The notes beneath the pieces are model-generated. The model did no database searches. It worked only from the letters and a program-made list of their open reading frames with translations, and was not told the origin of the DNA. A stretch of DNA of 34,834 nucleotides, from the NCBI GenBank assembly GCA_012517875.1, contig JAAYUB010000122.1:1-34834 (forward strand). Direction: 5' to 3'. This document shows, in pieces, positions 1 to 34,834 of this stretch; the first letter of the stretch is position 1, and every line of letters begins with the position of its first letter. This stretch comes from Acidobacteriota bacterium (GTDB taxonomy: Bacteria; Acidobacteriota; JAAYUB01). The translations under genes were made by a program, and so were the position numbers.

Positions 1-533
1 ACACGCAACCGCTCAGCGAGCAAACCGATGAGGAATCCCACCAGAGCGAAGCCCATCAGGTTGACTTCGGTAGCCAGGATGAACGCCTTCACTGTCTCCC
101 ACAACTCGTCGACCGGGTTGAAGACGAAGAAGTAAATGAACTTGATGCCCAGAAAGCTGAGGCAGCTGAGCACGGTGATCACGCTGACCCCGGCGAACCG
201 CAGGAACAGACTGGAATACAGGATGATGAAGAGATATAGGAGTGAGAACGGCGTCTCGACCACCCCGGTGATGAACACGATGAAATTGACCAGCGTGAAG
301 TCGAACAGCAGGTGGACGTAGACCGCCGCCGGCCGCAACCGCGCCGGCAGCTTGTTGAAGAACACCAGCAGGATGTTGATGACGAACGCCGAGAGCATCA
401 CGCCGTAGAACGCCGTGGCCAGCCGGTGCTGGGGATAGAAAAACGCCGTGACGTAGATGGTTGTCAGGATGATGGTGATCAGGATCGTCCGGATCACAAT
501 CACCAAGTTGAGCTTGTGCTTGAAATCGTCCAT
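1..533 (-). CDS. pilS: PilS-like membrane sensor histidine kinase, N-terminal part (cut by window edge)
   Basis: This reading frame opens with ATG at 533 and runs off the left edge after 177 codons, so only the sensor membrane part is visible. It encodes about six hydrophobic segments, starting with residues MDDFKHKLNLVIVIRTILIT. A signature near residue 97, FITGVVETPFSLLYL, resembles the TGG(I/V)xSPFxxLY motif of PilS/NtrB-type sensor kinases. PilS senses pilin or envelope state in the inner membrane and phosphorylates PilR, a sigma54 activator of pilin genes. Position directly after pilB-pilT-pilC on the same strand supports this. The catalytic core (PAS, DHp, ATPase) lies outside the window, so another membrane-anchored kinase with the same sensor domain is possible. 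No good Shine-Dalgarno is present; the only candidate (AGGG) lies in a hairpin arm just upstream. Confidence 0.72.
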   Translation of the reverse strand, partial: MDDFKHKLNLVIVIRTILITIILTTIYVTAFFYPQHRLATAFYGVMLSAFVINILLVFFNKLPARLRPAAVYVHLLFDFTLVNFIVFITGVVETPFSLLYLFIILYSSLFLRFAGVSVITVLSCLSFLGIKFIYFFVFNPVDELWETVKAFILATEVNLMGFALVGFLIGLLAERLR

Positions 534-542
534 GAGAAAAGA

Positions 543-573
543 AACCCTGGAAACAGTCAGTGTTTCCAGGGTT
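543..573 (-). terminator. Perfect 13-bp hairpin between pilC and pilS (terminator or attenuator)
   Basis: Arms AACCCTGGAAACA (543-555) and its exact complement (561-573) flank a 5-nt loop. On the minus strand the stem is followed by a T-rich run (TTTCTTTTCTC) and then the pilS ATG 9 nt beyond the stem. This has the shape of an intrinsic terminator or attenuator inside the pil operon. The only Shine-Dalgarno-like AGGG lies in its 3' arm, so translational masking is also possible. Confidence 0.65.
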
Positions 574-591
574 GACGGTTTCAGACGGTGC

Positions 592-1806
592 TTAGTGAGC
601 GCCGGCCAACCGGGAGATGAGGGTGAACATGGGCAGGTACATGGACACCACGATGGTGCCGATGGTCACGCCCAGGAACACCAGCAGCAGCGGTTCCAGC
701 AGGCTCATCAGGTTGGCGACGGAGCGGTCCACCTCGTCCTCGTAGAATGAGGCGACGCGCTCCAGCATGGAGTCCAGCTCGCCGGTCTGTTCGCCGACGT
801 TGACCATCTGGATCACCATGGTGGGAAACATGCCGGTCTCCTCCAGCGGAGTGGTCAGGTTCTTGCCGGCCTCGATTTCGGTCTGGACCTTCTTGATCGC
901 CTGTTCGAATATCACGTTGCCGGCGGCGCGTGAGGTGATGTCCAGCGCTTCCAGGATGGGAATACCGCTGGTGATCAGGGTGCTCAGCGTCTGAGTGAAC
1001 CGGGAGATGGCAATCTTCTGGAGCAGGACACCGACGATGGGGATCTTCAACAGCAGGCGGTCGATCACCTCGCGACCGGCCGGAGTGTCGTACCACTTCT
1101 TGATTGCATAGGCGATGACGCCGATAAGAATGATGATCAGGATCGCGAAGCGGGCGATGAAATGCGACGTGCCGATGACGATCTTGGTCAGCAGGGGCAG
1201 TTCGGCGCCCAATCCCTCGAACAATGACGCAAACGTGGGAATGACCAGCCAGAGTAGCAGAAAGACGGCGATGATGGCCACGCTGATGACCACGGCCGGG
1301 TAAATCAGGGCCGATTTGATGGCCGCCTTCAACTTGACGATCTTCTCCATGTAGGCGGAGAGGCGCTTGAGGATCGTGTCCAGGATACCGCCGGTTTCGC
1401 CTGCCTGGACCATGTTCACGTAGAGGGCATCGAACACTTTCGGATGTTTGGCCATGGCGTCGGAGAGCGACTGGCCGGCTTCCACGTCACGCTGAACCTG
1501 CAGCAGCACCTGCTGAAAGGTGGCTTTCTCCTGCTGCATGCCCAGGATCCGGATGCACTGCACCAGCGGCAGGCCGGAGTCGATCATGACCGCAAACTGG
1601 CGGGTGAAGAAGGCAATGTCTTTGTCGGAAACACGCTTCTTGATCGTGGGCAGTGCGATCTCCTTGCCCTTTTCCTTGACGCTGAGCGGATTGATCTGCT
1701 CGTTGCGCAACAAGGTCATCAGAGCCTGTTTGCTCGGAGAAAAACGTTCCCCCGAGACAATGGCGTTGGTGACCAGATGCTTGCCGCGAAAGACGTATGT
1801 GGGCAT
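592..1806 (-). CDS. pilC: Type IV pilus inner-membrane platform protein PilC (GspF family)
   Basis: PilC is the inner-membrane platform that couples the PilB and PilT motors to pilus assembly and retraction. The 404-residue length is normal for the family. Two T2SSF domains are visible: residues about 69-192 (SDKDIAFFTRQFAVMIDSGL at the start, then GETGG near 137-141) and about 270-394 (ISRFTQTLSTLITSGIPILE, then NVGEQTGELDSMLERVA). Three transmembrane segments lie near 170-192, 218-236 and 373-395. The ATG at 1806 has an upstream GGGAG site. pilT ends 23 bases before it on the same strand, so the two are co-transcribed. The family assignment is secure; pilus versus type II secretion rests on the neighbouring pilT, which secretion systems lack. 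Confidence 0.95.
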   Translation of the reverse strand: MPTYVFRGKHLVTNAIVSGERFSPSKQALMTLLRNEQINPLSVKEKGKEIALPTIKKRVSDKDIAFFTRQFAVMIDSGLPLVQCIRILGMQQEKATFQQVLLQVQRDVEAGQSLSDAMAKHPKVFDALYVNMVQAGETGGILDTILKRLSAYMEKIVKLKAAIKSALIYPAVVISVAIIAVFLLLWLVIPTFASLFEGLGAELPLLTKIVIGTSHFIARFAILIIILIGVIAYAIKKWYDTPAGREVIDRLLLKIPIVGVLLQKIAISRFTQTLSTLITSGIPILEALDITSRAAGNVIFEQAIKKVQTEIEAGKNLTTPLEETGMFPTMVIQMVNVGEQTGELDSMLERVASFYEDEVDRSVANLMSLLEPLLLVFLGVTIGTIVVSMYLPMFTLISRLAGAH

Positions 1807-1829
1807 ACCCGTCTCCCTCAGTGGTTTTT

Positions 1830-2966
1830 TCAGCTGCGTCCCGTCGGGGGCTGCGGCCGCGGTCGGGCCATCTGCCCCGCGCCGGCCGAAGCGACGACAC
1901 CGACACCCCGCTTGATCAGATCTTCCAGTTCAACGGGATTCGGCGATTTCGACATGGCCGTTTCCAGCGCGATCTGCTTATTCAGGTACAAGGTGGCCAG
2001 CGCCTGGTTGAATGTCTGCATGCCGTGCTTTTCCTGTCCGGCCTGCATGGAACCGTAGATCTGGTGCACCTTGTCCTCGCGGATCAAGTTGCGGATGGCC
2101 GAGTTGGGAATCATGACCTCCAAGGCCACCGTGCGGCCGACGCCGCCCAACTTCGGCAACAGCGTCTGGCAGCACACGCCTTCCAGCACCATGGACAGCT
2201 GGGTGCGGATCTGCTGCTGCTGATGGGCGGGAAAAACGTCGATGATGCGGTTGATGGTGCTGACGGCGGTGTTGGTGTGCAGCGTGGCCAGGGTCAAGTG
2301 ACCCGTTTCGGCCACGCGCAGAGCGGACTCGATGGTCTCCAGGTCACGCATCTCACCGATGAGCACGACGTCGGGATCCTGCCGCAACAGCACGCGCAGC
2401 GCGTTGGTGAACGAGTGGGTGTCGCTCTGGATCTCGCGTTGGTTGACGATGCAGTTGCGGTGCGGATGCAGGAATTCGATGGGATCCTCGAGTGTGACAA
2501 TGTGGTCATGGCGTTCCCGGTTGATCTTGTCGATCATGGTGGCCAGCGTCGTGGATTTGCCGCTGCCGGTGGGGCCCGTCACCAGGATCAGCCCGCGGGG
2601 TTTCTCGCACAGAGTGGCCAGAATGGAGGGCAGGCCAAGGGCTTCGAAACTCTTGATCTCAAATGGTATCAGACGGAAGACCGCCGCAATGGCGCCGCGC
2701 TGATAGAAGATGTTGCCACGGAACCGGGACACGTCCTTGACGCCGAACGAGAAGTCCAACTCCAAGTTCTCCTCCAGGCGGTGCTTTTGGGCGTCCGTCA
2801 AGACGCTGTAAGCCAACCGCTTGGTTTCTGCGGCATTCATGGACGGGAGATCGAGCGGCCGCAGTCGGCCGTCGATACGAACTTGCGGCGGTGAACCGGT
2901 GGTGAGGTGAAGGTCCGAGCCGCCCAGTTCCTTCAACTTGCGCAGTAACTCGGGTAACGAAATCAT
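1830..2966 (-). CDS. pilT: Type IV pilus retraction ATPase PilT
   Basis: PilT is a cytoplasmic hexameric ATPase that powers pilus disassembly and twitching motility. Residues 130-139 hold the Walker A motif TGPTGSGKST, 159-161 the Asp-box Glu (LEDPIEF), 202-208 the Walker B LIGEMRD, and 221-232 the His-box TGHLTLATLHTN. The AIRNLIRE signature at 290-297 is diagnostic for PilT rather than PilB. At 378 residues it is slightly longer than usual because of a Gly/Ala/Pro/Arg-rich tail (about 355-378) of unclear role. The ATG at 2966 opens the conserved ISLPELLRKLKELGGSDLHL start. A separate extended -10 promoter lies upstream (3006-3033), so pilT-pilC may be expressed apart from pilB. Confidence 0.95.
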   Translation of the reverse strand: MISLPELLRKLKELGGSDLHLTTGSPPQVRIDGRLRPLDLPSMNAAETKRLAYSVLTDAQKHRLEENLELDFSFGVKDVSRFRGNIFYQRGAIAAVFRLIPFEIKSFEALGLPSILATLCEKPRGLILVTGPTGSGKSTTLATMIDKINRERHDHIVTLEDPIEFLHPHRNCIVNQREIQSDTHSFTNALRVLLRQDPDVVLIGEMRDLETIESALRVAETGHLTLATLHTNTAVSTINRIIDVFPAHQQQQIRTQLSMVLEGVCCQTLLPKLGGVGRTVALEVMIPNSAIRNLIREDKVHQIYGSMQAGQEKHGMQTFNQALATLYLNKQIALETAMSKSPNPVELEDLIKRGVGVVASAGAGQMARPRPQPPTGRS

Positions 2967-3005
2967 GCCAGGACTCCGTTTTCAGATTCGAGGATATGCA
3001 ATCGA

Positions 3006-3033
3006 ATTATAACATTTTTCAACAATCAAACAA
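3006..3033 (-). promoter_or_regulatory. pilT promoter with extended -10
   Basis: On the minus strand TTGTTT (3028-3033) is followed after 16 bp by TATAAT (3006-3011). The TG dinucleotide one base upstream of the -10 makes an extended -10 element (TGTTATAAT). It sits in the AT-rich 105-bp gap between pilB and pilT, with transcription starting near 2999, about 33 bases before the pilT ATG. Confidence 0.7.
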
Positions 3034-3058
3034 CTTTTGTTCAATATAGTGTTGAAAA
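3016..3058. repeat. Inverted repeat straddling the pilT -35 region
   Basis: TTTTCAACA (3016-3024) and its exact complement TGTTGAAAA (3050-3058) are 25 bp apart. The left arm falls within the -35/-10 spacer and the right arm upstream of the -35 hexamer. The geometry suits a dimeric regulator binding site; which protein would bind is unknown. Confidence 0.45.
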
Positions 3059-3071
3059 TGCGCGGACTGTC

Positions 3072-4799
3072 TCAGTCCTTGACTGTTTCGCGGACCACCT
3101 CGTCAATGGTCGTGATCCCTTCCTTGATCTTCAGCAGACCGCTGCGGCGCAGCGTGATCATGCCCAATTCGATGGACTTGCGCTTCAGCTCCCGGGCTGA
3201 CGCGCCGATGAGGATCAACTCCGAAATCTCCTCGTTGATGGCCATGCATTCGAACAGGCCGATGCGGCCCTTGTAACCGGTGTTGTTGCAGTGTTCGCAC
3301 CCCTGGCCATGCATGACCGTGACGCTGGACGCCTCCTCAGGCGTGAACCCCAGGTCCACCAGTGATTTCTTGGGGACCTTCACCTCGGCTTTGCAATTGG
3401 TGCAGATCTTGCGGATCAGACGCTGCGCGGCGACCAGCAGCAGGCTGTTGGAAACGAGGAACGGTTCAATACCCATGTTCAGCAGACGGTTGACCGTCGA
3501 AGGCGCATCGTTGGTGTGGAGCGTGCTCAGGACCAGGTGGCCGGTCAGGGCGGCTTTGATGGCGATCTCCGCCGTCTCGAAGTCGCGGACCTCGCCGACG
3601 AGGATGATGTTGGGGTCCTGCCGCAGGAACGAGCGCAGCGCCGCGGCGAACGTCAACCCGATCTGCTCGTGGATCTGGACCTGGTTGATGCCGCCGAGGT
3701 TGAATTCCACCGGGTCTTCGGCGGTGATGATGTTCACATCCGTGGTGTTGAGTCGGCTAATGGCCGAGTAGAGGGTGTTGGTTTTGCCGCTGCCGGTGGG
3801 GCCCGTAACCAGCACCATGCCGTACGGTTTGGTGATGGCGTCCTCGAAATACTTGAGGGATGTCGGCTCCATGCCCAGCTTGGTCATGTCCAGCATCAGC
3901 TTGCTGCGGTCCAGGAGGCGCATGACGATCTTCTCGCCGTGGATGGTGGGCAGGCAGGAGACACGAAAGTCGATCTCGATCTTTTTGCCCTCCAGCGTGG
4001 TCTTGACCTTGATGCGGCCGTCCTGGGGCAGGCGCTTCTCGGCGATGTCCAGCTTGGCCATGATCTTGACGCGGGAGGTGAGCGCGTCCTTGAGTTTCAT
4101 GGGCGGCGCCATGATGTTGTAGAGCACACCGTCGATCCGGAACCGGATCCGGAAGTCTTTCTCGTAAGGCTCGATGTGGATATCGGAGGCCGCGCGCTTG
4201 ATGGCGTCGGCGATGAACAGGTTCACCAGCTTGATGATGGGCGCTTCCTCGCTGGAGCGCTGAAGCTCGTCCACATCCATCTGTTCCTGTTCTTCCTCGA
4301 CCTCGAGGTCGAATTCGTCCTTCTTCTCCTCAATGGTGAGCTGGTCGTATACCTTTTTCAGCTCGATGGCGTGCGGCGTGCCGTAGTATTTTTCGATCGC
4401 TCGGGTGATGGCGCCCTCCGAGGCGATCACCGGCTCGATGTTGAAACCCGTCATGAACTTAATGTCGTCCATGGCGAACACGTTCGAAGGGTCCGTGGTG
4501 GCGATGGTCAGGGTGGAACCGACCCGGCTCAGCGGGATGACCTGGTATTTCTGGGCGGTTTCCAGGGGGATCAGCTTGACCACATCGGGATCGATCTCGA
4601 AATAATCCAGGTTGATCGACGGAACGCCGTACTGGTGGCTGAGCACATTGGTGATGTCGTCTTCCGTCACGAAGTCCAGCTCCACCAGGATGGAGCCGAT
4701 CCGGCCGCCGTATTTTTTCTGGTGCTCGAGAGCCTGATTCAACTGCTCGGGTGAGATGAGTTTTTCCTTTAGCAGAAGATCGCCAATTTTGGTGGTCAT
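3072..4799 (-). CDS. pilB: Type IV pilus extension ATPase PilB
   Basis: PilB powers pilus polymerisation from the cytoplasmic face of the PilC platform. The 575-residue protein starts with an MshEN/GspE N-terminal domain (about 1-145; GDLLLKEKLI, GRIGSILVELDFV), a domain that binds cyclic di-GMP in some relatives. An acidic linker (about 157-185) follows, then the ATPase core: Walker A GPTGSGKT at 333-340, EDPVEF near 361-366, Walker B LVGEVRD at 400-406, His box TGHLVLSTLHTND. A zinc tetracysteine site is complete at C466, C469, C501 and C504. The ATG at 4799 follows a promoter at 4832-4860. It lies 108 bases downstream of mnmE and upstream of pilT, pilC and pilS. No pilin gene is present in the window. 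Confidence 0.95.
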   Translation of the reverse strand: MTTKIGDLLLKEKLISPEQLNQALEHQKKYGGRIGSILVELDFVTEDDITNVLSHQYGVPSINLDYFEIDPDVVKLIPLETAQKYQVIPLSRVGSTLTIATTDPSNVFAMDDIKFMTGFNIEPVIASEGAITRAIEKYYGTPHAIELKKVYDQLTIEEKKDEFDLEVEEEQEQMDVDELQRSSEEAPIIKLVNLFIADAIKRAASDIHIEPYEKDFRIRFRIDGVLYNIMAPPMKLKDALTSRVKIMAKLDIAEKRLPQDGRIKVKTTLEGKKIEIDFRVSCLPTIHGEKIVMRLLDRSKLMLDMTKLGMEPTSLKYFEDAITKPYGMVLVTGPTGSGKTNTLYSAISRLNTTDVNIITAEDPVEFNLGGINQVQIHEQIGLTFAAALRSFLRQDPNIILVGEVRDFETAEIAIKAALTGHLVLSTLHTNDAPSTVNRLLNMGIEPFLVSNSLLLVAAQRLIRKICTNCKAEVKVPKKSLVDLGFTPEEASSVTVMHGQGCEHCNNTGYKGRIGLFECMAINEEISELILIGASARELKRKSIELGMITLRRSGLLKIKEGITTIDEVVRETVKD

Positions 4800-4831
4800 G
4801 CGAATGAGTCCATATGTTTGATATTACGAAG

Positions 4832-4860
4832 ATCGTAGAAGAGTTTGAAGAAATTGTCAA
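4832..4860 (-). promoter_or_regulatory. pilB promoter
   Basis: On the minus strand TTGACA (4855-4860), a 17-bp spacer and TACGAT (4832-4837) give a good sigma70-type promoter in the gap after mnmE. Transcription would start near 4825, about 26 bases before the pilB ATG. It separates pilus expression from the rpmH-mnmE housekeeping operon. Confidence 0.6.
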
Positions 4861-4907
4861 GAACCGTTCGGCGCAAGATCAAGTCGAGATTCCAGTTAGA
4901 CGAATCC

Positions 4908-6293
4908 TCACTTGCCGATGCAGAAGGTGTCGAAGATCCGGCCGAGGAGCTCTTCCACCGCCGTGGCGCCGGTCAGGGTGTCCAACGCCGCCAGCGAGCG
5001 TCGCAGGTGGTAGAGCAGGAACTCCTCGCTCTCGCCAGCGGCCAGAGCTGCAGCGGCGGATTCCAGCGCCTGCAGGCATTCGCGAATGCAGGTCTGCTGG
5101 CGCAATCCGACGATGATGGCGTCGTCCGCAGGGAGGCCGTCTTCGGGCGCCACCAGGAGCCGGATCTGGCGACGCAACTCGTCGAGGCCGGCGCCGGTCC
5201 GGGCGGAAACGAGCACCACCGGTGTTGCGGGGCGTGCCGCCTGGATGAACGAAGGAGTCGTGCGGATCGGCAGATCGGATTTGTTCAGCGCGAGCAGCAC
5301 CCCGTGCGGCCGGACTGCGGCGAGGCGTTCGCCGTCAGCAAGTTCCCAGCCGCGGCTGGCGTCGATCACGAACACGATAACGTCCGCATCGGCTGCGGCC
5401 GCGGCGCTTTTTTCAATGCCCAGCCGCTCAATCCGGTCGTCCGATGCGCGCAGGCCTGCCGTGTCGAAGACAGTGACGGGGAGTCCCTCGATCTGGATGG
5501 GCTCCCGCAGGACATCCCGCGTGGTGCCGGGCAGTTCGGTGACGATGGCGCGCTCTTCTCCCACCAGCCGGTTAAACAGGCTGGATTTGCCGACGTTGGC
5601 TCCGCCGATGATGGCCAGGCTGAAGCCGTCCTGAAGGAGCCTGGCGTAGCGGAAACCGGCGGTGATTGAGGCGAGCTGCTTCGAGACGGCGCTGAGACGT
5701 TCGCCCAGACCGCGTGCGAGGTGTTCTTCCGGCATGTCCTCGCCGAACTCCACCTCCGTCTCCAGGGTGCAGATGATGGCGATCAGTTCGTCTTTGACCG
5801 GCTGGAGGGAACGGGAGATGCTGCCCGCCAGCTGCCGTTCCGCCACGCGCGCCTGATGCAGGGTGCGGGCCGCCACGACGTCGCGGACCGCTTCGGCCTG
5901 GGTCAGATCCAGTTTGCCGGCCAGGAACGCGCGCAGGGTGAATTCGCCGGGTTCCGCCAGCCGGGCGCCGGAATGGAGCAACAGGCGAAGGATGTCCCGA
6001 ACGATCACCGGGGAACCGTGGACAGATATCTCGGCCATGTCCTGGCCGGTGTAGGAACGGGGCGCACGGTAGGTGGTGACCACCGCCTGGTCGATGATTG
6101 ATCCGTCGGTGGGGTCGATGAGACGGCCGAGGACGGCCCGGCTGCGAACGAGCCGCCGTCGTCCCTCCGGACGGAAGAGCCTGCGGATCAGGGAGCCGGA
6201 CTCAGGGCCGCTGACGCGGACGACGGCGATGGCGCCCCGCCCGGGTGGCGTGGCCACCGCGGCGATGGTGTCATCCTGCCGAAGCGGGCGCAT
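4908..6293 (-). CDS. mnmE: tRNA uridine-34 modification GTPase MnmE
   Basis: With MnmG, MnmE installs (carboxymethyl)aminomethyl groups on U34 of certain tRNAs. The 461-residue length is normal. The N-terminal folate-binding domain starts DTIAAVATPPGRGAIAVVRV. The embedded G domain has G1 GGANVGKSS (230-238), the switch TT in LPGTTRD (254-260), G3 DTAG (277-280) and G4 NKSD (337-340). The C-terminal catalytic C-I-G-K is the last four residues (458-461), so the protein is complete. The gene follows yidC by 9 bases, as in many bacteria, although jag, often found between them, is absent. mnmG is not next to it; pilB follows instead. Confidence 0.97.
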   Translation of the reverse strand: MRPLRQDDTIAAVATPPGRGAIAVVRVSGPESGSLIRRLFRPEGRRRLVRSRAVLGRLIDPTDGSIIDQAVVTTYRAPRSYTGQDMAEISVHGSPVIVRDILRLLLHSGARLAEPGEFTLRAFLAGKLDLTQAEAVRDVVAARTLHQARVAERQLAGSISRSLQPVKDELIAIICTLETEVEFGEDMPEEHLARGLGERLSAVSKQLASITAGFRYARLLQDGFSLAIIGGANVGKSSLFNRLVGEERAIVTELPGTTRDVLREPIQIEGLPVTVFDTAGLRASDDRIERLGIEKSAAAAADADVIVFVIDASRGWELADGERLAAVRPHGVLLALNKSDLPIRTTPSFIQAARPATPVVLVSARTGAGLDELRRQIRLLVAPEDGLPADDAIIVGLRQQTCIRECLQALESAAAALAAGESEEFLLYHLRRSLAALDTLTGATAVEELLGRIFDTFCIGK

Positions 6294-6302
6294 CTGAACC
6301 GA

Positions 6303-8036
6303 TCACCGGGTGACGGCTTTTTTGGCTTTCGCCTTTTTCCCTTTAACCGGGTCGCCGGACGGGAGGAATTTCTCCACGGCCTTCTGCATGAGCCAGGCGA
6401 ACACGTTGCTGAACAGGAAGTAGACCACGAGGCCGCTGGACATGTTAAGGAAGAAGAAGGTCATCATGGCCGGCATCATGTAGGTCATCATGGCCTGCTG
6501 CACTTTGCTGTCCGGTGCGGGGGAGGTGGCCGAGGTCTGCTTGATCTGGATGATCATGGTCAGGCCCATGACCACGGGCGTGATCCAGTATGGATCGGGC
6601 GCGGACAGGTCCTTGAGCCAGAACACGAACGGTTGTCGCCAGAACTCGATGGACTTGTCGATCAGGTTGTAGAAGGCGATGAGAAAGGGGATCTGGACCA
6701 CCATGGGCAGGCAGCCGCTCATGGGATTGACGCCGTGCTCCTTGTAGAGCTGCATCATCTCCATGTTCATCTTTTGGCGGTCCTCGGCCGACTTGGAGCC
6801 CTTGTATTTGGCCTGGATCGCCTTCATCTGCGGCTGGATCTTCTGCATCTGCTTCATGCTCTTCATCTGGAAGAAGCGGATCGGGAACAGGGCCAGGGTG
6901 ATGAAGAAGGTCAGAATCACGATGCACCAGCCCCAGTTGCTCACGTACTGGTTGAGCCAGCGCAGGGCATAGTAGAGCGGTTTGACGATGATGCTGAACC
7001 AGCCGAAATCGATGGCCTGGGCCAGGTCGGTCGAGATGCCCGACATGATGTCATATGACTTGGGGCCGAAGTAGACAGGGATCATGCCTGCATTGGATCC
7101 GGCAGGGAAGAAAACAGAGACGACGTGGGCTGTCTTGGCTGCGCCGTCCTTGGCGGTGTGGGACCATACACGGTTGGTCGCCCGGATCTCGGGGAAGGCG
7201 CCCATGGCCAGAGCGGCGAAGAACTTGGTCTGCACTCCGGCCCACTTGAGGCTGCCCCGGATCATCTGTTGGCCGTCCTTCTCGTCGCTGACCTTCGGTC
7301 CGTCCAGCGTCGACGTGCTCCCGCCGTCAAAATAGATGATCTGCGGCGGCGTCTGATACTGTTCGGCGGGCACCAGGTCGTGCTCGGTGAGCCCGGGACC
7401 GATCTGCACCAGCGGTGCGAGCACCTGGCCGCGATATACCACCCGGCACTGCACACCGATGACGTACGGTGAATCCGAGGCGAAACTGACGCGTTTTTCC
7501 ACTTCCAGATTGGCCCGGCGGTAGGTGAAGCGGACCTGGCGGATGCTGCGCCGAGCCTCGGTGACGGTCTCCTCATCGACTTGGTAGATCAGGCGGGCGA
7601 GTTCCGTCTCCAGGTCCGGCTGGGACGGCAGGTACAATGTGAGGAAGGAACCATAGTCGGATGGCAGGACGGAGGGAATGAGCTCCACACCGCCTTTGCC
7701 GTCGTCGTGATACTTTTTCAGGACCAGGCTGCGGAGCACCGCGCCGCGGTTGTCCAGCCGGGCAGTGAAGTGCTCGGAGTCGATGGTGACCGTGCGCGGC
7801 TCCGCCTGGGTTTCGGGCATCGCCGGCGTCTGCGGGGCGGCGTCCATCGCGGGTGCCTCGGGCTGGGGGGCGGACGCCCCGGCAGGAGGCGGTGTTTCCG
7901 GCATCGGTGGTCCCGCCTGGCCTTTCTGAGCCGGCGGCACCGCCGGATTCGGCGGCGGCGTCTTCACGAAGATCATCTGATAGGCGACCAAGACGACGAC
8001 GGACAGGATGATGGCCAGAATCAGACGTTTTTCCAT
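6303..8036 (-). CDS. yidC: Membrane protein insertase YidC
   Basis: YidC inserts and folds inner-membrane proteins, alone or with SecYEG. The 577-residue protein has an N-terminal membrane anchor (5-23), a Pro/Ala-rich linker (27-80), a periplasmic P1 domain (about 80-340) and the conserved five-helix insertase core (about 345-565), including SFSS-like FGWFSIIVKPLYYALRWLN, the KIQPQMKAIQAKYKG coiled segment and HGVNPMSGCLPMVVQIPFL. A Lys-rich tail (KGKKAKAKKAVTR) probably contacts ribosomes. The position that aligns with the groove Arg of E. coli YidC (R366) appears to be Thr380, with an Arg at 387 instead. Its start overlaps yidD by 16 bases, so translation is coupled. Family assignment is certain. 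Confidence 0.97.
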   Translation of the reverse strand: MEKRLILAIILSVVVLVAYQMIFVKTPPPNPAVPPAQKGQAGPPMPETPPPAGASAPQPEAPAMDAAPQTPAMPETQAEPRTVTIDSEHFTARLDNRGAVLRSLVLKKYHDDGKGGVELIPSVLPSDYGSFLTLYLPSQPDLETELARLIYQVDEETVTEARRSIRQVRFTYRRANLEVEKRVSFASDSPYVIGVQCRVVYRGQVLAPLVQIGPGLTEHDLVPAEQYQTPPQIIYFDGGSTSTLDGPKVSDEKDGQQMIRGSLKWAGVQTKFFAALAMGAFPEIRATNRVWSHTAKDGAAKTAHVVSVFFPAGSNAGMIPVYFGPKSYDIMSGISTDLAQAIDFGWFSIIVKPLYYALRWLNQYVSNWGWCIVILTFFITLALFPIRFFQMKSMKQMQKIQPQMKAIQAKYKGSKSAEDRQKMNMEMMQLYKEHGVNPMSGCLPMVVQIPFLIAFYNLIDKSIEFWRQPFVFWLKDLSAPDPYWITPVVMGLTMIIQIKQTSATSPAPDSKVQQAMMTYMMPAMMTFFFLNMSSGLVVYFLFSNVFAWLMQKAVEKFLPSGDPVKGKKAKAKKAVTR

Positions 8037-8275
8037 CGGGACTCCAAGGAGCGGAATTCGCCCGGATCCACGGGATCATATCCGCCGGGGTGGAATGGGT
8101 GGCACTTGGCCAGCCGGCGCACGCCCAGCCAGCTGCCACGCAAAGCGCCGTGCGCCTGAACAGCCTGCCGGAAATATTCGGAGCAGGTGGGATGGAACCG
8201 GCAGGCGGGCGGCAGCAGCGGGGAGACGACCCGTTGGTAGGCGGTCAGCACGGCGACGAGCATGGTTCGGATCAC
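8021..8275 (-). CDS. yidD: Membrane protein insertion efficiency factor YidD
   Basis: YidD is a small peripheral inner-membrane protein that assists YidC-dependent insertion. The 84 residues carry the family pattern: YQRVVSPLLPPACRFHPTCS, then G-x-WLGVRRLAKCHPFHPGGYDPVD, with the conserved Cys residues at 25, 31 and 58. It starts with GTG at 8275, whose bases overlap the rnpA stop (GTGA), and it overlaps yidC by 16 bases at the other end. This is the standard rpmH-rnpA-yidD-yidC order with every junction overlapping. Confidence 0.95.
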   Translation of the reverse strand: MIRTMLVAVLTAYQRVVSPLLPPACRFHPTCSEYFRQAVQAHGALRGSWLGVRRLAKCHPFHPGGYDPVDPGEFRSLESRWKNV

Positions 8276-8652
8276 TTGGGCACATCCTGCAGGGGCAGCC
8301 GCTCCAGTTTCAACCGGTACTCCTTTTCCAGTGCGGCATAGGTGGCCGTCGCCGAAGCCTTGCGCGCGTTGAGCACCAGGTCGAAGTGGGGTACCCCCAG
8401 CGGTTTGTTCTTCCGGAACATCTCCCGGTACAGTCGCTTCACCCGGTTGCGCACAACCGCCCCTCCGATTTTGCGGGATACCGTGGTGCCCAGGCGGTGG
8501 TACGCGAACGGATTGATCGTGTAATATAAAACGAACAGGGCCGAATCGAGTTTGACACCCTGTTCGTATATCGCCGAGAACTCTGTTTGCTTGCGGATCC
8601 GATGATATCGGGTGAACGTGTGATCCGGATCGAAAATCACGATCAGTTGCAC
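8272..8652 (-). CDS. rnpA: Ribonuclease P protein component
   Basis: RnpA is the basic protein subunit that helps the RNase P ribozyme bind precursor tRNA and cleave its 5' leader. The 126-residue frame shows the RNR signature in [20 protein letters not shown] (about 59-78), followed by basic helices and the FDLVLNARK strand. The given start is GTG at 8652, which overlaps the end of rpmH by 10 bases; a second in-frame GTG at 8640 ([13 protein letters not shown]) would abut it and is equally possible. No strong Shine-Dalgarno marks either, which suggests translation coupled to rpmH. The ends of the protein are ordinary for the family. Confidence 0.95.
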
Positions 8653-8780
8653 ACCAGGCGCTGGCGACCCTTCGCCCGGCGTCGGGCCAGCACCTTCCGC
8701 CCGCCTTTGGTGGTCATCCGGGCCCTGAAACCGTGAGTCTTGGCGCGGCGCCTATTGTTGGGTTGGAATGTCCGTTTCAT
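8643..8780 (-). CDS. rpmH: 50S ribosomal protein L34
   Basis: This 45-residue basic protein of the large ribosomal subunit begins [20 protein letters not shown] and continues with the expected [16 protein letters not shown] run. The ATG at 8780 has an AGGAG site at 8791-8795, 10 bases upstream. It is the first gene of the operon rpmH-rnpA-yidD-yidC-mnmE and its 3' end overlaps the rnpA start. Family identity is certain. Confidence 0.97.
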
Positions 8781-8913
8781 CGATGTATGGCTCCTAATAC
8801 TCGCGTTAGTGTTCGGTGGTTGATCATTACTCTCTGCAGATCAGCAGGTTGTCCGCATGCGTAGCCGCGCGAGAGGCGGTCATCGAGTGCCGGCCGGCAG
8901 CGCAACGGGCTCA

Positions 8914-8942
8914 TTTATATACAAATGACGCCGTCCTGTCAA
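8914..8942 (-). promoter_or_regulatory. rpmH operon promoter
   Basis: On the minus strand TTGACA (8937-8942), exactly 17 bp, then TATAAA (8914-8919) form a near-consensus sigma70-type promoter. It gives a leader of about 125 bases before the rpmH ATG. Such strength fits ribosomal protein expression. The 233-bp intergenic region 8781-9013 holds this promoter and, at its other end, one for the divergent radical SAM gene. Confidence 0.85.
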
Positions 8943-8975
8943 GCCCGGAATGCAGACCGCCGCGGACGAATGACC

Positions 8976-9005
8976 TTGGGTGACGCCGGGATACCGGTTT
9001 ATAAT
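8976..9005 (+). promoter_or_regulatory. Promoter of the HpnJ-like gene, probably giving a leaderless mRNA
   Basis: A perfect -10 TATAAT (9000-9005) is preceded, after 18 bp, by TTGGGT (8976-8981). The ATG of the next gene starts at 9014, so transcription would begin at about 9012-9014, on or next to the start codon. No Shine-Dalgarno precedes that ATG, in line with a leaderless transcript. Confidence 0.6.
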
Positions 9006-9013
9006 GGCAACGC

Positions 9014-10453
9014 ATGGCCAGAATCCTGATCCTGAATCCTCCGTTCATGGACGATTTCGTCCGATCGGCCCGCTGGGCGGCTCGTTCCCGCGGCCGCGTC
9101 CAGCGTCATCCCGATTACCTGCTTATCGCCACGGCCGTGCTGGAAGCAGCAGGACACGATCTGAGATTCATCGACGGCGCCGCCCTCAATCTGAAACCAT
9201 CGGATATATGGGAAGCGGCGGACGGCTTTCGGCCGGATGTGGCCGTGCTGCACACCACGACGCCCTCCATATACAGCGATATCAGTCTGGCCCGATCGAT
9301 CAAGGGGCGCACCGGGGCGTTCACGGTGTTGGTGGGCAACCACGTCTCGGCCGAGCCGGACGACAGCTTCCGGATCGCTGCCGGCGCGGTGGACCGAATC
9401 GTGCGGGGTGAATACGATTTCATTCTGCGCGAGCTGGTCGAACGGCCGGATGACAAGACCTTAGCCGGAATTTCCTTTCAGGGTGACGGCGGAGTGACGC
9501 ACAATCCGCTGCCTCCGCCGCTGGACGTGAACGAACTGCCGTTTCCCGCCTGGCACCACGTGCGACCGGAGTGGTACCGCGACGCCGGCAAGATGTATCC
9601 CTTTCTCACGCTCCTCTCGGGGCGGGGCTGCTTCGCGCACTGCACCTTCTGTCAGGACCCCCAGCTCATGGTGGGACACCGGCTGCGCATGCGTCGACCG
9701 GAGCTGGTAGTGGACGAAATCGCGCATGATCTGTCACTGTTTCCCGGGCTGCGCGAGATCATGTTCGAGACCGACACCTTTGTGGCCTCGCGCGCCCACG
9801 TCGCGGGCGTGTGCGAGGAGATCCTGCGCCGTGACATCCGGATCGCCTGGAGCTGCAATGCCCGGGTGGACATGGACCTGGACCTGCTCCCGCTGATGCG
9901 GCGCGCCGGCTGCCGGATGCTCATGACGGGATTCGAATTCGGCACCCAGACCGCCCTGGATGCCGTCCGCAAGGGCGTGACACTGGAGCAGAGCGAGGCG
10001 TTCGCGCGCCGGTCGCATGAGCTGGGCTTCATCGTCCACGGTTGTTTCATGATTGGCGCGCCGGGCGAAACCAGGGAGTCGGCTCTTCAGACCATCGCGT
10101 TCGCCAAACGGCTGCCGCTGGACACGATCCAGATTTCGGGGATCTGCGTCTATCCGGGCACCGAGATGTACCGCTGGGCTGTTGCAAACGGCTTTCTGGT
10201 ACCGAGAGACTGGACAGAGTGGATCAGCGCCGACGGCGAGCAGGTCACCCTGCTGAGCTATCCGCAACTCGCGAAATCAGAGATTGACGAGTTGATCGAC
10301 CGCGGCCTGCGCGAGTTCTACCTCCGGCCGCGCCAGCTGCTCCGAATGCTTATGGCGGTGCGTTCCTGGGGAGACGTTCGGCGCAAGGCATACGGGGCGT
10401 GGAGCTACCTGCGGTACAACTTGGAACGGCTGCGGGGGAGGCGCCGGCCATGA
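9014..10453 (+). CDS. B12-binding-type radical SAM protein, HpnJ-like
   Basis: The 479-residue protein has a Rossmann-like B12-binding-type N-terminal domain (about 1-145; VLVGNHVSAEP at 105-115, VRGEYDFIL at 130-138) without an obvious DxHxxG cobalamin motif, then a radical SAM core with C206-x3-C210-x2-C213 (GRGCFAHCTFC). Later segments (ETDTFVA, WSCNARVD, IVHGCFMIGAPGET, ISGICVYPGTEMYRWA) resemble the HpnJ class, which remodels the sugar head group of hopanoids. The true substrate is unknown; no hopanoid gene is in the window. It starts just after a TATAAT box and its stop overlaps the next glycosyltransferase (ATGA), so the product may act on the same glycan or lipid. Radical SAM assignment is firm; HpnJ likeness is from memory of that family. 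Confidence 0.85.
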   Translation: MARILILNPPFMDDFVRSARWAARSRGRVQRHPDYLLIATAVLEAAGHDLRFIDGAALNLKPSDIWEAADGFRPDVAVLHTTTPSIYSDISLARSIKGRTGAFTVLVGNHVSAEPDDSFRIAAGAVDRIVRGEYDFILRELVERPDDKTLAGISFQGDGGVTHNPLPPPLDVNELPFPAWHHVRPEWYRDAGKMYPFLTLLSGRGCFAHCTFCQDPQLMVGHRLRMRRPELVVDEIAHDLSLFPGLREIMFETDTFVASRAHVAGVCEEILRRDIRIAWSCNARVDMDLDLLPLMRRAGCRMLMTGFEFGTQTALDAVRKGVTLEQSEAFARRSHELGFIVHGCFMIGAPGETRESALQTIAFAKRLPLDTIQISGICVYPGTEMYRWAVANGFLVPRDWTEWISADGEQVTLLSYPQLAKSEIDELIDRGLREFYLRPRQLLRMLMAVRSWGDVRRKAYGAWSYLRYNLERLRGRRRP

Positions 10454-11454
10454 AGGTTGCGGTAGTGGTGCCGTGTTTCAACAGCGCCCGATATATCGAG
10501 CGAACGCTTGATGCGCTGCAGCAGTTGGATTCGGGTGGGCACGAATTGGAGTTCGTGCTGGTGGACGACGGGTCCATCGACGACACGGCGGAGCGCATCA
10601 GCCGGCGGGGCGTCACGGTGATTCGGCAGCCGAACGCCGGTCCCGCCGCCGCCCGGAACACCGGTTGGCGCCGGGCTGCTGGTGAGGTGGTCTGTTTCAC
10701 CGATGCCGACTGCGTTCCGCCGCCCGGGTGGGTTGTCGGTTTGCTCGCCGGTCTGGATGCCGCGGACGTGGGGGCAGTGGCCGGCGGTTACGCAGCGGCC
10801 AACGACGATCAACCGCTGGCCCGGCTCATCCAGGCTGAAATCGCCTACCGCCACCGGCGGATGCCCGCGTTCGTAAGGGCCGGGGGCACCTACAACCTGG
10901 CAGTGCGGCGCACCGTGTTGGAACAGGTGGGCGGCTTCGACGAGTCGTTCCCAACCGCCAGCGCCGAGGATAACGACTTGTCGTACCGCATTCGCCAGGC
11001 CGGTTACCGGATTGCCTTCCGTCCCGGCTGCCGGGTGGCCCATCACCACCCGGAACGGATCGGGACGTATCTCCGCACGCAATACATCCACGGCTTCTGG
11101 CGGAGCCGGCTGTACCGCAAGCATCCAACCTTCGTGTCCGGCGACGACTACACCCGGCCGCGGGACATGCTGGATGTCGTGCTGGCGATGGGGATTTCCG
11201 CAGCCGCCCTGCCGGCCGCAGTCGGCGGGCCATGGGCCGGCTGGATGGCGGGTGGCACCGCCGGCGCCCTCCTGTTGCTCGAAGGATGGGCCGCGGCGGG
11301 CGTTGCCCGCGAGGCGCGGGAATTTGGTCTGTGGCCCCTCGGCCTGGCCGCGTTTACACTTCGGGCGTTCGCGCGCATGGCGGGGTGGGTGCTCGGCTTC
11401 CTGACGCCAGGCCTCCGGAGCGGGCGGGGGAACCGCGGGAGGATGCGGCGATGA
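10450..11454 (+). CDS. Family 2 glycosyltransferase with C-terminal membrane segments
   Basis: This 334-residue GT-A fold enzyme transfers a sugar from a nucleotide sugar to an unknown acceptor. The start MKVAVVVPCFNSARYIERTL is typical; nucleotide-binding residues are D39-D40-G, the metal-binding DAD is at 85-87 (CFTDADC), and the E173-D174 pair of SAEDNDLSYRIRQAGYR is the likely catalytic base region. Two hydrophobic segments near 245-275 and 285-310 suggest membrane attachment. The start was chosen at 10450, where ATGA overlaps the stop of the radical SAM gene; an in-frame upstream extension inside that gene is not needed. The next glycosyltransferase again overlaps by ATGA, so the set is translated as a unit. 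Confidence 0.88.
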   Translation: MKVAVVVPCFNSARYIERTLDALQQLDSGGHELEFVLVDDGSIDDTAERISRRGVTVIRQPNAGPAAARNTGWRRAAGEVVCFTDADCVPPPGWVVGLLAGLDAADVGAVAGGYAAANDDQPLARLIQAEIAYRHRRMPAFVRAGGTYNLAVRRTVLEQVGGFDESFPTASAEDNDLSYRIRQAGYRIAFRPGCRVAHHHPERIGTYLRTQYIHGFWRSRLYRKHPTFVSGDDYTRPRDMLDVVLAMGISAAALPAAVGGPWAGWMAGGTAGALLLLEGWAAAGVAREAREFGLWPLGLAAFTLRAFARMAGWVLGFLTPGLRSGRGNRGRMRR

Positions 11455-12161
11455 TCCGGCCGTTCGATCCCCGGGAAGTGCTCTTTCTAATCCCCGCGTT
11501 CAACGAGGAGGGGAATCTCGGCGCCGTCCTGGACGAACTCCACCGCGAGTTTCCCGCGGCGACCCTGCTGGTGATCGACGACGGGTCCACCGATCGGACC
11601 GCTGCCGTGGCGCGCGCCCACGGGGCGATCGTCGTCACGTTGCCGTTCAACATGGGTATCGGCGCCGCCATCCAAACCGGAATCGCGTACGCGCTGGCCG
11701 AAGGATTCCACTGGGTGCTCCGCCTGGACGGCGACGGCCAGCATGATCCGAGCGACATTCACCGCTTCTTCGATCATCTCCGCCGTCAACCGGCGGACCT
11801 GTTGATCGGTTCCCGCTTTCTCTCCCGCGCCGGTTTTCAATCTTCCTGGCTGAGGCGGCTCGCCATCGGTTTCCTCTGCCGGCTGATCCGGACGCTGACG
11901 GGATTTCGGGTGACCGATGCCACGTCGGGGTTCCACCTGTACAGCCACCGGGCCATGCAGCGTCTCTGCCGCCTCTACCCCGACGACTATCCGGAGCCCG
12001 AGGTCATCATCATGCTGTACAAATGGAAGATGTGCGTCGACGAGGTGCCGGTGACCATGCGGGAGCGTTCCGCCGGCATGTCGTCGATCACGTTCCTGCG
12101 CTCCGGGTATTACATGGTGAAAGTGACGCTGGCCATCCTGATCGATATGATCCGCTACTGA
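11451..12161 (+). CDS. Family 2 glycosyltransferase, DPM1/DolP-glycosyltransferase-like
   Basis: At 236 residues it is a compact family 2 enzyme of the kind that moves a sugar onto a polyprenyl phosphate carrier. FLIPAFNEEGNL (12-23), VIDDGSTDRT (41-50), the glycine-rich NMGIGAAIQTG (67-77) and the DxD in RLDGDGQHDP (91-100) are all present; ATSGFHLYS follows. Unlike GtrB or ArnC there are no clear C-terminal membrane helices. The ATG at 11451 overlaps the previous stop by four bases. The 3' neighbour is a DUF2304 membrane protein, a frequent partner of such transferases in polysaccharide loci, which could supply the membrane anchor. The acceptor is unknown. Confidence 0.87.
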   Translation: MIRPFDPREVLFLIPAFNEEGNLGAVLDELHREFPAATLLVIDDGSTDRTAAVARAHGAIVVTLPFNMGIGAAIQTGIAYALAEGFHWVLRLDGDGQHDPSDIHRFFDHLRRQPADLLIGSRFLSRAGFQSSWLRRLAIGFLCRLIRTLTGFRVTDATSGFHLYSHRAMQRLCRLYPDDYPEPEVIIMLYKWKMCVDEVPVTMRERSAGMSSITFLRSGYYMVKVTLAILIDMIRY

Positions 12162-12174
12162 GCCGGAGGTGCGC

Positions 12175-12549
12175 ATGACGTTTGTCCAGATCTTCACCAC
12201 GGCGATCAACGGCCTGCTCCTGCTGGCCATCATTCATTTCCTCAGGCGGGAGAAGCTGAAGGAAAAATACTCCCTCCTCTGGCTGGCCGCCATCGTCTGC
12301 ATCCAGGTGCTCATCCTGTCGGAAGGCTGGCTGAACCGGCTGGCCCAGCTCGTCGGAATCTACTATCCCCCGTCGCTTGTGTTCTATCTGGCGATCCTGT
12401 TCCTGTTCGCGATTGTGCTGCACCAGGGGCTGGCGATGTCCAAACTGACCCGTCAAAATCAGGTGCTGGCCCAGCGGCTGGCTTTGCTGGAAGCCCGACT
12501 GGAGTATCGGTCGACGTTGGGAGACGAGGCGCCGCCGGCTGGGGACTGA
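12175..12549 (+). CDS. DUF2304 small membrane protein
   Basis: The 124-residue protein has three hydrophobic helices (about 4-22, 34-52 and 67-87), then a charged, probably coiled-coil tail (KLTRQNQVLAQRLALLEARL). A charged REKLKEKYSLLWL turn after helix one matches the DUF2304 family, which is often encoded beside polyprenyl-phosphate glycosyltransferases. Its function is not established; a role as partner or flippase component for the upstream glycosyltransferase is inference. The ATG at 12175 was chosen because GGAGG (12165-12169) lies 5 bases upstream. Its TGA directly abuts the stop codon of the convergent asparaginase-like gene with no base between. Confidence 0.8.
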   Translation: MTFVQIFTTAINGLLLLAIIHFLRREKLKEKYSLLWLAAIVCIQVLILSEGWLNRLAQLVGIYYPPSLVFYLAILFLFAIVLHQGLAMSKLTRQNQVLAQRLALLEARLEYRSTLGDEAPPAGD

Positions 12550-13077
12550 TCACTGCCCGCTGTTCTCAATCCGTTCGAAGGTTTTGGCCTGGCGGTTTTT
12601 ACGGACCCGGTCCACGTCGTAGACCTCGTTGTGGAAGACGATGTGGATGCCGGCGGGGAGGAATTTCGTGGCGAACAGCGCCTCGGTGAGGTTCTGAATG
12701 CCGTCGCTGTTCTGCACCACCAGCGGCAGCATGGCGCCGGTCAGGACGATGGGGACCTTGATCTGCGGCAGGTGCGATTTGATGTAGCGGCCGGTGTCCA
12801 CCATTGTGTCCGTGCCGTGGGTGATGACGATGGGCCGGCCGTCTTCCTGGAGGCGCTGGATGGTCTGGGCGATGACCTGCCGGTGCTCGTCGGTCATTTG
12901 GAGGCTGTCGATGTTCATGAGCCGCAGCGAATGCAGCCGGACGTAAGGAAGCCGCAGCGGCGGGAATTCGCGGTCGATCCAGCTCTCGATGTTGTCGATG
13001 CCGCCCTGGACCTCATCGTAGATCTTTTCGATGGTCCCACCCGTGAAGACGATGTTGATGTGATGCATCTGGCTCAT
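12550..13077 (-). CDS. Single-domain L-asparaginase-like protein
   Basis: The 175-residue protein matches only the N-terminal half of L-asparaginases, which are normally about 330 residues with a second C-terminal domain. All N-domain catalytic positions appear present: T15 in TGGTIEK, T89-D90 in ITHGTDTM, and K138 in ALFATK, which aligns with Lys162 of the E. coli type II enzyme. NIDSLQMTDEHR (55-66) is the substrate-side loop segment. It could hydrolyse an amide such as asparagine, or act on an envelope substrate; this is not decided by sequence. The ATG at 13077 overlaps the methyltransferase stop (ATGA), so a long upstream extension in that frame was rejected. Single-domain forms exist as their own subfamily, so it need not be a truncated gene. 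Confidence 0.85.
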   Translation of the reverse strand: MSQMHHINIVFTGGTIEKIYDEVQGGIDNIESWIDREFPPLRLPYVRLHSLRLMNIDSLQMTDEHRQVIAQTIQRLQEDGRPIVITHGTDTMVDTGRYIKSHLPQIKVPIVLTGAMLPLVVQNSDGIQNLTEALFATKFLPAGIHIVFHNEVYDVDRVRKNRQAKTFERIENSGQ

Positions 13078-14048
13078 AGGTGACTCCGTGGGTTCAGGAT
13101 TCGGCGGGCCGGCAGAAAGAACGTGCCGCCGCGGCCGGCCATCGCCTCCAGCACAGCCAGTGGCTGCGCGGCCGCCAGCAGGGAAAAGTATAGCACTTTT
13201 CGGGTCAGCGCCAAGCGGTTGTCGCCGCGGACGGCCATCGCCACGGGGTCCAGGGCGGGAGCCAGCGACGTGGCGATCGCCGCTGCGTTGTCTCGCAGCG
13301 AGAAGAACCGGGGCGGACCGGGTTCGTAACCGGTCCGGCGGAGTAGGTCGGCCAGGGCGCGAGGCCGGAAACTCACCACGTGGCGGGGGATGTCCAGGCC
13401 GCTCCAGCGCCGGCCGAACCAGTGGCACTGCCAGCTGTCCAGGTTGGGAACCTGCAGCAGCAGGGTGCCCCCGGGCGCCAGCCAACGGCCGACGCGGGCC
13501 AGCGCGTCACCGGGCCGCGGCAGATGCTCCAGCACGTGGAAGAGCGTGATGAGGTCGTAGCTCTGTTCGGGCAGATCGGCGGTGTCGATGTCACCGGCGT
13601 GCACCCGCAGTCCGTAAGTGGCCTGGGCCGCTTGGGCGGCATCGGGCGAGACATCGAGTCCTTCGCCCACGATTCCGGTCACCCGGCGAAGCACATGGAG
13701 AAAGGTGCCGCTGCCGCAGCCCACATCGAGGACCTTCGGCGCAGGCCCCGCCAGATGCCGCCGGGCCACGTGAACATGATGGCGCAACACCGTCTCCCGG
13801 TAGACCGTCTCCAGCTTGAGCGAAAGGTCCCGTGGCCGCTCTCGGGCGATCCACCAGTAGGGGCGCGGATAGGCATCCGCGAACGCCCGGGGTTCCGGCA
13901 TTGGGTGCAGGAACGCGCATCGGCAGGTCAGACAGCGGTTCAGGGTATGGACAGCGGACGTCGTGTGAAAGAGGAAATCGGAGTTCTCCAGCCAGCGGCG
14001 GGAGTCCGCAGCCCCGCAGATCGGACAGGCTGGCGGCGACGTGCTCAC
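13074..14048 (-). CDS. Class I SAM-dependent methyltransferase with N-terminal zinc-ribbon
   Basis: The 324-residue protein opens with a probable zinc-binding knuckle pair (C8-x2-C11 and C39-x2-C42), followed by a Rossmann methyltransferase domain: motif I VLDVGCGSGTF (107-117), acidic loop EGLDVSPDA, and the post-motif segment DLITLFHVLEHLPRPGDAL. The pattern CPxCG...C..C followed by DVGCGxGxFL and HVLEHL is common in methyltransferases of polysaccharide or sugar pathways. The GTG start at 14048 was chosen because GTGA overlaps the stop of the upstream glycosyltransferase; a longer start would run deep into that gene. It likely methylates the sugar or lipid handled by its neighbour; the substrate is unknown. 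Confidence 0.87.
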   Translation of the reverse strand: MSTSPPACPICGAADSRRWLENSDFLFHTTSAVHTLNRCLTCRCAFLHPMPEPRAFADAYPRPYWWIARERPRDLSLKLETVYRETVLRHHVHVARRHLAGPAPKVLDVGCGSGTFLHVLRRVTGIVGEGLDVSPDAAQAAQATYGLRVHAGDIDTADLPEQSYDLITLFHVLEHLPRPGDALARVGRWLAPGGTLLLQVPNLDSWQCHWFGRRWSGLDIPRHVVSFRPRALADLLRRTGYEPGPPRFFSLRDNAAAIATSLAPALDPVAMAVRGDNRLALTRKVLYFSLLAAAQPLAVLEAMAGRGGTFFLPARRILNPRSHL

Positions 14049-14719
14049 GGCCGGAACCGCTTCTGGAACAGGAACAGCAAGTTGCGGAAGCCGTCCCGCC
14101 ACGGCTGGAGTTTGATCTCGCCCATCCGGTTCGAGAAGTTGATGGGGATCTCTCGAAATCCGACTTCCCGGTTGCGAATGGCCTCGATCTTGATCTCTTC
14201 CGAAAACGCCATCAGGTCGCTGCGGAGCCGGAACTGCTTCAGAATATCACGGTAGAAGATCCACATGCCCGACTGCGAATCGCGCACCCAGCGGAAGTAG
14301 AGCAGCGACAGGCACAGGCTGAGCACGATGTTGCCGAATTTGTGCTTGAAGGACATGGCCGCGGGATTCTGCACCGGAAACCGGGAGGCCGAGACGAAGC
14401 GGACGCCGGAGTGGAGCAGAGCCTCTATGAGATATGAAATGGCATCCACAGGGTAGGAGTGGTCGCCGTCCAGGGTGATGATGATATCACCTCGCGCGTT
14501 GGCCAGGCCGGTCTTATAGGCCCGCCCATAGCCGCGGATGCTTTCCTGGATGACCGTGGCGCCATATGATGTGGCGATGTCGGCGGTCCGGTCCGTGGAA
14601 CCGTTATCGACGACAAGGATCTCGTCCACGAAATTGGGAATCTGTTTCAAGACGAGCGGAATCCCTTCCTCTTCATTGAGGCACGGGATGACCACTGTGA
14701 TCCGGTTACCCTTGTACAT
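14045..14719 (-). CDS. Family 2 glycosyltransferase, DPM1-like
   Basis: This 224-residue enzyme has the compact GT-A layout of polyprenyl-phosphate glycosyltransferases: ITVVIPCLNEEEGIP (7-21), VVDNGSTDRTADIA (36-49), RGYGRAYKTGLANARGD (62-78) and the metal-binding DGD at 84-86 (TLDGDHSYP). SASRF and a later WIFYRDIL segment complete the domain; a C-terminal hydrophobic stretch is weak. It is first in the minus-strand set with the methyltransferase and asparaginase-like genes. An AGGA site precedes the ATG at 14719 and a promoter lies at 14743-14771. The sugar and acceptor cannot be read from sequence. Confidence 0.88.
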   Translation of the reverse strand: MYKGNRITVVIPCLNEEEGIPLVLKQIPNFVDEILVVDNGSTDRTADIATSYGATVIQESIRGYGRAYKTGLANARGDIIITLDGDHSYPVDAISYLIEALLHSGVRFVSASRFPVQNPAAMSFKHKFGNIVLSLCLSLLYFRWVRDSQSGMWIFYRDILKQFRLRSDLMAFSEEIKIEAIRNREVGFREIPINFSNRMGEIKLQPWRDGFRNLLFLFQKRFRP

Positions 14720-14742
14720 CTGCGCTTCCTGTCAAGCTGTCC

Positions 14743-14771
14743 AATCTAGCAGATGGGGTGCGGAATTGCAA
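14743..14771 (-). promoter_or_regulatory. Promoter of the glycosyltransferase-methyltransferase-asparaginase set
   Basis: On the minus strand TTGCAA (14766-14771), 17 bp, TAGATT (14743-14748). Transcription would start near 14736, leaving a short leader with AGGA before the ATG at 14719. It is divergent from the tRNA-Phe promoter in the same 219-bp gap. Confidence 0.55.
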
Positions 14772-14858
14772 TCCGTATTGCCGGCGGCGAAGGCGGTAAA
14801 TCCCGTCCCTGCCGTGATCTGCATGTGAACTCGAACACGACGACGGGATAAAAAGCAG

Positions 14859-14887
14859 TTGACAGGGCCCGGAGGCGTCTTTATAAT
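14859..14887 (+). promoter_or_regulatory. Perfect-consensus promoter of tRNA-Phe
   Basis: TTGACA (14859-14864), exactly 17 bp, TATAAT (14882-14887): both hexamers match the sigma70 consensus at all positions. Transcription would begin near 14894, about 45 bases before the mature tRNA. A 12-nt palindrome (CGCTTCGAAGCG, 14924-14935) sits 3 bases before the tRNA 5' end. Confidence 0.9.
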
Positions 14888-14938
14888 CCAGCCCTTCGCT
14901 CGGTTCTTTGGGGTTGGCGATATCGCTTCGAAGCGGTG

Positions 14939-15014
14939 GCCGAGGTAGCTCAGCCGGTAGAGCAGGGGACTGAAAATCCCTGTGTCGGCGGTTCAATTCC
15001 GTCCCTCGGCACCA
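14939..15014 (+). tRNA. tRNA-Phe (anticodon GAA), CCA encoded
   Basis: The 76-nt cloverleaf is complete. Acceptor arms GCCGAGG and CCTCGGC pair fully; the D arm contains AGCTCAGCCGGTAGAGC; the anticodon stem GGGGA/TCCCT encloses loop CTGAAAA with anticodon GAA; the T arm is GGCGG-TTCAATT-CCGTC. The discriminator A is followed by a genome-encoded CCA. It is monocistronic, with its own promoter and terminator. Confidence 0.97.
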
Positions 15015-15021
15015 TCTTTTT

Positions 15022-15062
15022 ACAGGGCATGCCTGAATCCAGGCGGCCCTGTTTTTATTTTT
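15022..15062 (+). terminator. Rho-independent terminator of tRNA-Phe
   Basis: Arms ACAGGGC (15022-15028) and GCCCTGT (15046-15052) enclose an inner stem GCCTG/CAGGC with loop AATC, and a T-rich tail (TTTTTATTTTT) follows. It starts 7 bases after the CCA end. Confidence 0.93.
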
Positions 15063-15107
15063 ATGCAAGCCGCCGCGGGGTGGTGTCGCGGCGTGGCCCT
15101 GATGCAA

Positions 15108-15136
15108 TTGACATCGGTGGGGGTATCGCTGACAAT
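15108..15136 (+). promoter_or_regulatory. Promoter of the DUF2339 operon
   Basis: TTGACA (15108-15113), 17 bp, GACAAT (15131-15136), between the tRNA terminator and the DUF2339 start. Transcription would begin near 15143, 41 bases before the GTG, and the leader holds AGGAGG (15173-15178). Confidence 0.65.
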
Positions 15137-15183
15137 GTTCCCAACGTGCACCGCATCATTCGAATCGGTTCGAGGAGGTTGTC

Positions 15184-17157
15184 GTGAAGTGCCCCCAATG
15201 TCATGCGAGCATCGCCGAATTGGCCCGGCACTGCATGCAGTGCGGCCACAGGTTTTCGGATGACGACCTGGAGCGGATCCGGGCTTTTCAGGAATTGCGG
15301 CAACAGCTGCAGGTCGTCCGAAAGCAGGTTCGCGGGGTGTGGGAGAACCTGGACCAACTCGATGGTCGCGTCACGGCTTTGAGCGAACGCTTGGTGGCTG
15401 CCTCGGCCGAATCTCAGCCCAAACCCCAGGCAGCCGGGACGCTCACCGCGGACCAATCCGCGACACCGGAGCAGCAGCCGAAAACAGAGCCCGCCCCGGC
15501 GCCGATCGCTCCCTCCCAACAAACGCTGCACGCTGCTGCCCGGGCGCCGGAGATGGAGGTCCGCCTGGGGCAGAAGTGGATCCTGGCCATCGGTGTGATC
15601 ATCATTGTTCTGGCTGTGGGGTACTTTCTGAAGTACTCCTTTGACCGAGCCTGGATCGGTCCGGCCGGCCGGGTCGCGCTCGCGTTTGTATGGGGCATCG
15701 GGTTGCTCGTTGCAGGAGAGCTCTTCCGCCGTCGGGGTTACCGGGTTTTCGGGCTCTGTCTGGCTGGCGGCGGCGTGGCGGTTCTCTATTTCGCGACATT
15801 CGCCGGTTTCCAGATCTATCAACTATTCGGACAGGCCCTTGCCTTCGGTGTCATGGTCCTGATCACGGCGCTGGGCTGCGCCCTGGCAGTAGTCTATGAC
15901 AACAAATGGCTGGCGGCCCTGGCGATGATCGGCGGTTTCTTGACCCCACTCCTGCTCAGCACCGGTCAGGACAACCAGATCGCCTTGATGACCTACCTCA
16001 CGGTTCTGAACCTGGGCCTCCTGGCCATTGCCTTTCGCAAGCAGTGGGCCTTGCTGAACGCTCTGGGTTTCATTTTCACGTACATCATCTACTTCGCCTG
16101 GGGTGTCAACCACTACAATGTGTCGAAGTTCTGGCCGGCGATCATCTTCCTGAACATCTTTTACCTCATCTACACCCTGATGCCCTTTGCTTACCAGTGC
16201 TTTCGCGGCCGGATCGATCGCCTGTGGGGTTTCCTGATCATCACGCCGAACTCCTTGCTCGCCTTCGGTGTGAGTTACGGGCTCATCGCCGACCGCTCGG
16301 ACGGCATCTGGGCCAGCGTCGTATCGGTGGCCTACGCATTCATCTTTCTCGCCCTGGCCGCCTTCCTGGAGCGGCGGGGCCAGCGCAGCCTAGGCGCGTT
16401 CGTCGTGCTGCTGGCCAAGGCGATGTTGTTCCTGTTCATCACCGTGCCCATCATTTTCTCGGACCATTGGATCACCGTGTTCTGGGCAGCACAGGCGGTC
16501 GCGCTTGTCTGGATGGGCCTGCGGCTGGCCCGCCCCAGCTTGCAGCTCGCCGGCGCCGGTGTGCTGACCCTGGCCGGCGGCAAGCTGCTGCTCTGGGATT
16601 ATCTCGACAATTTCGATCTGGATCTGGGCAGCCTCTACTTCCCGGCCGGTTACATGAGTTGCGCGGCGGACCGCTGGTTGTCCGCCGCGGTGGTCATCGG
16701 ACTGACGATTGTGTTTTACCGGCTGGTGAAGTACTACCTGCCGCGTCCGGAGCATCAGGTGCTGCGCAGCACGCTGGCCACTCTGGCCGCGATCGGCTGG
16801 AGCGGGCTGCTGTTCTGCCTGCTCAACCTTGAGGTCAGCGCGTTTTTCTACGACTACCTGCCCACCGGACGGTTTGCGGCGGTATCTGTGCTCTGGAGCT
16901 TGTACTCGGTGATGCTCATGCTGCTGGGATTCCGGTGGAACCGGCCGTCGCTGCGTCGGCTGTCGCTGGCGTTGTTCAGCCTGACGATCCTCAAGGTGCT
17001 CATCTGGGACATGGCCGAAGTGAAAACCCCTTATCGTATCATCTCCTGCTTCGTCCTGGGGTTGCTGCTGGTTGGCGTATCGTATCTCTACCACCGCTAC
17101 AAGGAAGTGCTCTTGGGGCCGCGGCCTGAGGGGGGCAACCCGGAGGGACAATCATGA
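15184..17157 (+). CDS. DUF2339 multi-spanning membrane protein with zinc-ribbon and coiled-coil N-terminus
   Basis: The 657-residue protein starts with a zinc-ribbon (C3-x2-C6 and C17-x2-C20), a coiled coil (about 27-75) and a Pro/Gln/Ala-rich linker (80-120). From residue about 133 on there are some 15 or more hydrophobic helices. Segments such as VRLGQKWILAIGVIIIVLAV, GYRVFGLCLAGGGVAVLYF and AALAMIGGFLTPLLL match the DUF2339 family, of unknown function. The GTG start at 15184 is fixed by AGGAGG 5 bases upstream. Its stop overlaps the next gene by ATGA. DUF2339 and DUF3999 genes are paired in other bacteria, so a common envelope complex is likely; nothing in the sequence names the substrate or role. 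Confidence 0.85.
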   Translation: MKCPQCHASIAELARHCMQCGHRFSDDDLERIRAFQELRQQLQVVRKQVRGVWENLDQLDGRVTALSERLVAASAESQPKPQAAGTLTADQSATPEQQPKTEPAPAPIAPSQQTLHAAARAPEMEVRLGQKWILAIGVIIIVLAVGYFLKYSFDRAWIGPAGRVALAFVWGIGLLVAGELFRRRGYRVFGLCLAGGGVAVLYFATFAGFQIYQLFGQALAFGVMVLITALGCALAVVYDNKWLAALAMIGGFLTPLLLSTGQDNQIALMTYLTVLNLGLLAIAFRKQWALLNALGFIFTYIIYFAWGVNHYNVSKFWPAIIFLNIFYLIYTLMPFAYQCFRGRIDRLWGFLIITPNSLLAFGVSYGLIADRSDGIWASVVSVAYAFIFLALAAFLERRGQRSLGAFVVLLAKAMLFLFITVPIIFSDHWITVFWAAQAVALVWMGLRLARPSLQLAGAGVLTLAGGKLLLWDYLDNFDLDLGSLYFPAGYMSCAADRWLSAAVVIGLTIVFYRLVKYYLPRPEHQVLRSTLATLAAIGWSGLLFCLLNLEVSAFFYDYLPTGRFAAVSVLWSLYSVMLMLLGFRWNRPSLRRLSLALFSLTILKVLIWDMAEVKTPYRIISCFVLGLLLVGVSYLYHRYKEVLLGPRPEGGNPEGQS

Positions 17158-18512
17158 GCCGGCATCTGCTGGTGGGCATGTGGCTGGCGCTCGCCGCCGG
17201 AACGGCGTTGGCCCAGGTGGACAGCCCCACGACGGAGCAGTTCAAATATCAGGCGGAAATTCGGGGTTCAATCCGGCGGCATGCCGTCTGCCGAATCCCA
17301 CTTCCACTGGAACTGTTGTCCCGTAGCGAATCCAATTTGACCGACCTGCGGCTGTTCGACGCCGATGGGCGTGAAATTCCGTTCGTCGTCCGGTTCAGCC
17401 GCCTGCAGCCAAAGACAACCGAAGCCCCCCTCACGATCACCGGCTACGAACAGAGCCGGGGCGGCGTTCAACTGGTTGTCACGGTTCCTGAGGCGATGGG
17501 CGCTGTGAACGGGATCGAACTCACGATTCCGGAAAGGGACTTCCGGAAACAGGTCACGGTGATGGCGAACAATGCCGCCGGACCCGTCATCGGCCAGGAC
17601 ACGATTTATGATTTTTCATCCTACGTGGACTTGCGACGGACCCGGGTGGATTTTCCCGCCACCGATGCGCGGGTGCTGGTTCTGCGGATCACGGATTCCG
17701 AGACAATGCCGGAGAACCGCGACACTGTGCAAGTCACCGCCACGGGTCTGGAGATCATCTTCAGCCGAAGCTGGGCGAAGCAGCTTCGCATCGACACCGT
17801 CCTCGGACGATCGGTGCAGGCGGAACCTGGCGGCCCCCGCATCGACCGCTGGCTGCTGCGCCCCGTGCCGACCGCCCAGAATGCCAGCCGGCAGACGGTG
17901 ATCCATGTGCCCGTGCGCCTGCCCGCCGGTCGGATACTGTTCGACGTGGCTACGCCGGTTTTCTACCGCGCAGTGACCGTAGAGAGCAGCCTCGACGGCC
18001 GCGACGGGAGCTGGCAACCATTTGCCAGCGGCACCATCTGCGCATTCCCACTCGGCGGACAGCCGGAGCGACGGTTGCAGCTGGATCTGCCGGGTACCGG
18101 TATCGCGCGTTACCGGATCGCCATCGAAAACGGCGACAGCCCGCCGCTGGAAATCCGCTCGCTGTCGTTTGAAAGCCCGACCCGGGAGATTTTCTTCGTG
18201 GCCGACGACGCGCGGCAACCGTACCGGCTGATGGTGGGCGCCCGGTCGGTCCGCGCCCCCAACTATGACATCGAACGTTTCGGTGACAGCGATGCCTGGG
18301 CCGATCAGGCCCGGAATCAGGTCACCATGGGAGCGGTCACCGGCAATCCGGACTATGACCCTCAGGCAGGCACCTCCCGCCGGGCACAGGTGGAACGGAC
18401 GGTGCTTATCGCCGTGATCCTGGTGTTGGTGGTCGGTTTGGGATACTGGTTGTTCGTCCTGCTGCGGAAAGATGGCGTGGGCACTCCCTCCGGCGACAAA
18501 CCCGACGCCTGA
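17154..18512 (+). CDS. DUF3999-like exported protein with C-terminal membrane anchor
   Basis: The 452-residue protein has an N-terminal signal peptide (about 1-20, cleavage after TALA), a mostly beta-rich extracytoplasmic region, and one transmembrane helix near 415-436 (VLIAVILVLVVGLGYWLFVLL), followed by a short charged tail. This layout and its position after a DUF2339 gene match the DUF3999 family. It probably forms the periplasmic partner of the DUF2339 protein; the function of the family is unknown. Early segments (YQAEIRGSIRRHAVCRIPLP, LTDLRLFDADGREIPFVV) are typical of its beta-sandwich start. GGAGGG lies 7 bases before the ATG at 17154, which overlaps the previous stop. Confidence 0.78.
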   Translation: MSRHLLVGMWLALAAGTALAQVDSPTTEQFKYQAEIRGSIRRHAVCRIPLPLELLSRSESNLTDLRLFDADGREIPFVVRFSRLQPKTTEAPLTITGYEQSRGGVQLVVTVPEAMGAVNGIELTIPERDFRKQVTVMANNAAGPVIGQDTIYDFSSYVDLRRTRVDFPATDARVLVLRITDSETMPENRDTVQVTATGLEIIFSRSWAKQLRIDTVLGRSVQAEPGGPRIDRWLLRPVPTAQNASRQTVIHVPVRLPAGRILFDVATPVFYRAVTVESSLDGRDGSWQPFASGTICAFPLGGQPERRLQLDLPGTGIARYRIAIENGDSPPLEIRSLSFESPTREIFFVADDARQPYRLMVGARSVRAPNYDIERFGDSDAWADQARNQVTMGAVTGNPDYDPQAGTSRRAQVERTVLIAVILVLVVGLGYWLFVLLRKDGVGTPSGDKPDA

Positions 18513-19914
18513 GGCTGGCTTGGTCCGCGCGCTTATTATCATCGTATATCTGGCGGCTGTCGCTGTCGCCGGACTCTGGCACGTCCGCGCCTCCCGTCGG
18601 CCCGACGATTATTTCGTGGCCGGCCGGCGGGGTGCATTCTGGCAGGTCTTCGGCAGCCTGGGAGCGACAATTGTCGGCGCCTCGGCCACATTGGGAGTTT
18701 GCGGCATGGCGGCGACAAGCGGTTTTGGCGCGTCGGCGTGGCTGTGGGGCGGTGCGCTGGGTCTGATCGTCGCCGGTTGGGCCGCGCGACGGCTGCGACA
18801 AGCCGAGACGGTCTACACGGTGCCGGAGTATTTGGGCATCCAGTTCGGTCCGCTGGTCCGGCGTTTGTCCGGGCTGCTCATCGTCACGGGCTGGATCGGC
18901 GTGATCGCCGCTCAATTGCTGGCCATCGGTTGGATTGTCGGGCCGGTGGCGGATTGCCCCGCGCCACTGGCGATGACGGTCTCCGCCTTTCTCCTTGGTG
19001 CCTATGTGACGGCCGGCGGGCAAAAATCGGTCTTGCGGACGGATCTGCTTCAATTGGGGGCGCTGACCATCGGCATCACCATGCTGGGGGTGGCGGCTTG
19101 GCGGTCGCTGGCAGCGGGAGAGTCAGCTGCGCTGTTGCAGATGCGCTGGACGGATTTCATTGCCGATCTTCCCTCCCGGGGCGGCGATTACTTATCCCTG
19201 GCTTTGGTGACGTGCATCCTGTTTGCCACAGGACCGGACATCTTTTCCAGGTTTCTCTGCGCCCGGACCGCGATGACGTTCCGTCGCGCGGCGGTAGCCT
19301 GCGGTACGCTGCTGATTCCGTTCAGCCTCTGGATCTCCGCCATCGGTGTGATCGGCGCAACGGTCTTGCCCGTTACCAGAGGGGATGCCCTGCTGCCGAC
19401 CCTGACCGTCGCCGTGTTGCCCGAATGGGGGCAAGGGTTGGTGCTCGCAGGCCTGCTGGCCGCCGTCATCTCCTCGGCGGATACCTGCCTGCTGACGGCA
19501 TCCTCGATCCTGGTCATGGAGGTGTCGCCGGAGTCGGCCCACCCGGATCGGGACGCTTTTCGACGCCGGATGCGCGTCGCGGTTCCCCTGGTGTTGCTCG
19601 TTGCGCTGGTTGCCGCACTCATCTACCCATCGATCATCGGGGCACTCCTGACGGGATACCAGATTTATGCCGCGGCTGTCAGTCCGCTGCTTCTGCTGGC
19701 CGTGGCCGGTCAGGGGACGCGGATTGGCAACCGAATGGCTGCCGGGCTAAGTCTGGCGGGTGCCTTGGTGGGATTCGGAGCAGTCCTGACCGGATTCAGC
19801 TGGCTGCTGGCGGTCTGGTTCGGCTGTGTCGGAGGTGGGGTGCTCGGTGCTTGGGTTATGGATTGGCAAAAAAAAAGAGCCGTCCCGAAGGAACGGCTCC
19901 ATGCAGATGATTAA
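18472..19914 (+). CDS. Sodium/solute symporter (SSF) family transporter
   Basis: The protein has 480 residues and about 12-13 transmembrane helices. The family signature is visible in SRRPDDYFVAGRRGAFWQVFG-type spacing (about 41-60), followed by LGATIVGASATLGV, the VYTVPEYLGIQFG segment, and VLAGLLAAVISSADTCLLTASS (about 326-347), the usual SSF helix 9 motif. Substrate cannot be predicted. The ATG at 18472 overlaps DUF3999 by 41 bases; a TTG at 18520 with GAGG 5 bases upstream would remove the overlap and a hydrophilic 16-residue extension, and may be the real start. The last codons (19868-19899) contain the terminator of the convergent gene. Confidence 0.88.
   Translation: MAWALPPATNPTPEAGLVRALIIIVYLAAVAVAGLWHVRASRRPDDYFVAGRRGAFWQVFGSLGATIVGASATLGVCGMAATSGFGASAWLWGGALGLIVAGWAARRLRQAETVYTVPEYLGIQFGPLVRRLSGLLIVTGWIGVIAAQLLAIGWIVGPVADCPAPLAMTVSAFLLGAYVTAGGQKSVLRTDLLQLGALTIGITMLGVAAWRSLAAGESAALLQMRWTDFIADLPSRGGDYLSLALVTCILFATGPDIFSRFLCARTAMTFRRAAVACGTLLIPFSLWISAIGVIGATVLPVTRGDALLPTLTVAVLPEWGQGLVLAGLLAAVISSADTCLLTASSILVMEVSPESAHPDRDAFRRRMRVAVPLVLLVALVAALIYPSIIGALLTGYQIYAAAVSPLLLLAVAGQGTRIGNRMAAGLSLAGALVGFGAVLTGFSWLLAVWFGCVGGGVLGAWVMDWQKKRAVPKERLHADD
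19868..19899 (-). terminator. Rho-independent terminator of the secreted-protein gene, inside the symporter coding end
   Basis: On the minus strand GAGCCGT, a short GC inner stem and loop, ACGGCTC, then nine T. It lies 18 bases beyond the stop of the convergent minus-strand gene and wholly within the last codons of the plus-strand symporter, where it encodes the lysine/arginine-rich tail. Confidence 0.85.
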
Positions 19915-19916
19915 TC

Positions 19917-20375
19917 CTACTTGACGTAGATTTCGACAAAGTGCTTGGCGCCTTTGTCGCCGTTCTCGGCACGGACGCGGACCTGGAACAGGCCCCGCAG
20001 AATGAACTCAGCGGTGTTCGACTTCACTGTGGCAGCCAGTTGATCATACTCGGGAGTGCCGCTGGGAATATCGGCCGCCTGAGACAGAAAATTGATGTAG
20101 GCGGCATGGCGGACGGATTCATCGGTCGGCATGGCGGAACTCAGCCAGGTAAACCGCTCGTAGTACACGATTTCCTTCTTAGTCTTGATCACGATCATTT
20201 CCTTGCCGGTGCCGACATAGGCATTCAGGTCGGGCTTCTGCAAATTCAACTTCAGGTTCAGCGATTTGGCGTACTCGGATTCTGTAAATGCGACAGTGGT
20301 CTTGCCGATCGCGGCCAGTGGGGCGATGGAGAGGATCAGTCCGATGATCATCACGGTGGCGGTCAGTTTCTTCAT
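19917..20375 (-). CDS. Small secreted protein of unknown function
   Basis: I do not recognise this 152-residue protein. It has a clear signal peptide (MKKLTATVMIIGLILSIAPL, cleavage probably near residue 23-24), then a soluble basic domain with alternating strands: KTTVAFTESEYAKSLNLKLN, MIVIKTKKEIVYYERFTWL, and a C-terminal strand FQVRVRAENGDKGAKHFVEI. No cysteines and no lipobox are seen. Two ATG codons stand in tandem; the second (20375) is preferred because GAGGAG (20381-20386) is then 5 bases upstream instead of 2. Its base composition is less GC-rich than its neighbours. The gene is monocistronic with its own terminator and converges on the symporter. Confidence 0.75.
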   Translation of the reverse strand: MKKLTATVMIIGLILSIAPLAAIGKTTVAFTESEYAKSLNLKLNLQKPDLNAYVGTGKEMIVIKTKKEIVYYERFTWLSSAMPTDESVRHAAYINFLSQAADIPSGTPEYDQLAATVKSNTAEFILRGLFQVRVRAENGDKGAKHFVEIYVK

Positions 20376-20489
20376 CATGTCTCCTCGGAAGGTTGGTTTC
20401 GATAAAAAAGAGGGTTATTTTAACTTAAAGTTTCCCGCATCAATAACAAAATTATCGGGTGATCGAGAGGAATCCGATGTCGCGGGCAG

Positions 20490-20900
20490 TCAGTCCTGGA
20501 TGATGATTTCGTGGGTGATGGGGCAGGCCTTTTGCAACATCGCGGCAACTCCACAATATTTTTCCTGCGACAGGTTGACGGCTTTCTCCACTTTGTCACG
20601 CGCGATATTCGGGCCTGCCAGAATGTACCGGATATGGATCCGGGAAAAGATCTTCGGGTGATCGGTGGTCAGGTCGCCGGACACCTCCACCGAGAAGCGG
20701 GTGAATGAAACCCGCATCTTGGTCAGCAGACTCACCACGTCCATTCCGGTGCAACCCGCCAATCCGGTCAGCAGCAAGCCTTTGGGCCGCGGCCCCGAGT
20801 CGCGGCCGCCGTGTTCGAGGGCCGCATCCAGCCGGATGGCATGACCGTCCTGCGCGGCCGTGAACGCCAGACCTCCGTCCCACGCCACGGTTATATTCAT
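20490..20900 (-). CDS. OsmC/Ohr family protein
   Basis: OsmC-fold proteins are dimeric thiol peroxidases that reduce organic hydroperoxides, or relatives with other redox roles. The 136-residue protein has both reactive Cys positions: C50 in LLTGLAGCTGMDVVSLLTKM and C116 in QEKYCGVAAML. The usual PxxLLLxGLAGCT context and the C-terminal PITHEI strand are present. The ATG at 20900 gives the family start MNITVAWDGGLAF; upstream extension overlaps the radical SAM gene and was rejected. A GAGGGTGG stretch provides the ribosome site. It lies 10 bases downstream of a radical SAM gene on the same strand, so the two are probably co-transcribed. Confidence 0.9.
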   Translation of the reverse strand: MNITVAWDGGLAFTAAQDGHAIRLDAALEHGGRDSGPRPKGLLLTGLAGCTGMDVVSLLTKMRVSFTRFSVEVSGDLTTDHPKIFSRIHIRYILAGPNIARDKVEKAVNLSQEKYCGVAAMLQKACPITHEIIIQD

Positions 20901-20910
20901 GTCCACCCTC

Positions 20911-21909
20911 TCACTGGGAGTTTTGGTTGAAAACCCGCATCGAAATGTTCTCCCACAGTAACTGGGCGAACGAGATCTCGACGTACGACCGGATCGACAC
21001 ATAGCAGCCGCCGCAGGTGTTGTGGGCGGAGAATTCTCGAGCCATGCGGTCCTGGGTATCGAAATTGATCCGCTGGAGTGAACAGGGATTCAGGTTGCCC
21101 TCGGGTCGAACCACCATAAACCGGATGCCGGCGCTGCAGTTGGGGATGTTGCCCTCACGCATGAATCGCATAATGCCATCCAGGTTGTAATGGGAGTTTA
21201 CCACCCGGCGATAGACGCCCTGGCGCCGCTTGCAGCGCGCGAACAGTTGCTCCACAGCGTCGAGGTCTTCGGCTTTGCTCACGACGTACTCGAGGTTTCG
21301 GGTGCGGAGCGGCGTGTAGATGCTGAAGCTCAGGCAGACACCCCAGCGGTCGGCCGTCTGGATGATGTGTTCAAGCTCGCCGACATTCGCCGAGGTGATG
21401 GCGGTGTTGAGCACCACATCGCCATGGCCTTCGGCGGCCAGTTGCGGGATCACCTCATCCAAGATGTCGTACAAGCCGGGGATCAGTCGGAAGTCATCAT
21501 GTCGGGAATCGGGAAAGTCCAGTGAGATGGAGAACTGGTTCACCCCCGCTTCGCGGAACGCCCGGTAGCGCTCCAACGTCATCAGCGCGCCGTTGGAGAC
21601 CAGGATCGTGTAAGGGAAGAAGGGATTGAGCTTGACGGCCCGAACCACATCGAGCAGGTCGTCCCGGAGGAGCGGTTCACCGCCGGACAGTTGGATCACC
21701 GGCGGGTGGAACTGGTCGATGAATCTCCGGAAGCCCTCCGGTCTCATCCGTTCTTCGTCGGGGCGGTGGCCCTCGATGTCGCAATGCCGGCAGTTGGCGT
21801 TGCAGGAGAGGGTGGTCTCAAAGGATATGACCACCGGACGGCCAGAAAAAAAGTTCCGCGTTCCGTGCCAGATCAGCTGCGGTGCGTATTTCAGGGGAAT
21901 ATGGGGCAT
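20911..21909 (-). CDS. Radical SAM protein with C-terminal cysteine cluster (SPASM/twitch-like)
   Basis: The 332-residue enzyme has the radical SAM motif C36-x3-C40-x2-C43 (SCNANCRHCDIEG) and the GGEPLLR motif at 76-82. Additional cysteines at C258 (PNCSAG), C276 (NPCSLQR), C299 and C302 (NTCGGCY) are placed like the ligands of an auxiliary iron-sulfur cluster in the SPASM or twitch region, although the region is short. Related enzymes include MoaA-like and peptide-modifying radical SAM proteins. The substrate is unknown; no precursor peptide was recognised nearby. ATG 21909 has GAGGA 5 bases upstream and a promoter at 21940-21968. The OsmC gene follows directly, suggesting a shared sulfur or redox-linked job (inference). 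Confidence 0.87.
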   Translation of the reverse strand: MPHIPLKYAPQLIWHGTRNFFSGRPVVISFETTLSCNANCRHCDIEGHRPDEERMRPEGFRRFIDQFHPPVIQLSGGEPLLRDDLLDVVRAVKLNPFFPYTILVSNGALMTLERYRAFREAGVNQFSISLDFPDSRHDDFRLIPGLYDILDEVIPQLAAEGHGDVVLNTAITSANVGELEHIIQTADRWGVCLSFSIYTPLRTRNLEYVVSKAEDLDAVEQLFARCKRRQGVYRRVVNSHYNLDGIMRFMREGNIPNCSAGIRFMVVRPEGNLNPCSLQRINFDTQDRMAREFSAHNTCGGCYVSIRSYVEISFAQLLWENISMRVFNQNSQ

Positions 21910-21939
21910 GCTGTCCTCGGTTCAGGCAAATAACCGGAT

Positions 21940-21968
21940 ATGATAGTCAATGCGACCCGTAAATGCAA
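21940..21968 (-). promoter_or_regulatory. Promoter of the radical SAM-OsmC pair
   Basis: On the minus strand TTGCAT (21963-21968), 17 bp, TATCAT (21940-21945). Transcription would start near 21933, 24 bases before the ATG. It separates the pair from the dtd end of the isoprenoid operon. Confidence 0.6.
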
Positions 21969-22007
21969 TTCGCAATTTAGCTCAGAGGCACACACATCCG
22001 GATGTGC

Positions 22008-22457
22008 CTAGAAGACCTTCCGGCTGTCGAGCAGCAGGGTGACCGGGCCGTCGTTGACCAGTTCCACGTCCATATCGGCTTGGAACTCGCCGGTCGCCAC
22101 CGGAACAGGGCCGAGGCGGGCCAGACGGACGAACTCGTTGTACAACCGCTCGGCCGCCGCCGGTTCCATGGCATCGGAATATGATGGGCGACGGCCCTTC
22201 CGGCAATCCCCATGCAGGGTAAATTGGGAGACGACCAACAGCTCTCCCCCCACGTCTTGGATAGATAGATTCATCTTTCCCATAGGATCGTTGAAGATTC
22301 TCAGCTCAAGTGTTTTCTTGAGAATTAATTCAGCATCGGCCAAGGTGTCGTCATGCCCTATCCCCAACAGGAGGAGAATGCCGCGGCCGATGCTCCCTGT
22401 CACCAGGCCGTCCACCCGCACCGCCGCCCGCGACACCCGTTGAACCACGGCCCGCAT
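22008..22457 (-). CDS. dtd: D-aminoacyl-tRNA deacylase
   Basis: Dtd hydrolyses D-amino acids (and glycine) mischarged on tRNA, a translation quality-control step. The 149-residue length is standard. The start MRAVVQRVSRAAVRVDG, the active-site SQFTL at 77-81, and the NDGPVT motif at 135-140, which with SQFTL frames the substrate pocket, are all present. The ATG at 22457 lies 3 bases after ispG and its GGAGGG site is inside the ispG end, so it is the last gene of the uppS-cdsA-dxr-rseP-ispG-dtd run. A 7-bp inverted repeat (21986-22009) covers its stop codon but lacks a T tract. Confidence 0.96.
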   Translation of the reverse strand: MRAVVQRVSRAAVRVDGLVTGSIGRGILLLLGIGHDDTLADAELILKKTLELRIFNDPMGKMNLSIQDVGGELLVVSQFTLHGDCRKGRRPSYSDAMEPAAAERLYNEFVRLARLGPVPVATGEFQADMDVELVNDGPVTLLLDSRKVF

Positions 22458-22460
22458 GAA

Positions 22461-23561
22461 TCACGCCCTCCGGTCCGCTTCCTGGTTGGAGGCCGGCTGT
22501 TCGGCGAGGAAGCGCCGAACCTCGGCCACGAACGCCGCCACCAGGTTGTCGTTAGGTATTTTCTTCACCACTCGGCCCTTCTCCACGACAAGCGAGGCTG
22601 TCCGGCCGCAGGCGAGCCCGATGTCGGCTTCGGCCGCCTCACCGGGCCCGTTGACCTCACAGCCCATGACGGCGATCGTGATGGGCGCCTGCACGTCGGC
22701 CAGCTCCCGTTCCACCGCTTCGGTGATGGCGATCAGGTCGACGGCGGTCCGGCCGCACGAGGGGCACGAGATAAAGCGGGGACCGCGCTGCCGGATGCCC
22801 AGTGCCTTTAGAATTTCAAAACCGGCGTCGATTTCCTTTTCAGGCGGTGCAGTGAGCGACACCCGCAGGGTGTCGCCGATCCCGTCGAGCAGCAACGCGC
22901 CGATGCCGATGGCTGAAACCACCGTCCCCGCCGCCTGGGTGCCTGCCTCGGTCACACCCAGGTGCAGAGGGTACGGGACGCGCCGGGCCATGTCCCGGTA
23001 GGCGGCAACGGTGGTCGGCACATCGGACGCCTTCAGGGAGATCACGATGTCGTGAAAATCCAACTCCTCGAGCAGGGCCACGTGCCGCATGGCGCTTTCC
23101 ACCAGCGCCGTCGCCGTGGGATGGCCGTGCTGTTTCAGAATGTCCCGTTCCAGAGAGCCGGCATTGACACCGATCCGGATGGGCACCTGTCGGGCCTTGG
23201 CCTCTTCGACTACTCGCCGTGCTTTGTCGCGGCTGCCGATGTTTCCAGGATTGATGCGGATTTTATGGACGCCGGCGGCGAGCGCCGCGAGGGCCAGCGT
23301 GTGATCAAAGTGTATGTCCGCCACCAGGGGAATATGGATCTGGCGGACGATCTCGCCGAGCGCCGCCGCCGCCTGGGCGTCAACTACCGCGCAGCGGACC
23401 AGGTCGCACCCGCGCGCCTCCAGACGATGAATCTGGGCCACCGTGGCGGCCACATCCCGCGTGTCGGTGTTGGTCATCGACTGCACCGAAACCGAAGCGT
23501 CGCCGCCGACGCCGATGGAGCCGATCCGAACAGGACGTGACGGCCGCCGTTGGATGCGCAC
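22461..23561 (-). CDS. ispG: 4-hydroxy-3-methylbut-2-en-1-yl diphosphate synthase (IspG)
   Basis: IspG is the [4Fe-4S] enzyme that converts MEcPP to HMBPP, the sixth step of the DXP isoprenoid pathway. The 366-residue protein has the three cluster ligands C266, C269 (CPSCGR) and C301 (GCEVNGPGEA), with E308 as the fourth ligand, matching E. coli C270, C273, C305 and E312. The N-terminal TIM-barrel strands (VSVQSMTNTDTRD, VADIHFDHTLAL, KIRINPGNIG) are conserved. It starts with GTG at 23561, with GAGG 7 bases upstream, 9 bases after rseP. The length is the bacterial short form without the plant-type insertion. Confidence 0.97.
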   Translation of the reverse strand: MRIQRRPSRPVRIGSIGVGGDASVSVQSMTNTDTRDVAATVAQIHRLEARGCDLVRCAVVDAQAAAALGEIVRQIHIPLVADIHFDHTLALAALAAGVHKIRINPGNIGSRDKARRVVEEAKARQVPIRIGVNAGSLERDILKQHGHPTATALVESAMRHVALLEELDFHDIVISLKASDVPTTVAAYRDMARRVPYPLHLGVTEAGTQAAGTVVSAIGIGALLLDGIGDTLRVSLTAPPEKEIDAGFEILKALGIRQRGPRFISCPSCGRTAVDLIAITEAVERELADVQAPITIAVMGCEVNGPGEAAEADIGLACGRTASLVVEKGRVVKKIPNDNLVAAFVAEVRRFLAEQPASNQEADRRA

Positions 23562-23570
23562 GATAACGCC

Positions 23571-24890
23571 TCATTCCACCGCTTTCAGGATATCCAAGAT
23601 GATCACCACGCCCATCAACGCAGCCAGCATCAGAAATCCGATCTGGACTGCCCGCTCCTTAAGACGGAGGGGCAGGTCGCGGCGCAGGATCATCTCGATC
23701 AGCAGGATGAAAATCATGCCGCCATCCAGGAGCGGTATGGGCAGGAGGTTGACCACCGCCAGGTTGACGCTGATCAGTGCGATGAAACTGAAGACGACCG
23801 TGAGCTTCAAGGTCTTCACCGCCTCGCCGGAGGCTTCGGCGATGCCCAGAGGGCCGGACAGCTGGCGCATGGACAGCCGCCCGCTGACCACCTTGCCCAG
23901 GACCCGGTATGTCATCACCACGAAATTATAGTTGTCCTGCAGCGACCTGCGGAGCGATTCAAGCAGGCCGTAACGCTCCTCCAGGCGGTCGATGACGATG
24001 GTGAAGCCCAACACCCCGCGACGGGGCTCGTCTTTGGAAAGCGCCGGCCGGCCGGCCAACGTGACCAGATCCTGACCGCGCTTCACCGACAGAGACACCT
24101 CGCGGTCCACACTGCGCTGGATGAGGCGGGAAATGTCCATGTACCCTCTGGCGGTGTACTGTCCGTCGGTGGCCTCGAGGATCTCGTCACCCGGCCGCAG
24201 GCCGATCCGTTGAGCGGGAAATCCATCGGCCACCGAGGCGATGCGGGTGGGGATCATGGGCAGAATGCCTGTGATTTCCGACGGATCCTGAAGCGTCTCG
24301 GCCAGGACGATCGAGGTGCTCCGAGTCTGTCCGTCACGCTGGTAACGCAGCGGCACGGTCTGCTTGGAAAAAGTGATGGCCAGCAACTGGAAATCGGCCC
24401 AATCCCTGACCGGGCGTTCGCCCAACGCGATGATCCGGTCGCCCACGGCCAGTCCGGCCGCCTGGGCGGGGGACCCGTCCACAATATGACCCGCCACCGC
24501 GTCGTCGTGATAGAAAGTCGGCAACTCGATGCCCACCATGTAATTGATGGCCACCAAAGTGACCGCCAGGATGATGTTCATCGCAGGACCGGCCAGCATG
24601 ACCATGATCCGCTGGTAACGTGGCCGGGCAAGGAATTCGTTTGGATCGCCCGACAACTCCTCGCCGAAGTACTCGCCGGCCATCTTCACGTATCCGCCCA
24701 GGGGGATCAAGCTGATGCGGTAATCCACCCCGCCGCGGCTGAATCCACAGAGCCGCTTGCCGAAACCGAGCGAGAACACTTCGACCCGGATGCCCAACAG
24801 TCGGGCCACGATGAAGTGACCCAGCTCGTGCATGAAAATCATGAGCCCCAGGATCAGGATGAAGGAGACGGCGTTGATCAAGTAATCCAT
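23571..24890 (-). CDS. rseP: Site-2 protease RseP (M50 intramembrane metalloprotease)
   Basis: RseP cuts anti-sigma factors or signal peptides inside the membrane during envelope stress signalling. The 439-residue protein has the zinc motif HELGH (21-25) in the first helix, two PDZ-like segments (about 125-200 and 205-290; PAQAAGLAVGDRIIALG and PAQRIGLRPGDEILEATDG), and the LLPIPLLDGG motif (about 382-391) with the third metal ligand in the C-terminal helices. GxxxN/PxG elements around GPLGIAEA are also seen. It lies between dxr and ispG, a common gene order; the partner anti-sigma factor is not in the window. Confidence 0.95.
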   Translation of the reverse strand: MDYLINAVSFILILGLMIFMHELGHFIVARLLGIRVEVFSLGFGKRLCGFSRGGVDYRISLIPLGGYVKMAGEYFGEELSGDPNEFLARPRYQRIMVMLAGPAMNIILAVTLVAINYMVGIELPTFYHDDAVAGHIVDGSPAQAAGLAVGDRIIALGERPVRDWADFQLLAITFSKQTVPLRYQRDGQTRSTSIVLAETLQDPSEITGILPMIPTRIASVADGFPAQRIGLRPGDEILEATDGQYTARGYMDISRLIQRSVDREVSLSVKRGQDLVTLAGRPALSKDEPRRGVLGFTIVIDRLEERYGLLESLRRSLQDNYNFVVMTYRVLGKVVSGRLSMRQLSGPLGIAEASGEAVKTLKLTVVFSFIALISVNLAVVNLLPIPLLDGGMIFILLIEMILRRDLPLRLKERAVQIGFLMLAALMGVVIILDILKAVE

Positions 24891-24901
24891 TAATATCCAA
24901 C

Positions 24902-26098
24902 CTAAGCGGAATGGTGGGACCGGATCATCTGCCGCGCGACGGCCCGGGCCTGCCGGTCCACCTCGATGACCTGGTCGATGTCGTTCAGGGGCGAGCGGGC
25001 CAACGTCGCCATGGTGTGACGGATGACCTTGGGAATATCCGTGAACGCGATCTGATGGTGCAGGAACGCTTCGACGGCGATCTCGTTGGCGCCGCTGAGC
25101 ACCGCCGGCAGGCTGCCGCCCGCTCGCAGCGCGTCATAAGCCAGCGCGAGGCACGGGAACTTGTCCGGCTCCGGCTCATGGAATTCCAGCGGTGAAGCGG
25201 CCAGTAGATCGAGTTCGGCATCGCCGCAGGCCGTGCGTTCGGGAAAATTCAGGGCGTAGCGGATCGGCAGCTTCATGTCGGTCCGACCCATCTGGGCCAG
25301 GATCGAGCCGTCTACGAACTCCACCAGCGAATGAATCGTCGACTGCGGGTGGATCACCACCCGGATGGCGTCAGGCGGCAGGCCGAAGAGCCAGTGCGCC
25401 TCGATGACCTCGAGGCCCTTGTTCATCATGGTGGCGGAGTCAATGGTGATCTTGGGCCCCATCCGCCAGGTCGGATGCCGAAGCGCCACATCCGGCGTGA
25501 TGGCCGCAAAATCCTCCACTGGTGTCCGGAAAAACGGGCCGCCGGAAGCTGTCAGCCAGATTCGTTTGGCGTAGCGGATCTGGTCGCCCTGCAGGCACTG
25601 GAAGATCGCGTTGTGCTCGCTGTCGACGGGCAGCAAACGGACGTGCTGCGCCCGGGCGGCGGTGATCATGAGTTCGCCGGCGGCCACCAGGGTTTCCTTG
25701 TTGGCCAAGGCGATGTCCTTGCCGGCCATGATGGCGCGGTAGGTCGGCATCAGGCCGGATACGCCCACCATGGCCGCAACAACCAGTGCGGTGTCCGGTG
25801 CGGTTGCGACGACGACGGCGCCTTCTGTGCCCGTCAGGATCTCGGGCAGCGGAACACCGGCCGCGGTGCGTTCCCTGAGAGCGGCGGCCAGTAACGCCCC
25901 GGCGCTCTCGTCCTGAACGGAAACACGCCGCGGCCGAAATTCCAAGATCTGGTCGGCCAGGCTCTTCGTATTGCGTCCGGCGGACAGACCGGTGACAAAA
26001 AACCGGTCGGGTTGGGCGCGCAAGACGTCCAGCGTGCTCCGGCCGATGGAACCGGTGGATCCGAGGATGGCGATGCCTTTCTTATCCGAGTGTGACAT
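24902..26098 (-). CDS. dxr: 1-deoxy-D-xylulose 5-phosphate reductoisomerase
   Basis: Dxr rearranges and reduces DXP to MEP with NADPH, the committed step of the DXP isoprenoid pathway. The 398-residue length is normal. The NADPH-binding GSTGSIG is at 13-19; metal and substrate residues D159-S160-E161 sit in LLPVDSEHNAIFQ; the flexible loop ASGGPF follows; NKGLEVIEAHWLFG (226-239) supplies the second acidic ligand; and the HPQSTIHSLVEF segment is present. The ATG at 26098 overlaps the 3' end of cdsA by 17 bases. Downstream rseP starts 11 bases after its stop. Confidence 0.97.
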   Translation of the reverse strand: MSHSDKKGIAILGSTGSIGRSTLDVLRAQPDRFFVTGLSAGRNTKSLADQILEFRPRRVSVQDESAGALLAAALRERTAAGVPLPEILTGTEGAVVVATAPDTALVVAAMVGVSGLMPTYRAIMAGKDIALANKETLVAAGELMITAARAQHVRLLPVDSEHNAIFQCLQGDQIRYAKRIWLTASGGPFFRTPVEDFAAITPDVALRHPTWRMGPKITIDSATMMNKGLEVIEAHWLFGLPPDAIRVVIHPQSTIHSLVEFVDGSILAQMGRTDMKLPIRYALNFPERTACGDAELDLLAASPLEFHEPEPDKFPCLALAYDALRAGGSLPAVLSGANEIAVEAFLHHQIAFTDIPKVIRHTMATLARSPLNDIDQVIEVDRQARAVARQMIRSHHSA

Positions 26099-26915
26099 AA
26101 CCGGATGCGATGCACCATTGCACGGCGTAGTAGAAGGGCGGCGCCGTGAAAATCAACGAATCCAGGCGGTCCAGCACGCCACCGTGCCCTGGAATGATCT
26201 GCGAAGAATCCTTGACTCCCGCCGCGCGTTTGAATTGGGATTCGAGCAGATCACCCACCTGGCCCCACGCTCCGACGGCACCACCCAGCAGCAGCAGCGG
26301 CCAGAGCGACTGAGACGGCGGTAGCCACCACCAGGCAGCCAAACCGACCCCCGCGCTTCCGAGCACTCCGCCGATGGCGCCCTCAATGGTCTTTTTCGGG
26401 CTGATCCGCGGTGCCAGCGGGTGGCGGCCCAGCCAGGTTCCAATGAAATAGGCAAAGGTGTCGCCCACCCATTGAATCAGCAAGAACGCCATGAGCATGC
26501 CGGCGCCGCAGGCGGGGTCAATCCTGAACCGTATGTCCACGACGAAAGAGAAAAGCACGAACAGGTACAGAAATCCGGCACTCGGCCACACCAGCCGGCT
26601 GACGATCTCCTCGTTCCGCTTGCTGGACCAAACAGCCAGGCCGCCCGCGATCAAGAAAAAGGTTACGACACCGGCCACGCGATGATCGGTGAACAACGGA
26701 TGGACCACGGCGAATCCGCAGAAACCGGCCGCAGCCATCGTTGGCCAGAAGCCGGGCGATCGATCCAATCGACCGTTCCGCAACAGCAGGAACTCGCCGA
26801 AGGCGATGAGGCAAATGAGCGTGACGGCCGCGCTGAAGACGATGGGCGGCGCGAAGAACCCGGCGGCGATGACCAGGGGAATCAGGACGAGTGCGGAGAG
26901 GATGCGCGTGATCAT
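26082..26915 (-). CDS. cdsA: Phosphatidate cytidylyltransferase (CDP-diacylglycerol synthase)
   Basis: CdsA makes CDP-diacylglycerol from CTP and phosphatidate, the precursor of bacterial phospholipids. The protein has about eight membrane helices and the signature SQFKRAAGVKDSSQ-IIPGHGGVLDRLDS near its C-terminus. A DTFAYFIGTWLGRH-P-x-x-x-x-SPKKTIEG segment forms the preceding conserved loop. The start at ATG 26915 (277 residues, MITRILSALVLIPL) lies 4 bases after uppS; a TTG nine codons upstream would overlap uppS and is less likely. It sits in the common uppS-cdsA-dxr order, linking lipid-carrier and phospholipid synthesis. Confidence 0.95.
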   Translation of the reverse strand: MITRILSALVLIPLVIAAGFFAPPIVFSAAVTLICLIAFGEFLLLRNGRLDRSPGFWPTMAAAGFCGFAVVHPLFTDHRVAGVVTFFLIAGGLAVWSSKRNEEIVSRLVWPSAGFLYLFVLFSFVVDIRFRIDPACGAGMLMAFLLIQWVGDTFAYFIGTWLGRHPLAPRISPKKTIEGAIGGVLGSAGVGLAAWWWLPPSQSLWPLLLLGGAVGAWGQVGDLLESQFKRAAGVKDSSQIIPGHGGVLDRLDSLIFTAPPFYYAVQWCIASGYVTLG

Positions 26916-26919
26916 GAAA

Positions 26920-27711
26920 CTAGGACGATGTTTCGCCGGCAAGCCCGCCGAATCGGCGCTCGCGCTTTTGGAAGTCCAGCACCGCCTCCAGGAAATGGCG
27001 CTGGCGGAAATCCGGCCAGAGGGTGGGGGTAATGTAAAACTCGGTGTAGGCGATTTGCCAGAGGAGGAAGTTGCTCAGCCGATACTCACCGCTGGTCCGG
27101 ATCAGCAGATCCGGATCCGGAAGTTCATCGGTGTAGAGGTTTCGAGCGATATGCTCGACATCGATGGCCTCGGGAGACAGGGTGCCGGCTTGGACCTGCC
27201 GGGCGATGGCGCGGACCGCGTCTATCAGTTCGGTTCGACCGCCGTAGTTCAGGGCCAGGCTGAGTTGCAGCCCGCGATTGTTCGCCGTCCGGGCCGCCGT
27301 CTCACGGAGCAGATGCCGAACCGGGCCTTCCATCTCGTCCAATCGCCCAATCGCCCGCAGGCGGATGTCGTGTTTCAGGAGCGTGCCCAATTCGGTTCTC
27401 AGGTAATGCTTGAGCAGGCGCATGAGCTGCTGCACTTCCGTTTTGGGGCGCTTCCAGTTCTCTACGGAAAACGCGTAGAGGGTCAGATAACGAATGCCCA
27501 GTCGAGCGGCGGTCTCGATGACTTGCTTGACGGAGTCCGTGCCGGCCTTGTGGCCTTCGATGCGGGGCAGGTTGCGAGCATTGGCCCAGCGGCCGTTGCC
27601 GTCCATGATGATCGCCACATGGACCGGCAAACTGTTCGCATCGATGCGCTGCAGCAGCTGCGCTTCGGCAGAATCCGGTTCCATGACGCCTTCGAATGAT
27701 TTCCAAAGCAT
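26920..27711 (-). CDS. uppS: Undecaprenyl diphosphate synthase (cis-prenyltransferase)
   Basis: UppS condenses farnesyl diphosphate with eight isopentenyl diphosphates to C55-PP, the carrier lipid for peptidoglycan and other glycans. The catalytic Asp37 lies in IIMDGNGRWA (34-43); YAFSVENWKRP and the C-terminal RTSGEYRLSNFLLWQ and AYTEFY segments (about 205-226) are conserved. The frame from ATG 27711 gives 263 residues; an in-frame ATG at 27684 with AAGG just upstream may be the real start. It is followed at 4 bases by cdsA and preceded by the S41 protease gene at 35 bases. Confidence 0.96.
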   Translation of the reverse strand: MLWKSFEGVMEPDSAEAQLLQRIDANSLPVHVAIIMDGNGRWANARNLPRIEGHKAGTDSVKQVIETAARLGIRYLTLYAFSVENWKRPKTEVQQLMRLLKHYLRTELGTLLKHDIRLRAIGRLDEMEGPVRHLLRETAARTANNRGLQLSLALNYGGRTELIDAVRAIARQVQAGTLSPEAIDVEHIARNLYTDELPDPDLLIRTSGEYRLSNFLLWQIAYTEFYITPTLWPDFRQRHFLEAVLDFQKRERRFGGLAGETSS

Positions 27712-27746
27712 GTTGTATCCGGTTGGTGGGCCGGGGGAGCCGGAGT

Positions 27747-29000
27747 TCAGGCCGCCACCGGCTCGGCCGTTTCTCCCTGCTTGAGGACCTCGAGCGCTTT
27801 TTCCAGCTGTTTGGCGTACACGGTGTCGATGTACTTTCGGTAGAGTGGGTAGGCTTCCTGTCCCGTGGCCATCTCGTAGTCGATGTAGAGCGACACCGCG
27901 AAATCCGCGGGCGGCGATTTGATACCGGGCTTGACTCCCGCCAGGTTGGCTTTCGTGTTCATGATGGGTCGGCCGGCGGGCGTGATATACCGAATGTGGG
28001 TGATGTAAAGCGCCGAGCCATCAGCCAGGTCGATGAATTTTTGTTCGGATGCGGTGCCGTTGGTTTTCTGTCCCACGAGGGTGCCGCGCGCGTTGTCCTG
28101 GATCGCGGCGGCCAGCACCTCGGCCGGTCCGCTGGTAAAGCCGTTGGCCAGTACCACCAGGGGTCCGCGGAAGAGGGTGTCGTCTTTCGTCGCGGTGATC
28201 AACGTCTCCTCGACCGAATTGCCGCGCCGCCGGGTGATCACGCCTTCGTCCAGCAGCATGTCGGCAATGCGCAGGGCGGGTTCGTAGCAGCCGCCGGAGC
28301 AATCGCGCACATCCAACACCAACTGCTTGACATCGCTGCTGATCAGCGTGTTGAGCGCCCGCTGGAAATCATCCGCGGCCGCCGGATGCAAATCCACCAG
28401 ACGGATGTAGCCAGTTCCGGCTTCCAAAATGCGCGTTTCGGGCTGCGGCGGCTGGATCACATCCAGCCGGACGACCAGTTCGTGAAGTTCCTCCTCACGG
28501 CCGCGGACGACGCCCAGTTTGACAGTCTGGCCCGCGTCGCCCCGAAGCATCGCCAGAGTGACGGGGTAACTCTTCTCGCTGACTCCCTGGCCATCGATCT
28601 CTTCGATGATGTCGCCGGGGAACAGGCCGGCTTTTTCCGCGGGTGAGCCGGGCAACACCTGGAGAATCCGATAGTAACCGGCTCGGGCGGAGAGCACGAT
28701 GCCCAGTCCGCCTTTCTTTTCCTGGCTGGCGCGTACAAAGCTCAGCTCGTCGGGATTGAGGTAAGTTGAGAATGAGTCCACGCCGCCGGCCAGGCCTTTC
28801 AAGGCATTCTCCGTCAGCGGTTTCATCTGTGGTTTCTCGACATATTCGTCTTGAATCTTCTTCAAGACGTCGTTGAATAGGGAGATGTTCTGGTACGTTT
28901 CGTCCTTGGCCACCACGCGGCCGAGGAAGCCGCCGACCACGACATAGACAACCACCACGGCGGAGAGTATCAGCACCATCAATTTGCCACGCTCGATCAT
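27747..29000 (-). CDS. S41-family carboxyl-terminal processing protease-like protein, atypical active site
   Basis: The 417-residue protein has an N-terminal membrane anchor (8-29), the DSFSTYLNPDEL motif (75-86) found before the PDZ in this family, a PDZ domain (about 95-165), and an S41 catalytic domain. S41 proteases trim C-termini of envelope proteins with a Ser/Lys dyad. The nucleophile is probably Ser290 in NGFTSGPAE. The usual Lys in the TFGKG motif aligns with Thr316 in GQKTNGTASEQ, so the dyad looks incomplete unless a nearby Lys (312 or 321) substitutes. A promoter at 29027-29055 and GGGAGG before the ATG support the start. It is divergent to ruvX and upstream of uppS. Confidence 0.88.
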   Translation of the reverse strand: MIERGKLMVLILSAVVVVYVVVGGFLGRVVAKDETYQNISLFNDVLKKIQDEYVEKPQMKPLTENALKGLAGGVDSFSTYLNPDELSFVRASQEKKGGLGIVLSARAGYYRILQVLPGSPAEKAGLFPGDIIEEIDGQGVSEKSYPVTLAMLRGDAGQTVKLGVVRGREEELHELVVRLDVIQPPQPETRILEAGTGYIRLVDLHPAAADDFQRALNTLISSDVKQLVLDVRDCSGGCYEPALRIADMLLDEGVITRRRGNSVEETLITATKDDTLFRGPLVVLANGFTSGPAEVLAAAIQDNARGTLVGQKTNGTASEQKFIDLADGSALYITHIRYITPAGRPIMNTKANLAGVKPGIKSPPADFAVSLYIDYEMATGQEAYPLYRKYIDTVYAKQLEKALEVLKQGETAEPVAA

Positions 29001-29026
29001 GAAACCTCCCGGGTTCTGGCGCAGGA

Positions 29027-29055
29027 ATTATACTAGAAGCTGTTGATAGATAAAA
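29027..29055 (-). promoter_or_regulatory. Promoter of the S41 protease-uppS block
   Basis: On the minus strand TATAAT (29027-29032) is a perfect -10; the -35 at 17 bp (TTTTAT, 29050-29055) is weak. The leader is about 20 bases and holds GGGAGG. It is back to back with the ruvX promoter. Confidence 0.5.
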
Positions 29056-29061
29056 GGGAAT

Positions 29062-29089
29062 TTGTCGGGCGCACCGGGCCATGTATAAT
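29062..29089 (+). promoter_or_regulatory. Promoter of ruvX-mltG
   Basis: TTGTCG (29062-29067), 16 bp, TATAAT (29084-29089). Transcription would start near 29096, leaving about 20 bases before the GTG of ruvX with GGAGG at 29106-29110. Confidence 0.6.
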
Positions 29090-29115
29090 GGCTTGCCGGA
29101 GGATTGGAGGACGGT

Positions 29116-29541
29116 GTGAGATACCTGGCTCTAGATGTGGGTGACAAAACCATCGGGTTGGCGGCTTCCGATCCCACCGGGTGCCTGGCCCGCCCCGTCG
29201 GCACCCTGAAGCGAACGGATGCGGATTCGGATTTCGCCGCACTCCGGTGCACCGCCGACGATTTGGAGGCCGAAACCATCGTCGTCGGCTACCCCGTCCG
29301 GATAGACGGACAGGCCGGAGAAGCCAGCCGCCGGATGGACCGGTTCGCCCGGCGCCTCCGCGGCCGTCTGGACCGGCCGGTGCTGGGTGTCGACGAGCGC
29401 TATTCATCGCTCGAAGCTGCTGAATGGCTCGCCGGCCGGACATCCCGAAAACAGAGGTTCGACGAGCACGCTCTGGCTGCGGCGATGATTCTGCGACGAT
29501 TCCTCGAGGAGGGGGATGCCGTTGTCATGGCGCGGTGGTAA
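29116..29541 (+). CDS. ruvX: Putative pre-16S rRNA nuclease RuvX (YqgF)
   Basis: RuvX/YqgF is an RNase H-fold nuclease linked to 16S rRNA 5' processing. The GTG at 29116 is chosen because GGAGG ends 5 bases before it and the protein then starts RYLALDVGDKTIGLAASDPT, the family start with the first metal-binding Asp. A TTG four codons earlier lacks a ribosome site. Other motifs are ETIVVGYPVRIDGQ (VVGLP-like), the DERYSS segment, and the C-terminal DEHALAAAMIL, which carries the last acidic ligands. Its 3' end overlaps mltG by 26 bases, as in many genomes where yqgF precedes mltG. Confidence 0.93.
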   Translation: MRYLALDVGDKTIGLAASDPTGCLARPVGTLKRTDADSDFAALRCTADDLEAETIVVGYPVRIDGQAGEASRRMDRFARRLRGRLDRPVLGVDERYSSLEAAEWLAGRTSRKQRFDEHALAAAMILRRFLEEGDAVVMARW

Positions 29542-30556
29542 CAGACTGTTAGTGTTGACTGCCCTGGCGATCGGCATCACCGCGGCTCTGTGGCTCATCA
29601 GCGAGGTGCGCACAGGGTATACCTTCCTGTTTCAGACCCCGTATCAGGGATATCTGGCAAAAGCGGCGATGGTCCGACTGGATCCCGGCATTAGCGCCGA
29701 GTCTGCAGCGACCCGGCTGGAAGCGGCCGGAGTCATCGCCAGCGCCCGGGTCTTTATCCGATACCTGAACTGGCAGGAATGGACGCATCGGGTGCAAGCG
29801 GGGACCTACCGATTTGAGCGTCCGATGACGCTGCCCGATGTGGCCCGACAGGTGGTGCGAGGTGAGGTGTCGCGCAACACGGTGACCCTGCCTGAGGGGT
29901 GGACGGCGTCGCGCATGTTCCGGGAGTTGGAGGCGGCCGGGATCGGCCGGTACGGCGTCTATCGGCAGTTGTGGGCGGATCCCCGACGGGTGGCCGATAT
30001 CGCGCCCGAAGCGACGACGCTCGAGGGATATCTCTTTCCCGATACATACGAGGTGCCCGCAGGCGTGTCGGAGGATGCGATGACGGGGATCATGGTGAGG
30101 CGCTTTCGGCACGTTGCGCTTCCGCTGATCCAGGCACGCAGCGCCCGAAACCGCCGGACTGTTCACCAACTGGTGACGCTCGCCTCACTGGTCGAAAAGG
30201 AAGCCGGATCGCCCGACGAGCAGCCGCTCGTGGCGTCGGTTTTCGCCAACCGGCTGGATTTGGGGATGCGCCTCCAGTGCGATCCCACCGTGATCTATGC
30301 CGAATGGCTAGCCGAAGGCGAGTGGGACGGCGAGATCAATCGGAGCGACCTGTCCCGCCTGTCACCGTACAACACCTACCTGAACAGCGGACTGCCCCCG
30401 GGCCCCATCGCCAATCCAGGACGGGGTGCCATTCTGGCGGCGGTTGAGCCCACCCCAAGCCGATACCTCTATTTCGTATCGATGAACAACGGGCGGCACC
30501 TCTTCTCCGACAACTTGCGCGAGCACAACCGGGCGGTCCATAAATACCAGCGCTAA
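29516..30556 (+). CDS. mltG: Endolytic murein transglycosylase MltG
   Basis: MltG is an inner-membrane lytic transglycosylase that cuts nascent peptidoglycan strands and sets glycan length. The 346-residue protein has a membrane anchor (about 10-29), a LysM-like region (about 50-125), and the YceG catalytic domain. The catalytic Glu is E227 in ASLVEKEAG; LEGYLFPDTYEV, LQCDPTVIYA and YNTYLNSGLPPGPIANPGR motifs follow, and the end EHNRAVHKYQ is typical. The ATG at 29516 has GAGGAG directly upstream within ruvX. Convergent with the CDP-alcohol phosphatidyltransferase gene, 80 bases away, with no clear terminator seen between. Confidence 0.95.
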   Translation: MPLSWRGGNRLLVLTALAIGITAALWLISEVRTGYTFLFQTPYQGYLAKAAMVRLDPGISAESAATRLEAAGVIASARVFIRYLNWQEWTHRVQAGTYRFERPMTLPDVARQVVRGEVSRNTVTLPEGWTASRMFRELEAAGIGRYGVYRQLWADPRRVADIAPEATTLEGYLFPDTYEVPAGVSEDAMTGIMVRRFRHVALPLIQARSARNRRTVHQLVTLASLVEKEAGSPDEQPLVASVFANRLDLGMRLQCDPTVIYAEWLAEGEWDGEINRSDLSRLSPYNTYLNSGLPPGPIANPGRGAILAAVEPTPSRYLYFVSMNNGRHLFSDNLREHNRAVHKYQR

Positions 30557-30636
30557 ACCGGCTGAGCCCCGCCGCGACAGACGCAGCGGTCTTGAAGATG
30601 GTGTGTCAGAGGGCAGGGCGGCGATGTCCGGCTCGA

Positions 30637-31296
30637 TCAGCACTCGATGGGATGCTTCGGCTCGTCAGTGTTCTCGGCTTGGAATGACGGGGTGATGGGC
30701 ATCAGAATGTTCACCTTGGACAGCTCCATCCAGGTGAAGATGATGCGGCTGATGACCGTCCAGTTGGACAGCACGGCGATCACCCACAGCACGTGCTCCA
30801 CGCGGTAGAACCAGGTGCCCAGGATCAGCAGCACCACGCGCTCCGGGCGTTCCAGAAATCCCACCTTGCACTTATCGATCAGACTTTCGGCGCGGGCGCG
30901 GGTGTAACTGGTCATCATGGAGCCCATGATGCAGATCCCCACCAGCACCACGTAGGTCATGCGCGGCATCTTGCCGAAGTAGATGATCAGGCCCAGGTAG
31001 AGTACGATGTCGGAGTAACGGTCGATGACGCTGTCGAAGAACGCGCCGAATCTCGTTGCCGTGCCGGTCAAGCGGGCCACCGCGCCGTCCAGCATGTCCA
31101 TGGCGCCGGCAATGAAGATGATGGTGCCGGCGATGCCGAACTGGCCTTTGGCGAGGTAAAAAGCGGCCACGATATTGATTACAAAACCCAGCAGGGTGAT
31201 CAGATTGGGATTGACCTTGATTCGACCGAGAGCGGATGTGAGTTTGGTCAGCAGGAATTGCCCGCCGGCGCCGATGGTTCGCGTGAATGAAAGCAT
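30637..31296 (-). CDS. CDP-alcohol phosphatidyltransferase
   Basis: This 219-residue membrane enzyme transfers a phosphatidyl or similar group from a CDP-alcohol to an alcohol acceptor. The family motif is complete: D67-x2-D70-G71-x2-A74-R75, then G84 and D88-x3-D92. TRFGAFFDSVIDRYSD resembles phosphatidylinositol-phosphate synthases more than PgsA or PssA, so an inositol-phosphate-type acceptor is possible but unproven. About six transmembrane helices are predicted. The start at ATG 31296 is fixed by GAGGA 7 bases upstream; the longer frame begins in the promoter region. It is divergent to the kinase-like gene, with its own promoter at 31317-31345. Confidence 0.9.
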   Translation of the reverse strand: MLSFTRTIGAGGQFLLTKLTSALGRIKVNPNLITLLGFVINIVAAFYLAKGQFGIAGTIIFIAGAMDMLDGAVARLTGTATRFGAFFDSVIDRYSDIVLYLGLIIYFGKMPRMTYVVLVGICIMGSMMTSYTRARAESLIDKCKVGFLERPERVVLLILGTWFYRVEHVLWVIAVLSNWTVISRIIFTWMELSKVNILMPITPSFQAENTDEPKHPIEC

Positions 31297-31316
31297 CGTG
31301 TCCTCGACAAGTGGCC

Positions 31317-31345
31317 AACATACTGGAATTACAGATGAATTGCAA
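31317..31345 (-). promoter_or_regulatory. Promoter of the CDP-alcohol phosphatidyltransferase gene
   Basis: On the minus strand TTGCAA (31340-31345), 17 bp, TATGTT (31317-31322). Transcription would start near 31310, a short leader with GAGGA. An inverted repeat TGCCGC-6-GCGGCA (31357-31374) lies between this and the divergent promoter. Confidence 0.5.
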
Positions 31346-31397
31346 CATGAAAGTTGTGCCGCACGAGGGCGGCATCTCAATGAAGGGTCATTTGGAT

Positions 31398-31426
31398 TTG
31401 ACAGGTCCGCCGGACGGTGGGATAAT
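31398..31426 (+). promoter_or_regulatory. Promoter of the kinase-like protein-MBL-xerD operon
   Basis: TTGACA (31398-31403), 17 bp, GATAAT (31421-31426), a near-consensus promoter. It sets transcription near 31433, which excludes any start codon of the following gene upstream of that base. Confidence 0.75.
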
Positions 31427-31469
31427 CCAGAAACTGTTGAATATCAACATGCTAACTTGCGGAGTCGGC

Positions 31470-33380
31470 ATGCCTGAACAGCACAATCTCCCGCTGATAT
31501 TGGCCATGTCCGGAATGATCCCCTGGATCCTCGCTTTCGTTGTCATGGGGCTGGCTGTCCTCGCCGGCTGGCTCGAGCGGAAGCGGCGCGAAATGGAACG
31601 GCGGCAACAGGCAACGGAAAAGCAGATCGGTGAGTTGACGGTGGAGTTGAGTTTTCGGGAGGCTCTCTACGATCAGAGCTGCGCCATCATCAGTGACGTG
31701 GACCGGGCCACCCGGCGGCTGCCGGAAGTGTTCGATGAAATGGGGCGGATTCTCCGACTGCCGTATGCCGCATTCGTGTTGAGGGATTCGGTGACGGGAC
31801 AAGTGTTGGACCATCAATATCCGGCGGACCGGTTGGATGCCGCCCGGCTGGTGGAGCGCATCCTGAGCCAGGCGGGACCGGCGCCGGAGGCCGCCCCGGA
31901 ACCCGTGCGCTTGCCAATCGGTTGGGAAAGCGGCTTGACCCTCGAAGAGGGGAAGAATGTGTTTCAGTCGGTGACACTCTGTCCCATTGTTCATGCCGGC
32001 GAGACGGTCGGTGGGGTGTTGCTGGCACTCCCGTCGGATGCCATTGAACGCCGGGAGAGAGATCTGGTGCGAATCGGCAAAATCGTTGAAACGCTTTTCG
32101 CCTACCGCACGTTGCAGAACGAGTTGGCCCGGCGGTCGGAAGAAGCCGATACGGTCTCGGCCTTCCTCAGTGAGATTGCGGTGTTCGCCGCACTGGACAA
32201 GGTGATGGAGGCGTTTCACCGCTATCTCCAGGAGACCTACCCGAACGCGACGGTCACCCTGCTTTTGGAGACAACCGACGGCGGGATCGAGGTCCGCCAC
32301 GGTGACATGCTGGAGCAACCTCTCATCCTCTCATTGCTGCCCAGCGTCCGGCAGGAGCTCGAAAAAGGCAAGCAGCTGCTGTACGCCTCTGATGCCTTCG
32401 CCCTGATGAAGAAGTATCCGCTGCCCTCGCCACCAAAGAACGTGCAGTCCGTGCTGGTAATCCCGTTGGTGACGTTCAAGCATATCTTCGGTTACGTGGT
32501 TTTGGAATCCACCCAACCACAATTGTTCCACGCGGCATCGCTGAGCACACTGTTGCGCCTGGTGGAGATGGGATCGTTCGTGTTGCGAAAAACCTTGTAT
32601 TACCAAGGGGAGATGGACAAACTCAACGCAGAGATCAACCGGTTGAGTCAGGCCGGCAGCCGGCAGGCGATCCAACTGTCCGAGCTGGAGATGGCGCTGC
32701 GTGAAGCCACAGAATTCAACACGGTGTACGCGGTCGGCCAGTCCATCCGCGTTCATCTGGCCAGCCTGCGCGGTTTCGTCCAGATGCTCGAGGATGGAGT
32801 CAAGCGGAGCCTGCGCGATGCCTATGATCCGCTCCTGTTCCGCAACTGCGTCGTCGAAATCGAGAAGGTCGAACGCAGCCTGCAGAAACTGGACCTCACC
32901 CGGGTGATCACCGATCGGGATTATCCCCTCAAGATCCAGCCGGTGGCCTTGATGTCCGCTCTGGACAGCGTGTTCGTCGCGATCCGGTCCAAAACCGTGG
33001 CGAAGAGCGTCGAGATCGACGCCCGGTTTGACGCCCGGCTGGGGCAGGTGATGCTCGACGAGGAACTCACATTGCTGGGGCTCCGGCTGTTCCTCGATCG
33101 GCTGCTCGATTTCGTCTCCGGCGGCAAGCTGCAGGCGGTCGGTCTCGCCCACGAAAATGCCGCGCCCGAACTCATGATCCGCTTCAATCCCCCGACGGGC
33201 GCCCGGAGCAACAAGGACAAACTCGCTGCCTTCGATGTGGCTCGGGACTTCCATTTCGTCCTGCTGAACCGGCTGATCGCCCGGCAGCGCGGTCAGCTTG
33301 ATTTCGAGCTCACGGATGCCGGCGGATTTCTGCTGCGCATCGTCTTTCCCGAGGGCCAAGCACCGGCCAAGGATAAATGA
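31470..33380 (+). CDS. Membrane-anchored GAF-like protein with degenerate histidine kinase core
   Basis: The 636-residue protein has one membrane helix (about 15-34), a coiled coil (36-60), two GAF-like regions (about 65-210 and 225-375), a second coiled coil (375-415) and a C-terminal part with the layout of a histidine kinase. Where an H-box (HELRTPLxSIRGF) is expected it reads VGQSIRVHLASLRGF (422-436), so the phospho-acceptor His is Gln424. The ATPase-like part keeps only its fold outline (LFLDRLLDF at 541-549 in place of the N-box, and VLLNRLIARQRGQLDFEL for the G2 region); Asn and the DxGxG box are missing. It is probably a non-catalytic scaffold or sensor. The ATG at 31470 has GGAG 5 bases upstream and follows the promoter; earlier in-frame starts precede the transcript. 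Confidence 0.75.
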   Translation: MPEQHNLPLILAMSGMIPWILAFVVMGLAVLAGWLERKRREMERRQQATEKQIGELTVELSFREALYDQSCAIISDVDRATRRLPEVFDEMGRILRLPYAAFVLRDSVTGQVLDHQYPADRLDAARLVERILSQAGPAPEAAPEPVRLPIGWESGLTLEEGKNVFQSVTLCPIVHAGETVGGVLLALPSDAIERRERDLVRIGKIVETLFAYRTLQNELARRSEEADTVSAFLSEIAVFAALDKVMEAFHRYLQETYPNATVTLLLETTDGGIEVRHGDMLEQPLILSLLPSVRQELEKGKQLLYASDAFALMKKYPLPSPPKNVQSVLVIPLVTFKHIFGYVVLESTQPQLFHAASLSTLLRLVEMGSFVLRKTLYYQGEMDKLNAEINRLSQAGSRQAIQLSELEMALREATEFNTVYAVGQSIRVHLASLRGFVQMLEDGVKRSLRDAYDPLLFRNCVVEIEKVERSLQKLDLTRVITDRDYPLKIQPVALMSALDSVFVAIRSKTVAKSVEIDARFDARLGQVMLDEELTLLGLRLFLDRLLDFVSGGKLQAVGLAHENAAPELMIRFNPPTGARSNKDKLAAFDVARDFHFVLLNRLIARQRGQLDFELTDAGGFLLRIVFPEGQAPAKDK

Positions 33381-34012
33381 TGGCCTGTTTTCAGATCGAA
33401 ACCGTCGTCGTGGGCCCGCTCGAGGTGAACTGCTATCTCATCGGTTGCCTGGAGACCCGGCACGCCGCGATAATCGATCCGGGGGCGGACGGCGGCCGCA
33501 TCGTGGACCGTCTGCGCGCGTTGGATTGGCGCCCGGTCATGATGATCCACACGCACGGCCATCTGGACCACTGGGCCGCGGCTGCTGACGTGGCGGACGC
33601 CTTTCCCGTGGTCGGGCATCTGCATCGCCACGACGAGTACCTCCTCACCGCTCCGGACATCTTCGGCCTGGCCCCGCTGCTGCAGGCGCGCCCGTGCCCG
33701 GAACCGCGCGCATGGCTCGATGACGGCCAGCAGCTGGTGGTGGGCCGCTTGGCCATTCGGGTGCTGCACACTCCGGGACACACCCCGGGTGGGTGTTGCC
33801 TGCTCCTGGACACAACCTGCTTTTCAGGCGACACGCTGTTCGCCGGCGGCATCGGCCGGACCGACCTGCCGGGCGGCGACGAAGCCGCGTTGCTCTGTTC
33901 CATCCGAGACCGGATCCTCACGCTCCCTCCGGACACGCGGCTGCTGCCGGGACACGGTCCGGAGAGCACCGTGGCGGACGAAATTCACTTCAATCCCTAT
34001 ATCGTGCTCTGA
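33377..34012 (+). CDS. Metallo-beta-lactamase-fold hydrolase, glyoxalase II-like
   Basis: The 211-residue enzyme has the full binuclear metal site of the fold: H60-x-H62-x-D64-H65 (MIHTHGHLDH), H135 (HTPGHTPGG), D152 (FSGDTLF) and H193 (LLPGHGPEST). The NCYLIG start and the GIGRTDLPGG loop match the GloB/YcbL-type subfamily, which hydrolyses thioesters such as S-lactoylglutathione or related substrates. It lacks the long C-terminal substrate domain of true glyoxalase II, as YcbL does. ATGA at 33377 overlaps the kinase-like gene stop, and xerD begins 2 bases after its own stop, so all three are co-translated. Confidence 0.92.
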   Translation: MMACFQIETVVVGPLEVNCYLIGCLETRHAAIIDPGADGGRIVDRLRALDWRPVMMIHTHGHLDHWAAAADVADAFPVVGHLHRHDEYLLTAPDIFGLAPLLQARPCPEPRAWLDDGQQLVVGRLAIRVLHTPGHTPGGCCLLLDTTCFSGDTLFAGGIGRTDLPGGDEAALLCSIRDRILTLPPDTRLLPGHGPESTVADEIHFNPYIVL

Positions 34013-34014
34013 GC

Positions 34015-34834
34015 ATGAGCCGGGATCTTCTCGCCGAGTTTTTGCAGCACCTGACCGTTGAAAAAGGGTTGGCCCCGAATTCCGTCGCGGCTTACCGCAC
34101 GGACCTGCGGCGATTTCAGCGCTTTCTGGAGGGGCGCAACCGGGAGCTGACCCAGACCGAGCGGGTGGACCTCCTCGCCTATCTGAAAGAATTGTACGCC
34201 ACAGGGTACAAACCGTCTTCGGTGGCCCGAGCCGTGGCCAGTTTGCGGGGATTGTTCCGATTTCTGGTTGGGGACGGGCACATGGCCGGCGATCCCGCCG
34301 AATTGCTGGAGGCGCCCCGGCGCTGGCATACGCTCCCGAAGTACCTGAGCCCGGCCGAGGTGGATGCATTGTTGTCACAGCCTGATCCGGTGTCACCGGA
34401 GGGGCTGCGGGACAAGGCGATGCTGGAACTCCTTTACGCCACCGGGCTGCGGGTGACAGAACTGGTCAACGCCAAGGTGTCCGACGTCAATCTGGAGATC
34501 GGCTACATCATCTGCCTCGGCAAGGGGAGCAAGGAGCGGATCGTTCCGGTGGGCGATCAGGCCCGGGATTGGGTGCAACGGTACATCCGCGAAGCCCGCA
34601 ATCTGCTCATGAAACAGCCGGAGCCCTACCTCTTCGTCAATCGGTTCGGCCGACGGATGTCCCGGCAGGGATTCTGGAAGAACATCAAACGTTACGGCCG
34701 TGACGCGGGGATCATGAAAAACATCACCCCGCACCTGCTCCGGCACTCGTTCGCCACCCACCTGCTGGAGAACGGGGCCGATCTTCGATCGCTGCAGCTG
34801 ATGCTGGGGCATGCGGATATCGCCACCACCCAGA
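34015..34834 (+). CDS. xerD: Tyrosine recombinase XerD (cut by window end)
   Basis: The visible 273 residues start MSRDLLAEFLQHLTVEKGLA and contain the N-terminal SAM-like domain (1-100) and most of the catalytic domain. XerC/XerD recombinases resolve chromosome dimers at dif. Catalytic residues present: R146 (ATGLRVTEL), K170 or K173 (GKGSKERIVPVG), H240-x2-R243 (HLLRHSFATHLL) and H266 (MLGHADIATTQ). The nucleophilic Tyr would follow within a few residues beyond the window. XerD rather than XerC is chosen from overall likeness and is not certain. It lies 2 bases after the MBL-fold gene; no dif site was recognised. Confidence 0.9.
   Translation, partial: MSRDLLAEFLQHLTVEKGLAPNSVAAYRTDLRRFQRFLEGRNRELTQTERVDLLAYLKELYATGYKPSSVARAVASLRGLFRFLVGDGHMAGDPAELLEAPRRWHTLPKYLSPAEVDALLSQPDPVSPEGLRDKAMLELLYATGLRVTELVNAKVSDVNLEIGYIICLGKGSKERIVPVGDQARDWVQRYIREARNLLMKQPEPYLFVNRFGRRMSRQGFWKNIKRYGRDAGIMKNITPHLLRHSFATHLLENGADLRSLQLMLGHADIATTQ

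Follow-up and report, generated by a model that had tools for sequence, protein, structure and literature searches.

The window analyzed here, a 34,834-nucleotide stretch of an Acidobacteriota contig (JAAYUB010000122.1), encodes a conserved four-gene unit in which a radical SAM protein (RSAM) lies beside two family 2 glycosyltransferases (GTA, GTB) and a small DUF2304 membrane protein. RSAM belongs, by sequence, to a separate conserved clade that groups with HpnJ, not to HpnJ itself, and GTA is its near-constant conserved partner. We give about even chances to a function in which the unit builds a sugar on a membrane lipid, polyprenyl phosphate being the likeliest carrier, and then alters it by radical chemistry.

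Organization and conservation of the unit

All four reading frames are on the forward strand. RSAM (9014..10453), predicted to be an HpnJ-sister protein of the cobalamin type, has 479 amino acids with the CxxxCxxC motif at residues 206-213. GTA (10450..11454) has 334 amino acids and one clear C-terminal hydrophobic stretch (~240-261). GTB (11451..12161; 236 amino acids) is a glycosyltransferase resembling polyprenyl-phosphate-sugar synthases of the DPMS/GacI type, with DGDG at residue 93, and the GacJ-type DUF2304 protein (12175..12549; 124 amino acids) has three hydrophobic segments. The corresponding Pfam assignments are PF04055 plus PF02310 for RSAM, PF00535 for both glycosyltransferases, and PF10066 for the DUF2304 protein. 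ATGA overlaps join RSAM to GTA (10450-10453) and GTA to GTB (11451-11454), and a 13-base gap separates the GTB stop codon (12159-12161) from the last gene. The start of that gene is most likely the ATG at 12175, which is preceded by GGAGG; the reading-frame listing offers a GTG at 12169 as an alternative.

The initial annotation read these genes as a single unit, and their neighborhood bears this out. Both family relatives that hold RSAM keep all four genes in identical order, with protein identities for RSAM, GTA, GTB and DUF2304 of 94, 88, 94 and 95% in one (L039) and 75, 54, 62 and 61% in the other (L040). Because order and proteins are both kept, the unit is taken to be coding rather than a chance arrangement. 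In five further lineages, GTA, GTB and DUF2304 also occur within the RSAM locus, though gene order varies. A genome of the same genus (G001) has neither RSAM nor GTA, but the yidC/rnpA region that flanks the unit likewise has no long DNA counterpart there; this absence may therefore be an assembly gap, and the genome was not counted as an example of an empty site.

Classification of the radical SAM protein

RSAM is a member of the cobalamin-dependent radical SAM class, as judged from its CxxxCxxC motif, the radical SAM barrel in its fold model and its B12-binding domain; use of cobalamin and SAM is predicted on this basis. The radical SAM domain (PF04055) scores 59.2 bits and the N-terminal B12-binding domain (PF02310, residues 37-138) 33.8 bits against a cut-off of 32.1. 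Residues C206, C210 and C213 are invariant across 53 sequences.

Its best named model is HpnJ (TIGR03471), with a score of 335.4 bits that falls below the cut-off of 577.6. When ten proteins of the same phylum were scanned with this model, six exceeded the cut-off, scoring 703-781. In a first tree, the RSAM clade (48 rows, support 100) and the HpnJ clade (15 rows, support 100) form one group (support 98), which also takes in a Lawsonia plasmid protein and lies apart from BchE. In a larger tree, a superclade (support 98) consists of three branches: the RSAM clade, hereafter clade I, with a sister group; HpnJ; and a further branch, clade II. BchE falls outside this superclade in both trees, which are quick searches with flagged long branches and leave the order among the three branches unresolved. 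While BchE shares its superfamily and domain order with RSAM, RSAM scores just 106 bits on the BchE model (TIGR02026; cut-off 481.35).

Active-site residues support the same grouping. In addition to the CxxxCxxC motif and B12-binding domain, RSAM and HpnJ have R301, H342 and T371 in common. The latter two are present in all rows of clade I (29/29), the sister group (8/8), clade II (10/10) and HpnJ (12/12), versus 6/36 (H342) and 1/36 (T371) of other B12 radical SAM rows; in the RSAM model they are located in strands 340-347 and 371-376. Other positions separate the two clades. Likely pocket residues differ (F309 in clade I versus S in HpnJ; T253 versus D), and clade I has an invariant RGRVQRHP near its N-terminus, unlike HpnJ. 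The description of RSAM as HpnJ-like thus holds for its phylogenetic placement, but not for its identity: a true HpnJ is ruled out by the below-cut-off score, the separate clade, and the missing HpnK and squalene-hopene cyclase described below.

Distribution and gene neighborhood

RSAM has orthologs at 52-94% identity in, among others, Omnitrophota, Elusimicrobiota, Nitrospirota, Riflebacteria and Planctomycetota; one locus (L075) carries an Undinarchaeales label that may be a binning error. The pairing of RSAM with a glycosyltransferase recurs across many unrelated bacteria that, as judged from squalene-hopene cyclase, make no hopanoids: 44 of the 50 searched ortholog-bearing genomes gave no match over the cut-off. 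Most genomes are draft metagenome bins. As far as tested, the unit also stands without hopanoid genes in its own genome, as had been proposed; no match to the cyclase (PF13243) was found in this 95.93% complete assembly, with controls positive in 2 of 14 genomes. HpnK was detected by tblastn at true hpnJ loci (L043, L045 (partial), L049, L050, L054, L140) and at no clade I locus. As it lies beside true HpnJ but near no clade I member, the substrate logic of HpnJ is not simply copied here. A PIG-L deacetylase gene adjoining the Latescibacterota ortholog was considered as an HpnK substitute, but it is not a general feature, since tblastn across all loci gave one other match, which was weak.

Ordinary methyltransferase genes are frequent neighbors. 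In Riflebacteria (L126, L128), a small methyltransferase gene separates RSAM from GTA; elsewhere it adjoins RSAM (L066) or adjoins GTA (Omnitrophota, Latescibacterota and the clade II loci L201 and L202). It is not common to all loci: of 20 further genomes one gave a match, and the window's genome gave none. Such neighbors are in keeping with RSAM being a cobalamin-dependent C-methylase of the lipid-linked sugar produced by GTA and GTB, as is the fact that the enzymes of this class characterized so far are, according to the portions of the literature consulted, mostly methylases. We nevertheless regard this as unlikely: RSAM scores 77 bits on the HpnR and 72 bits on the TIGR04014 C-methylase models, far from its score on HpnJ, and its clade groups with the latter.

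GTA as the partner of RSAM

GTA adjoins or lies near the ortholog in 20 of 34 loci outside Omnitrophota, as counted with HMMs of GTA, GTB and DUF2304 made from proteins of these very loci. Where it is not nearby, it is found elsewhere in 28 of 31 ortholog-bearing genomes. Among 193 Omnitrophota genomes, GTA is present in 15 of 16 with an ortholog versus 11 of 177 without; among relatives, GTA of at least 290 bits is present in 3 of 3 with RSAM versus 0 of 196 without. These larger surveys scored no more than 8-11 candidates in each genome, which makes their absences soft, and Fisher values for this co-occurrence ignore shared ancestry. Seven of the 11 GTA-bearing Omnitrophota lacking the ortholog have another HpnJ-like radical SAM gene adjoining GTA, as does a relative with a 277-bit GTA; the other four have no closely matching RSAM.

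These patterns bear on whether RSAM and the glycosyltransferases are neighbors merely because both reside in variable surface-glycan regions, with RSAM performing an unrelated task. The Omnitrophota gene for RSAM usually lies outside the glycosyltransferase operon, beside aconitase and ferredoxin genes, and several loci contain further tandem B12 radical SAM genes. However, the genome-wide tracking of the ortholog by GTA, and the other HpnJ-like proteins that adjoin GTA in its place, make such an explanation improbable.

The pairing recalls that of HpnJ, which works beside the family 2 glycosyltransferase HpnI. Derivation of GTA from HpnI was rejected, given scores of 37 bits on the HpnI model versus 173 on MftF; an hhalign match of A3 to one HpnI (82.8% probability across 162 columns) is read as the common core of these glycosyltransferases.

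Comparison with known systems

The closest chains to GTB are ArnC, sll0501 and DPMS, and the DUF2304 protein scores 79.5 bits on PF10066 (cut-off 25.5). A DPMS-like glycosyltransferase followed directly by a three-segment DUF2304 membrane protein is the arrangement of GacI/GacJ and WpsA/WpsB. The pair therefore resembles GacI/GacJ and is a predicted polyprenyl-phosphate sugar synthase. The product of GacI/GacJ and of WpsA/WpsB is GlcNAc-P-C55, to be extended by a glycosyltransferase acting downstream; GTA beside the GTB/DUF2304 pair parallels WpsC, a further glycosyltransferase gene beside its pair. In contrast to the present unit, no radical SAM enzyme is described for these systems in the parts of the sources drawn upon.

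Two radical SAM systems offer precedents for sugar rearrangement. HpnJ acts after HpnI and HpnK to make the BHT cyclitol ether, while calditol synthase (Cds) of Sulfolobales is proposed to contract the ring of a hexose lipid into a cyclopentyl head group. The latter, compared here by description rather than sequence, likewise acts on a lipid-linked sugar, but on an archaeal tetraether lipid. This background derives from portions of PMC12583986, PMC13142503, PMC9385802, PMC8327497, PMC8941075, PMC10821137, PMC13331322 and PMC12350378.

The closest solved fold is AprD4, a radical SAM diol dehydratase, with paromamine (6fd2; Z 36, 410 residues, 20% identity; sequence E 1.3e-15), yet we consider it decidedly improbable that RSAM is a sugar dehydratase or epimerase yielding a deoxy or epimerized lipid-carried sugar: it scores 69.3 bits on the AprD4 model (NF033070; cut-off 500), HpnJ is far closer by sequence, and a common fold is no proof of function. 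That AprD4 acts on an aminosugar fits a sugar substrate for RSAM; the aminoglycoside it acts on is soluble.

Proposed route

A lipid- or polyprenyl-linked glycan modification route, as the initial annotation suggested, finds good support in the GacI/GacJ-like pair and in how closely RSAM and GTA co-occur. Going by family, GTB would load a hexose or N-acetylhexosamine onto polyprenyl phosphate, with the DUF2304 protein holding it at the membrane and activating it. GTA, anchored in the membrane through its C-terminus, would add a second sugar to this product or another lipid acceptor. Clade and active-site residues suggest that RSAM would then abstract a hydrogen from one lipid-linked sugar and rearrange its carbon skeleton, most likely by ring contraction or C-C closure, as HpnJ does on glucosaminyl-hopanoid. 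Other lineages may have optional later steps, with the small methyltransferase acting on the product and a GT-C enzyme serving in its export and transfer.

Our best reading is that RSAM would rearrange a sugar carried by polyprenyl phosphate or a different membrane lipid, possibly contracting its ring, in the manner of HpnJ and calditol synthase. Kinship makes the suggested formation of a C-C bond or ring plausible. Points against this reading are the prevalence of methylases in the class, the missing HpnK, the differing pocket residues, the location of RSAM outside the operon in Omnitrophota, and the four GTA-bearing Omnitrophota genomes without a closely matching RSAM. More tentatively, HpnJ may be one branch of a larger family that turns lipid-linked sugars into carbocycles. 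The branch described here, with its own glycosyltransferase and polyprenyl-phosphate-sugar synthase, might then furnish hopanoid-lacking Omnitrophota, Elusimicrobiota, Nitrospirota, Riflebacteria and some Acidobacteriota with a polyprenyl- or glycolipid head group of cyclitol type that has yet to be described.

Implications

No description of the RSAM, GTA, GTB and DUF2304 gene set was found in the open-access titles and abstracts searched, a scope that excludes subscription papers. Annotations of HpnJ-like proteins in metagenomes are unsafe evidence of hopanoids. If the route is correct, the gene set would provide a direct handle for finding such sugars by lipid mass spectrometry, and chemistry of the HpnJ type could be tested with a less complex, polyprenyl substrate. 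The BHT cyclitol ether and calditol are known cases of lipid-linked sugars whose carbon skeleton is rearranged; if this clade performs similar chemistry, such sugars would be far commoner and untied from hopanoids and archaeal lipids.

The four-gene unit and its surroundings

The window, one contig of a draft genome (182 contigs, 95.93% complete), has the Acidobacteria bin JAGOHA010000003.1 as its closest named relative. It carries a unit of four plus-strand genes, which encode a radical SAM protein (RSAM, 9014-10453), two GT2 glycosyltransferases (GTA, 10450-11454; GTB, 11451-12161), and a DUF2304 membrane protein (12175-12549). The unit lies between rnpA/yidC/mnmE and an opposite-strand asparaginase-like gene. 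Open reading frames and profile matches bear out the coordinates, overlaps, and families proposed in the initial annotation. Gene order and sequence are conserved in both family relatives carrying the unit. The RSAM clade and its gene set are real and conserved; a search of open-access titles and abstracts found no description of them.

A TATAAT motif is read at 9000-9005, 9 bases upstream of the start codon of RSAM, which lacks a clear ribosome-binding site; judging by these signals, the transcript may be leaderless. The asparaginase-like gene (12553-13083, minus strand) faces the 3' end of the DUF2304 gene. Its product, which probably starts at MSQMHH and is then about 177 aa long, ends after the N-terminal PF00710 domain. 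Genes for a methyltransferase and a second DPMS/AglJ-like GT2 (13074-14719, minus strand) also face the unit. They occupy the same position in both family relatives (58-98% identity) and may be part of the same glycan route.

A conserved clade grouped with HpnJ

A CxxxCxxC motif spans residues 206-213 of RSAM, and the protein's B12-binding domain exceeds the Pfam cut-off. Among NCBIfam profiles RSAM scores 335 bits for HpnJ, the hopanoid radical SAM enzyme, 106 for BchE, and lower for all others; true HpnJ proteins, six of ten same-phylum proteins scanned, reach 703-781 bits on the HpnJ model. A contig scan using three family orthologs as queries recovered 80 ortholog loci (52-94% identity), 47 titled Omnitrophota and the remainder Elusimicrobia, Nitrospirae, Acidobacteria, Planctomycetota, Riflebacteria, Sumerlaeota, Latescibacterota, one Brachyspira, and others. 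A clear score gap sets the members of this clade (clade I), at 479 bits or above with contig-end fragments lowest, apart from the next protein, a Lawsonia one at 314; HpnJ rows score 237-282.

Two trees, both quick searches without bootstrap, place these proteins. In the 101-row tree, 48 members form one clade (100) and 15 HpnJ another (100); clade I, HpnJ, and the Lawsonia protein group together (98), with BchE apart. With Omnitrophota paralogs added, a superclade (98) of three branches emerges: clade I joined by eight Omnitrophota proteins as its sister group (99), HpnJ together with a single long row (94), and a clade II that takes in Lawsonia (99). L199, assigned to clade II from its score, lies outside that branch.

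Several neighborhoods differ from that of the window. At nine loci (L062-L065, L067-L070, L073), tandem B12 radical SAM genes from other clades, a second and a third, adjoin the ortholog; part of these loci also carry glycosyltransferases and sugar epimerases. In Brachyspira catarrhinii Z12 (L090), the ortholog adjoins a GT2 and methyltransferases; only one of the 26 genomes in the genus search carries it, which suggests recent acquisition. The clade II gene of Lawsonia intracellularis plasmid 1 (L139, NC_008012.1) neighbors several GT2 genes, two DUF2304 genes, galE, an SIS protein, and several methyltransferases.

The absence of hopanoid genes noted initially holds for squalene-hopene cyclase: the search of the window's genome (95.93% complete) found no domain of this enzyme. 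Of 80 ortholog-bearing genomes, 50 were searched; 44, including all 19 picked as Omnitrophota, lack an over-cut-off cyclase match. The other six have one: in five (G203, G208, G211, G227, G228) it looks like a cyclase, and in G221 it consists of weak repeats only. The deacetylase HpnK was found at no clade I locus and is present beside true hpnJ genes.

GTA as the partner of RSAM

GTA carries the conserved residues D85/D87 and E173/D174 and is hydrophobic over a C-terminal stretch. Its HMM separates it from other proteins of ortholog-bearing genomes (at least 268 versus at most 202 bits). In 81 loci (the window, L039, L040, and L061-L138), many cut by contig ends, GTA lies within the RSAM locus in 20 of 34 non-Omnitrophota-titled and none of 47 Omnitrophota-titled cases; all three partners are present in 8 of the 34. 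GTA is encoded elsewhere in 28 of 31 genomes whose RSAM locus lacks it. Among 199 relatives, GTA of at least 290 bits occurs only in the three with an RSAM ortholog; another (G083), which also has a true HpnJ, encodes a 277-bit GTA directly after a clade II RSAM. Of the 193 Omnitrophota genomes covered, RSAM (at least 620 bits) is present in 16, GTA (at least 290 bits) in 26, and both in 15; G366 has RSAM without GTA. Fisher tests of co-occurrence, which ignore shared ancestry, give p = 1e-14 for Omnitrophota and 8e-7 for the relatives.

Eleven Omnitrophota have GTA without such an RSAM. In seven, another HpnJ-like RSAM (312-420 bits) adjoins GTA by contig coordinates, six in clade II and one (G329) outside the superclade; none adjoins it in G311, G293, G419, and G381. 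G311 has a GTB-DUF2304-GTA block (L207, C2:484000-496000), and no radical SAM gene was recognised within that stretch. Against the coupling, none of the nine Omnitrophota genomes with sister-group proteins (490-559 bits) has a GTA reaching 290 bits. At four of eight sister-group loci examined, a GT2 scoring 154-173 for GTA shares four bases with the end of the RSAM gene; at a fifth, one scoring 127 follows after 173 bases.

GTB, DUF2304, and operon layouts

Among solved chains, GTB is nearest to polyprenyl-phosphate sugar transferases (ArnC, sll0501, DPMS), and the GTB-DUF2304 arrangement is the same as in GacI/GacJ. As described in PMC8327497 and PMC10821137, WpsA/WpsB and GacI/GacJ produce GlcNAc-P-C55, the small protein boosting activity, and in lactococci this product is the acceptor for a neighboring cytoplasmic glycosyltransferase. 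The Omnitrophota GTA operon runs S41 protease-GTB-DUF2304-methyltransferase-GTA, with ATPase and secretin genes after it; in one Omnitrophota genome (G264), GTA, methyltransferase, and RSAM genes are consecutive. A Riflebacteria locus (L128) encodes a GT-C-like membrane protein (PMT_2, 25.7 bits, slightly below cut-off), then RSAM-methyltransferase-GTA-GTB-DUF2304. PMT_2-type proteins also occur in the L064 and L070 clusters, and these layouts fit lipid-phosphate-sugar systems ending in export and transfer; the window's own unit has no GT-C gene.

At Omnitrophota loci such as L087, L102, and L119, the ortholog adjoins aconitase genes. A small ferredoxin near the ortholog in 28 Omnitrophota loci could be its electron donor.

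Active site and proposed function

Residues H342 and T371 are kept in all rows of clade I (29), the sister group (8), clade II as labelled (10), and HpnJ (12), and R301 in 29, 8, 9, and 12 of them. In 36 other B12 radical SAM rows, these letters appear six, one, and five times for H342, T371, and R301, respectively, and in neither BchE row. A structure model (pLDDT 88.5) places H342, T371, and R301 on strands 340-347, 371-376, and 300-308; among solved structures, the closest in fold are AprD4 with paromamine (Z 36) and MgmA (Z 32). Features private to clade I are the invariant sequence RGRVQRHP close to the N-terminus, F309 (S in HpnJ and most others), and T253 (D in most others). The pocket core is thus retained and part of its surroundings altered, from which we infer related chemistry on a different substrate.

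In published accounts, HpnI adds GlcNAc to bacteriohopanetetrol, HpnK then deacetylates it, and HpnJ makes the cyclitol ether; calditol synthase is proposed to act on a hexose lipid. In an analogous route, GTB/DUF2304 and GTA would assemble a lipid-linked sugar at the cytoplasmic membrane face, which RSAM would then rearrange. The main rival is that RSAM methylates instead. We give the assembly of a lipid-linked sugar and its rearrangement by RSAM about an even chance.
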